Origin: an uncultured Pelagibacteraceae bacterium
GTDB taxonomy: Bacteria; Pseudomonadota; Alphaproteobacteria; Pelagibacterales; Pelagibacteraceae
Assembly (NCBI GenBank): GCA_902609685.1
Contig: CACLSR010000005.1
Span: 1-64,000, forward strand
Direction: 5' to 3'
Length of the DNA: 64,000 bases
Part shown: positions 1 to 64,000 of the stretch, piece after piece
How positions within the stretch are numbered: the first letter of the stretch is position 1
How the letters are laid out: each line of letters starts with the position of its first letter
Made by a program: the position numbers and the translations under genes
The notes under the pieces: generated by a model
What the model was told of the DNA's origin: nothing
Seen by the model: only the letters and a program-made list of their open reading frames with translations
Database searches by the model: none

Positions 1-496
1 CATCCTCTATTTCAATCATTGCTTGGTGAAAGTTTGGATCTAATTTTTTATTTAGACACTCAATAGGTTTAATTTTGTTTTTGGAAAAGATTGAAATTAA
101 ATCTTTATTGATAATATCAAAATGTTCGAGTGTTTTTTTTAAAGCCTCAGTATCCTTTAAAGTTTCATCGTTTAATAAAATTTGTTTTGATCTTTCAAGA
201 TTATCTATCAAATTTAGAGCTTCTCTTGCAAAAGAAAAACCACCATATTCAAAAGCATCTTCTTTTTCTTTTTCAAACCTTCTTCTTTGGTTTTCCATTT
301 CAGCAAAAGATCTTGCAAGTTTATCCTCTAAATCTAAAATTTTATCTTCTGGTGTTTTTTCTTGCTCTTGATCTTGATCTTGATCTTGATCTTTATTATT
401 GGTTTCTAAATTTTCAGTTATTTGATCTTGATTTAAGTCTTTTTGATCTTTCTCTGACGCTTTGTCTGTATTTTCTTGGTTTTGATCTTTTTCCAT
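1..496 (-). CDS. grpE: Nucleotide exchange factor GrpE, partial (C-terminus beyond window start)
   Basis: Own reverse-strand translation MEKDQNQENTDKASEKDQ...LARSFAEMENQRRRFEKEKEDAFEYGGFSFAREALNLIDNLERSK...LDPNFHQAMIEIED; typical GrpE coiled coil and HQAM motif. Not in ORF track because it runs off the window. Confidence 0.9.
   Translation of the reverse strand, partial: MEKDQNQENTDKASEKDQKDLNQDQITENLETNNKDQDQDQDQEQEKTPEDKILDLEDKLARSFAEMENQRRRFEKEKEDAFEYGGFSFAREALNLIDNLERSKQILLNDETLKDTEALKKTLEHFDIINKDLISIFSKNKIKPIECLNKKLDPNFHQAMIEIED
367..390. repeat. Hexanucleotide microsatellite (CTTGAT)x4, encodes (Asp-Gln)n in the GrpE N-terminus
   Basis: Four perfect cttgat copies read directly, plus a degenerate cttgct copy 5'. 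Confidence 0.85.
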
Positions 497-532
497 ATGG
501 ACATATATGGTAAGAAAAAATTAAATTTCCAG

Positions 533-1135
533 ATGCTAAAAAAAAAAATTAAACAACTCCTTATAGGTACAAATAACAAAGGAAAATTAAAGGAAATTAG
601 AGATTTATTACCAGCTAATATTAAAACATTTCCTACATCAAAGTTTAATTTAAAGAGCCCAAGAGAAACAGGAAAGACTTTTAAAGAAAATTCTCTAATT
701 AAATCACAATATTTTTCAAAAAAAACAAATCTGATCTGCTTAGCTGATGACTCTGGTTTAGAAATAGATATTTTAAATAAAAAACCAGGAATTTTTTCAG
801 CAAGATGGGCTGGAAAAAAATTAAATTTTAATATGGCAATTCAAAAAGTTTATAGGGCATTAGATAAAAAAGATAAAAATTGGAGAAACAAAAAAATTAA
901 TGCTAGGTTTGTTTGTGCTTTGTCCATAAGTGATTTAAATATAAAAATAGCTTGTGTTGTCGGAAAAGTTGAAGGGTTTATTTCAAAAAAACCTAAGGGC
1001 AAAAAAGGGTTTGGATATGATCCAATATTTATTCCTAAAAATAAAATAAAAACATTTGGAGAGATGAAACCATCTCAAAAGTATAAATTAGACCATAGGT
1101 CTGATGCTTTTAAGAAGCTTAGAAAATTTCTTTAA
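533..1135 (+). CDS. rdgB: RdgB/HAM1 family non-canonical purine NTP pyrophosphatase
   Basis: LLIGTNNKGKLKEI..., ADDSGLEID, PGIFSARWAG, GFGYDPIF motifs; start moved to internal ATG at 533. Confidence 0.92.
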   Translation: MLKKKIKQLLIGTNNKGKLKEIRDLLPANIKTFPTSKFNLKSPRETGKTFKENSLIKSQYFSKKTNLICLADDSGLEIDILNKKPGIFSARWAGKKLNFNMAIQKVYRALDKKDKNWRNKKINARFVCALSISDLNIKIACVVGKVEGFISKKPKGKKGFGYDPIFIPKNKIKTFGEMKPSQKYKLDHRSDAFKKLRKFL

Positions 1136-2273
1136 TTTCTCCCTCATCAATTTTGTAAAAGTTTAATCTATGGTTAATTTTGTTATTTTTTACATCAAAT
1201 ATTCCAATTTTACCCTTGAATGAATTTTCTTTTTTAAAAATATTGTTTATGTCAGAAAAATCAGACTTTAAAGATAAATAATAAATCAATCCTAAAAGGT
1301 CATAACTTAATAAGCTTAGATGATTTGGTTTTGAATTGTAAGTATCTACAAATTTTTTATTAAATGTCTCTAGATTTTGTTTATTGATTGATGGATAATA
1401 TAAAGGCTGGATATTTTCCTCTAAAAGTAAACTTTCATCAAACCATTGATTAAGAGTTATAAATAATTTATTTCTTGGCGATACATCAGTGTAAATAAGT
1501 GAAGTAATTACACTTTTAAGATTTTCATCAAAATCAGAAATAATAACTGAGTCAAAATTTACATTTCCAATTGTATATCGTTTTTCCAATTTCTTTATTT
1601 GTTCCTCCTTATCCACTAAATCTGAGCTTTCGACTCTTAAAATTTCATCAGCCAGATTTTGTTTTCTCACATCATAATTTGTTATTTTTTCGATCTGCTT
1701 TGTAAGCTTAGTTGGTTCGGTTTCATAAGTGTAATGTTTAAAAATTTTGATTTTAGATTGTTTAATTGCCTTTTTAATTTCATATTTATAATTAAGGTCA
1801 GGTGTTAAAAAAATTGTTTTTTTTACTTCGCTTAATTCCAAAAAATCTTTAATTGCATTTAACTGAGATAAAGAATTTACTCCACTGCTTATAACATTTT
1901 TCGGTAGATCATTTGTTTTATTTGTTAAAGATAGAAAAATAACATCTTGTATTTCATCCAAATAAATTAAGCTTTTAAAAAAAATTGGACCGATAAAAAT
2001 TTTTATTCCTTCATTCTTTAATTTAGTAGCTGATTGTAGAGTTTGATTAGGATCAATACCGGTGTCCATTGGATAAATTTCAATATTGTCTGTTCCAATA
2101 TCACTCAAAGCCATTCGAGTTGATTTAATTATTGATTGTCCTAATTCTTTATATTCACCAGATAAAGGTGCAAGTAGCCCAATTTTAATTTTTTCATTTT
2201 GTGAAAATGCAAATGAGTGATTTGTTAAATAGATAATTATTAATGTAAAAATAATTCTAAAAATTTTTTTCAT
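1119..2273 (-). CDS. Periplasmic-binding-fold protein, penicillin-binding protein activator (LpoA-like)
   Basis: Signal peptide, KIKIGLLAPLSGEYKELGQSI; divergent to rsmI as lpoA is in many proteobacteria. Confidence 0.7.
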   Translation of the reverse strand: MKKIFRIIFTLIIIYLTNHSFAFSQNEKIKIGLLAPLSGEYKELGQSIIKSTRMALSDIGTDNIEIYPMDTGIDPNQTLQSATKLKNEGIKIFIGPIFFKSLIYLDEIQDVIFLSLTNKTNDLPKNVISSGVNSLSQLNAIKDFLELSEVKKTIFLTPDLNYKYEIKKAIKQSKIKIFKHYTYETEPTKLTKQIEKITNYDVRKQNLADEILRVESSDLVDKEEQIKKLEKRYTIGNVNFDSVIISDFDENLKSVITSLIYTDVSPRNKLFITLNQWFDESLLLEENIQPLYYPSINKQNLETFNKKFVDTYNSKPNHLSLLSYDLLGLIYYLSLKSDFSDINNIFKKENSFKGKIGIFDVKNNKINHRLNFYKIDEGEIKEIF

Positions 2274-2305
2274 TTTAATGATACTATAATATTTTAATTA
2301 TAAAT

Positions 2306-3169
2306 ATGATTGAAAATTTAAAATCTGCTAATAGAGTGTTCAAAAAAAGTCTATATTTAGTCTCAACTCCGATTGGAAATTTAAACGACATAAGTCTTAG
2401 AGCCATAGAAACTCTTAAAAGGTCAGATTACATTTTGTGTGAAGACACTAGAATCTCTAAAAATTTATTAGAAAAATACCAAATCAAATCAAATTTAATT
2501 GCCAATCATAAATTCAATGAGAAAAAAAATGTTGTTAAAATTATAAAGTTAATAAAACAAGGATCACATATTTCATTAATTTCAGATGCAGGCACCCCAG
2601 GTGTTTCTGACCCAGGTTCTATATTGGTTAATGAGTGTATTAAAAATAACATCAATATTATCCCTATACCCGGTGCTTCAGCAGTCATATCAGCAGTATC
2701 AATATCTGGGTTTTCAGAAAAGTTTTTCTTTTATGGATTTTTTCCAGAAAAAGATAAAATTTTAAAAGAGGATTTAGAAAATTTATCAAAATTAAATAGT
2801 TCAATCGTTTTTTTCATTTCGCCAAAGAAAATTAATAAAATTATTCCTTCAATTAAAAAAAATTTTATGGGTAGAAAAATCGTGATTTGTAGAGAAATGA
2901 CAAAGTTTTATGAAGAGTTCAAAAGATCAAAAGTTGAAGATTTAGAAACATTAAAGAGTAATTTAAAAGGTGAATTGACTATTGTTATTTCAGAAAAAAT
3001 TTATGACAAAAAAGCTTCACAAATTTTAGATGAATCAGATAAAAGATTGATTAGAGCGATGGTAAATAAACTAAGTATTAAAGAAATAACAGATTTAATA
3101 ATTCGGAAAAATAATATTTCAAAAAAAATTATCTATGATTATTGTTTGAAAATCAAAAATCAAAAATGA
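2306..3169 (+). CDS. rsmI: 16S rRNA (cytidine1402-2'-O)-methyltransferase
   Basis: LYLVSTPIGNLNDISLRAIETL...CEDTR...SDAGTPGVSDPG...PIPGASA motifs. Confidence 0.95.
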   Translation: MIENLKSANRVFKKSLYLVSTPIGNLNDISLRAIETLKRSDYILCEDTRISKNLLEKYQIKSNLIANHKFNEKKNVVKIIKLIKQGSHISLISDAGTPGVSDPGSILVNECIKNNINIIPIPGASAVISAVSISGFSEKFFFYGFFPEKDKILKEDLENLSKLNSSIVFFISPKKINKIIPSIKKNFMGRKIVICREMTKFYEEFKRSKVEDLETLKSNLKGELTIVISEKIYDKKASQILDESDKRLIRAMVNKLSIKEITDLIIRKNNISKKIIYDYCLKIKNQK

Positions 3170-3759
3170 AAAATAAAATACTTATTTTACTATTTGTTAG
3201 TTTTATTTTAAATGGATGTGCAGGAGTATCATCCTCAGGAATTTTTGGAACAGGAGTGAGTGTTGCTGTCGATCCAAGATCTTTAGGAACGCAGATAGAT
3301 GATTCTTTAATGCAAAAAAATTTGACTGCTAGAATTTTACTGATGAACAAAAATTACCTTCTATCTGTAAAATCAAAAGTTTTAGACGGTAGAATTTTTT
3401 TAACCGGCAAAGTTGATGAACCAGAGGAAAAATTAAAATTGACAAAAATTGCCTGGGAAACAAATGGTGTAAGATCAGTAAGAAATGATATTAAAATTAA
3501 AGAAGAATTTAATTTTAAACAATCTGCTAAAGATTTATTAATAACCTCACAATTAAGAACTGCATTAATTTTAAATAAAGAAATTAAGGCAACAAATTAT
3601 CAAATAGATACTTATAAAAAGAAAATTTATATTTATGGAATTTCACAAACTAAGGATGAAAAAGATCTTGTTATTACAGAGGCAAAAGAAATTTTGGATG
3701 TCGAGGATGTAATTGCTAGTATTTTATTAGTTGATAATTTAAGGATCAAAACCAACTAA
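3166..3759 (+). CDS. BON-domain outer membrane lipoprotein (DolP/YraP-like)
   Basis: MKNKILILLFVSFILNGCAG lipobox; two BON-like repeats; location next to rsmI. Confidence 0.75.
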   Translation: MKNKILILLFVSFILNGCAGVSSSGIFGTGVSVAVDPRSLGTQIDDSLMQKNLTARILLMNKNYLLSVKSKVLDGRIFLTGKVDEPEEKLKLTKIAWETNGVRSVRNDIKIKEEFNFKQSAKDLLITSQLRTALILNKEIKATNYQIDTYKKKIYIYGISQTKDEKDLVITEAKEILDVEDVIASILLVDNLRIKTN

Positions 3760-6041
3760 CTTTTTTTGTAATCAATTACATCTGCTGAATAAGCTGCAAT
3801 AGAAGCTAAATTTAATATATCAGAAGTTGATGATCTTAAAGGAGCTATCTCGATTGGTAAACCTAAACCAACTAATAAAGGTCCAATTACTTTTGCTCTA
3901 CTCATTGACTTTATCATTTTATATGAAATTGCTGCACTATGTTGGCTGGGCATAATTAAAACATTTGAGTTACCAACTATTTCTGAAAATGGATAAAGTT
4001 CTTTGTACATCTCTTCTAAAGCAACATCTGGTTGCATTTCACCATCAAATTTAAAATCAACTTTATCATTTTTTAAAATTTCAACAGCATCACTTAGTCT
4101 TTTTGTTCTATCTGTAGCTGGCTCCCCAAAAGTAGAGTGAGATAAAAAAGCAACTTTTGGATCAAAACCAAATAATTTTGCAACCCTTGCTGCTGATTTT
4201 GCCATTTCAGCTAGTTGTTTGGCATCAGGGTATTCTATAACTGATGTGTCACAAATAAATATTGTTTTTCCTCTATTTACAACCAGGTTTAACCCGAACA
4301 TAATTTCCCCAGGTCTTGGATCAACAACTTTAATAATTTTTTCTAGTGAAGATGAGTATCTTCTTGTGTTCCCAGTTATCATTGCATCTGCATCCTGACA
4401 CGCAACCATGCACGAAGCCCAAATCACTCTATCATTTCTTATAAGTCTATCACAATCCCATTCTAACATTCCCTTTTCTCTTTGAAGTTTTTTAAATAAA
4501 TATTTTACATATTTTTCTCTTTTAGCTGTGTCTTTTGAGTTTACAATTTCAATATCAAAATTTTCATTATAACCAATTTTTTTTATTTGATTTTTAATTA
4601 GCTCCTCTTTTCCAACTAAGATGGGTATTCCTAAGTCAGAGTTTTTAAAAGCTATAGCAGCTTTAAGTGTATTTTCATCCTCACCATCAGCAAAAACAAC
4701 TTTTTTTTGTTTTTTCTTTATATAACTATTTACACCTTGCATAATTGTTACAGTTGGATCTAATCTTTGTTTAAGTTGGTCCTTATAGATTTCAAAATTA
4801 TTAATTTTTTTTCTTGCTACACCAGTTTCAATAGCAGCTTTTGCAACTGCAGCCGGTATAACACTAATTAATCTTGGATCAAATGTTGATGGAATTATAT
4901 AATCCTTTCCATAGTGTGGTCTTTCACCTCCCATGGCAGCTATAACTTCGTCTGGCACATCTTCTTTAGCTAATTTTGCTATCGCATGTGCAGCTGCAAT
5001 TTTCATCTCTTCATTAATTGTTTTTGATCGTACATCTAATGCACCTCTAAAAATATATGGAAACCCTATTAAATTGTTTACTTGATTAGGATAATCTGAT
5101 CTTCCAGTCGCTATAATTGCATCATCTCTAACCTCCTCAATTTCTTCAGGTATAATTTCTGGGTCAGGGTTAGCACATGCAAATATAATTGGATTTTTTG
5201 CCATTTTTTTAACCATGCCTTTAGTTAACGCTCCTTTCGCAGATAAGCCTAAAAAAACATCTGCATTAGTAATAGCATCATCTAGAGTTCTATCTTTTGT
5301 TTCAATTGCATGACTTGATTTCCATTGGTTCAAATTATCTCGACCTCTGTAAATGACCCCTGTCCTGTCTACCATTGTAATATTTTTTTGGGGTACACCA
5401 GTCTTTTTAAATAAATTAGCGCAAGCCATAGCCGAAGCTCCGGCACCATTAACAACTATTTTAACTTTATCAATTTTTTTTTTACTAATGTCCAAAGCAT
5501 TAATAAGTGCTGCAGTTGTGATAATTGCAGTTCCATGCTGATCATCGTGAAACACAGGTATATCAAGTATTTCTTTAAGCTTTTCTTCAATAATAAAACA
5601 ATCAGGAGCAGCAATATCTTCAAGATTTATACCACCAAAACTTGGAGCAAAATTTTTTATACTATTTATGATTTCATCTGGATTTTCGGACTCTATCTCT
5701 AAATCAATAGAGTCAATATCAGCAAATCTTTTAAATAAAACAGCCTTACCTTCCATCACCGGTTTAGATGCTAACGCACCTAAATTTCCCATGCCCAAAA
5801 TTGCTGAGCCATTACTAATTACTGCAACAAGGTTTCCTTTACTTGTATAATCAAACGCAGCCTCAGGATTATCACTGATTGCTCTTACAGGAGCAGCTAC
5901 ACCAGGCGAGTATGCTAAAGCCAGATCTCTTTTTGTCGTCATATTTTTTGAGGAAGATATTTCAATCTTGCCTGGCTTTTTATCTTTATGAAAATCTAAA
6001 GCCTCTTTATCTGTGTAATGATCAATTTTTGTTTTTTTCAT
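3756..6041 (-). CDS. maeB: NADP-dependent malic enzyme with C-terminal phosphotransacetylase-like domain
   Basis: 761 aa; DLALAYSPGVAAPV, FHDDQHGTAI, VVNGAGASA; C-terminal PTA domain (VFADGEDENTLKAA). Confidence 0.93.
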   Translation of the reverse strand: MKKTKIDHYTDKEALDFHKDKKPGKIEISSSKNMTTKRDLALAYSPGVAAPVRAISDNPEAAFDYTSKGNLVAVISNGSAILGMGNLGALASKPVMEGKAVLFKRFADIDSIDLEIESENPDEIINSIKNFAPSFGGINLEDIAAPDCFIIEEKLKEILDIPVFHDDQHGTAIITTAALINALDISKKKIDKVKIVVNGAGASAMACANLFKKTGVPQKNITMVDRTGVIYRGRDNLNQWKSSHAIETKDRTLDDAITNADVFLGLSAKGALTKGMVKKMAKNPIIFACANPDPEIIPEEIEEVRDDAIIATGRSDYPNQVNNLIGFPYIFRGALDVRSKTINEEMKIAAAHAIAKLAKEDVPDEVIAAMGGERPHYGKDYIIPSTFDPRLISVIPAAVAKAAIETGVARKKINNFEIYKDQLKQRLDPTVTIMQGVNSYIKKKQKKVVFADGEDENTLKAAIAFKNSDLGIPILVGKEELIKNQIKKIGYNENFDIEIVNSKDTAKREKYVKYLFKKLQREKGMLEWDCDRLIRNDRVIWASCMVACQDADAMITGNTRRYSSSLEKIIKVVDPRPGEIMFGLNLVVNRGKTIFICDTSVIEYPDAKQLAEMAKSAARVAKLFGFDPKVAFLSHSTFGEPATDRTKRLSDAVEILKNDKVDFKFDGEMQPDVALEEMYKELYPFSEIVGNSNVLIMPSQHSAAISYKMIKSMSRAKVIGPLLVGLGLPIEIAPLRSSTSDILNLASIAAYSADVIDYKKS

Positions 6042-6091
6042 TTATGCTAATTAGGTGTACAAATGGGGTAAAATTAAGACTAATATGATTT

Positions 6092-7621
6092 ATGAATTTA
6101 GTTAAGTCAACAGGGACTTTTGGTTTTTATACTATTATCAGTAGATTACTTGGTTATTTAAGAGATGTTTTGATAGCGATCTTTCTTGGAACAAGTTTTT
6201 TAGCAGATGTATTTTTTGTAGCATTCAGAATACCTAATACTTTTAGAAGATTATTTGCAGAAGGAACTTTTAATGCAGCTTTTATACCAAGTTACACTTC
6301 AGAATTAGTAAAAAAAAAAACTGGATCACAAAAATTTGCTAACGAAATTTTTAATTTATTATTTTTAGGACTATTGTTTTTAGTTTTAATTATAGAAATT
6401 TTCATGCCAGTTTTTGTAAGGTTAATAGCGCCTGGTTTTGTTGATAATTCAGAAAAAATTCAGCTAGCTGTCAATCTTACAAGGATAACTATGCCATTTT
6501 TAATGTTTGTGAGTCTATCTTCTTTTTTTGCTGCAATTCTAAATTCTCACAATAAGTTTGCTGCAGCCTCTGCAGCTCCAATAATCCTTAATATAGTCTT
6601 GATTGGAATTTTATTTTTTAGCAAATTTCTTAAAGACGAACTAGTTTATTATCTATCATATGGAGTTTCTATTGCAGGATTATTACAACTTGTTTTTTTA
6701 TATCAATTTGCTAAAAAATTTTATTCTATAAATTTTAATTTTAATTTCAAAATTAATAATAAGGTTAAATTTTTTTTCAAAAAACTTTTACCAAGTATTT
6801 TCTCATCTGGCGTTACTCAAATTAATATTCTTGTTGGTACTATAATTGCATCTTTTCAAGCCAGTGCCGTATCTTATCTATATTATGCTGATAGGATTTA
6901 TCAAATAAACCTAGCAATCGCAGGAATTGCAATAGGGGTAGTTGTTTTACCACAACTTTCTAAACATGTTTTTTTAAAAAAAAAAAATAAAATTCTTTTA
7001 CTACAAAACAAAGCACTTGAGCTTAGTATGTTTTTAAGTCTACCAGCCTCAGTTGCTTTAATTGTAGGATCAGAACAAATTATTTCTGCATTATTTGGCT
7101 ATGGTTCTTTTGATGAGTTGTCAGTATCCAACTCGGCAAATGCACTTTACTATTTTGGATTAGGATTACCTGCTTTTGCTTTAATTAAAGTATTTTCGAC
7201 TTTTTTTTTCGCAAACCAGGATACTAAAACACCATTTTATATTTCATTATTTTCAGTAACTCTAAATATATTAATAAGTGTTTATTTTTTTAGAGAAATT
7301 GGCTTTATAATCATTCCTATAGCCACAACAATTTCTTCATGGTTTAATGCAATAATATTATTTGTTTACTTAAAAAACAAAAATTTATTTCATTTTAATA
7401 AATTATTTTTTGCTAAATTCATAAAAATACTTCTGGCATCTATACTAATGGGAATATTTTTTAATTACTTATTTTTGTTTTTTGAAAATAAATTGATTTA
7501 TGAATATAATTTTAAATCTTTTTATTTGATACTTTCAGCTTTTTTAAGTCTTATATTTTATTTGAGTTTTTCATTATTTATCAAAGCTTTCAAATATGGT
7601 GATATTAAACTAAAGTACTAA
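6092..7621 (+). CDS. murJ: Lipid II flippase MurJ (MviN)
   Basis: [23 protein letters not shown]...[22 protein letters not shown]; multi-TM. Confidence 0.93.
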
Positions 7622-7623
7622 TT

Positions 7624-8625
7624 ATGGGAAAAAAAATTTTTTCAGGCGTACAGCCTACAGGAAATCTTCATCTTGGAAATTATTTAGGAGCGATCAAAAA
7701 TTTTGTAAAACTTAACAATGAGGATCAAAATGAGTGTGTGTTCTGCGTTGTTGATCTTCATGCAATAACAGTTGCTCAAGATCCAAAAAAATTAAAAGAT
7801 AATATTTATGAAACTGTAGCAACTTTTATTGCTAGCGGCATTGATCCTGAAAAAAGTATTATTTTTAATCAATCAAGAGTGAGTGCTCATTCAGAAACGG
7901 CCTGGATATTAAGTTGTGTTGCTAGAATGGGATGGCTTAATAGAATGACCCAATTTAAGGAGAAAGCTGGAAAAGATAAAGAAAAAGCAAGTATTGGTCT
8001 TTATTCTTATCCTGTCTTAATGGCTGCAGATATTTTGCTATATGACACAACTCACGTACCTGTTGGAGATGATCAAAAGCAACATTTAGAACTTTGCCGA
8101 GATATAGCTCAAAAGTTTAATAATGATTTTAATGCTGACGATTTTTTTAAAATTCCTGAGCCATTAATTCAAAAAGAGTTTTCAAGAATTATGAGCTTGA
8201 GAGATGGCACAAAAAAAATGAGTAAATCTGAATTATCAGATCTGAGCAGGATAAATTTAACAGATGATAAAGACCAAATAATAAATAAAATCAAGAAAGC
8301 AAAAACTGATACTTTTCCATTACCATCCACTAGTGCAGATTTAGAAAAAAGACCCGAGGCAAAGAATTTGATGGGTATTTATTCAAGTTTGATGGATGTA
8401 AGTTTAGAGGATACAATAAATAAATTTTCTGGGAAAAATTTCTCAGAACTAAAAGAAAATTTATCAAAAGTTATGATTGATAAAATTTATCCAATATCTT
8501 TGGAAATTAAAAAGTTGTTAAGTGAAAAAAAATATTTAGATAAAATACTATTAGAGGGGACTCAAAAAGCAGATAAAATAGCTTCGGAAAAGGTAAAAAA
8601 AATCCAAGAACTTGTTGGTTTTTAG
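7624..8625 (+). CDS. trpS: Tryptophanyl-tRNA synthetase
   Basis: [19 protein letters not shown] and KMSKS motifs. Confidence 0.96.
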
Positions 8626-8677
8626 GTTTTTTTTATTAACAAGTTTCATTTTTATAATTATTGATTATATATAAATC

Positions 8678-9217
8678 ATGTTTGTTCAGACCGAAATAAC
8701 GCCGAACCCAAATTCTTTAAAATTCTTACCAGGTAAGAATGTTTCAAATAATGGGTCATTTGAAATTACACAAAAGGATCAAACTAATAATGAATTAGTT
8801 AAAAATTTGCTCTCCATAAATGGTGTCGAAGGCATTTTTCTAGGTAAAGATTTTATCTCAATAAATAAATATGATGACACATCATGGGATGAAATTAAAC
8901 ATATAGTAATTTCTTTAATCAATGATTTTTACTCTAGCGGAAAAGAGTGTGTTGTTGAAAATACCTTAATTGAAAATAATGAAAATTTAAAAGATATAGA
9001 AAAAAAAATAGTTAAAATATTAGATGAAAAAATCAGACCTGCAGTTGCGAAAGATGGTGGAGATATTAAATTTAAAGAGTTTAAAGATGGTATTGTTAAA
9101 GTGCAGCTCCAAGGGAGTTGTTCAGGTTGTCCAAGTTCAACTATGACATTAAAACAAGGTGTACAAAATCTTCTTTGTCACTATCTACCAGAAGTTAAGA
9201 AGGTTGAGGCTCTTTAA
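8678..9217 (+). CDS. NifU/Nfu-family Fe-S scaffold protein
   Basis: N-terminal Nfu domain (TEITPNPNSLKFLPG) and C-terminal NifU domain with CSGCPSS. Confidence 0.9.
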   Translation: MFVQTEITPNPNSLKFLPGKNVSNNGSFEITQKDQTNNELVKNLLSINGVEGIFLGKDFISINKYDDTSWDEIKHIVISLINDFYSSGKECVVENTLIENNENLKDIEKKIVKILDEKIRPAVAKDGGDIKFKEFKDGIVKVQLQGSCSGCPSSTMTLKQGVQNLLCHYLPEVKKVEAL

Positions 9218-9295
9218 ATGTTTAATTTTAAATTAAAAAATCTAAAATTTTTAAACCAATTGATTTTTTTTAAGTCAAAATTTTATTTTGTTAGA

Positions 9296-10366
9296 ATGAA
9301 AAGAAAGAACTTAAAGATGTTTAAGTTTTTTGATGACAGACGAATTGGTGCAATTCCAAGGATATTTTTAACGAGTATTTTTGTTGTTTTTTCATTCTAT
9401 CATATTCCATCAATAATTAATTTTGCAAATAAGCAACTTTTAGAAGACAAAGAATTTCAAAATAATTCAAAAGCTATTCTAGCATATACACTTAACAAAA
9501 AAGAGGGTGTCGAGTCTGATGGAGGAGAATTAAATGAAAAAGATTTATTAATCGATATTTTTAGTTTGAACGATCTTGAAACAGACACAGTAAGATTAAA
9601 CGCATCTACAATTAAACAATTATTTCAAGACACCGATTATAAACTAGATGACGTAAGGGAAACAAAGTTAGTTAAGCCTGTCGCCTTAACTTTACTTCCT
9701 GGTGAAATCAAAATGATCGAAAGCACCAAGAAAAGAAAAGAGTTTTTTATTCAAATTGTTTTACCTTTAGTTTTAAAAGAAAATAATAATATTAGATTAG
9801 ATCGCAAGACTTTGTTTAAAATTATAAATAAAAGCAATAATACTAAATTAGAAAAAAAATGGCTTGAAAAAAAATACAAACAATATGGAGTAACATCCAA
9901 AGATTTAACAACTCTTAAAATCAGAATGGATGAAATACCAGTTTCTTTAGCACTTGCTCAAGCTGCGAAAGAAACAGGATGGGGAACATCAAGATTTGCA
10001 CAAGAGGGCAATGCACTTTTTGGGCAATGGACTTGGTCAGGTGAGGGTTTAAAACCTAAAGAGGCTGATGAAAACAAGGGTCACAAAGTTATGAAATTTA
10101 ATGTATTACAAGCCTCAGTTAGAGCTTATCAAAGAAATTTAAATACCCATAGATCATATAAAAATTTTAGACTGGCAAGAGCACATTTAAGAGATAATAA
10201 TCAACCTTTAGATAGTTTAATTCTTTCTCAATTTTTAAAAAATTATGCTGAAACTGGAAATCAGTATGTGGAAGTTTTGCAAAAAATTATTAATCAAAAT
10301 AATTTAAAAGATTTTGATGATGCTAAGTTACTTCCTTCAAGCAAAGATCTTGAAAGTTTAATTTAA
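9296..10366 (+). CDS. Glucosaminidase-domain (Bax-like) protein, membrane anchored
   Basis: VSLALAQAAKETGWGTSRFAQEGNALFGQWTW...; start could be 9218 (abuts the nifU stop) or 9296. Confidence 0.75.
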   Translation: MKRKNLKMFKFFDDRRIGAIPRIFLTSIFVVFSFYHIPSIINFANKQLLEDKEFQNNSKAILAYTLNKKEGVESDGGELNEKDLLIDIFSLNDLETDTVRLNASTIKQLFQDTDYKLDDVRETKLVKPVALTLLPGEIKMIESTKKRKEFFIQIVLPLVLKENNNIRLDRKTLFKIINKSNNTKLEKKWLEKKYKQYGVTSKDLTTLKIRMDEIPVSLALAQAAKETGWGTSRFAQEGNALFGQWTWSGEGLKPKEADENKGHKVMKFNVLQASVRAYQRNLNTHRSYKNFRLARAHLRDNNQPLDSLILSQFLKNYAETGNQYVEVLQKIINQNNLKDFDDAKLLPSSKDLESLI

Positions 10367-11424
10367 TTTTCCATTATAACAAATTGGGTTCCAAACCAAC
10401 GCCACCTGCCATCATCATTTAAGGAACAGTTTACTCTTCCACGTCTTGGTAAAAATTTTGACTCGAAACTGATATAAAGAATATTTTTTTCAAATACTAA
10501 ATTTGGTTGGCCCCATGAACCACCATCATTTGAATAACAATTAATATTTTTAATATTTTTTTGATTATCAAAAAATTCCACAATTAATTTAGGTGGATTA
10601 TCTTTATTTTCTAACTTTTTTTCTACTGGTTTAAGAGATTTGTATTCTAGAGGATTATAATTTATTAGTGAGTTAAATCGTTTTAAATCCCCATACTTTT
10701 CATTTATTGGAAATCTTGGTAATTCAAATTTATCTTTATTGTTATCAATTATTCCAGAGTGTTGTCCAAAAGCAATTTCAAAATTTTTTGATATATAATT
10801 TTTCATAAAAAGAGAATATTCACCAAAAGGATATGAAAATATTGGTGGTACATAACCTAGTTTATCTTTAAAAATTTTAGTTGCTGTTTCTATATCGTTT
10901 ATGAATTCTTTTTCTGTCATATCAATTAAATATTCATGTGTATGTGAATGGTGTCCTATATAGCCTATATCGGAGTCATCAATTTCCTTAATTTCATCCC
11001 AAGTCATATACCCCTTTTTACCTACAGGTTCAGTAGATACAAATAAGATGAATGGAATTTTATTTTTTCTAAGATATGGCCAGGCCTCATTATAAAATGA
11101 CTTAAATCCATCATCAATTGTAATTAAAATTTTCTTATTCTCTTTTACTTTATTAAATTCATTTAAAAAATTGTTAGGATCATAAAATTCATACCCTTGA
11201 TTTTTAATGATTTTCATTTGCTCATCAAACATATCCATTCTTATATTTGTTGATGGATATTTATTTTCATTAAATCGATGATACATCAATGATAAAACAC
11301 CACTGTCTCTAGAATAAGATTTGATATTATTCTCTTGTGAAATAGAATTAACTAGAAAAATAAATTGTAAAATGAATAAGCTAATTATAGATGCCGCTAA
11401 AGATAAAATTTTTTTAATGATCAT
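10363..11424 (-). CDS. Secreted polysaccharide deacetylase family protein
   Basis: Signal peptide MIIKKILSLAASIISLFILQFIFLVNS; VLSLMYHRF, ITIDDGFKSFY, GHHSHTH motifs. Confidence 0.85.
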   Translation of the reverse strand: MIIKKILSLAASIISLFILQFIFLVNSISQENNIKSYSRDSGVLSLMYHRFNENKYPSTNIRMDMFDEQMKIIKNQGYEFYDPNNFLNEFNKVKENKKILITIDDGFKSFYNEAWPYLRKNKIPFILFVSTEPVGKKGYMTWDEIKEIDDSDIGYIGHHSHTHEYLIDMTEKEFINDIETATKIFKDKLGYVPPIFSYPFGEYSLFMKNYISKNFEIAFGQHSGIIDNNKDKFELPRFPINEKYGDLKRFNSLINYNPLEYKSLKPVEKKLENKDNPPKLIVEFFDNQKNIKNINCYSNDGGSWGQPNLVFEKNILYISFESKFLPRRGRVNCSLNDDGRWRWFGTQFVIMEN

Positions 11425-11758
11425 TAATAATGATACTAATTACAGCATTACACATGAAAATTCCAAAATAAATTATGAAAAATTATCAATTCTAATTAAT
11501 GATTTTTTAAATAAAAAAAATTTAGATTTAGATAAAGTTTCTCAAATTTATGTAAATCGAGGTCCAGGAAGTTTTGCGGGGATAAGAAATTCTTTATCAG
11601 TTGTTAAAGCTTTTCATTTAGCTAATAAAATTGATTATTATTGTTATAGTTTCGACGATTTTAGTGAAAAAAATGAGGTTAAATACGAAAATATCCCAAA
11701 ACTTTGCGATAAATTGAAAGTTGAAAAAAATTTGATAAATCCTATTTATTTGAGTTAA
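11372..11758 (+). CDS. tsaB: Short TsaB-like protein (tRNA t6A biosynthesis)
   Basis: MNKLIIDAAKDKIFL..., YVNRGPGSFAGIRNSLSVVKA; only 128 aa. Confidence 0.75.
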   Translation: MNKLIIDAAKDKIFLMIINNDTNYSITHENSKINYEKLSILINDFLNKKNLDLDKVSQIYVNRGPGSFAGIRNSLSVVKAFHLANKIDYYCYSFDDFSEKNEVKYENIPKLCDKLKVEKNLINPIYLS

Positions 11759-11766
11759 AATCAATT

Positions 11767-12204
11767 ATGTCAGATACAATTGAACAACAATGTTTATCTA
11801 AAGGGGTAAAATTAACTGACCAGAGGCGAATTATTGCTAAGGTAATTTCAGAGTCAAAAGCCGCTTATGGTGAGTCTGATCATCCAGATGTTGATGAGTT
11901 ATATAGTCGTGTATCAAAAGTTGATCCAAAAATAAGCATAGCCACAGTTTATAGGACAGTTAAGCTTTTCGAAGAGGCAGGAATTTTAACTAAACATGAT
12001 TTTAAAGGTGGTAAGGCTAGATATGAAGCAATGATAGAGAGTCATCATGATCATTTGATTGATATAAAATCTGGTGAAATAATTGAATTTGTGGATGAAG
12101 AAATTGAAGAGTTGCAAAAAAAAGTTGCAAAAAAATATGGTTATAAGTTAGTAGACCATAAACTTGAGTTATATGGTGTCAAAGTAAACTCAAAAGATGA
12201 ATAA
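11767..12204 (+). CDS. fur: Fur/Mur-family metal regulator
   Basis: LTDQRRIIAKVI...SIATVYRTVKLFEEAGI...HHDHLID; tsaB-fur-miaB context. Confidence 0.9.
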   Translation: MSDTIEQQCLSKGVKLTDQRRIIAKVISESKAAYGESDHPDVDELYSRVSKVDPKISIATVYRTVKLFEEAGILTKHDFKGGKARYEAMIESHHDHLIDIKSGEIIEFVDEEIEELQKKVAKKYGYKLVDHKLELYGVKVNSKDE

Positions 12205-13525
12205 AAAAATATTTATCAAAACTTTCGGTTGTCAAATGAACGAATATGACACGCACAGAATATTTGATACTGTGAGAGAAATAGGTTTTGTAAAAACCGA
12301 AAATTTAGATGAGTCTAATTGTTATCTGCTCAACACGTGCCATATTCGGGATAAAGCTAAAGAAAAAGTTTATCATGAGATTGGGCGGGTTAAAAAAAAT
12401 TTCAGATCACGAAAAAAACCAATCGTTATAGTTGCTGGATGTGTTGCTCAGGCTGAAAATGAGGAAATGATCAAAAGAGAACCATATATTGATATCGTGA
12501 TTGGACCGCAAGCCTATCATAAAATAAATGACAAAATTGAAGAATTTTTATCCAAACAAAAAAAAATAGATGAAACCGAATTTGATGCTATTACAAAATT
12601 TGATTATTTAGATAATATTAAGAACTCATCAAAAAAAATTTCATCATTTTTAACTATTCAAGAGGGCTGTGATAAATTTTGCCATTTCTGTGTAGTACCA
12701 TTTACAAGAGGTCCAGAATATTCAAGACCATTCAAAAAAATATTAGAAGAAGCAGAGAATTTGTCAGAAAATGGAGTTCGTGAAATAACACTACTAGGTC
12801 AAAATGTTAATGCTTATAATTACAAAAATTACAGATTGTCAGATTTAATTTTAGAAATAGAAAAGTTGGATGGAATTAAAAGAATTAGATATACGACTTC
12901 TCACCCAAGGGATATGACAGAAGATCTTATCAATGTATATGGTGTTTCAAAGAAGTTAATGCCTTTAGTTCACCTGCCCGTTCAAAGTGGATCTGATAAG
13001 ATCCTAAAGTCAATGAATAGAAAACATCAAATAAGTGATTATTTTAATACTTACGAAAAACTTCAAAAAATTAACCCAAAAATAAAGTTTTCGAGTGATT
13101 TTATAATTGCCTATCCGGGTGAGGATGAGAAGGACTTTAATCAAACATGTGATTTAATTAAAAAAATTGAATTTATAAATTCTTTTTCTTTCATATTTAG
13201 TCCAAGACCAGGAACAACTGCAGCAAATTTTGAGTTAATTGATAAAAAAATTTCACTTACAAGATTAGAAAAAGTTCAAAAACAATTATTTACCAATCAA
13301 ATTAATATGAATAAATCGCTTGAAGGTAAAGAAATTGATGTTTTAGTTGAAAATAAAATAGATGGTGGCACAAAGTTTTTTGGTCGATCAGAATATATGA
13401 CTTCAGTTATTTTTGATGGTAATGATTTAGATATGGGAAATGTTATAAAAGTAAAAATAAATAGCAGTAATCAAAATACATTGTTTGGTAAAAGCTTAGA
13501 AAATTCAGAACAAAGAGTGGCTTAA
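12197..13525 (+). CDS. miaB: tRNA-2-methylthio-N6-dimethylallyladenosine synthase
   Basis: FIKTFGCQMNEYDT..., EGCDKFCHFCVVPFTRG radical SAM motif, C-terminal TRAM. Confidence 0.96.
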   Translation: MNKKIFIKTFGCQMNEYDTHRIFDTVREIGFVKTENLDESNCYLLNTCHIRDKAKEKVYHEIGRVKKNFRSRKKPIVIVAGCVAQAENEEMIKREPYIDIVIGPQAYHKINDKIEEFLSKQKKIDETEFDAITKFDYLDNIKNSSKKISSFLTIQEGCDKFCHFCVVPFTRGPEYSRPFKKILEEAENLSENGVREITLLGQNVNAYNYKNYRLSDLILEIEKLDGIKRIRYTTSHPRDMTEDLINVYGVSKKLMPLVHLPVQSGSDKILKSMNRKHQISDYFNTYEKLQKINPKIKFSSDFIIAYPGEDEKDFNQTCDLIKKIEFINSFSFIFSPRPGTTAANFELIDKKISLTRLEKVQKQLFTNQINMNKSLEGKEIDVLVENKIDGGTKFFGRSEYMTSVIFDGNDLDMGNVIKVKINSSNQNTLFGKSLENSEQRVA

Positions 13526-13527
13526 AT

Positions 13528-14529
13528 TTGAGTAATACTATTAAAAAAGATATTAATTCATCTCTAAAATTTGTTTATTCAGAAAATAATTCAATTAGTG
13601 TAATTTTTCATGAAAATGACCTCCTGATGGGAGTAGTTGGTGAATTTAACCAAAACTTGAAAGAGTTAGAAAAAATAACTAATTCAAGTATTTATTCCAG
13701 GGGAAATTCAATCTTAATCAAATCAACTTCAGAAAAAAATGAAATTTTGAAGAATGCAATTCAATTTCTTGCAAATCAATTTAAAAATAATGGTAGTATA
13801 GAACAAAAAGATATTTTATCCTCTGTTGATCAATTTATGATAAATGAAAAGGTAAAAAATACTAACGTTACTGATATAATCAAAACTCCAAAAAAATCTA
13901 TAATTCCAAGATCAGAAAAACAAAAAGAGTATGTTAGAGCGTTGAGACAAAATGAAATAATAATATCTGCTGGACCTGCTGGTACAGGAAAAACCTTTCT
14001 TGCTGTTGCTGTAGGTTTAACAATGTTGTTAGAAAAAAAAATAGAGAGGATTATACTTTCTAGACCTGCGGTTGAGGCAGGTGAGAGATTAGGATTCCTG
14101 CCAGGAGATATGAAAGAGAAAGTTGATCCATATCTTCGTCCTTTGTATGACTCTTTGTATGATCTGTTTCATTTTGAAAAAATTCAGAGAATGATAGAAA
14201 TTGGCGACATTGAAATTGCTCCTTTAGCTTTTATGAGAGGAAGAACTTTAAAAAATTCTTTTGCAATTTTAGATGAAGCTCAAAATGCCACTGATACACA
14301 AATAAAAATGTTTCTTACCAGGATAGGTGAAAATTCAAAAATAGTTGTAAATGGTGATCCTACCCAAATAGATTTACCTAACAAAAAAATGTCAGGTTTA
14401 GAAAGATCAAAGAAGATATTATCACATTTGAATGAGATTGCAGTTATAGACTTTGATCATTCAGATGTTGTGAGACATCCCTTAGTTTCAAAAATTGTGA
14501 AAGCGTACAACAATAATGATCAAAGTTAA
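13528..14529 (+). CDS. phoH: PhoH family ATPase (TTG start)
   Basis: SAGPAGTGKTFLAVAVGL Walker A; ILDEAQNAT. Confidence 0.93.
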   Translation: MSNTIKKDINSSLKFVYSENNSISVIFHENDLLMGVVGEFNQNLKELEKITNSSIYSRGNSILIKSTSEKNEILKNAIQFLANQFKNNGSIEQKDILSSVDQFMINEKVKNTNVTDIIKTPKKSIIPRSEKQKEYVRALRQNEIIISAGPAGTGKTFLAVAVGLTMLLEKKIERIILSRPAVEAGERLGFLPGDMKEKVDPYLRPLYDSLYDLFHFEKIQRMIEIGDIEIAPLAFMRGRTLKNSFAILDEAQNATDTQIKMFLTRIGENSKIVVNGDPTQIDLPNKKMSGLERSKKILSHLNEIAVIDFDHSDVVRHPLVSKIVKAYNNNDQS

Positions 14530-14983
14530 TGTGCTTTCAGAAGAAAATTCTTGGTCAAAAAAGATAAAAAAAAAAGAATTATTTTTTAACAAAATATGTA
14601 ACATGTTCCCAAAAAAATATAGATTTATTAACAAAAAAATCTATTTAACGCTGCTACTATCAAATAATAAAACAATTAAAACTTTAAACAAAAAATTTAG
14701 AAATAAGGATAAACATACCGATGTACTTTCTTTTCCATTTAATAAAAAACAAAAAAAATTAAAAGACAATTATCTTGGTGATATAATTATAAGTTTTAAT
14801 TACATGAATAAGCCGAAAAATTTAGACAATTATCAATTTAAAATAAAAACAATAAAAATTTTTATACATGGTTTTCTACATTTATTGGGCCATGATCATC
14901 AAAAAAGTAAAGAGTACAAACAGATGTTAAATGAAGAAAAAAAAATTTTTAGATCTATAGAAAAAACTTCCATTTTAAATTGA
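14516..14983 (+). CDS. ybeY: Endoribonuclease YbeY
   Basis: HTDVLSFPF...LGDIIIS...HGFLHLLGHDH. Confidence 0.93.
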   Translation: MIKVNVLSEENSWSKKIKKKELFFNKICNMFPKKYRFINKKIYLTLLLSNNKTIKTLNKKFRNKDKHTDVLSFPFNKKQKKLKDNYLGDIIISFNYMNKPKNLDNYQFKIKTIKIFIHGFLHLLGHDHQKSKEYKQMLNEEKKIFRSIEKTSILN

Positions 14984-16518
14984 AAAAAAATTTTATATTT
15001 GAGACTTTATTGATAATTTTTTTAGGAAGCTTAACCTCCTTAAGTTTACCTCCTTATAATTTTTTTTTTTTAAATTTTTTTACATTTAGTGTTTTCTTTA
15101 TTTTTTTATTTCAGAGACTAAAGCAAGGAATAAAGAAATCCTTTTATTATGGATGGTTGTTTGGTTTTAGTTATTTTTTATCCAGTTTGTATTGGTTAAC
15201 TATATCCTTAAGTTTTGATAAAAGTTTTAATTTTTTAATTCCTATATCTTTAATTGTCATCCCAGCATTTTTAGGTTTATTTTATGCATTATGTGTTGCT
15301 ATTTTTAATCTATACAAACCGAAAAATATATTAAGTGCTTTTTTCCTATTTTCTCTTTTGTTTGGTTTAATAGAGTTTATTAGAGGAACAATTTTAACTG
15401 GGTTCCCTTGGAACTTGGTAATTTACAGTTTTTCTGAAATTAATAGTTTCCTAAGCATTTTGTCCAAAATAGGAACTTATTCATTAAATCTTATAATAGT
15501 AAGTTTTTTTACAGCTCCCGCCCTTTTCATATTTAGAAAATCTAAAAAAGAAGTTGTTGTGTATATTTTTTTACTGCTATTACCTATCTCTTTTTATACA
15601 TACGGAGAATTTTTAAAAAAAAATTTTTATAATAGTAAAGAGAAAGAACTTCCTTTTGCAGTCAGAGTAATTGGAGCAAATATAAGCTTAGATAGGTACT
15701 ATAAAAACGTTGATGCGGAAAGTGTGATTAATGAGCTTGTTTCAATTAGTTCACCCATTGAAGAAAAAAAGATATTTTTTGTATGGCCAGAAGGAATAAT
15801 ACCCAACACCTATGAAGATCAATTAGATTTATACAATGACATGTTTGAAAAATATTTTAGTGAAAATCACTTAATCGGTTTAGGAATAACAAGCAGAAAG
15901 ACTATGAATAATGATTATAATTATTACAATTCATTCTCAATATTTGATAGTAAAGTAAATTTAATTGACAATTATAACAAAATTAAACTTGTACCTTTCG
16001 GTGAATTTGTTCCTCTTGAAAATATTTTTAACAAATTGGGTTTAAAAACAATCACAAATAATATTGGATCATTTGATAAAGGTGTAAACAGAAAAATTAT
16101 TAAAATCCAAGATGATCTTAAACAAATAAATTTTTTGCCATTAATTTGTTATGAAATTATATATAGTGGAAATTTGACTAAAAATTTTGATTTCGATTTT
16201 ATATTGAATATTTCAGAAGATGGATGGTTTGGTAAATCCATTGGACCCAAACAACATTTTATCCATAGTAAATTTAGAGCAATTGAAAATGGAAAATATG
16301 TTATCAGATCATCAAACAATGGAATGGCAGCAATTATAAATCCATTAGGTTATATTGAGAATAAAATAGATTATGGAATTTCAGGTTACATTGATTTAGA
16401 AGGCATAAGAGATTTTAAACCAACATTGTTTTCAAAATATGGAAATAACATATTTTTTATATTAATTTTATTGTATATTGTTTTAACTTTTTCATTTAAT
16501 AGGATCAAAAATGAGTAA
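14980..16518 (+). CDS. lnt: Apolipoprotein N-acyltransferase (TTG start)
   Basis: Multi-TM N-terminus plus nitrilase domain ([28 protein letters not shown]). Confidence 0.92.
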
Positions 16519-17680
16519 TTTAAAAAATTTTCTTTTTACAAGTGAGTCTGTTTCAGAGGGACACCCGGATAAAGTGTCGGATAGGATATCTGACATGGTG
16601 GTAGACACTTATTTATCTAACGATCCATATTCGAGAGTTGCATGTGAAACTCTCACAACTACCAATAAAGTTGTATTAGCTGGTGAGGTTAGGGGACCAG
16701 AAATTAAAAAAGATGATTTAATCAATAAGGTAAGAGAATGCATTAAAGATATTGGATATGATCAAGATGGTTTTACATGGAAAGAAGCTACAAAAATAGA
16801 AAGTCATCTTCATTCACAGTCAAGTGACATTGCCATGGGTGTAGACTCCTCGGGAAATAAAGATGAGGGCGCAGGAGATCAAGGTATTATGTTTGGTTAT
16901 GCCTGTAATGAAACTGATGTTTTAATGCCAGCACCAATTCATTTTTCTCATAAAATTTTAAGGTTAATGGCTGAAGATAGAAAATCAGGTAAATTAAAAA
17001 ACATAGAACCAGACTCTAAAAGTCAAGTAACTTTTGAATATGAAAATGGTAAACCATCAAAAATTAAATCAGTTGTAATATCTTCTCAGCATACCGCAAA
17101 TGTTAATCAAGAACAGGTAAGGGAATTATTGAGACCATATTTGATTAATTCTATACCAAAAAATTTTCTAAAGGATTTTAATGAGAATGAATTTTATGTT
17201 AACCCAACTGGAAATTTTGTAATAGGTGGTCCTGATGGAGATTGTGGTTTAACGGGCAGAAAGATTATTGTAGATACTTATGGTGGTGCCGCTCCACATG
17301 GTGGAGGTGCTTTCTCGGGAAAAGATCCAACCAAAGTAGATAGGTCTGCAGCTTATGCAGCCAGATATATCGCCAAAAATGTTGTTGCATCGAAAATTGC
17401 TGATAAATGTTTAATACAATTGGCTTATGCAATTGGGGTTTCAAAACCATTATCTATTTATGTTAATCTTTTTGATAATGATTTAGATAAAAATAAATTT
17501 GTTGAAGATAAGATTAAAGAAAGTTTTGATCTTAGCCCAAGAGGAATAAGAGAGATGTTGGGGCTTAATAAACCTATATATGAAAAAACATCTGCATATG
17601 GGCATTTTGGAAGAGAGCCAGATAAAGAAGGTGCTTTTTCTTGGGAAAATACCAATAAATCTGACATTTTCTTAAAATAG
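16511..17680 (+). CDS. metK: S-adenosylmethionine synthetase
   Basis: [45 protein letters not shown]. Confidence 0.97.
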
Positions 17681-17737
17681 TTTTTATTGAAAAATAAAAA
17701 AAAACTTTTATATATTCATTTACATTGTTGAATTATC

Positions 17738-17765
17738 AAAATGGGCTTTGGCCCATTTTTTTTTG
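17738..17765 (+). terminator. Rho-independent terminator/attenuator between metK and nusA
   Basis: AAAATGGGC-TTTG-GCCCATTTT followed by T-run, just 5' of nusA ATG (17780). Confidence 0.8.
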
Positions 17766-17779
17766 GAGTAAACAAAATT

Positions 17780-19333
17780 ATGTTAAATAAAAGAGCTGAT
17801 AAGCTTGAACTATTAAGAATTGCAGAGGCAGTAGCTTTAGAAAAATCGATCGATAAAGAACTTATAATTAGTTCGATGGAAACTGGGATTGCTAAAGCAG
17901 CAAAATCTAAATTTGGTCAGGATAATGAGATTAAAGTAATGATTAATAGAGATAACGGCGATATTGAAATTTTTAGAAAATTGATAGTTACAGAAAATCC
18001 AGAAAATACAAACACTGAGATCAAACTAGAGGATGCAATTACATTGAATGAGACTAATAAAGACAAAGCGATAGGAGATGAAGTTTTGCAACCATTACCC
18101 TCATTTGATTTTGGAAGAATAGCTGCCCAAACAGCTAAACAAGTAATAAATTTTAATGTAAGAGAGGCAGAGCGAGAAAGACAATTTAATGATTTTATTG
18201 ATAAAAAAGATACGATATTAAGTGGAATAGTGAAAAGATTAGAGTTTGGAAATGTAATCGTAGATCTTGGGAGAACAGAAGCAATAATTCAAAAAAATGA
18301 AATTATACCAAGAGAAAATATAAAAGCCGGAGACAGAATCAAAGCTTATTGTTTTGATGTTAGACGAGAGCCTCGTGGTCAACAAATTTTTTTATCAAGA
18401 GCTCACCCAAAATTTATGGAAAAACTTTTTGTTCAAGAAGTTCCTGAAATTTATGATGGTCTGATTGAAATTAAATCATCTTCTAGAGATCCAGGAAGTA
18501 GAGCAAAAATTTGTGTTAAAGCAGTTGATACATCATTGGATCCAGTCGGTGCATGCGTTGGAATGAGAGGTTCAAGAGTTCAAGCAGTTGTAAACGAATT
18601 ACAAGGTGAAAAAATTGATATAGTAAACTGGTCTGAAGACCCTGCAATTTTAGTTTCCAATGCTTTATCACCAGCTGAAGTTCAAAGAGTAAACGTAGAT
18701 TTGGAAAGAAAAAAATTAGATGTGATTCTTACGGAGGAAAATTTGAGTAAAGCTATAGGAAGAAGAGGGCAAAATGTTAGGTTAGCCACAAAACTTTTGA
18801 ATTTTGAGATAAATATCATGACAGATGCAGAAGACTCTGAAAGGCGTCAATTAGAATTTAAGGAGAAAACAGAAAATTTTGTTAAGAATTTAGAACTAGA
18901 TGAAACACTTGGACAACTTCTTGTGGCTGAGGGTTATTCTACTATAGACGATATAAAAGATACTTCGGCAGAAAATTTATTGAAAATTGAAGGTATAGAA
19001 GAAGAGACTGCAAAAGCTCTTATAGAAAGAGCCAAAGAGTTTCATCAAAAAGATCAAGAAGATATCTCTGAAAGAATTAAAGAATTAGGTTTGGATGATA
19101 AACTAATTAGTTTAAAAGGGTTAACTCCTGGAATGTTGGTTACTCTAGGTGATCAAAAAATCCTTACACTCCAAGATTTTGCTGATTTAGCATCAGATGA
19201 GCTCACTGGTGGATATGATGTTGTGAAGGGTGAAAGAGTAAAAATTCAGGGTTACTTGGAAGATTTTGCTTTATCAAAAGAAGAAGCAGATGAACTTATT
19301 ATGTCTGCAAGAAAAATTATTTATGAAGATTGA
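17780..19333 (+). CDS. nusA: Transcription termination/antitermination factor NusA
   Basis: MLNKRADKLELLRIAEAVALEKSIDKELI; S1/KH domains (GACVGMRGSRVQAV). Track start 17741 lies in the terminator, so ATG at 17780 preferred. Confidence 0.95.
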   Translation: MLNKRADKLELLRIAEAVALEKSIDKELIISSMETGIAKAAKSKFGQDNEIKVMINRDNGDIEIFRKLIVTENPENTNTEIKLEDAITLNETNKDKAIGDEVLQPLPSFDFGRIAAQTAKQVINFNVREAERERQFNDFIDKKDTILSGIVKRLEFGNVIVDLGRTEAIIQKNEIIPRENIKAGDRIKAYCFDVRREPRGQQIFLSRAHPKFMEKLFVQEVPEIYDGLIEIKSSSRDPGSRAKICVKAVDTSLDPVGACVGMRGSRVQAVVNELQGEKIDIVNWSEDPAILVSNALSPAEVQRVNVDLERKKLDVILTEENLSKAIGRRGQNVRLATKLLNFEINIMTDAEDSERRQLEFKEKTENFVKNLELDETLGQLLVAEGYSTIDDIKDTSAENLLKIEGIEEETAKALIERAKEFHQKDQEDISERIKELGLDDKLISLKGLTPGMLVTLGDQKILTLQDFADLASDELTGGYDVVKGERVKIQGYLEDFALSKEEADELIMSARKIIYED

Positions 19334-19343
19334 GAGATGAGCT

Positions 19344-21566
19344 ATGGAAAAAAAAACAAAATTAACGATATCAGGTGGCATAGCCAAAAAGTCTATCAAA
19401 AATATAGATAAAGCAAAAAATCTTGGGAGAAATTCTGTAGTAATCGAAAAACAAACTGGTAAATTTACTAGCGGAGGCAGTTCATTAAAATCAAACACAT
19501 CAAAAATCAAAAATAATTTTACAAGCAACAAAGGAACTTTTGGTAAACCAAATTACATTCCTAAAACACAGCCTCTAACAAGTGATTTTGAAAGGCGTAA
19601 ATTAGCTGAGCAAAGAGCCACTAAAAGACTTAAAGAGGAAAATGAAAATAAAAATAAAAAATCCTCAAAATCTGGAACTAAAAAAAGGGAATTAAAATTA
19701 ACTGTTTCTCGAGCTTTAAGCGATCAAATTGAAGCAAGAGAAAGAAGTTTAGCATCTGTAAAAAGAGCAAGACAAAAAGAAAATAGAAATTTAACTAAAG
19801 AGGAAGTTCAAGAAAATTTGAAGCCTGTTAAAAGAGATATAAATATTCCAGAGGTTATTACTGTTAGAGAACTTGCAAATAGAATGGCAGAGCAATCTAG
19901 TAATATCATTAAACATATGTTTGGAATGGGGGTTACTGTAACAATAAACCAAAACCTAGCAGCTGATACTGCAGAGTATTTAGTTAAAGAATTTGGTCAC
20001 AATCCAATTCGAGAGGAAAAGGCAGAGGAGATAATCCAAAAAATTAAAGCCTCTAGGACTGAAAATTTAAAGAATAGACCCCCCATAATCACAGTTATGG
20101 GTCATGTAGATCATGGTAAAACTTCAGTTCTTGATGTTTTGAGAAGTGCAAATGTGGTATCAGGAGAGTTTGGTGGAATAACTCAACACATTGGCGCTTA
20201 TCAAATAGACCATCAGTCTAATAAATTAACATTTATTGATACACCAGGCCATGCAGCTTTTACTGAAATGAGAGCAAGAGGGTCAAAGCTTACAGATATT
20301 GTCGTTCTAGTAGTTGCAGCTGATGATGGTGTTAAACCTCAAACTATTGAGTCAATAAAACATGCTAAGGCTGCAAACGTACCAATAGTTGTAGCAATTA
20401 ATAAATGTGATTTACCTGAGGCTGATCCTCAAAAAATTAAAAATCAATTACTTGAGCATGAATTAATAGCTGAAGATTTATCAGGTGACACTTTAATGGT
20501 AGAGATATCAGCAAAAACTAAATTAAACCTAGAAAAACTTATTGATGCAATTATTCTTCAAGCTGAAATTCTAGATCTCAAAACTGATTTTGAGTCAAAA
20601 GCTACAGGGGTTGTTTTAGAATCGAAAATTGATATTGGAAGAGGACCGGTTGCAACAATAATTGTAACAACTGGAACTTTAAAAAAAGGAGATTTTTTTG
20701 TAAGCGGTCTTAAATGGGGAAAAATCCGAGCTATTATTAACGATAAGGGGAAAAATATTGATGAAGCTTTGCCATCTTCTCCAGTAGAAATACTTGGAAT
20801 AAATGGTGCTGCAAGAGCTGGAGATGATTTTATAGTTTTAGATAACGAGAAAGAGGCTAAAACTTTGAGTGAAAGTAGAGCTCAAGAGAGCAAAGATGGT
20901 AAAAATCCTCTGACGTTTGCCACTCAAGAGTCTGCTTTTTCAAATAAGTCCACTGAAGAATTAAATCTTATAATCAAGTCTGATGTTCATGGATCCTCAG
21001 AAGCAATAAAAAGTGCTGTTAGTCAAATTAAACATGATGAGGTAAAACCAAAAATAATTTTGGCAGATATTGGAATGGTTACGGAGACCGATGTGACTTT
21101 GGCAAAGGCTTCAAATGCAGTTTTGATTGCGTTTAATGTAAAGCCAAGCAAGGAAGCAAAAAAACTTGCTGAAAATGAAAAGATAAATATTTCATCATAC
21201 AATATAATTTATGAAGTTTTAGATTTTGTTAAAAAAAGAATGTCTGGATTATTAACTCCAGATGTAGAAGAAAAAGTGATTGGGACTGCGAAAATTTTAG
21301 AAATTTTCAAGGTTTCAGGAGCTGGTAAAGTTGCTGGTTCTAAAATAACGAATGGAGAAATTAACAGTAATTCAGATGTAAGAGTGATTAGAGATGGTTC
21401 AATTGTTTTTACAGGAAAAGTTGGAAGTTTGTTCAGAGAAAAAAATCAAGTAAAACAGGTAAACAATGGTCAAGAATGTGGAATTGCACTCAAAGATTAC
21501 ATGGATTTTAAAAAAAATGACACAATAGAAGCTTATAGTGTTACATCTAAAGAGAGGACAATTTAA
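19344..21566 (+). CDS. infB: Translation initiation factor IF-2
   Basis: [19 protein letters not shown] GTPase motifs; [15 protein letters not shown]. Confidence 0.97.
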
Positions 21567-21934
21567 TGGCAGATAGAATAGGAAAACCAATTTCGCAGAG
21601 ACAGTTAAGAGTCGGTGAAATGATTAAACAATCTTTAAGCATGATTTTTATAAGAAATGAGGCTAAAGTTCCGAACTTAGAAACAAATACTATAACAGTT
21701 ACTGAAGTGAGAATGAGTCAAGATTTGAAAATAGCCAAAGCATATGTGCTTCCTCTCGGAGGAAAAAATGCAGAAGAAACTATTAATATTTTGAAAGAAT
21801 ACTCATTTCTAATTAGAAAAATTTTATCTCAAAAAGTGGTGATGAAATTTTTACCAAAACTACTTTTTAGAAAAGATGAGTCTTTTGAGTATGCTGAAAA
21901 AATAGAGAATTTAATCAAACAAACAAATAAATAG
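21566..21934 (+). CDS. rbfA: Ribosome-binding factor A
   Basis: SQRQLRVGEMIKQSLS...ITVTEVRMSQDLKIAKAYVLPLG; context. Confidence 0.92.
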   Translation: MADRIGKPISQRQLRVGEMIKQSLSMIFIRNEAKVPNLETNTITVTEVRMSQDLKIAKAYVLPLGGKNAEETINILKEYSFLIRKILSQKVVMKFLPKLLFRKDESFEYAEKIENLIKQTNK

Positions 21935-21946
21935 GAAAAAAGAAGT

Positions 21947-22195
21947 ATGAACAAGAAAGCTCAAGAGTTAGCAATGCATGAAAAAGACACTGGATCGTCG
22001 GAAATCCAAATTGCTTTGTTAACGGAAAAAATTGAAACGCTCTCAAAACATATAAAACAATTCAAAAAAGATAAACATTCATCTGTTGGATTACTGAGAG
22101 CGGTCAATAGAAGAAAAAAATTGTTAGATTATCTTAAAAGAAATAAGATAGACTCTTACAAGAATGTCCTGTCGAAATTGAATTTGAGAAAATAA
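21947..22195 (+). CDS. rpsO: 30S ribosomal protein S15
   Basis: KDTGSSEIQIALLTEKIETLSKH...DKHSSVGLLRAVNRRKKLLDYLK. Confidence 0.96.
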   Translation: MNKKAQELAMHEKDTGSSEIQIALLTEKIETLSKHIKQFKKDKHSSVGLLRAVNRRKKLLDYLKRNKIDSYKNVLSKLNLRK

Positions 22196-22252
22196 GAATC
22201 AAGATAGATAGAACGAGATGGAACGAAACGAACGAAATGAAATGGAAATGAA

Positions 22253-24325
22253 ATGTTTAAAGTATACAAGAAGGAAGTTGAAGTAGCAGGTAAGAAGATT
22301 AGTTTAGAAACAGGTAAAGTAGCAAGACAGGCAGATGGGGCAATCATCGCAACATGTGGGGAGACAGTCGTTTTAGCAACAGTCGTTGGAGCAAAAAAAG
22401 TTAATCCAGATATGGATTACTTCCCATTATCTGTAAATTATCAGGAAAAATATTACGCAGCAGGAAAAATTCCTGGTGGATATTTTAAAAGAGAAGCAAG
22501 ACCAACTGAAAGTGAGACATTAATCTCAAGATTAATTGATAGACCGATCAGACCATTGTTTCCTGATGAATTTAAAAATGAAGTTCAGTTGTTACCAACT
22601 GTAATTTCTTATGATAAAGAAAATGAAGCAGATATTTTGTCAATTATTGCATCCTCTGCAGCTTTAGCTATATCAGGAATGCCATTCATGGGCCCTGTTG
22701 GAGCTTCTAGAGTTGGATACATCGACGGCAAATATATTTTGAATCCGTCAAAAACTGAACTTGAAAAATCAAAATTAGATTTAGTTGTTGCTGGTACAAA
22801 AGATGCTGTGCTTATGGTTGAGTCTGAAGCGAGCGGGTTAACAGAGGAAGAAATGTTAAATGCAGTAAAATTTGGTCACGAAGGATTTGTTCCAGTGATT
22901 AAAATGATAGAGGAACTGGCTAAAGAATGTAGAAAACCTGAGTGGACTGTTGAAAAGAAAGATTTATCTGATGTAAAGAAAAAACTAGAGGAAACTTTTA
23001 CAGAAGATCTTAAAAAAGCATTTGCAACAAGAGATAAACAAGACAGATCAAATCAAATTTCAGAAATTACTGATAAGGCAAAAAAACTTTATGAGGAAGA
23101 CGAAAACTACACAGATCTTGATGTAAACTCTGAACTAAAAAATCTTGAAAAAACAATTGTCAGATCAGATATTTTAAAAAATAAAAATAGAATTGATGGT
23201 AGGGGTCTATCTGATGTTAGGCCAATCTCATGTGAGGTTGGTGTTTTGCCAAGAACGCATGGCTCTGCTTTGTTTACCAGAGGCGAAACGCAAGCAATCG
23301 TAACTGCCACTTTAGGCACATCTGACGATGAACAGAGAATTGAGAGCTTAGATGGATTACAAAGAGAAAGGTTTATGCTTCATTATAATTTTCCACCTTT
23401 TTCTGTTGGTGAGACAGGTAGAATAGGAACTGGTAGAAGAGAGATAGGTCATGGTAAATTAGCATGGAGAGCAATTCATTCTTCATTACCCTCAAAAGAG
23501 TCATTTCCTTATACTTTTAGGGTAGTATCAGAAATAACAGAGTCCAATGGTTCATCATCAATGGCTACAGTTTGTGGAACATCACTTGCACTAATGGATG
23601 CGGGAGTTCCGATAAAAGAACCTGTTGCGGGTATAGCAATGGGTCTAATTAAGGAGGGTGATGATTTTAGCGTGTTATCAGATATTTTAGGTGATGAGGA
23701 TCATTTAGGTGATATGGATTTTAAAGTTGCTGGAACGAAAGATGGGATTACTTCACTTCAAATGGATATTAAAATCACTGGTATTACTTTTGAAATTATG
23801 GAGCAAGCATTGAGCCAAGCGAAAGATGGGAGAGTTCATATTTTAGGAGAAATGAATAAAGCATTATCAGCATCAAGATCTGATGTTGGAAAACATACTC
23901 CGAAAATGGAAAAAATTAATGTTGATAAAAAAGATATTGCTGCTGTAATCGGAAAAGGTGGCGCAACAATCAGAGAAATAGTTGAAAAATCAGGTGCTAA
24001 AGTTGATGTAAATGATGAGGGAGTAGTGACTGTTGCTGCTCCAGATGAAGAGTCTAGAAATACCGCTATGCAAATGATTAAAGACATCACAGCAAAAGCT
24101 GAATTAAATAAAATATATTCAGGAAAAGTTATGAAAATTATGGAATTTGGTGCATTTGTAAATTTTTTAGGAAAACAAGATGGACTTGTTCATATTTCAG
24201 AACTTGCAGATAAAAGAGTAGCTAAAGTAGCTGATGTAGTTAAAGAAGGTGACGAAGTAAAAGTAAAAGTTATTGGTTTCGATAGAGGAAAAGTAAAACT
24301 CTCTATGAAACAAGCTACCGAATAA
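22253..24325 (+). CDS. pnp: Polyribonucleotide nucleotidyltransferase
   Basis: [28 protein letters not shown]-terminal KH and S1 domains. Confidence 0.97.
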
Positions 24326-24336
24326 GAAAATTGGGG

Positions 24337-24357
24337 TGGCAGGATTTAATCCTGCCA
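24337..24357. terminator. Perfect hairpin between convergent pnp and fabI
   Basis: TGGCAGGATT-T-AATCCTGCCA in the 37-bp convergent spacer; weak U-tract. Confidence 0.65.
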
Positions 24358-24362
24358 TTTAA

Positions 24363-25154
24363 CTAAGTTATATTCTTAGGATCTGGCATACCCACTTTAT
24401 TATATCCAGCATCGACATAGTGAATTTCACCAGTTACACCATTCGCAAGATCGCTTAAAAGATATAAAGCTGAATTTCCTACATCATGAATATCAACATT
24501 TCTTTTTAGGAAAGAGTGGTCTTCATTCCATTTATACAAAAATTTTGCATCACCGATTGCAGAAGCAGCTAATGTTTTAATTGGCCCTGCACTTATTGCA
24601 TTTACTCTCATTCCTTTTGTGCCGAGATCTCTTGCTAAATATTTAACACTAGCCTCTAATGCTGATTTACAAACACCCATAACGTTATAATTTGGAATAG
24701 CTTTGGTGGACTCATAAGTTAAAGTCAGCAAACTACCACCCTCTTTCAATACTTTTGATGCTTCTTTTGCAACTTCAGTAAAAGAGAAACATGATATTAA
24801 CATACTTCTTAAAAAGTTTTCTCTAGTGGTATTTAAATACTCACCTGATAGTTCTGATTTATCTGAAAAGGCAACTGCGTGAACAACAAAATCGATTTCA
24901 CTCCATTTTGATTTTAAATCCTTAAATAATTTAATTACGTCTTCTTTTTTTTCAACATCACAACTAAAGGTTACGTTTGAGTTTAATTTTTCTGCTAAGG
25001 GAACAACTCTTTTTTTTAAGGCATCTCCTAAATATGTAAATGCTAGTTCTGCACCCGCTTCAGATAGTTTTTGAGAAATACCCCATGCAATAGATCTCTC
25101 GTTCGCAACACCCATTATCAATCCCTTTTTACCTTTCATTAAACTCATAATCAC
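24363..25154 (-). CDS. fabI: Enoyl-ACP reductase FabI
   Basis: [19 protein letters not shown]...; [11 protein letters not shown]-like C-terminus. Confidence 0.94.
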
Positions 25155-26362
25155 ACTTTCTCAAAAATTAAAGCAGCGTTAGTTCCACCAAAACCAAAAC
25201 TATTTGACATCACTGTATTTAAAGTAGAGTTGGTTTCAGTTTTCGAAATTATTGGAAATTTTTTAGCATCCTCGTCCATTTCAGAAATATTTGCTGATCC
25301 AGCAATAAAATTGTTTTTCATCATAATTAAACAATATATTGCCTCATGAACTGATGCAGCACCCAAAGGATGACCCGACAAAGATTTCGTTGAACTTATT
25401 TTTGGTATGTCATCTCCAAAAGTTTCTTTTATAGCTTTTAATTCAGTTATGTCACCTACTGGTGTAGAAGTTCCGTGAGTATTAATATAATCAATTTTGT
25501 TTTTGGTAGTAGACATCGCCATTTTCATACATCTGACAGCCCCTTCTCCAGATGGAGCTACCATATCATATCCATCTGAAGTAGCACCATAACCAGTCAA
25601 CTCAGCATAAATTTTGGCACCCCTAGCTTTTGCATGTTCATATTCCTCCAATACTAACACACCCGCTCCACCAGCGATTACAAACCCATCTCTAGTTTTG
25701 TCATATGCTCTAGATGCTGATTGAGGTGTATCATTATATTTTGATGATAGTGCAGTCATAGCATCAAACATTGCTGTCATTGCCCAATGTATTTCCTCAC
25801 TTCCACCAGCAAAAACAATATCCTGTTTACCCATTTGAATTAGTTCCATTGAATTTCCAATGCAGTGACCACTAGTCGCGCATGCAGAACTCATTGTATA
25901 ATTAGTTCCTTTGATTTTAAATGGAACTGCTAAAGTAGCAGATGCGGTACTTGCCATGGTTCTTGGAACAATAAAAGGACCCATTAATTTTGGGGTTTTT
26001 GCTCTTGTTTTGTCAGCTGCTAAAATTACATTCTCAATTGAAGGCCCTCCAGACCCCATGACTATACCAGTACTAAAATTACTTACTTCTTTTTCCTCAA
26101 GACCAGAATCTTTGATCGCCTCTTTCATCGCAATATAGTTATAAGCTGATCCTGAACCCATAAATCGAATTGTTTTTCTATCTATATGATCTTCAAGTTT
26201 GATTTTTGGTTTACCATGAACATGACTTTTTAAATTATGCTCTTTATACTCTTCAGCAAATGAGATTCCTGATTTTGAATTTAATAAAGATTGATGAACT
26301 TCTTCTTGATTATTACCCAAACAAGAAACTACACCTAAACCAGTTATTACAACTCTTCTCAT
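25151..26362 (-). CDS. fabB: 3-oxoacyl-ACP synthase I
   Basis: [17 protein letters not shown]..., [23 protein letters not shown]. Confidence 0.94.
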
Positions 26363-26862
26363 TATTTAAATAACCCCACTTTTAAATTGTCCGCTGAATA
26401 AATTTTTTTTTCGTCTGCTAATAATATCCCATTAGCCAAACCAACAGTTGTACCACCAGGAGACATAATTTTTTTCATATCGATTTCATATTTGACTAAT
26501 TTAACATTTTGTAAAACTTCTCCTGTAAATTTTACTGTCCCAACGCCTAAGGCTCTGCCTTTTCCAGGATTTCCAATCCAGCCTAAATAAAATCCTACGA
26601 GTTGCCACATAGCATCAAGTCCAAGACATCCTGGCATCACAGGATCTTCTTTAAAATGACAATCAAAAAACCAAAGGTCTTTCTTTATGTCTAATTCAGC
26701 TTTTAAAGAGCCTTTTTTAAAAGCACCATCCTTTTCATTAATTTCTGTAATTCTATCAAACATCAACATTGGTGGAAGTGGTAATTTTGCATTCCCTGGA
26801 CCAAAAAGACCTCCGTTTCCGCAACTTATAAGTTCTTCATAAGAATAGGAGTTTTTTTTCAT
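26362..26862 (-). CDS. fabA: 3-hydroxydecanoyl-ACP dehydratase
   Basis: [38 protein letters not shown]...[22 protein letters not shown]; track start 27036 overlaps the divergent irr-like gene, so ATG at 26862 preferred. Confidence 0.94.
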
Positions 26863-26913
26863 AAAATAGATCACCTTAATACTTGATTTTAACCCATTAT
26901 AATATACATAAAG

Positions 26914-26930
26914 TTTAGAATTATTATAAT
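26914..26930. promoter_or_regulatory. Putative Irr/Fur-family operator (ICE-like) overlapping the -10 of the irr-like gene
   Basis: TTTAGAA-TTA-TTATAAT; near-identical to the katG box at 27420-27436; TATAAT at 26925-26930. Confidence 0.6.
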
Positions 26931-26935
26931 TTACA

Positions 26936-27364
26936 ATGTTAAAAAATAGCGAATTTGTTAACAAATTAAGAAATTCTGGTCTAAGACCAACTAAACAACG
27001 ACTTAAAATTTGTGAAGTCTTATTTAATAGAGACAAAACGTTTCACTTTACCATTAATGATTTAGCAAAAAACATTTCAGAAAATTTTAATGAAAAAATA
27101 TCTTTAGCTACAATTTATAACACAGTTCATGCTTTTAAAGATAAAGGATATCTAAAAGAGATTACGATCAGTAGCGATAAAAGTTATTTTGATACAAATA
27201 TTACCAAACATCATCATTTTTATGATGAGGACACAAATTTACTTATAGATTGTAATGATAACGAAATTGGAAAAGTTAATATCAAAAATAATATTACAGG
27301 AAAAAAAATTAGTTCTGTGGAAGTGTTAGTAAGAGTTGCGAGTGATACTCAAAATCAGAATTAA
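26936..27364 (+). CDS. irr: Irr-like Fur-family transcriptional regulator
   Basis: [19 protein letters not shown]...[22 protein letters not shown]...HHHFYDEDT; next to fabA as in many alphaproteobacteria. Confidence 0.8.
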
Positions 27365-27388
27365 AAAAAACTTCCCTTCTAAATTTAT

Positions 27389-27436
27389 ATTATAATCGTT
27401 CTAAACTGTTGACATTTAGTTTAGAACTATTATAAA
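27389..27436. promoter_or_regulatory. katG promoter with two ICE-like boxes and a dyad bracketing the -35
   Basis: TTGACA (27409-27414), 16 nt spacer, TATAAA (27431-27436); TTCTAAAC (27399-27406) / GTTTAGAA (27419-27426) inverted repeat; TTTAGAA-CTA-TTATAAA (27420-27436). Confidence 0.65.
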
Positions 27437-27474
27437 TTAATAATTCTAATAACCATGGGGGAAATACAAAAATT

Positions 27475-29712
27475 ATGAGTACTGAAAATTTCAAAAATAA
27501 GTCTTTTAAAGCCAATCAAATGAGCAAATGTCCTTTTACTGGCGCAGGAACACCTGCAAAGTTTTCTGCAGGAAGAGGTCAAACAGTAAGAGACTTTTGG
27601 CCAAATAGTATAAATCTTAAAATTCTTAGTCAGCATTCAAATTTATCTAACCCTATGGATAAAAAGTTTAATTATGCAAAAGAATTTAAAAAACTTAATT
27701 ACAAAGCATTAAAAAAAGATTTAAAAAAATTAATGACAGACTCCCAAGAGTGGTGGCCAGCAGATTATGGTCATTATGGTCCATTATTTATTAGATTAGC
27801 TTGGCATGCCGCAGGTACTTACAGAACTGGTGATGGTAGAGGTGGAGCAGGAACAGGTAATCAAAGATTTGCGCCACTTAATTCTTGGCCAGATAACGTA
27901 AACTTAGATAAAGCCAGATTACTTTTATGGCCTATTAAAAAGAAATATGGAAGAAAAATTTCATGGGCAGATTTATTCATCCTTGTTGGAAATGTGGCCT
28001 TAGACTCAATGGGTTTTAAAACTTTTGGTTTTGGAGCTGGCAGAACTGATATTTGGGAACCAGAAGATGATATTTATTGGGGTTCAGAAAAAGAAATGTT
28101 AGGTGTGGAACGATATAGCGGAAAAAGAGATTTAGAACAGCCATTAGGAGCTTCACATATGGGTTTAATTTATGTAAATCCGCAAGGTCCTGATGCTAAT
28201 CCAGATCCAAAACTAGCAGCGCATGATATTAGAGAGACATTTGGTAGAATGGCTATGAATGACTATGAGACAGCAGCATTAGTCGCTGGAGGACATACGT
28301 TTGGAAAATCTCATGGTGCAGCATCAGAGTCGTATAAAGGACCGGATCCTGAAGCTTCAAGACTTCAAGACCAGTCAACAGGATGGAATAGTGGATATAA
28401 ATCTGGAAAAGGTGTTGATACAATAAGTAGTGGTATTGAGGGCGCTTGGACTCAAAATCCAATTCAATGGGATATGGGTTACTTGGATTGTTTATATGGA
28501 CATGAGTGGGAGCTTACAAAAAGCCCAGCTGGTGCTCATCAATGGACTCCGAAGAAAAATGGGCAAGAGATTAAAATGGTTCCTGATGCACATCAAAAAG
28601 GTGTGCTTCATCCACCAATGATGCAAACAACCGACATATCGATGAAAGTTGACCCTAGTTATGGACCTATCACTAAACATTTTCATCAAAATCCAAAAGA
28701 GTTTCACGATGCTTTTGCGAGAGCATGGTTTAAATTAACTCACAGGGATATGGGACCAAGAGTTTGCTATCTCGGTAGTGAGGTTCCAAAAGAACAATTA
28801 ATTTGGCAGGATCCAATTGATAGGCCTAAATACAAACTTAAATCAAAGGATGTTAAAGATTTAAAAAGTAAAATCTCTAAATCAAAAATATCAATTTCAG
28901 ATTTAGTTTCTACTGCATGGGCTTCAGCATCTACGTTCAGAGGCTCTGATAAAAGAGGTGGTGCTAATGGTGCGAGAATAATGTTGGAACCACAAAAAAA
29001 TTGGAAAGTGAACAATCCAAAAAAATTATCTGCTGTAATTAAAGCTTTAGAAAAAATTAAAAGCAAATTCGATAGTAAAAAGAAAAGTGTTACAATGGCA
29101 GATTTAATTGTACTAGCTGGTGGTGTTGGTATCGAAATGGCTGCAAAAAAAGCTGGCTATAAAGTTCAAGTTCCATTTTCAGCAGGAAGAGGAGATGCAA
29201 GACAAGATCAGACTGATGTTAACTCATTTGGTCTTTTAGAACCACAAGCAGATGGTTTTAGAAATTATCTAAATGGTGGAGCTTCAAATGTTTCTGCAGA
29301 GGAAAAACTGGTTGATAAGGCTCAATTGATGGGTTTAACAGCTCCAGAAATGACTGCACTTGTAGGTGGAATGAGAGTATTAAATACAAACTTTGATGGC
29401 TCGAAACATGGAGTTTTTACTAACAGACCTGGTTCTCTTACTAACGATTATTTCATAAATCTTTTAGACATGAATACGACTTGGAAAGAGGAAGATAAAT
29501 CTGAACAAACATTTATTGGTAAAGATAGAAAAACTCAAAAAACTAAATGGAAGGCGACAAGAGTTGATTTAATTTTTGGTTCAAATTCTCAACTAAGAGC
29601 TTTAGCGGAAGTTTATGCATGTGAAGATTCGGGTGATAAATTTGTTAAAGATTTTATCGCAGCATGGGTAAAAGTTATGAATTCTGATCGATTTGATTTG
29701 AAATTAAACTAA
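27475..29712 (+). CDS. katG: Catalase-peroxidase
   Basis: KCPFTG..., [38 protein letters not shown]. Confidence 0.97.
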
Positions 29713-29736
29713 TTCTATAAAACAGGACAAAAAAAT

Positions 29737-30333
29737 ATGGGAACAGCAAATTTTGAGGACTTCTACGAAGTTCCTAATCTTAATTTTGATATATCAAAGT
29801 TGAGAAATGATTTGGATAAAGTTTTAAAAGCTAAAAAGTTTAACTCTCCAGGGGTTACTCACTTCGGAGCAATACCATTAAATCAAATCCCAAATGATAG
29901 AAGTTCTATCGAGGGAAATAATATTAGAGGAAAATATTGGACAATTGCCGATGAAACTGGAAAAGAAGTTTCTCGAGATGTTGATATAGATGAGTCAAAA
30001 TATACTCAATTGGTTCCTGAATTTGAAAATACTTATTTTAAAGAAGTTTACGACACTTTAAGTAAAAGGTTTAAACTAGGTAGAGTAAGATTATTATTAA
30101 AAGAGCCAAGATCGACATTAAGCTGGCATAAAGATCCTGAATGTAGACTGCATGTGCCCATCATAACTAATAAGGGCTGTTCAATGGTAATTGAAAATGT
30201 AGCAAAACATCTTCCAGCTGATGGTAAGGTATGGATAACAAATAATACAAAATATCATAATTTTTTTAATGGTGGAGAACAGGCTAGAGTACACCTAGTT
30301 GCTTGTGTGCTTGATAGTCCGTTTAAAAAATAA
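29737..30333 (+). CDS. Aspartyl/asparaginyl beta-hydroxylase-like (Fe(II)/2OG dioxygenase) protein
   Basis: SWHKDPECRLHVPI (HxD) and ARVHLVACV distal His/Arg motif. Confidence 0.65.
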   Translation: MGTANFEDFYEVPNLNFDISKLRNDLDKVLKAKKFNSPGVTHFGAIPLNQIPNDRSSIEGNNIRGKYWTIADETGKEVSRDVDIDESKYTQLVPEFENTYFKEVYDTLSKRFKLGRVRLLLKEPRSTLSWHKDPECRLHVPIITNKGCSMVIENVAKHLPADGKVWITNNTKYHNFFNGGEQARVHLVACVLDSPFKK

Positions 30334-30575
30334 TGGAATTAACAACCGGCATATTCAAAGCTGCTGGACAGATTTACACGAATAATAGAGGTTCAATTTT
30401 AAGAACCATTATTTATACAATTGGTCATTTTGCTATAGCTATAACTGTTTTAATGTTTGTTGCTGATGTCAGCTTTATGATAGCACTAACAGACGCAATA
30501 GTTGAACCAATAGCTAATTCTATATGGTATTTTATTTTAGATAAGTGGTGGGCGAGTAAATCAAAAAACTCTTAA
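30333..30575 (+). CDS. DUF2061-like small membrane protein
   Basis: RGSILRTIIYTIGHFAIAITVLMFVAD...EPIANSIWYFILDKWW pattern; overlaps the preceding stop. Confidence 0.7.
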   Translation: MELTTGIFKAAGQIYTNNRGSILRTIIYTIGHFAIAITVLMFVADVSFMIALTDAIVEPIANSIWYFILDKWWASKSKNS

Positions 30576-31027
30576 TCTAATACACCCCAAATATTGTCTG
30601 TCTTTATCCAACCTTCAAAATCGTCTGTATTTATTTTGCACCAAATTCCATTGCATTTTTGAACTATTAGAACTCTTCCACTTTTAATTTTAGCCAATGG
30701 TTTAGAAAAATTTGTCGAATTTTCAAACAAAATTTTGTCTTTTGTGGGAATTATTGAATTTATTTTTTTTAATTGAGACCAATGTATCCATCCGCTGTTG
30801 TTTTTAAAATCAATTACTCTTCGCCAGTTCTCTTTTTTATCAATTTGCTTTAGAGGCAAATTCACTTTTTTATAAATAAACTTTATAGGAGATTCAAAAC
30901 TTGGTCCATACCTTACATTCACTTTACTTTTCTTTAAAGACAAGAAAGTTTCTTGAGCATAACTTAATGAGGTAAAAGATAATAAAAATAAAGTTATAAG
31001 AAAAAGTTTAAATTTTTTTTTTAACAT
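30572..31027 (-). CDS. Exported bacterial SH3-domain protein
   Basis: Signal peptide; KKSKVNVRYGPSFESPIKFIYKKVNLPLKQIDKKENWRRV. Confidence 0.8.
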   Translation of the reverse strand: MLKKKFKLFLITLFLLSFTSLSYAQETFLSLKKSKVNVRYGPSFESPIKFIYKKVNLPLKQIDKKENWRRVIDFKNNSGWIHWSQLKKINSIIPTKDKILFENSTNFSKPLAKIKSGRVLIVQKCNGIWCKINTDDFEGWIKTDNIWGVLD

Positions 31028-31766
31028 CTTTTAACTTTTTAAATTTAATTTTTCTAAAATTCAGATTTAATAGATCTATAACCAAAACTTGACCATTCAA
31101 ATTTTTACCGATAGATAAAATTTTTTTTAAAATTTCATTCGCTTGCATAATTCCTATTATACCAGCCACTGTCCCCAAAATGCCTTCATATTCACAATTT
31201 AATATATCGTCTGAAATCTCATATTCTTGATAAAAAGATCTTATACAAGGTGTTTTTTTATTTTTAAAATCAAAACTAAAAATATGACCATCAAATTTAC
31301 TTATTGCTCCAGTCACAAGAAATTTTTTATACTTTCTTGAAACATCATTAATTAAAAACTTTGTTTCAAAATTATCTGATCCATCAATTATGTAGTCATA
31401 ATTTTTTATAATTTTTTGATAATTATTTATATTTAATCTTATTTTATACGCGTTTACTTTTATTTTTGAGTTTATCTTTTTTAATTTTTTTTGAGCAGAC
31501 TTTATTTTGGATTTTTTTAAGTCTTCGATGCTGTAAAGACTTTGTCTGTGAATATTTGATAAATTAACAATATCAGGGTCAACAATGCCCAAAACACCTA
31601 CGCCTGCTCTTGCTAAAAACTCAGCTGCAGGACAACCTAAACCCCCCATTCCAATGATTAAAACTTTAGCTCCAATAATTTTTTTTTGACCTAAGCTTCC
31701 AATATTTTTTAAAACTATTTGTCTTGAAAATCTCTCTATTTGATTTTTATCTAAATTTATATTCAT
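31008..31766 (-). CDS. moeB: ThiF/MoeB-family E1-like adenylyltransferase
   Basis: RFSRQIVLKNIGSLGQKKIIGAKVLIIGMGGLGCPAAEFLARAGVG. Confidence 0.88.
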   Translation of the reverse strand: MNINLDKNQIERFSRQIVLKNIGSLGQKKIIGAKVLIIGMGGLGCPAAEFLARAGVGVLGIVDPDIVNLSNIHRQSLYSIEDLKKSKIKSAQKKLKKINSKIKVNAYKIRLNINNYQKIIKNYDYIIDGSDNFETKFLINDVSRKYKKFLVTGAISKFDGHIFSFDFKNKKTPCIRSFYQEYEISDDILNCEYEGILGTVAGIIGIMQANEILKKILSIGKNLNGQVLVIDLLNLNFRKIKFKKLKDVKKKI

Positions 31767-32200
31767 TTACCTGTTGAACCAAATCCACCTTTACCTCTGA
31801 CAGACTTAGGTAAATCATTTTTTTCTTCTAATTCCATCTTGACCACAGGCGCTAGGATCATTTGAGCAATTCTATCACCATTATTAATTGAAAAATTTTC
31901 ATTACCATGATTATAGATGATAACCTTTATTTCTCCTCTATAATCACTATCAATTGTTCCTGGAGTGTTTAACACACTAATATTATTTTTGGCTGCTAAA
32001 CCTGATCTTGGTCTTATTTGAATCTCGTAATCTTCTGGGAAAGCAACAGATAATCCTGTGGGAATTAAAACAGATGTTTTAGGTTCTAGATTAATGGGTT
32101 CTTTTATAAATGCGATTAAGTCTACACCTGATGCACCACTGGTTTTATATTCGGGTAATTGTACAGCTGGGTCAAGTTTTTTGATTAGAACTTTAACCAT
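31763..32200 (-). CDS. dut: dUTP diphosphatase
   Basis: GASGVDLIAF, RPRSGLAAKN, GTIDSDYRGEI, GKGGFGSTGK motifs. Confidence 0.95.
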   Translation of the reverse strand: MVKVLIKKLDPAVQLPEYKTSGASGVDLIAFIKEPINLEPKTSVLIPTGLSVAFPEDYEIQIRPRSGLAAKNNISVLNTPGTIDSDYRGEIKVIIYNHGNENFSINNGDRIAQMILAPVVKMELEEKNDLPKSVRGKGGFGSTGK

Positions 32201-33405
32201 TAATTTATTTGAGCAACTATTCTATCTACAATTTCCTCTGAAATCTCTGACTTCTTTTTTAATGAAAGTTTCTCTTTTTTCATTTTTTCATTTTTATAGA
32301 AAATTGTAACCTGATTATTTTCATTATCAAAACCACTTTCATCTTTTGAGACATCGTTAGCTATTATCCAGTCGCAATTTTTATCTTTTAATTTTTGCAC
32401 AGCATTTTTCTCTAAACTTGTTGTTTCAGCAGCAAAACCTATAACCATTTTTGGTCTCATAGAGTTATGATTAGAAACATAGTTCAAAATATCGATATTC
32501 CTTTCCAGGTTTAATGTTAAATTGTCAATTTTTTTAATCTTTTCTTTATGTTCATAACTAGCTTTGAAATCAGCAACAGCAGCAGCAAATACAGCTATAT
32601 CAGTCGGAAGATTTTTTTGAGTGGCCTTAAACATTTCTTCAGCAGTCTCAACTTTGATTAATTTAATATTTTCATCTATTTTTAGGTTTGTAGGTCCAGA
32701 TATTAAAGTGGTATCAAAACCTCTTTTATAGAGCGATTTTGCTATCTCGTAACCCTGTTTACCGCTAGATTTATTTGTAATAAATCTTACAGGGTCTATA
32801 TATTCATTAGTAGGACCCGCGGTTACTAGGGCTTTGAGTTTATTATTTTTAATTTTACTTAATAAAAAATTTTGAATTTCTTCATAAATAACTAAAGGTT
32901 CAGACATTTTACCCTCACCATATTCACCACAAGCCATATCACCTATTTCAGGTCCAATAATTTTGTAGCCAAAATCTTTCAATGTTTTTAGATTATTTTG
33001 TGTAGACTGATGTTCCCACATCCTAACATTCATTGCTGGAGCTAAAAAAACTTGTTTATTTGAGGCTAATATAACTGTGGATGCTAACTCGTCTGAGTTA
33101 CCCTGGCTTAATTTGGAAATGGTGTTGGCAGTTGTTGGAGCGACGATGATTACATCGGCCCATCTTGATAAAGAAATATGGTCCATTTCTGTCTCATTCT
33201 CTAGGCTAAATAAATCATCATAAACTTTACCTTGAGATAATGAGGCTACAGATAATGGGGTTACAAACTCCTTTGCACTTTTAGTTAGTATTGTTTTTAT
33301 TTCAGCATTATTCTTTCTAAACATTCTTATCGTTTCAAGACTTTTGTAAGCAGAAATTCCACCACATATTATAAAAAGAATTTTTTTGTTTGATAAATCT
33401 TTCAT
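32200..33405 (-). CDS. coaBC: Bifunctional phosphopantothenoylcysteine decarboxylase/synthetase
   Basis: ILFIICGGISAYKS..., APAMNVRMWEH, TAGPTNEYIDPVRFITNKSSGKQG. Confidence 0.95.
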   Translation of the reverse strand: MKDLSNKKILFIICGGISAYKSLETIRMFRKNNAEIKTILTKSAKEFVTPLSVASLSQGKVYDDLFSLENETEMDHISLSRWADVIIVAPTTANTISKLSQGNSDELASTVILASNKQVFLAPAMNVRMWEHQSTQNNLKTLKDFGYKIIGPEIGDMACGEYGEGKMSEPLVIYEEIQNFLLSKIKNNKLKALVTAGPTNEYIDPVRFITNKSSGKQGYEIAKSLYKRGFDTTLISGPTNLKIDENIKLIKVETAEEMFKATQKNLPTDIAVFAAAVADFKASYEHKEKIKKIDNLTLNLERNIDILNYVSNHNSMRPKMVIGFAAETTSLEKNAVQKLKDKNCDWIIANDVSKDESGFDNENNQVTIFYKNEKMKKEKLSLKKKSEISEEIVDRIVAQIN

Positions 33406-33413
33406 CGACTGAA

Positions 33414-34994
33414 TTAAAATATTAAAAGACCAAAAATTACAAGGATTAATAAACCAATAATAGATTGGTTTCTAAAAGCAGTCATTTCTGATTTTTGAGT
33501 GTTTAAGGCCGTATAAGAATTTGAGTTTTGTGGGATTTGTCCACTAGCAAGATAAGTAAGAGCTTGATTAGCTTTATCCATAATTTCAGGAAATTCCGGT
33601 AATCTTTTTATTACTTCAGATGTATTTTGAAGTGTCTCATTTAGTTTTGTCATTGGATCTTTTGTTTCTTTTAGCCAACTTTCAAGAACTGGTTTTGAAG
33701 TGGTCCAAATATTTGTGTTTGGATTTAATTTTCTAGCTACACCTTCAACAACAACCATTGTTTTCTGTAACATTAGAAGCTGAGGTTGAGTTTGCATGTT
33801 AAATTTTTCTGTGACATCAAATAGTTGCTTTAATAATTTTCCCCCAGAAATATCTTTAACTGCTTGACCAAAAATTGGTTCACCTATGGATCTTAGGGCT
33901 TGAGCTAAATCATCTATTGGAACTTCTTTTGGCACAAGACCTGCAATCAAATGTACTTCAGCAACTTTACGATAATCTCTTTGTATAAAACCAAATAAAA
34001 TTTCAGCTAAAAATCTTTTACTCATTTTATCTAATCTACCCATAATTCCAAAATCAATAGGAACAATTTGACCATCATTATCTATGAAAATATTGCCTTG
34101 GTGCATATCTGCATGAAAAAAACCATCTCTTACAGCATGTCTTAAAAAATTTTGAATAATATCTTCTGCAATTTTTTCAGTATTAAATTCTTTATTTTTT
34201 AGTTCTTCCGTTTCTCTAATAGATATTCCATCCACCCAATCTAGTGTCATTACATTTTCGCTTGTATAATTCCAATAAATTTTAGGAACTCTAAATCCAA
34301 CATCATTCTTTGTGTTTTCAGCATATTCATTTGCAGCAGCTGCTTCAAATCTTAAATCCATCTCTAGATTTGTGATTTCTTTTAATAAAAATACTACTTC
34401 TACCAGCTTGAGTCTTTTTGTCTTTTTAATAAATGATTCTATTAAGAAAGCAAAAAGCATTATTGCATCAATCTCCTCATTAAATATTTTTTTTATGTTT
34501 GGTCTTAGAATTTTAATTGCAACGTCCTTAAGAACTCCATTGTCATTAATTTGAGCTTTGTGGACTTGAGCAATTGAAGCAGCAGCAACTGGTTCACTTA
34601 AATTTAATATAGTGTCATAACTTTCGTTACCTAGATCATTTTTAATTATTTCTTTAGCTTGTAACAGAGAAAATGGTGGCAATTTATCTTGAAGGTTTTC
34701 AAGTTTTTTGGAAAGTTCTTCACCAATTATATCAGGTCTGGTTGCTAAAAATTGACCAAGTTTAATAAAAGTTGTTCCCATTGACTCTAAAGAGTCAGAT
34801 AGTCTCTCTCCCTCGTCTTTATTTACATCTATTTGTTTTTTTGGTGAAAAGGAGAATGATAGTATCTTAAATAAAATCTTTATAGATAAAGGTGGTTCCT
34901 TAAATTTTGATACAATATTTAAAATATCAGAACAAGCTACTTTTCTTCCAAGTTTAAAGAGAATAATTAATTTTTTTACCATCAAAATTTCCAT
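33414..34994 (-). CDS. ubiB: Ubiquinone biosynthesis ABC1-family kinase-like UbiB
   Basis: GTTFIKLGQFLATRPDI..., AAASIAQVHKA, FHADMHQGNIFID. Confidence 0.93.
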   Translation of the reverse strand: MEILMVKKLIILFKLGRKVACSDILNIVSKFKEPPLSIKILFKILSFSFSPKKQIDVNKDEGERLSDSLESMGTTFIKLGQFLATRPDIIGEELSKKLENLQDKLPPFSLLQAKEIIKNDLGNESYDTILNLSEPVAAASIAQVHKAQINDNGVLKDVAIKILRPNIKKIFNEEIDAIMLFAFLIESFIKKTKRLKLVEVVFLLKEITNLEMDLRFEAAAANEYAENTKNDVGFRVPKIYWNYTSENVMTLDWVDGISIRETEELKNKEFNTEKIAEDIIQNFLRHAVRDGFFHADMHQGNIFIDNDGQIVPIDFGIMGRLDKMSKRFLAEILFGFIQRDYRKVAEVHLIAGLVPKEVPIDDLAQALRSIGEPIFGQAVKDISGGKLLKQLFDVTEKFNMQTQPQLLMLQKTMVVVEGVARKLNPNTNIWTTSKPVLESWLKETKDPMTKLNETLQNTSEVIKRLPEFPEIMDKANQALTYLASGQIPQNSNSYTALNTQKSEMTAFRNQSIIGLLILVIFGLLIF

Positions 34995-35686
34995 CCACTA
35001 TGAATCGAAACTATTCCGCCTGATAAATTTCTATAGGTACACTTTTCAAAATTGTTTTTAACCATTGCGTCAATTAATTCCTCTTGGTTTAAAAAATCTT
35101 CAATACTTTTAATTAGATATTCATACGGCTGTTTTTCACCAACAACAAACTTACCAATAGAAGGTATTAGTTTAGAGTAATTTTTATAAAGGGTTTCTAA
35201 ATTTGTGTTCTGAATTTTTGAAAACTCTAAGCATAAAAAACGACCCCCTGGTTTTAAAACTCTATAAGCCTCAGAAAGAGCCTTATCTATATTGGCAGTG
35301 TTTCTTAAACCAAAGCTTATAGTATAAAAGTCGAATAAATTATCAGATAAAGGAATTTTTTCGGCTGGAGATATAATCCAATTTATATTTTTAAACTTAG
35401 ATAACTTTTCTTTCCCTTTACCTATCATCCCTTTATTTGGATCGACACATGCAATACGAGATAATTCATTTACATGTTTAACAAATAGTTTAGCTATGTC
35501 TCCAGTACCACAAGCAACATCAATTAAATTTTGATTACTGGATGGATTCATCATATTTAATAGACTTTTTTTCCACAATCGATGAATCCCCAATGACATA
35601 AAATCATTCATTAGATCATAACGATCGTACACTTGATTAAACACATTTTGGACTAATCTTTTTTTATTTTGTAGATATTGTTGCAT
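34982..35686 (-). CDS. ubiE: Ubiquinone/menaquinone C-methyltransferase
   Basis: VFNQVYDRYDLMNDFMSLGIHRLWK..., DVACGTGDIA. Confidence 0.95.
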   Translation of the reverse strand: MQQYLQNKKRLVQNVFNQVYDRYDLMNDFMSLGIHRLWKKSLLNMMNPSSNQNLIDVACGTGDIAKLFVKHVNELSRIACVDPNKGMIGKGKEKLSKFKNINWIISPAEKIPLSDNLFDFYTISFGLRNTANIDKALSEAYRVLKPGGRFLCLEFSKIQNTNLETLYKNYSKLIPSIGKFVVGEKQPYEYLIKSIEDFLNQEELIDAMVKNNFEKCTYRNLSGGIVSIHSGWKF

Positions 35687-35718
35687 AATTCAAAAATATA
35701 TAATCAATATAGTATTAA

Positions 35719-36582
35719 ATGCCAGAATTACCAGAAGTAGAAATTGTACGTCAATCTTTAGACAAAAAGATTAAACAAAAAAAGGTCAAAAAAGTAATAG
35801 TTAGAAATAGAAATTTAAGAATTAAAATCCCACTTAATTTTCCAAGATTCCTTGAAGGCAAAAAAATAATCAAAGTAAAAAGATTTTCAAAATATCTGAT
35901 TATTTGCCTGTCAAATCAAAGTTATTGTCTTTTACATCTGGGTATGTCAGGAACTATTCATCTAATTTATAATCAAAAAAAAAGCTTGGTAACTAATACC
36001 AGTTTTTATAGCTCACCTACATTGCCTAAAAAACATAATCACGTAGAAATAGTTTTTGATGATCTTAGAGTTGTATACAACGATCCAAGAAGATTTGGTT
36101 TTTTTGAAATAGTGGTTAATGAACATTTTTTGAATAAAAGATTCTCTAAACTTGGACCAGAACCTTTTCAATCAGAATTTAACTTAAGTTATATTTATTC
36201 TTTTTTAAAAGGAAAAACAAAAAATATAAAAAACTTTTTATTAGATCAAAATTTTGTATCGGGGATAGGAAATATTTATGCAAGTGAAATTTTATTTTTA
36301 TGTAAAATTAAACCTGATAAAAAAGTATCTTTATTAAATAAAGAAGATTGTAAAAAAATAATATTTAATTCTAAAAAGGTTTTGATTAATGCTATCAAAA
36401 AGGGAGGATCAAGTATTAGAGATTTTAAAAACACATCAGGTAAATCAGGAAATTTCCAAAAGAATTTTAATGTTTATGAGAGAAAAGGACTTAATTGTAA
36501 AAGGTCTGGATGCAACGGAATTATTAAAAAAAAAATGATTTCCAATAGATCTTCTTTTTTTTGTAATATCTGCCAAATATAA
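35719..36582 (+). CDS. mutM: Formamidopyrimidine-DNA glycosylase
   Basis: MPELPEVEIVRQSL; C-terminal zinc finger (CKRSGCNGIIKKK...CNICQ). Confidence 0.95.
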   Translation: MPELPEVEIVRQSLDKKIKQKKVKKVIVRNRNLRIKIPLNFPRFLEGKKIIKVKRFSKYLIICLSNQSYCLLHLGMSGTIHLIYNQKKSLVTNTSFYSSPTLPKKHNHVEIVFDDLRVVYNDPRRFGFFEIVVNEHFLNKRFSKLGPEPFQSEFNLSYIYSFLKGKTKNIKNFLLDQNFVSGIGNIYASEILFLCKIKPDKKVSLLNKEDCKKIIFNSKKVLINAIKKGGSSIRDFKNTSGKSGNFQKNFNVYERKGLNCKRSGCNGIIKKKMISNRSSFFCNICQI

Positions 36583-36631
36583 TAATTATTTAATTGACCA
36601 AAATTCATTCTCAAGTTATACCCCTGCGCAT

Positions 36632-36892
36632 ATGGCTAACACAAAATCAGCAATCAAAAGAATTAGAAGAATTTCAAAACAAACAGCTGTTAATAAGGCT
36701 CGAAAAAGTAGATATAAAAATGCTTTGAAGAAAATGAATTCTTTAATTGAAGCTAAAAAGAAGTCTGAGGCTTTAAAGTTCTTACCTAAGTTGAATTCTG
36801 AGTTGATGAAAATAGCTAAAACAGGTATCGTAAAGAAACAAAACGCTTCCAGAAACATTTCAAGGTTTACCAAAAAAATAGCATCAATCTAG
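36632..36892 (+). CDS. rpsT: 30S ribosomal protein S20
   Basis: MANTKSAIKRIRRISKQTAVNKARKSRYKNALKKM. Confidence 0.95.
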   Translation: MANTKSAIKRIRRISKQTAVNKARKSRYKNALKKMNSLIEAKKKSEALKFLPKLNSELMKIAKTGIVKKQNASRNISRFTKKIASI

Positions 36893-37182
36893 TTTAATAA
36901 CACTTCAGGTTGTTAATCTTAATACAACTTTTAAATCTACAAAATCTGTGATCTTAAAAATTCTCCACACAATATTTAGATTTAGTAAATAAACAAACTT
37001 ATTTAATTCAATTATAAATTTTATTTATATTTTTTTTTTATTTTTCTTTATTTTTTTTTGTCAAATACTTTTTTTTAAAAAAAAAAAATTTACACAATCC
37101 TAGATTTTATTTTTTTTTTATTTTTGAAAATTATTTGTTGCAATAATTTTATTATGGTTCTAACTGAACACTCTCCACATTT
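36893..37182. promoter_or_regulatory. dnaA upstream region: candidate DnaA-binding/unwinding region
   Basis: 290-bp gap (longest in the window) with long T/A tracts; TTCTCCACA (36961-36969, 8/9 to TTATCCACA) and CTCTCCACA (37171-37179, 7/9). Confidence 0.4.
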
Positions 37183-38601
37183 ATGAACAATTCTATAAAT
37201 AATAATAGTTTAAAAGACTCTAAATCCGATATTCTTGATTGGAATTTAGTTCAAGCTGAAATGAAAAATAAATTAGGACTAGATATTTACGAAAGTTGGC
37301 TTAAAAAAATAACTTTTGTCGAGGAAATCAATAATTATATCTTATTATCTGTACCTACTAGATTCATTCGAGATTGGATTACATCTAGATACTTAGATCA
37401 AATCTTGAAAATTATAAAAAATTATAAAAAAGAAATTGTTCGAATTGAATTCAAAATAACTGAAAATAAATCTATTTCAATTCAGGATGAAAATAATATT
37501 AATGTCATAGAAAATAAAGAAAATGTTTCTTTTATAAAAGACTCTTATTTACAATATAATCGAATAGATCCTAACAAAAATTTTGAAAACTTTATTACTG
37601 GCTCCAGCAATAAATTAGCATACGAAGCTTCTGTAAAAGTTTCAGAGAATATTTCACATTATAATCCACTTTATCTTTATGGTGGTGTTGGAATGGGCAA
37701 GACGCATCTTTTAAATGCAATTGGTTATCACCTGAAAAAAGATAATAAGGTTATGTTTATATCGGCAGAACGTTTTATGTATCAATTTGTAAAATCAATC
37801 AAATCAAATGATATGGTCAAATTTAAAGAGTATTTTCGTAATACAGATATTTTGTTAATTGACGATATACAATTCATGAATGGTAAAGAGGCAATGCAAG
37901 AAGAATTTTTTCATACTTTTAATGCATTATTAGATAAAGGTTCTCAAATTATAATTTCTGCTGATAGATCTCCTAATAAGCTGTCAAGAATTCAGGAGAG
38001 GATAAAGTCAAGATTTGCAGGAGGTCTAGTTGTGGATATTCAAAAAACTGATTTAGCACTCAGAAAAAAAATCCTTGAAAGTAAAATAAGTGACTTAAAT
38101 AATTTGTATCCTGAAAAGTTTAATATACCTGAGGAAATTAAGGATTTTATAAGCATTAAAATCACAACGAGTGTAAGAGAATTGGTGGGTGCAATAAATA
38201 GAATTATATCCTTTTCAAGAATTTATAACAAAATACCAAGCTTAGCTGAGACAAAAGTTATATTAAAAGATTTACTTAATTTAAATGAAAATAAAGTAAC
38301 TATTGATCTCATTCAAACTATTGTGTGTAAATTTTTTAAGATTAGTAAAAATGAAATGCTTTCATCAAGAAGATCTAGGTACTTAGTGAGACCACGGCAA
38401 ACAGCAATTTATTTAACAAAAATTTTGACTTCAAAATCTCTGCCGGAAATTGGAAGAGAGTTTTCAAATAGAGATCACACAACTATAATTCACTCAGTTA
38501 AAACTATTGAAAAATTAAAAGAAAAAGATCCAGATATGATTGCAAATATAGATAAACTAAAAAATCAAATATTATATAGCAATAAAGAAAATGAAATTTA
38601 A
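37183..38601 (+). CDS. dnaA: Chromosomal replication initiator DnaA
   Basis: NPLYLYGGVGMGKTHLLNAIGYH; DIQFMNGKEAMQEEFFHTFNAL; FSNRDHTTIIHSVKTIE. Confidence 0.97.
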   Translation: MNNSINNNSLKDSKSDILDWNLVQAEMKNKLGLDIYESWLKKITFVEEINNYILLSVPTRFIRDWITSRYLDQILKIIKNYKKEIVRIEFKITENKSISIQDENNINVIENKENVSFIKDSYLQYNRIDPNKNFENFITGSSNKLAYEASVKVSENISHYNPLYLYGGVGMGKTHLLNAIGYHLKKDNKVMFISAERFMYQFVKSIKSNDMVKFKEYFRNTDILLIDDIQFMNGKEAMQEEFFHTFNALLDKGSQIIISADRSPNKLSRIQERIKSRFAGGLVVDIQKTDLALRKKILESKISDLNNLYPEKFNIPEEIKDFISIKITTSVRELVGAINRIISFSRIYNKIPSLAETKVILKDLLNLNENKVTIDLIQTIVCKFFKISKNEMLSSRRSRYLVRPRQTAIYLTKILTSKSLPEIGREFSNRDHTTIIHSVKTIEKLKEKDPDMIANIDKLKNQILYSNKENEI

Positions 38602-39703
38602 TGTAAACCAACAAGACCTACAGCAAGCATTAAATTATTGTCAAGGAGTCATAGAAAAACGAAGTACACTTCCAATATTGTCAAACATATTGCTCGATGC
38701 ACAAAATTCAAAACTCACTATAACAGCGACAGATTTAGACTTAATATTTATTAATCAAATAAATAACGTCGAAGTCATAGAGGAAGGAAAAACAACCACT
38801 ACATCGTCTACTATGTATGATATTGTTAGAAAACTCTCATCAGGAAAAAAAATAAATTTAACTTTAACAGACAATAGCAAACTTCATCTAGAATCAGAAA
38901 AATCTATTTTTAATTTAAATTGTATGCCCGCTTCGGAATTTCCTTTAACAGATGAAAATTTTAATGAGAATGAATTTAGCCTTAAATCAAAAGACCTATT
39001 AAAGTTGCTAAATAAATGTAAATTTTCTGTGTCAAATGATGAGACCAGACATTATTTAAGTGGAATTTATTTTCATCAAACAGAGGTTGAGGATAAGAAT
39101 TACTTAACTGCAGTATCAACTGATAGTCATCGTATGTCCATTTCTAAACTCAGATTAAATGAAAAAAAAATTTTTGAACCGATTATATTACCTAAAAAGA
39201 CTATTTTTCAATTAAGTTCATTATTAGAAAACTATGATGGTGAAGTAAAAATTTCAAATATGAAATCTAAGATAAAATTTGAATTAAATAATAGTATTTT
39301 AATTTCTAAGTTAATAGATGGAAAATTTCCTAATTACATTCAAGTAATTCCAAAAAATAATCAAAAAAAATTAGAAATTGACCTTAAAATTTTTCAAAGT
39401 TCGGTGGATAGAGTAGCCTCAGTATCGCTTGATAAAAAAGATGGTGTAAAATTTAGCTTAAGTAAAGATAAACTAGATTTGTCTGTAAATAATACCAACA
39501 GCGGTGATGGAAAAGAATCCCTTGTAGTAAAATTTGATCATGATTTAGAAATTAGTTTTAATTCTAAATATCTTATAGATGTTGCTTCACAATTAGATGG
39601 AAATAATATTGAAATGTTTCTAAATGATTCAGGTTCACCTGCGCTAATCAAAGATCCTGGTGATTTTGATAGTATTTTTGTAGTTATGCCTATGAAAGGT
39701 TAA
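38591..39703 (+). CDS. dnaN: DNA polymerase III beta subunit
   Basis: CQGVIEKRSTLPILSNILLDA; C-terminal VMPMKG. Confidence 0.96.
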   Translation: MKFNVNQQDLQQALNYCQGVIEKRSTLPILSNILLDAQNSKLTITATDLDLIFINQINNVEVIEEGKTTTTSSTMYDIVRKLSSGKKINLTLTDNSKLHLESEKSIFNLNCMPASEFPLTDENFNENEFSLKSKDLLKLLNKCKFSVSNDETRHYLSGIYFHQTEVEDKNYLTAVSTDSHRMSISKLRLNEKKIFEPIILPKKTIFQLSSLLENYDGEVKISNMKSKIKFELNNSILISKLIDGKFPNYIQVIPKNNQKKLEIDLKIFQSSVDRVASVSLDKKDGVKFSLSKDKLDLSVNNTNSGDGKESLVVKFDHDLEISFNSKYLIDVASQLDGNNIEMFLNDSGSPALIKDPGDFDSIFVVMPMKG

Positions 39704-40401
39704 TTTAGCAATTTAAGTTCAGAATATATAGTTTTCTCTAAAATCCCTAAAAATTCTTCCTTGGAATAATCAGGTTTGATAGGTTCCAAAATTGAAATTG
39801 TAATTGTTTTGTTAATATCTTTTTTTCCTTTTTTTGGCCAGACGTAACCGGAATTAATAGCAACCGGTTGGCATTTTATTTTCAATTCTTCATAAATCCT
39901 TGATGCACCTTTTTTAAATGGAGGTTGTTCGTGGGGTAATACTCGAGTTCCTTGAGGAAAAATTATTATTGGTCGATTTGTATTTGCAATTATTTTAGAA
40001 ATATCTTCAAAAAAATTGATGTTTTCTTTCGATACCTTATTTCTTTTGATAGAAATTGATCCTATTTTTTTTAAGTACCAGCCAAAAATAGGTATCATAA
40101 GTAATTCTTTTTTTAAGATAAATACAGGAGAATTAAAAATCGTTTGTAGGAAAAAAGTTTCAAACATAGATTGATGAGAGGAAGCAATAAAAAATTTTTC
40201 ATTTTTAATTAAATTTTCTTTGCCTTTGACAATGATTTTTGTGGACAAGAAAATTTTTAAACAAATAGCAGCCCAATAACCCATTAATTTTCCACCAAAA
40301 AGTGTAAATTTTTGCGGTAAGATTAACGCTGGCAAAAAAATAATTGAAATTAAAATTATCCCTGAAAAAAAGAAAATTGAAAATAGAAAATTTCTTATCA
40401 T
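39700..40401 (-). CDS. plsC: 1-acyl-sn-glycerol-3-phosphate acyltransferase
   Basis: IASSHQSMFETFFL; IIFPQGTRVLP. Confidence 0.9.
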   Translation of the reverse strand: MIRNFLFSIFFFSGIILISIIFLPALILPQKFTLFGGKLMGYWAAICLKIFLSTKIIVKGKENLIKNEKFFIASSHQSMFETFFLQTIFNSPVFILKKELLMIPIFGWYLKKIGSISIKRNKVSKENINFFEDISKIIANTNRPIIIFPQGTRVLPHEQPPFKKGASRIYEELKIKCQPVAINSGYVWPKKGKKDINKTITISILEPIKPDYSKEEFLGILEKTIYSELKLLN

Positions 40402-40414
40402 TAATTATCAAAAG

Positions 40415-41626
40415 CTAAATTATCTCATGGTGCTTTTGTCTTTTTTTAACTACTCTTATTTTAGATCCATTAATTAATATTTCTATAGGTTTAGGTCTAA
40501 GATTATAATTAGAACTGAGTGATATACCATATGCACCTACATCGCAAATTGCGATAAAATCTTTCTCTTTTAGTTCTTGAAAATTTTTTATGGACGTAAA
40601 CTTATCAGTGCTTTCGCAAATTGGGCCAACAAATTCATAAATTTTCTTTGATTTTTTACCTCTTTTTAACAAAGGTAAGATGCGATGTACTGCACCATAA
40701 AGTGCGGGTCTCATTAAATCATTCATAGCAGCATCTAAGATAACAAAATTTTTTTTATAACTCTCTTTTATGTAAATTACTTTTGATATTAAAACTCCTG
40801 TATTGCCGATTATCGATCTACCTGGCTCAAATATAATCTGAGATTTTTTATTTTTTAAAAATTTTTTAATTGCTGAATGATATTTTTTATAATTTAGTTT
40901 TTTATCATTATTGTATGGGATGCCCATACCTCCCCCAAGGTCAATAAAATCAAATTTATATTGGGTTTTTTTGATGATTTTATCTAATATTCTTAACATT
41001 TTTTCATAGGGTTTATGATCTAAAATTTGACTTCCAATATGAACACTTAAACATTTTAAATTAATATTTTTAGAATTCTTACAATATCTTACAAGTTCAA
41101 AAAATGTTTTATCATTAACTCCAAATTTATTATCTTTTTTACCTGTCGATATTTGGCTCAAAGTTTTCGGATCAGTATTTGGGTTTAATCTAATACCAAT
41201 ATTAACTTGTTTTTTTTTTATTTTAGCAATTTTATCAATTTCTATGATTTCGCTTTTGGACTCTGAATTTATTAATAAAATATTTTTATCAATTGCAAAA
41301 TTAATTTCTTTGGAAGTCTTACCAACTCCTGAAAAAACAATCTTCTTTGGACTAATTCCAGCCTTAAGAGCTAACATTAATTCACCCATTGATACAACAT
41401 CTGCCCCAAGTCCAAATTTTTTTATTTCTTTTATTAAATTTAAGTTAGTATTTGATTTAATAGCAAAACAAATTAATGGTGATATGGATTTAAAATTTTT
41501 TTTAAAATCATTTATATTTTCTTTAAGTTGTTTATACGAGTAGCAATATGCAGGTGTTCCATATTTTTTAGCAATATTTTGTAGGATTGTATTTTCAATC
41601 TTAAGTTTACTATTTAAAAATCTCAT
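40415..41626 (-). CDS. lysA: Diaminopimelate decarboxylase
   Basis: YGTPAYCYSYKQLKEN..., FAIKSNTN, HIGSQI, FEPGRSIIGNTG. Confidence 0.95.
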   Translation of the reverse strand: MRFLNSKLKIENTILQNIAKKYGTPAYCYSYKQLKENINDFKKNFKSISPLICFAIKSNTNLNLIKEIKKFGLGADVVSMGELMLALKAGISPKKIVFSGVGKTSKEINFAIDKNILLINSESKSEIIEIDKIAKIKKKQVNIGIRLNPNTDPKTLSQISTGKKDNKFGVNDKTFFELVRYCKNSKNINLKCLSVHIGSQILDHKPYEKMLRILDKIIKKTQYKFDFIDLGGGMGIPYNNDKKLNYKKYHSAIKKFLKNKKSQIIFEPGRSIIGNTGVLISKVIYIKESYKKNFVILDAAMNDLMRPALYGAVHRILPLLKRGKKSKKIYEFVGPICESTDKFTSIKNFQELKEKDFIAICDVGAYGISLSSNYNLRPKPIEILINGSKIRVVKKRQKHHEII

Positions 41627-41757
41627 TAAGCTTTATTTTGAAAGTAGCTTGGTATTTTTGAATTACTTTGAGATTCTTTATAGACTGGGTTTCCTTTTTT
41701 TCCACAAGCGATCAAGGTAGAAAATACAATTATTGCTAAAATAATTTTTTTTTTCAT
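41626..41757 (-). CDS. lptM: LptM/YifL-like short lipoprotein (43 aa), missing from ORF track
   Basis: MKKKIILAIIVFSTLIACGKKGNPVYKESQSNSKIPSYFQNKA; lipobox LIAC + GKKGNP; TAATG overlap with lysA and ATGA overlap with argH. Confidence 0.85.
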   Translation of the reverse strand: MKKKIILAIIVFSTLIACGKKGNPVYKESQSNSKIPSYFQNKA

Positions 41758-43145
41758 TTTTTTCTTTTATATTTCAATATCATTTTTTTAATATTATCAA
41801 AAGATGTTCCACCATATGATTTCTTAGAATTTACAGAATTCTTTAAATCAAACACTTTTAATACATCATTTGATAGTTTTGGTTCAATTTTTTTAAGTTC
41901 AGCCAGCGTTAATTGATCGAGATTTTTTTTCTTTTTTTCAGCAAAGTTCACAATATTAGCAGTCACTTTGTATGCTTTTCTAAATGGCATTGAGTGATTT
42001 TTTACGAGATAATCTGCAAGATCAGTTGCAGTCAAATATCCTGAGTTAGCTAATTCTATCATTTGCTTTTTATTTGGTGTAAAATTTTTAAGAATCTCAT
42101 CAAGTATTTTTAAACAATTTTGTAGTGTATCATTAGATTTAAAAACAATTTCCTTATCGTCCTGAAGATCTTTGTAGTAAGATAAAGGTAAACTTTTTAA
42201 AACTGTAAGCATAGAAAACAAATTACCATAAATAATTCCAGACTTTCCTCGTAAAAATTCCAGTAAATCTGGATTTTTTTTTTGTGGCATTATCGAAGAA
42301 CCAGTTACAACTTTATCTGATAAATTTATTAACTTGAAAGCATCAGAGTTCCATATGATAAGTTCTTCAGCTATTCTAGAAATATGCATGGCACAGACTG
42401 AAACAGAGTAAAGAAAATCTAGCACAAAATCCCTGTCAGAAATTGTATCTATTGAGTTATTAGTTGGTTTTCTAAATCCAAGTTTTTTTGTAGTGTAATT
42501 TCTATCAATATTAAAAGAGGTTCCAGTTAAAGCAGCGACACCTAAAGGATTTTCATTTAAACTATCTAGATTATTTATGAATCTCTTTTGATCTCTTTTA
42601 AACATTTCAACATAAGCCATCAAATAGTGGCCAAATGAAACTGGCTGAGCATTCTTTAAATGAGTAAATCCAGGCATAAGAGTATATATATTTTTCTCTG
42701 CTGCTCTTATTACACTTTTAATTATAGTATCTAATAAAATATTAATTTCTTTCGTTGATGATTTCATCCAAATTTTCAAGTCTGTAATCACCTGATCATT
42801 TCTTGATCGTGCTGTGTGAATAAAACCCGCATCTTCACCAATTATTTCAAAAAGTCTTTTTTCAATATTTATATGAATATCCTCATACTTTTTATTAAAT
42901 TCAAATTTTTTGTTTGTTATTTCTTTTTTGATTTTGTTTAGACCATAAACAATCTTATTCTTTATTTTAAAAGTAATAATTTTTTGTTTAAATAGCATTT
43001 CAACATGTGCAATAGATCCAATTATATCCTCTTTATATAGTCTCTTATCAACATCAATTGAATTTCCCACTTTTTGAAAAATTGATGAAGTGTTTTTTTT
43101 TATTCTATTGCCCCATATTGCCTGGTTGTTTTTATTTTTCGACAT
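41754..43145 (-). CDS. argH: Argininosuccinate lyase
   Basis: IHTARSRNDQVITDLKIW, TGSSIMPQKKNPD. Confidence 0.96.
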   Translation of the reverse strand: MSKNKNNQAIWGNRIKKNTSSIFQKVGNSIDVDKRLYKEDIIGSIAHVEMLFKQKIITFKIKNKIVYGLNKIKKEITNKKFEFNKKYEDIHINIEKRLFEIIGEDAGFIHTARSRNDQVITDLKIWMKSSTKEINILLDTIIKSVIRAAEKNIYTLMPGFTHLKNAQPVSFGHYLMAYVEMFKRDQKRFINNLDSLNENPLGVAALTGTSFNIDRNYTTKKLGFRKPTNNSIDTISDRDFVLDFLYSVSVCAMHISRIAEELIIWNSDAFKLINLSDKVVTGSSIMPQKKNPDLLEFLRGKSGIIYGNLFSMLTVLKSLPLSYYKDLQDDKEIVFKSNDTLQNCLKILDEILKNFTPNKKQMIELANSGYLTATDLADYLVKNHSMPFRKAYKVTANIVNFAEKKKKNLDQLTLAELKKIEPKLSNDVLKVFDLKNSVNSKKSYGGTSFDNIKKMILKYKRKK

Positions 43146-43169
43146 GATAATTAATTATACCTATTTAAC

Positions 43170-43679
43170 ATGAGATTTTTAATAATATTTGCTTTTTTAA
43201 TATCTAATTGTGTAGCGGTAGAAATTAAAGACATAAAAAATCTTGTTATCAATAAAGAGCTTAAAAAATATGATGGATTAACGTTTTTAGATGATCAGAG
43301 TAATGAAATTCAACTTGATCAATTTGAAGGCAATTTGGTTTTGCTCAATTTTTGGGCAACTTGGTGCGCCCCATGCAAAGAGGAAATGCCATCTCTTGAT
43401 CAATTGCAATCTCAAAAAAATTTAAACAATTTAAAAATATTTCCGATTAATGTTGGTCAGGATAATTTAGAAAAAGCCTCTCAATTTTTTGAGGATTTAG
43501 GTATAGATAATCTTAAGATATATTTCGACTCACCAATTACCTTAGCGAAAAAGTTTGGACTAAGAGGAGTGCCCACCACAATTTTGATAAACAAGGATGG
43601 ATATGAGTTTGCAAGAATTGTTGGGTCAATAGATTTTAAGGAAAAAAATTTTGTTGAATGGTTGGCTAGTTACAACTAA
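43170..43679 (+). CDS. TlpA-like exported thioredoxin
   Basis: NFWATWCAPCKEEMPSLDQL; GVPTTILINKDG. Confidence 0.88.
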   Translation: MRFLIIFAFLISNCVAVEIKDIKNLVINKELKKYDGLTFLDDQSNEIQLDQFEGNLVLLNFWATWCAPCKEEMPSLDQLQSQKNLNNLKIFPINVGQDNLEKASQFFEDLGIDNLKIYFDSPITLAKKFGLRGVPTTILINKDGYEFARIVGSIDFKEKNFVEWLASYN

Positions 43680-43879
43680 TTTTTGAAAAAATATGCAAAA
43701 CCAACCAAAGCAATTATTGCAATAAATTGAAGCAAAACTCTTAACTGCATTAATTTATTTGAATATTTTTTGCTGGTTTCACCACCTTTAAATAAAGTTC
43801 CGATACCAAGAATTAAAACAATCCCAACCGTCATTAACAAAATTATAGATAATATTTTAACTACTATTCCAGATAACAT
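43676..43879 (-). CDS. HIG1-like twin-TM membrane protein
   Basis: MLSGIVVKILSIILLMTVGIVLILGIGTLFKGGETSKKYSNKLMQLRVLLQFIAIIALVGFAYFFKN; start moved to internal ATG. Confidence 0.75.
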   Translation of the reverse strand: MLSGIVVKILSIILLMTVGIVLILGIGTLFKGGETSKKYSNKLMQLRVLLQFIAIIALVGFAYFFKN

Positions 43880-43928
43880 GAAGGTATTGTAGGGTGTTTT
43901 TAAAATAAAAAAACATAATTCACACACT

Positions 43929-44588
43929 ATGACATTTTGCCTAGATTCAGTAATGGTCAAACCAGAGACTAATAAAAAGATTAAAAATGCTATCATCTTA
44001 CTTCATGGATATGGTGGTGATGGCAAGGATATTAGTATGCTCTCACTGAACTGGAAAAGACATTTACCTAATACTATTTTTATTTGTCCTAATGGTCATG
44101 AACCATGCAGTATAAACCCAAATGGATATCAGTGGTTTGATTTAAGCAAAGATGATCCAGAGTATATTTTGGATCAATCTATAAAGGCTGAAAAAAAGTT
44201 ATCAAAATTTATTGATGAAATTAAAAATGAATTTAATTTTGAAAATAAACAAATTTGTTTATCTGGTTTTAGCCAAGGCTGCATGATGTCAATTAACTTA
44301 GGACTTACTTCTGAAGAACCTTTTAATTGCGTTGTGGGTTTTTCTGGAAAAATTATTGATGAAAAGGATTTGAAATTGAGAAAAAAAAACTCATCAAGTA
44401 TTTTGTTAATTCATGGTGATTCTGATCAAGTTGTATCGCCAAATTTTATGCTAGAGGCAAAAGATTTTTTTATGAGAAATAACATAGACATTGAGACGCA
44501 TCTCATAAAAAATTGTGACCATCATATTCCTGTAAATGCTTCAAGTATTGCATTGAATTATATCTTAAAAAAATTTAATAATTCCTAA
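43929..44588 (+). CDS. Phospholipase/carboxylesterase family alpha/beta hydrolase
   Basis: IILLHGYGGDGKD, CLSGFSQGCMMS, HGDSDQVV. Confidence 0.88.
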   Translation: MTFCLDSVMVKPETNKKIKNAIILLHGYGGDGKDISMLSLNWKRHLPNTIFICPNGHEPCSINPNGYQWFDLSKDDPEYILDQSIKAEKKLSKFIDEIKNEFNFENKQICLSGFSQGCMMSINLGLTSEEPFNCVVGFSGKIIDEKDLKLRKKNSSSILLIHGDSDQVVSPNFMLEAKDFFMRNNIDIETHLIKNCDHHIPVNASSIALNYILKKFNNS

Positions 44589-44625
44589 ATATTGAAAAAA
44601 ATTTTTATTTAAGTTAAAATTTGAT

Positions 44626-45195
44626 ATGAATAATTTTATTGATCAAGATGTTTCACTAGAAAAATGTCCTGCACTAGTTTTAAATGCTGATTATAGACCA
44701 TTGAGCTACTATCCTCTATCACTATGGTCATGGCAGGATACTGTTAAATCAGTTTTTTTAGATCGTGTAATTATAGTAAGTAATTACGATCGTGTAGTAA
44801 GAAGTCCTTCATTTAATATGCAATTGCCTAGTGTAATTGCTCTAAAAGATTATATTGTTCCTCAATCTAAACCAAGTTTTACAAGATTTAATGTTTTTCT
44901 GAGAGATAAATTTTCCTGCCAGTATTGTGGCAGCAACGAGGAATTAACTTTTGATCATTTATTGCCTAGATCAAAAGGTGGAGAAACTAATTGGGATAAC
45001 GTCGTTACAGCATGTTCTGCTTGTAACGTTAAAAAAGGAGGCAAACTATTAAAGTTATCGGGCATGAAACTGGCCCAACATCCTTATCAACCTTCAACAG
45101 AAGATTTACATCGTAATGGAAAAAATTTTCCTCCAAATTATTTACATAAAAGCTGGATGGATTATTTATATTGGGATGTTGAATTAGAAGCTTAA
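44626..45195 (+). CDS. HNH endonuclease
   Basis: CQYCGSNEELTFDHLLPRSKGGETNWDNVVTACSACNVKKGG. Confidence 0.9.
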   Translation: MNNFIDQDVSLEKCPALVLNADYRPLSYYPLSLWSWQDTVKSVFLDRVIIVSNYDRVVRSPSFNMQLPSVIALKDYIVPQSKPSFTRFNVFLRDKFSCQYCGSNEELTFDHLLPRSKGGETNWDNVVTACSACNVKKGGKLLKLSGMKLAQHPYQPSTEDLHRNGKNFPPNYLHKSWMDYLYWDVELEA

Positions 45196-45198
45196 GTT

Positions 45199-45729
45199 TT
45201 ATACTTTTTCTGATATTCGAATTGCAATTTTTGAACCTGTTTTTATTATTTTATCCATAATTGAATAAATGCCTTTTTTGGTAGCTCCTTTTTCATAAGC
45301 AATATCCTTATGATGAAGCTCATCTTCTCTGAATTTTATAATTTTCTTTTTTAGATTTTTTTCTTCTGGACCAAGTTGATTTATTTGGTCTTGGTAATGT
45401 TTATCTATTACTTCTTCAACGGAGGCAGTACATAGCATAGCTGCTTTTTTCCCAAGAATAGTAGACCCAAAACCTAAACCTACACCTAGCAGATCCCACA
45501 ATGGCAAAAATTTTGTTGGCTCAATATTTCTTTTTTTTATTTCGTTTTCAAAAAATTGACAATGTTCAACTTCATGTTCTTTCATATCCTCAATTGTTTT
45601 TTTTAAATTGTCATTTTTAACAATTGTATTTAAAGCTAATAACTGACCTTCATAAATTTTGACAGCACCCCTCTCGCCTGCATGGTCAACTCTAATAAAT
45701 TCTTCAACTCTTCTATCAGTTTTTTTCAT
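45199..45729 (-). CDS. coq7: 3-demethoxyubiquinol 3-hydroxylase (Coq7)
   Basis: RVDHAGERGAVKIYEGQL; diiron E..HE motifs. Confidence 0.92.
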   Translation of the reverse strand: MKKTDRRVEEFIRVDHAGERGAVKIYEGQLLALNTIVKNDNLKKTIEDMKEHEVEHCQFFENEIKKRNIEPTKFLPLWDLLGVGLGFGSTILGKKAAMLCTASVEEVIDKHYQDQINQLGPEEKNLKKKIIKFREDELHHKDIAYEKGATKKGIYSIMDKIIKTGSKIAIRISEKV

Positions 45730-46198
45730 ATTTAGTAAAAATTTTTGCTAGCGTTATAATAAATAATATACTTATTACAATATTAATAGCAGTTAGTGAT
45801 AATCCTAAAATCCTAAATGTCACATCTTTACAGCTTATAGTCTTTTCACTTAGTTGATTTAGCAATTCCTCTTTACTTACATTTTCAGAAAAGTTTTTTA
45901 CACCACAAACAGTTGATTCTTGAAAAATGCCTTGTTCTATGCCGAAATGATACAATGAAATAAAAAAAGAAAAAATAAAAGTTAGTATTAAAAGTAAAAT
46001 AAAGAAATTTTCATTTTTCTTTATAATAAACATTAGAGATATCAAAATTATACTTAACCCATAAGGAATTCTCTCTATCAAACATAAATTACATGGTTGG
46101 TGGCCCAGAACATGCTCTATAAAATAAGCAGAAATTAAAGCTATTAGACTAAATAGAAAAATTATTCTCAAGTAAATTTCAGTTTTAAGATTAAACAT
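45716..46198 (-). CDS. dsbB: DsbB family disulfide bond protein
   Basis: EHVLGHQPCNLCLIERIPY; four-TM pattern. Confidence 0.88.
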   Translation of the reverse strand: MFNLKTEIYLRIIFLFSLIALISAYFIEHVLGHQPCNLCLIERIPYGLSIILISLMFIIKKNENFFILLLILTFIFSFFISLYHFGIEQGIFQESTVCGVKNFSENVSKEELLNQLSEKTISCKDVTFRILGLSLTAINIVISILFIITLAKIFTKYEKN

Positions 46199-46796
46199 GA
46201 GATTTAAAAATCAGATAAATTATTAAGCTAATAATAACAATTAATATTCCAATTATTGTAAACCATTTTGACCCATGCTTATCCATATATTCATTAAATA
46301 AATCACCGAACTTATAAGAAAGGTATGATACGATGAAAAATCTTAATCCTCGGGAAATTAAACTTATCAAAACAAATATTAAAAAGTTGAATCCTATTAG
46401 GCCGCTTGCAATTGTAAAAACTTTATATGGAAGAGGAGTAAAACCAGCTAAAAAAAGTACTCCTAACCAAGCATAAAAACCATCACTATTAACTAAGTTT
46501 TCTTTAATTTTTGATAACTTATCCTCATAACCATAAAAACTCATAATGTGTGCTCCAAATTCAAAAAAGAACGCACCAATTAAGTAACCAAGCATACCAC
46601 CTAAAACTGAAAAAATTGTAGTTATAAGAAATATTTTAATAAAATCATTTTTTTTTGATATTACCATTGGAATAACCATTACATCTGGCGGAATAGGAAA
46701 AAATGAACTTTCAACAAAAGAGACTATTGCCAAATAATATTTAGAACTTTTGTGAGCTGCTAAATCTAAACATTTTTTGTAAAGACTTTTAAACAT
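46191..46796 (-). CDS. DedA/YqaA (SNARE-associated) family membrane protein
   Basis: VESSFFPIPPDVMVIPMV..., FTPLPYKVFTIASG. Confidence 0.85.
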   Translation of the reverse strand: MFKSLYKKCLDLAAHKSSKYYLAIVSFVESSFFPIPPDVMVIPMVISKKNDFIKIFLITTIFSVLGGMLGYLIGAFFFEFGAHIMSFYGYEDKLSKIKENLVNSDGFYAWLGVLFLAGFTPLPYKVFTIASGLIGFNFLIFVLISLISRGLRFFIVSYLSYKFGDLFNEYMDKHGSKWFTIIGILIVIISLIIYLIFKSHV

Positions 46797-46854
46797 TTTT
46801 TGGTTTTAATATAATTTTAGTTCTTATACTATTTAATAAATTATTAAATAACTA

Positions 46855-46939
46855 GGGCGAATGGCGGAACTGGTAGACGCGCACGACTCAAAATCGTGTT
46901 TCGCAAGAAGTGAGAGTTCGATTCTCTCTTCGCCCACCA
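46855..46939 (+). tRNA. tRNA-Leu (anticodon CAA), CCA encoded
   Basis: GGGCGAA...TTCGCCC-ACCA acceptor; CACGA-CTCAAAA-TCGTG anticodon arm; long variable arm; GTTCGATTC T loop. Confidence 0.96.
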
Positions 46940-46943
46940 AATT

Positions 46944-48641
46944 ATGGAATTAAGTAAAATTAAAAGTTTAGTAGAACTTTTTTTCACGAAGTATAAGGAG
47001 TTAAACTCTACTTCTAATAAACCATTTTTAAAGTGGTTAAAGGATAATAAGAAAGATTTTCTTACTTGGAAACAAGTTGAAAGAAATATTCAAATTTTAT
47101 CTGAATATTTAAGAAAAAATTTATCTAAAGGAGATAGGTGCATTTTATTATCTGAAAATCGACCTGAATGGCTTATTTCTGATATAGCCATAATGAACGC
47201 TGGTGGGGTAACAGTTCCTTTATTTACAACTTACTCTGACAAAGATTATGAATATATCATTAATGATTGTAATCCAAAAATTTGTATTGTCTCAAATTAT
47301 ACTCAATTAAAAAAAATAGATAAATTCATTTCAGATAAAATAAAAGTTTTATCTATAGAAAATATAGATAAACAAATTGATAGTATAGAAAATATCTTTG
47401 AAAGATTTTCTAAAGAAAAAATTTTAGATCATTTAAGCTTTAACAAAAATATTGAAAGAAAAGATCTAGCTTGTATCATTTACACATCAGGAACAACTGG
47501 TAATCCTAAAGGTGTAATGCTGAGTCATGGGGGTATTTTATCTAATTGTGAGGGTGCACAAGAAATTTTGAATTCGCTTGTTAAAGATAGTGAACCTGTT
47601 TTTTTGACTTGGCTACCTTTATCTCACTCATATGAACATGCTGTTCAATTTGTACAAATCACATTAGGAGCAAAAATTTATTATGCTGAAAGTTTAGAAA
47701 AATTATTATCTAATATGTCAGTTGCTAAACCAACTATAATGACTGCTGTGCCAAGATTTTATCAAAATTTGTATAGCAAGATTTCGATTAATTTTTCAAA
47801 ACAAACAGGTCTCAAGAAAAAATTAATATCTTCGACGATTTTGCTCGGAATAAAAAAACTAAATAATGAGAATATGAGCTTCAGAGAAAAAATACTAAAT
47901 TATTTATGTGAAAAATTAGTAAGACAAAAAATCAAAAATCAGTTTGGGGGAAATTTAAAGGCTTTTGTTTCTGGTGGGGGAGCGTTAGATCAAAAAATTG
48001 GTGAATTTTTGAATTCTATCGGATTGCCAACTTTACAAGGTTATGGCCTAACAGAAGCATCCCCAGTAGTAAGTTGCAATATACCTGAAAAAATCAAGAT
48101 TGATACAGTTGGACCTCCTTTTAAAACTAATGAGGTGAAGATTGCACAGGATGGTGAAATTCTGGTCAAAGGCGAAAATGTAATGCTTGGTTACTGGAAC
48201 ATGAAAAAAGAAACAGACGATATACTTAAAAATGGTTGGTTACACACAGGAGATATAGGTGAAATTACAAAAGAGGGAAATTTGAAAATTACTGACAGAA
48301 AAAAAGAAATTATTGTAAATTCTGGTGGTGATAACATTTCACCCTCGAAAATTGAAAATTTATTGTGTCTTGACGACAAAATTAAACAAAGTTTTGTTTA
48401 TGGAGACAAAAAAACTTATTTAGTTGCTTTAATTGTAAGTGATAGTGAAAAAAATAAAAAAGAAATTGAATTATATATAGATGATCTAAATAAAAACTTA
48501 TCTCTTGTTGAAAGAGTAAAAAAAATAAAATTAATTAATGAAGAATTTACAATTGAAAATGGAATGTTAACACCAACTTTAAAACTAAAAAGAAAAAAAA
48601 TTTTAGAAAAATATAAAGAAGATTTAGAAAAACTTTATTAA
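46944..48641 (+). CDS. Long-chain acyl-CoA synthetase (AMP-binding)
   Basis: LACIIYTSGTTGNPKGVMLSH; QGYGLTEASPVVS; GWLHTGDIGE. Confidence 0.9.
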   Translation: MELSKIKSLVELFFTKYKELNSTSNKPFLKWLKDNKKDFLTWKQVERNIQILSEYLRKNLSKGDRCILLSENRPEWLISDIAIMNAGGVTVPLFTTYSDKDYEYIINDCNPKICIVSNYTQLKKIDKFISDKIKVLSIENIDKQIDSIENIFERFSKEKILDHLSFNKNIERKDLACIIYTSGTTGNPKGVMLSHGGILSNCEGAQEILNSLVKDSEPVFLTWLPLSHSYEHAVQFVQITLGAKIYYAESLEKLLSNMSVAKPTIMTAVPRFYQNLYSKISINFSKQTGLKKKLISSTILLGIKKLNNENMSFREKILNYLCEKLVRQKIKNQFGGNLKAFVSGGGALDQKIGEFLNSIGLPTLQGYGLTEASPVVSCNIPEKIKIDTVGPPFKTNEVKIAQDGEILVKGENVMLGYWNMKKETDDILKNGWLHTGDIGEITKEGNLKITDRKKEIIVNSGGDNISPSKIENLLCLDDKIKQSFVYGDKKTYLVALIVSDSEKNKKEIELYIDDLNKNLSLVERVKKIKLINEEFTIENGMLTPTLKLKRKKILEKYKEDLEKLY

Positions 48642-48762
48642 TTTTTTACAAAATATTTGATTATTAAGCGCATAAACACTAACTTTTTTACAATTTAAAT
48701 TTTTTTTTAAAAAAAATTTTTATTTTAATTTTATCTTTAAAATTTTCTTTAAAATTTAAGAT

Positions 48763-48818
48763 TTGACATAAGGCACATAAAAAAATAAAAATAGATTAAT
48801 AGCGAATCAATTGATTCG
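48763..48818 (+). promoter_or_regulatory. Promoter (TTGACA-N17-TAAAAA) plus 16-bp perfect palindrome CGAATCAATTGATTCG upstream of the mini-protein gene
   Basis: -35 48763-48768, -10 48786-48791, palindrome 48803-48818; AAGGGAG SD at about 48831-48837. Confidence 0.6.
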
Positions 48819-48843
48819 TTTAACTTAAAAAAGGGAGCTAAAG

Positions 48844-48921
48844 ATGCCTAAGAGAAGAAAAAAAGCAAAGAAGGCTAAGAAAAAAGCTAAGAAAAAAGCT
48901 AAAAAAAGAAGAAGAAGATAA
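48844..48921 (+). CDS. 25-aa Lys/Arg/Ala mini-protein (MPKRRKKAKKAKKKAKKKAKKRRRR)
   Basis: ATG...TAA read directly; own SD, promoter-like sequence and terminator; absent from ORF track. Confidence 0.8.
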   Translation: MPKRRKKAKKAKKKAKKKAKKRRRR

Positions 48922-48940
48922 TTACTTAGTATTCTTTATT

Positions 48941-48986
48941 AAAAACGCTTCTCATAACGATTTACGTGTGAGAGGCGTTTTTTTTT
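48941..48986. terminator. Bidirectional rho-independent terminator between mini-protein gene and carD
   Basis: AAAAACGCTTCTCA-N14-TGAGAGGCGTTTTTTTT (one G-T wobble). Confidence 0.85.
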
Positions 48987-49857
48987 ATTCCTCTATATCT
49001 TCTTCATTTTCTGAAACAGCCTCTTCTTCAGGTAAATCTGATGAAGCTTGCTTTATTGGTGCTGCCTCTGGTTTAGGTTGAGTATTTAAGTTTCTTTTTA
49101 AAGCTTTATCTAATTTTTTTTGAGTATCCTCTAATGACAGATTTAGAATTATTTGAAATTCTGAAAGGATTCTTTCATATGCTTTTTCAAACAATTGTCT
49201 TTCACTATAAGATTGGTCAACCATTAAATCATCCCCCTTATTAAGGTCTCTTACTACTTCAGCTAACTCATAAATCTTACCTGATGAAATCTTTGCTTCA
49301 TATTCCTGTGCTCTCCTACTCCACATAGATCTTTTTATTTTAGGCTTACTTTTTAATATTGAGATGCATTTATTTACCTGATTAATAGTAGCTAATGGTC
49401 TTAAGTGTAATTGTTTATTAACAGGCACCATTCCATTTGCTTTATCTTTTTCAAATTTTATAACGTAAGTTTCAACGTCTATTCCTCCAATATTTATTTT
49501 TTTGAATTCAGTAATTTGCCCAACACCATGTTTTGGGTATACGACGTAATCTTTGATTTTATATTCTCTTTTTTCTGTTTCTTGTTTTTTTACTTTTTTA
49601 ATTTCTGGTTTAGCCTCATTATTTTTTGTAATTCTTAAACCATCACTTTTCTGTTCTGTAGTTTTGACTTCAGATTTTATAGATTTTTTTAAATGTATTT
49701 TTTTAGTCTTAATTAATTTTTTTGGTAATTTATTTATCTTCTTTTTTACTTTTTTTAATTTAACAATCTTTTTGGTTTTTGCCTTTTTTTTTGATTTAGT
49801 AGCTTTATTTTTTTTAAAGGTTTTCTTTAAAATACTTTTCAAACTTATTTTGCTCAT
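48985..49857 (-). CDS. carD: CarD-family transcription regulator with long Lys-rich N-terminal extension
   Basis: [49 protein letters not shown]; first ~95 aa dominated by K/I/S/T. Confidence 0.9.
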
Positions 49858-50140
49858 CTTTATATTTTTCGTGATCCGATGGAGGATCTTTCTTAACTGT
49901 TATATTTGGCCAGATTTCGGAATATTGTTTATTGATCTCAAGCCATTTATCAGACCCTGGCTCTGTATCAGCTTTTATTGCATCAACAGGACACTCAGGC
50001 TCACAAACGCCACAATCTATACACTCATCAGGTTTAATTACAAGCATATTTTTTCCCTCATAGAAACAATCTACAGGGCAAACTTCAACACAATCCATTA
50101 ACTTACATTTAATGCATTTGTCATTAACTATATATGTCAT
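49814..50140 (-). CDS. fdxA: Ferredoxin (FdxA, 7Fe-type)
   Basis: [29 protein letters not shown]...[17 protein letters not shown]. Confidence 0.94.
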
Positions 50141-50553
50141 TATTGATTTTCTTTTTTAATTTTTTCTTTGATATCTCCCATGATCTTATTGTCAATATAC
50201 AATAAGCCTGCAAGTCGTCTCATCAAATTAGTTTCAAACATATCTGCCTCTTTATTTGAGTAAATTATTCTCCAAAGGGTTTCTATAATTTCAATTTTTT
50301 TTTTATCATCCATATTTTTAACTTCCCTTGTAAAATCCAAAATTTGGTTAGAGTTTTCCTCTATTTCTTTACCTTCTTTTAAAATATTGTCTAAATTATC
50401 TTGGTCTGCACCTATTTTCAAAAGTGCCTTACTTATTATAACCTCTTCTTCTTTTGAGAAGTTCTCATCAATTTTTGCAGCATGAATCAATAATGCCGCA
50501 ACTCTTGCTAAATCACTAGTTTTAGTATCTCCTTTTTTTTCTTTAAAAAACAT
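50140..50553 (-). CDS. TerB-like (tellurite resistance TerB/DUF533-type) protein
   Basis: [27 protein letters not shown]...[18 protein letters not shown]. Confidence 0.75.
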
Positions 50554-50556
50554 TAC

Positions 50557-53034
50557 TTACTGGTTTAAATTTAAATTTTTTAACACTTTAAAAGGACTTT
50601 CTTTAATGAATTTTTTATTTACTTTTTTTGAACTTTTTCTTGGATTGTATTTAAAAAATATATCATTATTTTTTTCAAAAACTTTATAACCCATAATTTT
50701 TAAAAGCTTTTTAAATTTGTCCTTATTACATCCAAGTAAATTCAACATTTCAGGAATTAACTTAATTTCATTCTTTTCTGTGTTTGAATTAATAATTTGA
50801 ACAAATAATCTTTCTAAAATATCAATCCTTACGTAAAAATTGTCAAATTTCTCAAATCCACAAAGTAACATAAAATTTCTGTTTTTAATTTTGTCGTTTT
50901 CTAAAAAATTTAAACCAAACACAGGAGGTTTTAAATTAAAATATTTTTGATGATAATTTTTCCAAAGTAAAGTTCTTAAGGACACAGCCTCTGGTTTGAT
51001 TAATTTGTGTAAAAATACATGATATCTTCCAAATTTTACTCCTTGATCTCTCAAAAATTTCCTCTCATTTTGTCCTAATATTTTTAGATAATCTGAAACT
51101 TGATTTCTTTGAAGGACTCCATTGTTTTCATACAATTGATATGCAAGAGCTTTAATTGATGAATTTTTTTCCTTAAGATTTCTCAAATCAATTAAACTGC
51201 TCAAAACATTTTGTATTTTATTTTTTAGCCATTTAACTAAATAATTATTTAATTTTTTTAATTGATCTGTTTCCAGAATATCATCAACCATAAGAACAAT
51301 ATTTGGATTTAAATAATCTCTACCTGGTTGCAATTTTGCTATTGGAGATTTTCTCCAATAAATTTTAAAATCTTCGTTTAGTTCTATTAAACCTGTCTCG
51401 ATTATTGTATATATTCTTTTTTGAAGTTCTGGACCAACTGTCTGTCTTGCTGCTTTTTTGAGCGATTTGATATCTGTTTCTAAAGCACCCTTTTTTAAAT
51501 CTAGTTCTAATTTAAGTCCATTTATCTTTCCAATAAATTGATCATCAATCATTACTTCGTTATTTTCTAAAATTTTAGTATCAAATTCCATATCTTGCTT
51601 TAAGCCTCTTGCTAGGACACTTGCTCTTTTGTCAATAAAAGTTTTTGTAAGCTCCTCATGTAATCTATCTGATAACTTATCCTCTAAGTGTTTTGTTTTT
51701 TCTATCCAATAGTTTTGATTTTCTATCCAATTATTTTTATTTGAAACATATGACCAAGTTCTTACATTTGCAATTCTATTTGATAAAGAATCTACATTTC
51801 CATCTAATTTATCAAGTTTGACGAGCTGAAGTCGCATATAATTATCTGTAATTTTACCCTTTTCACTTGTTAAATATTTGAAAACATTTTCAATCACTTC
51901 ATAGTGATTGCCATAGGTTTTTTTAACAAAATCTGGTATTTGGCAACATTCCCATAAAAGACTTAATTTATCTTTATCAAATTTAATATTTTCTAAATTT
52001 TTATCTCTTAAAAAAAATTTTAAGGCTTTTTCATCTTCGCACTCATGTATTTTTCTTAACCATCTTCTACTAGGCTTCTCCTCTAAAGACTTTAATAATT
52101 TAAAAGGACTCTCAAAGTTTAAATTTGAATTTCTCCAAAATAAAGATTGGATTTCCTCAAATTTATGATTTTCCAATAAATCTACTTCATCAGCATTTAT
52201 TTCTTTACATTCTCCTGTTATACCAAAATTTCCATTGTTCAAATATCTTCCTGCTCTACCAGCTATTTGGCCAATTTCTGCTAAATTTAGCTTTCTTAAT
52301 TTTTTTCCATCAAATTTTTTTAAATTGGAAAAATAAACGTGATCAAGATCCATATTAATTCCCATACCAATAGCATCAGTTGCTACTAGAAAATCAACAT
52401 CTCCAGATTGATACAGCTCTACTTGTGCATTCCTTGTCTTTGGGCTTAGAGATCCCATAACAATAGAAGCTCCTCCTTTTTGTCTTCTTATAAGTTCAGC
52501 GATGGCGTAAACTTCCTCTGCAGAAAATGCTATAATTGCAGTTTTTCTTTGAATTCTTGAAATTTTTTTATGACCAACATAAGAAAGTTTTGAAAGTCTA
52601 GTTCGATTTATAAATTCGATGTCATCATCAAGATTAGAAATAATTGGTCTCATGGTATTTGATCCCATTAACATTGTTAATTTTATTCCTCTTAAGTTCA
52701 ATAATCTGTCTGTAAAAATATGACCTCGCTCATGGTCTGCGCACATTTGAATTTCATCCACACCTACAAAATCTAATTCTTTATCAATAGGCATAGATTC
52801 AACAGTACACAGATAATACTTTGCATTTGTAGGAATTATTTTTTCTTCACCAGTAATTAATGCAACTTTATCTAAACTTACCTTTTTAATTACCTTGTCG
52901 TAAACTTCTCTAGCTAACAATCTCAAAGGAAAACCTATCATTCCAGTGTCAAACGACAGCATAGTCTCAATAGCAAGATGAGTTTTACCTGTATTTGTTG
53001 GGCCAAGGACAGCTGTAATTTTATTTTTTGTCAT
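50557..53034 (-). CDS. SUV3/MgpS-like DEAD/DEAH-box RNA helicase
   Basis: AVLGPTNTGKTHLAIE, VDEIQM, IGQIAGRAGRY; 825 aa. Confidence 0.9.
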   Translation of the reverse strand: MTKNKITAVLGPTNTGKTHLAIETMLSFDTGMIGFPLRLLAREVYDKVIKKVSLDKVALITGEEKIIPTNAKYYLCTVESMPIDKELDFVGVDEIQMCADHERGHIFTDRLLNLRGIKLTMLMGSNTMRPIISNLDDDIEFINRTRLSKLSYVGHKKISRIQRKTAIIAFSAEEVYAIAELIRRQKGGASIVMGSLSPKTRNAQVELYQSGDVDFLVATDAIGMGINMDLDHVYFSNLKKFDGKKLRKLNLAEIGQIAGRAGRYLNNGNFGITGECKEINADEVDLLENHKFEEIQSLFWRNSNLNFESPFKLLKSLEEKPSRRWLRKIHECEDEKALKFFLRDKNLENIKFDKDKLSLLWECCQIPDFVKKTYGNHYEVIENVFKYLTSEKGKITDNYMRLQLVKLDKLDGNVDSLSNRIANVRTWSYVSNKNNWIENQNYWIEKTKHLEDKLSDRLHEELTKTFIDKRASVLARGLKQDMEFDTKILENNEVMIDDQFIGKINGLKLELDLKKGALETDIKSLKKAARQTVGPELQKRIYTIIETGLIELNEDFKIYWRKSPIAKLQPGRDYLNPNIVLMVDDILETDQLKKLNNYLVKWLKNKIQNVLSSLIDLRNLKEKNSSIKALAYQLYENNGVLQRNQVSDYLKILGQNERKFLRDQGVKFGRYHVFLHKLIKPEAVSLRTLLWKNYHQKYFNLKPPVFGLNFLENDKIKNRNFMLLCGFEKFDNFYVRIDILERLFVQIINSNTEKNEIKLIPEMLNLLGCNKDKFKKLLKIMGYKVFEKNNDIFFKYNPRKSSKKVNKKFIKESPFKVLKNLNLNQ

Positions 53035-53203
53035 TTCTATCTTTGGTATATCTTAATTTTTATCTACAAGATCTAGTTGTTGTTAAAGAACAAAAATAGA
53101 CTAAAACATGACCGAATCGATGGATAAAAAGTTCTCATTTTTTTTTAAATAATAATTTAACTTAACATAATTAAATTAATTATAAAGATTATGCGCTGAA
53201 TGC

Positions 53204-53614
53204 TTAGTCAGTTGTTTTGATTTTTAAAATTTTCCAAATTCCTGATGCTGACGTAATTATCTTGCCATTACAATTTAACTCACAAAATAAAAATACAAGA
53301 GTTTTTGTTTTTTTTAATATTTTAACTTTCCCGTAGATTTCATCATTAACTTTTGATGATCCAATAAACTTTATATCTAAAGAAATTGTCACGCAGGGTG
53401 CATTATCAGCTGATCTATGTGCTGCTGTGCCGGCACCAGCATCTATCAGCGCAGACAAATAACCCCCATGAGTAATTCCTGCAGCATTTAAATGATTATT
53501 ATTAATCGTTGATTTAAATTCGTATTCATTTTCAGAGATATTTCTAAATAAAAGGCCTCCGTTATGTTTCATAAAACCTGGTTTGAGACTGATTTGTTCA
53601 AATTGATTAGACAT
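53204..53614 (-). CDS. PaaI/hotdog-fold thioesterase
   Basis: HLNAAGITHGGYLSALIDAGAGTAAH...TISLDIKFIG. Confidence 0.85.
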   Translation of the reverse strand: MSNQFEQISLKPGFMKHNGGLLFRNISENEYEFKSTINNNHLNAAGITHGGYLSALIDAGAGTAAHRSADNAPCVTISLDIKFIGSSKVNDEIYGKVKILKKTKTLVFLFCELNCNGKIITSASGIWKILKIKTTD

Positions 53615-53620
53615 AATTTT

Positions 53621-53719
53621 TTATAATACAAAAGTTAAGATTAATATAATTACAAAAATAGAAACAAAAAAATATATTACTGACATTTGAAGAGATATTT
53701 TTTCTAACCATTTTAACAT
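53621..53719 (-). CDS. 32-aa putative single-TM small protein
   Basis: MLKWLEKISLQMSVIYFFVSIFVIILILTFVL; SD-like AAAAAAGGA ~7 nt upstream; absent from ORF track. Confidence 0.55.
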   Translation of the reverse strand: MLKWLEKISLQMSVIYFFVSIFVIILILTFVL

Positions 53720-53734
53720 AATTTTCCTTTTTTA

Positions 53735-53811
53735 TGGTGCGCCTGCTAGGAGTCGAACCCAGAACCTCCTGGTCCGTAGCCAAGCGCTCTATCCAATTGA
53801 GCTACAGGCGC
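53735..53811 (-). tRNA. tRNA-Arg (anticodon ACG), CCA encoded
   Basis: Reverse strand GCGCCTGTAGCTCAATTGGATAGAGCGCTTGGCTACGGACCAGGAGGTTCTGGGTTCGACTCCTAGCAGGCGCACCA. Confidence 0.97.
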
Positions 53812-53882
53812 ATTTATAAATATATTTGTTTATAGTATATCAATATTTAGTGTATTTTAATGATAAGATAAAATTAAAATTT

Positions 53883-55058
53883 ATGAACAACAAACCTGAT
53901 GACGTGGTCATTTGTAGTGCAGTTAGGACTCCTATAGGCACTTATAAGGGATCATTAAAAGATTTGAAAGGAGACCAACTTGGTACTATCGTAATAAATG
54001 AGGTTTTGAAAAGAAGTAAAATATCTAATAATCAAATTGATGAAGTAATAATGGGTCAGGTTTTGACTGCTGCTGGAGGACAGAACCCCGCGAGACAAGC
54101 AGCAGTAAATGCTGGAGTACCTGTATCCAAACCTGCTTATTTAGTAAACCAAGTTTGTGGATCAGGACTAAGGGCCATTATTTCAGGTTATCAACAAATT
54201 AAATTAGGAGATGCAAATAATGTAATTTGTGGGGGTCAAGAGAATATGTCGATGACACCTTACTCTTATTTTTATTCAGAGAAAAAAGAAATTTTAAAAG
54301 ATCAATTAATCAATACTATGATTCACGATGGTTTAACTGATGCTTTTAAAAATTACCACATGGGAGTTACAGCTGAAAATGTTGCAAAAAAGTTTAATAT
54401 TTCTAGAAAACAACAAGATGAATTTGCTCTTAAATCCCAAAAAAAAACAGAAATTGCAATTGAAAATAATAAATTTGATGATGAAATAGTTCAGATAAAT
54501 CACAAAGGTGTTATTTTAAAAAAAGATGAACACCCAAGAAAAGATTTAAAATTATCTGATTTAGAAAAATTAAAAACAGCTTTTAAAGATGGTGGGACTG
54601 TGACACCCGGAAACTCATCTGGTATAAATGATGGAGCAGCTGCTTTATTATTAACTACATTTAAGGAAGCTCAACAAAATTCACTTAAACCATTGGCCAA
54701 AATTATTTCCTGGGCATCTGTTGGTTTGGAACCGTCTTTAATGGGTCTTGGTCCTATAGAAGCTATCCGCCAAGCATCAAAAAAAGTAAATTGGAATTTA
54801 AATGAAATCGATTTATTTGAAATTAATGAAGCTTTTGCCGCTCAAGCTATAGCAGTTATCAGTGAATTGGGTATTGATGAAAACAAAGTTAATGTAAATG
54901 GTGGGGCTATTGCTTTAGGTCACCCAATAGGTGCATCTGGAGCAAGAATACTTGTGACACTTATACATGAAATGAAAAAACAGAATAAAGAAAGAGGTTG
55001 TGCCGCACTTTGTATAGGTGGCGGTATGGGAATTGCGCTATGTGTAGAAAAAATTTAG
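53883..55058 (+). CDS. Acetyl-CoA C-acetyltransferase (thiolase)
   Basis: VVICSAVRTPIGTYKGSLKD, NQVCGSGLRA, NVNGGAIALGHPIGASGARILVTL; start moved to ATG at 53883. Confidence 0.94.
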   Translation: MNNKPDDVVICSAVRTPIGTYKGSLKDLKGDQLGTIVINEVLKRSKISNNQIDEVIMGQVLTAAGGQNPARQAAVNAGVPVSKPAYLVNQVCGSGLRAIISGYQQIKLGDANNVICGGQENMSMTPYSYFYSEKKEILKDQLINTMIHDGLTDAFKNYHMGVTAENVAKKFNISRKQQDEFALKSQKKTEIAIENNKFDDEIVQINHKGVILKKDEHPRKDLKLSDLEKLKTAFKDGGTVTPGNSSGINDGAAALLLTTFKEAQQNSLKPLAKIISWASVGLEPSLMGLGPIEAIRQASKKVNWNLNEIDLFEINEAFAAQAIAVISELGIDENKVNVNGGAIALGHPIGASGARILVTLIHEMKKQNKERGCAALCIGGGMGIALCVEKI

Positions 55059-55171
55059 GAATTAATTTTTCCGTATTTTTCCTCTAACAAGATTTTTTGG
55101 ATCCACACATTAGCATCTTTATATGTGTTGAATTTTGGTTGAATAAATATATTTAATAACTCTTTAATCAT
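55055..55171 (-). CDS. 38-aa hypothetical small ORF
   Basis: MIKELLNIFIQPKFNTYKDANVWIQKILLEEKYGKINS in the thiolase-aceE gap; no clear SD. Confidence 0.3.
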   Translation of the reverse strand: MIKELLNIFIQPKFNTYKDANVWIQKILLEEKYGKINS

Positions 55172-55267
55172 TATTTGAGTATTTCAATAAAGAGTGTCAA
55201 AAAATTGGATAGAATGTGTTAAAATTAAAGATTAAGTAAATTTTTTTTATGTATAAAACTTTTAAAA

Positions 55268-58200
55268 ATGACTGAAAAATTGTTAGTCCCTGACATAGGT
55301 GATTTTGAGAACGTGGAAGTTATAGAACTTTTAGTAAAAGAGGGTCAAGATATTAAAAAAAATGATCCTGTTGTTACTATTGAAAGTGATAAATCGAGTG
55401 TTGAAATACCATCAATATTTTCTGGCAAAGTCGAGTCTGTAAATGTTAAAGTTGGAGATAAGGTTTCAAAAGGAGATCTATTAATAAATATTTCTTCAAA
55501 TCAATCATTATCTCAAAAAGAAAGTGTTCCAAAAGAAACTGAAAATTTAATTCAAGAAGCTGAGAGTACTTTAAGAAAACATCAGGACCAAAATATTCCA
55601 CAAAAAATAATTGATACCGAAAAACAAAAAATAATCCAAGTAGTTAAAGAAGGGGATATCGATCCACTAGAAACAAGTGAATGGCTAGAGTCCTTGTCAG
55701 CAGTAATAGAAAAAGACGGAAATCAGAGAGCACATTATTTAATCAAAGAACTTATTAACAAAGCTTATATGGAGGGTGCTAATATACCCTATACGCAAAA
55801 TACTCCTTATATAAACACTATACCAGTTAACGAGGAAAAAAAATCTAATGGAGATCAAAACATAGAGAGAAGAATTAGATCTTTAATTAGATGGAATGCT
55901 GCCGCAATGGTAGTTAGAGCAAATAAAAAATTCCCAGAACTTGGAGGGCATATTGGAACTTTTGCGTCTGCTGCAACTCTTTACGATGTTGGTATGAATC
56001 ATTTTTGGAGAGCTAAAAATAATAAATTTGGTGGAGATTTAATTTATTTTCAAGGTCATAGCGCTCCAGGTATGTACGCTAGAGCTTATCTAGAAGGTAG
56101 ACTTAACGAAAAACAATTAGATAGTTTTAGACAAGAAGTAAACCCTGGTGGTCTTTCCTCATATCCTCATCCTTGGCTAATGCCGAATTTTTGGCAATTT
56201 CCAACAGTGTCTATGGGATTAGGTCCAATGCTTGCAATTTATCAAGCAAGATTCATGAAGTACTTAATCAATAGAGGTCTCATCAAAGATGAAGGTAGAA
56301 AAGTTTGGGCATTTTTAGGTGATGGAGAAATGGATGAACCTGAGTCTTTAGGCGCGATTGGTTTAGCCGCAAGAGAAAAATTAGATAACTTAATATTTGT
56401 TGTAAATTGTAATCTTCAAAGACTAGACGGACCAGTTCGTGGAAACGGAAAAATAATTCAAGAATTAGAGGGAATTTTTAGAGGTGCAGGATGGAATGTT
56501 ATAAAAGTTATTTGGGGCTCTTATTGGGATCCATTGCTTGCCAATGATAAAACAGGTCATTTAGTTAAAACAATGAATGAGACTGTCGATGGTGAGTATC
56601 AAGCAATGAAAGCAAGGGACGGTGCGTATGTGAGAGAAAAATTTTTTGGAAAATATTTAGAGACCAAAGAGTTGGTTTCCAGTCTTTCAGACAAAGATAT
56701 TTGGCGATTAAACAGGGGTGGTCACGACCCTCATAAAGTTTTTGCAGCTTATGATAAAGCATCTAAAAATGTTGGAAGTCCTACAGTTGTAATTGCAAAA
56801 ACTATTAAGGGTTATGGAATGGGCAAAAGTGGTGAGAGTGTAAATACAACTCACCAGACTAAGAAGTTAGATATCGATGACTTAATGTATTACAGAGATA
56901 GGTTTGATGTTCCATTAACAGACCAACAAGTTAAGAATATTGAATACTACAAGCCTGATCAAAATTCTCCAGAGATTAAATACATAAATGAAAGACGAAT
57001 TCAACTTGGTGGTTTTATTCCTGAAAGAACAACTTACGCTAAACCTGTTAAAGCACCACCAAAAGATATTTTCGATAATATGAAAGTTTCTACAGGTGAA
57101 AAAGAAATGTCGACCACAATGGCATTGGTCAGAATGTTAACAAACCTTTTGAGAGATAAAAATGTTGCACCAAGACTGGTTCCAATCATACCTGACGAGG
57201 CTAGAACATTCGGAATGGAGGGTTTTTTCCAAAAAATAGGAATTTATGCTCATGAAGGTCAAAAATATGAACCAGAAGATTCTGCTCAATTAAGTTCGTA
57301 TAAAGAGGAAAAGAGTGGTCAAGTTTTAGAGGAAGGAATTAACGAGGCTGGAGCGATGTCATCTTGGATCGCTGCAGGAACTTCATATACAAACCATGAT
57401 ATAGAAATGATCCCAATTTATCTTTTTTACTCAATGTTTGGCTTTCAGAGAATTGGTGATTTTGCTTGGGCGGGTGCTGATAGCCAGTCCAGAGGGTTTT
57501 TGATCGGAGCAACCGCTGGAAGAACAACTCTTGCTGGGGAAGGTTTACAACATCAAGATGGTCATAGTCATTTGATGGCTTCAACTATTCCTAATTGCAG
57601 ATCATACGATCCAACATTTCACTACGAGCTTGCAGTCATTTTTCGAGAAGGTTTAAGAAGAATGCATGAGAAAAAAGAGAATATTTTCTATTATATTACG
57701 ACCATGAATGAAAATTACCCTCATCCAGAAATGCCAAAAGATAAATCATGTGAGGATGGTATTTTAAAAGGAATGTATAAAATAAAGGAGTTTAACAAAT
57801 ATAAAAAAACTAAAATTCAATTTCTTGGATCTGGCACAATCTTAAGAGAAATGATAGCTGGTGCAGAAATATTACAAAATGAGTATCAAATCGATAGTGA
57901 GATTTGGAGTGTAACCAGCTTTAATGAATTAAGAAGGGATGGCCTTGAGGTAGAGAGATACAATCTTCTAAATCCTGATAAAGAGCCTAAAAAAAGCTAT
58001 GTAGAAAAATGTTTGGGTAATACTGAAGGACCAATTTTAGCAGCTTCTGATTATATGAGAATGAATTCTGACCAGATTAGACCATACGTAAATAAAAGTT
58101 TTTATTCATTAGGAACGGATGGATTTGGTCGAAGTGATACAAGAAAGAAGTTAAGAAAATTTTTTGAAGTTGATAAGGAACATATCACAACATATGGTTT

Positions 58201-58303
58201 GAGTATTTTAGCTAAGGAACAGCTTATTGCATCAAAATATGCAAAAGAAGCAATCAAAAAGTATAAGATTGATATTGATAAACCTATGCCAACAAAATTA
58301 TAG
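55268..58303 (+). CDS. aceE: Pyruvate dehydrogenase E1, homodimeric type, with N-terminal lipoyl domain
   Basis: Residues 1-75 lipoyl domain (TIESDKSSVEIPS); rest AceE (DPLETSEWLESL, SYPHPWLMPNFWQFPTVSMGLGP, FLGDGEMDEPES). Confidence 0.93.
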   Translation: MTEKLLVPDIGDFENVEVIELLVKEGQDIKKNDPVVTIESDKSSVEIPSIFSGKVESVNVKVGDKVSKGDLLINISSNQSLSQKESVPKETENLIQEAESTLRKHQDQNIPQKIIDTEKQKIIQVVKEGDIDPLETSEWLESLSAVIEKDGNQRAHYLIKELINKAYMEGANIPYTQNTPYINTIPVNEEKKSNGDQNIERRIRSLIRWNAAAMVVRANKKFPELGGHIGTFASAATLYDVGMNHFWRAKNNKFGGDLIYFQGHSAPGMYARAYLEGRLNEKQLDSFRQEVNPGGLSSYPHPWLMPNFWQFPTVSMGLGPMLAIYQARFMKYLINRGLIKDEGRKVWAFLGDGEMDEPESLGAIGLAAREKLDNLIFVVNCNLQRLDGPVRGNGKIIQELEGIFRGAGWNVIKVIWGSYWDPLLANDKTGHLVKTMNETVDGEYQAMKARDGAYVREKFFGKYLETKELVSSLSDKDIWRLNRGGHDPHKVFAAYDKASKNVGSPTVVIAKTIKGYGMGKSGESVNTTHQTKKLDIDDLMYYRDRFDVPLTDQQVKNIEYYKPDQNSPEIKYINERRIQLGGFIPERTTYAKPVKAPPKDIFDNMKVSTGEKEMSTTMALVRMLTNLLRDKNVAPRLVPIIPDEARTFGMEGFFQKIGIYAHEGQKYEPEDSAQLSSYKEEKSGQVLEEGINEAGAMSSWIAAGTSYTNHDIEMIPIYLFYSMFGFQRIGDFAWAGADSQSRGFLIGATAGRTTLAGEGLQHQDGHSHLMASTIPNCRSYDPTFHYELAVIFREGLRRMHEKKENIFYYITTMNENYPHPEMPKDKSCEDGILKGMYKIKEFNKYKKTKIQFLGSGTILREMIAGAEILQNEYQIDSEIWSVTSFNELRRDGLEVERYNLLNPDKEPKKSYVEKCLGNTEGPILAASDYMRMNSDQIRPYVNKSFYSLGTDGFGRSDTRKKLRKFFEVDKEHITTYGLSILAKEQLIASKYAKEAIKKYKIDIDKPMPTKL

Positions 58304-58304
58304 A

Positions 58305-59579
58305 ATGCCCAAAAAAGATATAAAAGTTCCAAATATTGGTGAATTCAAAGATGTAGAGGTTATTGAAATTATAGTCAAAAAGGGTCAAGAGATTAAAAAA
58401 AATGATCCTTTAATAACAATTGAAAGTGATAAATCGAGTGTTGAAATACCCTCATTACATAATGGAATAGTTACAGAATTAAATTTAAATGTTGGGGATA
58501 AGGTTTCTGAAGGTGATAAAATATTAGAAATTGAATTAAAAGACAATCAAGTAGAAACTCAATTAAAAACTGAAGAAATAAAAACAATTAAAAAAGAAAA
58601 TAATAAGGAAAAAAAAATAGAAATTAGAAGAGAAGTTGGATCAAAAAATGTTATCGTAAAAGATTTTTCTAAAAAAACTGCAGCCTCACCAAAAGTCAGA
58701 AAATTTGCAAGAGAACTTGGTGTTGATATTAGTAAAGTTGAAGGTAGTGAAAGACTAGGAAGAGTAACTGAAAGTGATGTAAAGTCATTTGTCGCAAATA
58801 AACCTGAGATAAATTCTGAAAAAGAATTCAAAAAAGATGAAACGATAGAACTAGAATATCCTCACTCTGAATTTGGAAAAACAGAAATAAAGGATATTCC
58901 AAGAGTGAAGAGACTATCGTCTAAATATCTTATGAATTCTTGGACCAATATTCCCCATGTGACCAATCATGATGAAGCAGATATAACTGAATTAGAGGAG
59001 TTTAGAACATCTCTTACAGATATTTACACTGGAGAAAAAAAAAAAATTACTCCTTTAGCTTTTATCGTCAAGGCATTAACTGCATCACTTAAAAAATTTC
59101 CAAATTTTAATTCATCTATAGATGAAATTGATAAAGGAAAAATGACCTTAAAAAAGTATTACCATATTGGAATAGCTGTAGATACCAAACATGGGCTAAT
59201 GGTGCCAAAACTAAGAAATGCTGATAATAAGAATATCTCATTAATTGGTAACGAACTTAAAAAATTAAGTGATCAATGTAGGAATCTTAAAATTGATAAA
59301 AAAGAATTATTTGGTGGTTCCATGACAATAACAAGTCTAGGAGGGATTGGTGGCTCTTTTTTCACACCTATAATTAATTATCCTGAAGTTGCAATTTTGG
59401 GAGTTGGCAAATCTCAAAAAAAACAAATTTTTATTAATGGAAAGTTTATTACACGAACAATGTTACCTTTATCTTTATCATATGATCACAGAATAATTGA
59501 TGGAGCTGAAGCAGCTCGATTTAACAACGATTTGAAAGATAATCTTGGAAAAAATTTTGCTTACAAATTAGCTGTGTAA
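58305..59579 (+). CDS. aceF: Dihydrolipoamide acetyltransferase E2
   Basis: Lipoyl domain (TIESDKSSVEIPS), E3-binding domain (ASPKVRKFARELGVDISKVEGS), catalytic SYDHRIIDGAEAARF; start moved to ATG at 58305. Confidence 0.94.
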   Translation: MPKKDIKVPNIGEFKDVEVIEIIVKKGQEIKKNDPLITIESDKSSVEIPSLHNGIVTELNLNVGDKVSEGDKILEIELKDNQVETQLKTEEIKTIKKENNKEKKIEIRREVGSKNVIVKDFSKKTAASPKVRKFARELGVDISKVEGSERLGRVTESDVKSFVANKPEINSEKEFKKDETIELEYPHSEFGKTEIKDIPRVKRLSSKYLMNSWTNIPHVTNHDEADITELEEFRTSLTDIYTGEKKKITPLAFIVKALTASLKKFPNFNSSIDEIDKGKMTLKKYYHIGIAVDTKHGLMVPKLRNADNKNISLIGNELKKLSDQCRNLKIDKKELFGGSMTITSLGGIGGSFFTPIINYPEVAILGVGKSQKKQIFINGKFITRTMLPLSLSYDHRIIDGAEAARFNNDLKDNLGKNFAYKLAV

Positions 59580-59583
59580 AAAT

Positions 59584-60474
59584 ATGTCAAAAACTCTCTC
59601 ATTATTTAGTGCACTACTATGCACTTTCATTTGGGGGACTACATTTATTGCACAAGATACGGGCATGGACGACATTGGCCCATTCACTTTTAATTCAGTA
59701 AGATTTTTTGTGGGTTTTTTAGCAATTGTTCCTTTAGCATTAATGTTTGAGGCAAAAAAACTAAAAAAAGAATTTAGGTTTGATACAAAAACATTCGTTA
59801 TCCTGTCCTTTTTAATTGGACTATCATTATTTTTGGGCTCAGCATTACAACAGGTTGCGTTGCTTTACACTGATGTAGCAAATGCTGCTTTTTTTACAAT
59901 TTTTTATGTGCCAATGGTCCCAATAATTATTTTCATCTTTAAAAAAGATTTTTTGCACTGGAGTGTATGGCCATCAGTAATTTTATGTTTAATCGGCGGA
60001 TATTTATTAACAAATTTTCAAGATGCAACTGTAAGATTAGGTGATACCCTAGTGGTATTAGGAGCTTTATTTTGGAGTACACATATTATTTTTACTGGCA
60101 TGATTGTCAAAAAGTACAATCTACCATTGACCATTGGAGCAATTCAAACTCTGCTAGTTGCTTTGTTCTCATTTATGATAGGTTTATTTTCCGAAGAATT
60201 TGTAATCGATAATATATTAAATGAAATAGACTCAATTTTATATGCTGGTATTTTATCAGGTGGTTTTGCATTTGTTTTACAAATATATGCTCAAAGAAAT
60301 ATAACTCCAGCACCAGCGGCAATAATTTTTTCTTTGGAGGGTGTGTTTGCAACAATTGCTGCTTGGTTTCTTTTAAATCAAATATTAGGTATTAATAATT
60401 TACTTGGTTGTTTTTTTATATTAAGTGGAGTTTTATTATCTCAATTAGTTCCATTATTAAGGAAAGCAAGTTAA
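59584..60474 (+). CDS. EamA/DMT-family transporter
   Basis: Ten-TM EamA pattern; CTFIWGTTFIAQD; ALFWSTHIIFTG. Confidence 0.87.
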   Translation: MSKTLSLFSALLCTFIWGTTFIAQDTGMDDIGPFTFNSVRFFVGFLAIVPLALMFEAKKLKKEFRFDTKTFVILSFLIGLSLFLGSALQQVALLYTDVANAAFFTIFYVPMVPIIIFIFKKDFLHWSVWPSVILCLIGGYLLTNFQDATVRLGDTLVVLGALFWSTHIIFTGMIVKKYNLPLTIGAIQTLLVALFSFMIGLFSEEFVIDNILNEIDSILYAGILSGGFAFVLQIYAQRNITPAPAAIIFSLEGVFATIAAWFLLNQILGINNLLGCFFILSGVLLSQLVPLLRKAS

Positions 60475-61238
60475 CTATATATTATATAAAATAAAATTAA
60501 GCCAAGAATTATCCTATAAATAACAAATACATTAAAAGAAATTTTACTTATAAATTTAAGAAAATATTTAATTGTAAAAAATGAAAACATGAATGATAAA
60601 AAAGTAGCAATTAATAATAAATAATTTATTTCTATTGATTGTTCAAAAGCCTCTCTTAAACCTAGGAAGCTTGCTCCTGCTAATGCAGGTATAGATAGTA
60701 AAAAAGAAATTTTACTAGCGTCTGTTCTATTGAAATTCAAAAATCTTGCTGCCGTAATCGTTATTCCAGCCCTACTAACTCCTGGTATCAACGCTAATAT
60801 TTGAAATAAACCAATTAATAAAACTGATTTAATATTTAAATCTGTAGAAATATTTCGATCAATTTTTCTTTGATCAGCAAAGAAAAGTATGAATCCAAAA
60901 AATAGTGTTGTTGATGCAATTACTTTTGTATTTCTTAAAAGATGAATAAATTCAGTGGAATATAAAATGTATCCAAAAAATATTAAAGGCAAGGAGCCAA
61001 TAATTATTAAACTTAATAACCTATTATTATTTCTTAGATCAAATAGCTCTTTTCTAAAATAAAAAATTACTGCAATTAATGAGCCTAAATGTAGACTTAT
61101 GTCTATTAATAAAGAACTTGTTTCTAAATTATAAAAATTTGATACCAATATTAAATGAGCAGACGAACTTATGGGTAAAAATTCAGAAATTCCTTGAACA
61201 GCAGAAAGAATTAAAATTTCTATAAAATCTCGCAACAT
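60471..61238 (-). CDS. uppP: Undecaprenyl-diphosphatase
   Basis: AVQGISEFLPISSSAHLILV; ALIPGVSRAGITITAARFL. Confidence 0.95.
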   Translation of the reverse strand: MLRDFIEILILSAVQGISEFLPISSSAHLILVSNFYNLETSSLLIDISLHLGSLIAVIFYFRKELFDLRNNNRLLSLIIIGSLPLIFFGYILYSTEFIHLLRNTKVIASTTLFFGFILFFADQRKIDRNISTDLNIKSVLLIGLFQILALIPGVSRAGITITAARFLNFNRTDASKISFLLSIPALAGASFLGLREAFEQSIEINYLLLIATFLSFMFSFFTIKYFLKFISKISFNVFVIYRIILGLILFYIIYS

Positions 61239-61422
61239 ACATGTGTCGTAGCTTAAAAAATATCCATTTTAAACAATTCGATTTAATCATATTAGGTATG
61301 CAAAAATCAGAATAAGTAGATTTTAAGCTAAATATTATTGTAATTAGGTAATAATAATTGACCTATTTATTTCTTTTACTAATAAAAACTATGTATATTT
61401 TGCGATAAATTTATAAAAATTT

Positions 61423-62862
61423 ATGACTGATAAAATGCTAAAATTCGTAAAAATAGGTCAACAAACCCCACCTAAAAGAGGAGTTGATAATAGGAAAGAT
61501 GATTTTAATGAAATCTATGATGAATTTATCACTCAAAAAGCACAAGAGCAGTCAAGTAGATGCTCCCAATGTGGAGTTCCTTTTTGCCAAGTTCATTGTC
61601 CTTTAAGTAATAACATTCCTGATTGGCTTAAATTGACTGCTGAAGGCAGATTGAAGGAAGCTTATGAATTATCTCAAAGTACAAATAATATGCCTGAAGT
61701 TTGTGGCAGAATATGTCCTCAAGACAGATTGTGTGAGGGTAATTGTGTTATTGAGCAGTCAGGTCATGGCACTGTAACAATTGGATCAGTCGAAAAATAT
61801 ATTACAGATAGTGCTTGGGAAAACGGATGGGTAAAGCCTATATCAATCAAACACGAAAAAGACCAAAGTGTTGGAATAATTGGTGCTGGACCCGCTGGAC
61901 TGGCAGCCGCTGAACAACTTAGGAAAAATGGATATCAAATTACTGTTTATGATAGATACGACAGAGCGGGTGGTTTGTTAATTTATGGAATTCCAAATTT
62001 TAAATTAGAAAAACATGTGGTCGAGAGAAGAACAAAATTATTGAAAGATGGTGGAATTAAATTTGAACAAAATTTTGAGGTTGGTAAGGATGCAACTTTA
62101 GAGCAATTGAGAAAAAAACATGATGCAATTTTAATTGCTACTGGAGTTTATAAACCAAGAGAAATTAATCTACCAGGAAATGATTTAGATAATATTTTTC
62201 CTGCTATGGAGTTTTTAACCGCATCAAACAAAAAGGGGTTGGGTGACAAAGTTGAATTGTTCGATAAAGGTATATTAAACGCTGAAGGTAAAGATGTAGT
62301 TGTTATTGGAGGCGGAGATACCGCAATGGATTGTGTTCGAACATCAATAAGACAAAAAGCTAATTCAGTTAAATGTTTATATAGAAGAGATAAAGATAAC
62401 ATGCCTGGATCTGCGAGAGAAGTAGCTAATGCGGAAGAAGAGGGTGTTGAATTTGTTTGGTTGTCTAGTCCAAAAGAATTTAGAGGAAAAAATAAAATTG
62501 AAAAATTAATTGTAGATCAAATTCAACTTGGAGATCCAGATGACTCAGGTAGAAGAAGACCAGAAATTAAACAAGGATCTGAATTTGAAATTAAAGCAGA
62601 TATGGTAATAAAAGCTTTAGGATTTGATCCAGAAAACCTGCCATTATTATTTGAAACACAAGAATTACAAGTTACAAAATGGGGAACAATTAAAACTGAC
62701 TTTGATACTATGGAAACTAATATTAAAGGTGTCTTTGCTGCCGGAGATATTGTTAGAGGTGCATCTTTAGTTGTTTGGGCAATTAAAGATGGTAGAGATG
62801 CTGCTTTATCAATCAAATCTTATCTTGAAAATATCGAATTAAAAAAATCTAAAGTTGCATAA
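61423..62862 (+). CDS. gltD: Glutamate synthase small subunit
   Basis: RCSQCGVPFCQVHCPLSNNIPDWL; GIIGAGPAGLAAAEQLRKNGY; GGGDTAMDC. Confidence 0.95.
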   Translation: MTDKMLKFVKIGQQTPPKRGVDNRKDDFNEIYDEFITQKAQEQSSRCSQCGVPFCQVHCPLSNNIPDWLKLTAEGRLKEAYELSQSTNNMPEVCGRICPQDRLCEGNCVIEQSGHGTVTIGSVEKYITDSAWENGWVKPISIKHEKDQSVGIIGAGPAGLAAAEQLRKNGYQITVYDRYDRAGGLLIYGIPNFKLEKHVVERRTKLLKDGGIKFEQNFEVGKDATLEQLRKKHDAILIATGVYKPREINLPGNDLDNIFPAMEFLTASNKKGLGDKVELFDKGILNAEGKDVVVIGGGDTAMDCVRTSIRQKANSVKCLYRRDKDNMPGSAREVANAEEEGVEFVWLSSPKEFRGKNKIEKLIVDQIQLGDPDDSGRRRPEIKQGSEFEIKADMVIKALGFDPENLPLLFETQELQVTKWGTIKTDFDTMETNIKGVFAAGDIVRGASLVVWAIKDGRDAALSIKSYLENIELKKSKVA

Positions 62863-64000
62863 TGAGTACATACAAAAAAAATTTAAAATTACTTACTAAA
62901 AACAATGTTTATTCTGAAGAAATGGAACATGATGCATGTGGAGTAGGGTTAATTGCATCAACAGAGGGAAAAAAATCAAGAGAGGTTGTAGAATATGGAA
63001 TTGAAGCTTTAAAGGCTGTATGGCATCGAGGAGCTGTTGATGCTGATGGAAAAACAGGTGATGGGGCAGGAATACATTTAGAAATACCCAAAGATTTCTT
63101 TATTGAAAAAATAGAAGTTACAGGTCACACACATGATGGCTCTGATATTTGTGTTGGAATGATTTTTTTACCAAGAAATGATTACTCCTCACAAGAAAGC
63201 TGTAAAACGATTGTAGAAAGTGAGTTAACCAAAAATGATTTTAGTATCTATGGATGGAGACAGGTGCCTGTTAATCCAAAAGTTTTAGGAGAAAAAGCTT
63301 TCCAAACTATGCCAGAGATAATTCAAGTGCTTTTTAAATCGAATGATAAAAATTTGCTTGATAAAGATCTTGAAAGAAAAATTTATGAAACAAGAAAAAA
63401 AATTGAGAATAAAGCTTTCAATTTATCATTAAATAATTTTTATATTTGCTCAATAAGTTCTAAATCAATTATCTATAAGGGCATGTTTTTAGCTGAGGCT
63501 ATCTCAGATTTTTTCTTAGATTTAAAAGACGAAAGATTTATTTCAAGATTTGCAATTTTTCATCAGAGATTTTCAACTAATACTGCTCCAAGCTGGAGTT
63601 TGGCACAACCATTTAGAGCAGTTGCCCATAATGGTGAAATTAATACTTACAAAGGCAATAAAAACTGGATGAGAGTTCATGAGCAAGAGATGAGCAGCCC
63701 TCTTTTTGAAAATGTAGAAAATTTAAAGCCAGTTATACAAAAAGGGGTTTCTGACTCTGCGGCACTAGATAATGTTTTTGAGTTATTAAATAAATCTGGC
63801 CAACCTGCACCTTTAGCAAAATTAATGATGATTCCTGATGCTTGGTCAAAAAGAAATAAAACTCTTCCAAAAAGCCATCAGCAATTATTTAATTTTTTAA
63901 ATAGTACTATGGAACCTTGGGATGGTCCTGCCGCAATTGCCGCAACAGATAATGAGTGGGTCATTGCAGCAAATGATCGTAATGGTTTAAGGCCTTTAAG
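62862..64000 (+). CDS. gltB: Glutamate synthase large subunit, partial (runs off window)
   Basis: MEHDACGVGLIASTEG (class II amidotransferase Cys), FAIFHQRFSTNTAPSWSLAQPFRAVAHNGEINTYKGN. Confidence 0.95.
   Translation, partial: MSTYKKNLKLLTKNNVYSEEMEHDACGVGLIASTEGKKSREVVEYGIEALKAVWHRGAVDADGKTGDGAGIHLEIPKDFFIEKIEVTGHTHDGSDICVGMIFLPRNDYSSQESCKTIVESELTKNDFSIYGWRQVPVNPKVLGEKAFQTMPEIIQVLFKSNDKNLLDKDLERKIYETRKKIENKAFNLSLNNFYICSISSKSIIYKGMFLAEAISDFFLDLKDERFISRFAIFHQRFSTNTAPSWSLAQPFRAVAHNGEINTYKGNKNWMRVHEQEMSSPLFENVENLKPVIQKGVSDSAALDNVFELLNKSGQPAPLAKLMMIPDAWSKRNKTLPKSHQQLFNFLNSTMEPWDGPAAIAATDNEWVIAANDRNGLRPL

Follow-up and report, generated by a model that had tools for sequence, protein, structure and literature searches.

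The irr-katG locus

The window, that is, the whole stretch of 64,000 nucleotides analysed here, belongs to SAR11 (Pelagibacteraceae) and carries the gene of a Fur-superfamily regulator between a divergently transcribed fabA and a downstream katG, with operator-like boxes in front of both the regulator gene and katG. The features concerned are the following:

11767-12204: fur (fur proper), the second Fur-family gene
26365..26862, minus strand: fabA, 3-hydroxyacyl-ACP dehydratase/isomerase (PF07977 and TIGR01749 above cut-off), divergent neighbour of irr
26912-26933, plus strand: putative irr operator, 22-mer AGTTTAGAATTATTATAATTTA, with core TTTAGAATTATTATAAT at 26914-26930; 17.8 bits
26936..27364, plus strand: irr, Fur-superfamily regulator classed as a divergent Irr, 142 aa (PF01475, 4e-21)
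27389..27405, minus strand: putative upstream katG operator, an inverted copy reading TTTAGAACGATTATAAT on the minus strand; 14.6 bits
27409-27414, plus strand: katG -35, TTGACA, between both katG operators
27418-27439, plus strand: putative downstream katG operator, 22-mer AGTTTAGAACTATTATAAATTA, with core TTTAGAACTATTATAAA at 27420-27436; 18.9 bits
27475..29712, plus strand: katG, catalase-peroxidase, 745 aa (TIGR00198 and PRK15061 above cut-off)
29737..30333, plus strand: Asp/Asn beta-hydroxylase-like gene (PF05118), which follows katG in relatives of the same katG type (synteny)
30333..30575, plus strand: DUF2061 small membrane protein (PF09834), the end of the katG cassette (synteny)

The first-pass annotation had taken the regulator for an Irr-like member of the Fur family, and the comparison with curated subfamilies agrees with this reading, the product scoring 130.5 bits against NF045678 IrrA (cut-off 150) and 122.3 bits against NF045677 Irr (cut-off 170), with PerRA as the next-best subfamily at 60 bits. 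Since Irr is clearly the best subfamily and both scores remain below their cut-offs, the protein is described as a divergent Irr. The neighbourhood supports this orthology, an arrangement with fabA divergent upstream and a rubrerythrin gene (rbr) downstream being common to many Irr loci at the class level, and, as judged from its sequence, the gene is most probably the SAR11 orthologue of irr.

Bacillus PerR, which acts on perR, katA, ahpC and mrgA, is likewise a Fur-superfamily repressor with catalase and peroxiredoxin targets and sometimes with itself as a target, and all five of its ligand positions (H37, D85, H91, H93 and D104) are present in SAR11 Irr, being H37, D86, H92, H94 and D105 in the window protein and kept in 70/70 aligned SAR11 sequences. 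The same five ligands are found in 28/28 canonical Irr proteins taken as a control set; they are therefore not diagnostic of PerR versus Irr and were dropped as a sign of PerR function. SAR11 Irr differs from PerR in that the CxxC structural zinc site is absent, the positions of PerR C96/C99 being mostly D or N and T/N/E/S, and in that its sequence groups with Irr. The HxH haem-binding motif is present as HHH at 92-94, both flanking histidines being found in 70/70 aligned SAR11 Irr, and the Cys-Pro haem regulatory motif is missing, CP occurring in 0/75 SAR11 Irr sequences. This N-terminal motif belongs to the B. japonicum type only and is not universal among Irr proteins; it is scarce in the canonical set as well (3/28).

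A peroxide regulator beside katG, or controlling it, is also known from OxyR-katG systems, but OxyR is a LysR-type activator, and the sole LysR protein detected in the source genome best matches GcvA and not OxyR. Since, in addition, the only Fur-family genes of this genome are fur and irr, Irr becomes the obvious candidate for a peroxide regulator. In the window, fur is located some 15 kb ahead of irr, and a similar distance (15-17 kb) is seen in many family genomes.

Operators and promoter geometry

The 22-mers at irr and katG differ in only 2/22 positions and both overlap a -10. That of irr covers TATAAT at 26925-26930 and ends 2 bp before the ATG, while that of katG fills the spacer between the -35 and the -10 and covers TATAAA at 27431-27436. 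These two properties had already been pointed out at first pass, as had the resemblance to the ICE, TTTAGAA-N3-TTCTAAA, which holds to the extent that the left half TTTAGAA is perfect at both sites and the right half agrees in 5/7 (irr) and 6/7 (katG) positions, i.e. 12/14 to 13/14 in all. Moreover, the second, weaker katG box was recovered, immediately ahead of the -35, as an inverted copy which departs from the 22-mer at 2 positions, and the dyad described around TTGACA proved to be a single inverted repeat (27385-27407/27418-27440), whose arms of 23 nt are 87% complementary according to the repeat search. The two katG boxes flank the -35 and lie 31 bp apart, centre to centre.

Among 160 irr-linked promoters, 73 carry two good boxes and 87 do not. 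In the two-box promoters the commonest spacing is 31 bp (59/73) and the orientation is mostly inverted (67/73); furthermore, TTGAC stands 11 bp ahead of the downstream box in 84 promoters, which is the commonest distance and also that of the window. As 31 bp corresponds to three helical turns, the spacing suggests two dimers placed on one DNA face, which would clamp the -35/-10 region. The inverted arms, located just past the irr stop codon, might alternatively be read as an RNA hairpin serving as irr terminator or attenuator. This reading was rejected as very improbable: the same sequence stands single at the irr start, more than half of the irr-linked promoters do without the pair, it is the box sequence and not the pairing which is conserved, the -35 and -10 sit within the inverted pair, and no terminator-like site was found there.

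At the irr start, the ATG is situated 6 nt past the -10 TATAAT and is not preceded by a Shine-Dalgarno sequence (26925-26938), so that the irr mRNA may be leaderless. A second conserved element at 26881-26906, made up of TACTTGATTT followed by ATAATATA, occurs in nearly every SAR11 fabA-irr spacer and may represent the fabA promoter or another operator.

Operator conservation and the presence of irr

The search for the motif over the whole 1.19-Mb source genome gave a divided answer. With up to 2 mismatches the 22-mer is found only at the three window boxes; with up to 3 mismatches there are 4 sites, the three boxes at 0, 0 and 2 mismatches and a fourth with 3 mismatches at 47691, within an ORF, against 3 sites for the reversed control. 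Looser matching, by contrast, does not rise above the control, since, when 2 mismatches were allowed, the 17-bp core gave 133 sites in the whole genome and its reversed control 134, i.e. no enrichment. For the strict core TTTAGAAYNRTTATAA, the source genome gave 3 matches (0 in the control) and 147 family genomes gave 149, of which 123 are at the irr/peroxidase locus; the 26 found elsewhere, most of which fell within ORFs when examined, are not above the 51 obtained with the reversed control in the same genomes. As looser searches stay at control level, the real evidence for the putative operator is its positional conservation and not its abundance.

This conservation was assessed with a weight matrix built solely from the boxes of irr promoters in genus g1, with which the promoters of the peroxidase genes were then scored, a promoter passing when it exceeded the 99% dinucleotide-shuffle score. 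In irr-containing family genomes, 75/75 katG/rbr promoters passed (median 19.4 bits), including 40 of a distant KatG type and 18 of rubrerythrin, while in irr-less genomes only 1/25 katG promoters did (median 2.8 bits). A second set of 80 named loci from Pelagibacteraceae/Pelagibacterales, several of them labelled Ca. Pelagibacter and largely non-overlapping with the first set, showed the box at all 60 rbr and 17 katG promoters, and among peroxiredoxin genes it was present at 7/7 irr-adjacent copies and at 0/24 paralogues located elsewhere. In L274, where the slot behind irr holds a peroxiredoxin gene, the upstream box (about 3946-3962) is a perfect ICE palindrome, TTTAGAATAGTTCTAAA. The loose matches at control level are what would be expected from chance resemblance in an AT-rich genome; nevertheless, chance is refuted by conservation at the katG, rbr and peroxiredoxin promoters, since the box keeps its position in more than 150 promoters, in front of genes from three unrelated families, and is lost along with irr, which makes this explanation practically negligible.

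The loss of irr can be followed directly at eight irr-less loci where the gene is deleted or broken and fabA and katG have become adjacent (L087, L082, L084, L086, L088-L090 and L076, L087 and L082 belonging to genomes G131 and G006, respectively). The box is eroded in seven of them and intact in L082, and L087 retains an irr remnant interrupted by a stop codon. The plain counts of genomes with and without irr overstate independence: the KatG tree yields 2 independent irr losses, neither running against the expected direction, and further events, additional to this count, are represented by genera g5, g9 and g12, which have no irr.

These contrasts also bear on the possibility that Fur or some other regulator recognises the operator, whose link with irr would be one of mere neighbourhood. 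Fur-family boxes resemble one another, fur is present in nearly all irr-containing genomes, and, by eye, the operator also closely matches a PerR-type 7-1-7 box. However, operator conservation tracks irr and not fur; in genomes which keep fur and katG and have lost irr, such as G001, G009, G012, G022, G039, G040, G048, G049, G060 and G073, the box is eroded or absent, and strict-core matches away from the irr locus do not exceed the control. We therefore regard a reading by Fur or another regulator as improbable.

The comparison with relatives bore out that an ICE-type operator is kept at both promoters, the box at the irr start being conserved within the genus. The autoregulation put forward at first pass stands for part of the lineages only: nearly all the g1 loci examined carry the irr-promoter box, as do 14/20 genomes of g4, but the count in g2 is 0/20, and the box is rare outside the order. 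Hence, autoregulation is apparently a lineage-specific trait, the putative operator of the peroxidase gene being the constant part.

Enzyme exchange behind irr

The slot behind irr holds katG (of two divergent types), rubrerythrin or peroxiredoxin, so the claim that the switch is directed at peroxide defence was upheld, and the irr-katG pair is, on comparative grounds, one form of a wider arrangement. Among the 147 family genomes, many of them incomplete so that any single absence is weak, katG was found in 95, rubrerythrin in 22 and both in 0, a mutual exclusion with a Fisher p of 3e-12 when genomes are counted as independent (kinship uncorrected). Even KatG proteins which share only about 55% identity with that of the window are encoded directly behind irr, and all the rubrerythrin genes found in family genomes start approximately 50-115 bp behind irr (110 bp in G026). 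Of the 80 named loci, 60 have rubrerythrin in the slot and 17 have katG; in L274 the slot is occupied by a peroxiredoxin of the AhpC/TSA type, and six further irr-adjacent peroxiredoxins came from a genus-wide search.

In fact, whole cassettes are exchanged, consisting either of katG with the Asp/Asn hydroxylase-like and DUF2061 genes or of rubrerythrin with a CCG Fe-S protein and DUF3501. The alternative cassettes lie between irr and an SH3-like gene, as can be seen by comparing the window (27475-30575) with L220 (4033-6437). A tree of 162 Irr proteins, built on 142 columns and weakly resolved, requires at least 12 slot changes by parsimony; for rubrerythrin, at least 5 changes are imposed by its well-supported branches. 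The window KatG shares 95-97% identity with the KatG of lineages in which Irr identity reaches only 61-64%, and outside its own near-identical group the window Irr is nearest (74-80%) to Irr of the rubrerythrin type; this mismatch between the identities of KatG and Irr makes recombination between irr and katG likely.

Beyond SAR11, the sister family and much of the class carry rubrerythrin directly behind irr, 80-87% identical to the SAR11 rubrerythrin. An ICE with up to 3 mismatches was found in 28/34 class-wide gaps between irr and the peroxidase gene, where shuffled sequences gave an expectation of 0.87, and 2 of these 34 loci (L374 and L388) carry katG instead. Many class members possess the exact ICE palindrome, whereas in SAR11 the right half-site has changed from TTCTAA to TTATAA, which doubles as the -10 and distinguishes the SAR11 operator from the ICE of Rhizobiales and Rhodobacter. 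Given the class-wide adjacency of irr and rbr with an ICE between them, the irr-ICE-rubrerythrin combination looks ancestral, katG and peroxiredoxin appearing as replacements.

Probable mechanism and signal of the proposed switch

Taken together, these comparisons make it highly probable that Irr acts as a local repressor, through ICE-type operators, on a single neighbouring gene for peroxide removal, which has been exchanged repeatedly with the operator kept; direct control of katG by Irr is considered about as probable. According to this model, Irr would bind the operators (TTTAGAA-N2-ATTATAA), which overlap the -10 and, in the case of katG, flank the -35. Once bound, it would prevent access of RNA polymerase to the adjacent peroxide-scavenging gene, an occlusion which is suggested by the position of the operators, and in the genus of the window it would likewise block its own promoter. 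Peroxide, or a metal or haem change coupled to it, would then alter Irr and relieve repression. The working unit would thus consist of irr and one adjacent peroxidase gene, katG in this case and rubrerythrin or peroxiredoxin in sister lineages. What the comparison itself provides is evidence that the operator is conserved and linked to the presence of irr, that the genes have been exchanged and that hardly any other sites exist.

Several observations run against an Irr repressor. The irr-less G006 (L082) keeps an intact box, the contrast between genomes with and without irr comes down to a small number of events (2 independent pairs in the katG phylogeny and, in addition, the genera lacking irr), g2 shows no irr autoregulation, and Fur (11767-12204) could bind related sequences. 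Furthermore, irr mRNA did not track iron in Pelagibacter, neither this mRNA nor the Irr protein showing a clear iron response in Ca. P. ubique (PMC2864753).

As regards the signal, the classic Irr logic would be that Irr, when starved of haem or iron, represses a neighbour making an iron protein, which is wasteful at low iron, and that sufficiency relieves this repression. Orthology with Irr, the ICE and the retained HxH motif speak for it, as does the dependence of KatG on haem and of rubrerythrin on non-haem iron; moreover, characterised Irr, in its haem-free form, binds the ICE and, when iron is low, represses the rubrerythrin-like mbfA together with bfr (PMC7762939, PMC3413700), binding without haem at low iron being the classic behaviour (PMC7762939). 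Nevertheless, the slot and its operator are also found with a peroxiredoxin, a thiol enzyme with no metal, the Cys-Pro motif is lacking from SAR11 Irr, and the rbr mRNA of Ca. P. ubique (SAR11_0399) rose 1.57-fold on iron limitation (P 0.025; PMC2864753). The classic logic is consequently seen as a possible, though less probable, account of the locus. The rise, instead of a fall, of rbr mRNA in iron-starved Pelagibacter leans to a PerR-like role, as does the fact that the three slot enzymes have only the removal of peroxide in common. That this operator also stands before the gene of a peroxiredoxin, which contains no metal, is likewise easier to reconcile with a peroxide signal than with iron economy. 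Peroxide is thus slightly favoured over haem or iron as the main signal. In R. sphaeroides, irr mutants are peroxide-resistant, the two genes with an Irr box, mbfA and ccpA, form part of the defence against oxidative stress, and the Irr box over the mbfA start site was taken as repression (PMC3413700).

SAR11 bacteria dominate the surface ocean and control their peroxide defence with almost no regulators; this locus offers a likely regulator, its operator and its target, and the slot behind irr explains why KatG, rubrerythrin or peroxiredoxin is found at one position across strains. With an operator kept through enzyme swaps and lost along with irr, it also represents a natural experiment on Irr sensing, in which one operator serving haem, non-haem-iron and metal-free enzymes argues for peroxide and not for iron economy. 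A far more speculative extension, which we consider rather unlikely, is that Irr was ancestrally an alphaproteobacterial peroxide switch, that is, a local repressor with one ICE and an adjacent peroxide-scavenging gene, as in the class-wide irr-ICE-rubrerythrin loci, that in SAR11 KatG or peroxiredoxin came to fill the slot while the operator stayed as it was, and that the global haem/iron role of the rhizobial protein would be a later elaboration.

Proposed targets of Irr in SAR11

The Irr/ICE systems of Rhizobiales and Rhodobacter (mbfA, bfr, ccpA) share with SAR11 an Irr-family protein, a TTTAGAA-N3-TTCTAAA element over the promoter and rubrerythrin-like or peroxidase targets. They differ in that rhizobial Irr is a global iron regulator with dispersed targets, whereas the constant putative target in SAR11 is the neighbouring peroxidase, no further target class standing out family-wide. 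No description of KatG as a direct Irr target was found in the literature searched. In the source genome, single-mismatch matches elsewhere are mostly intragenic and provide no convincing further target, and a match recurring away from the locus in genus g4, TTTAGAACTATTATAA, was rejected as a target because it falls within ORFs. A near-perfect operator does appear about 40 bp before a 1-Cys peroxiredoxin gene in two genera (L401, 1036-1075; L412, 980-1022). This gene also has a good box in G106, G014, G034 and G113, a minority of the irr-containing genomes overall, and is a possible lineage-specific second target.
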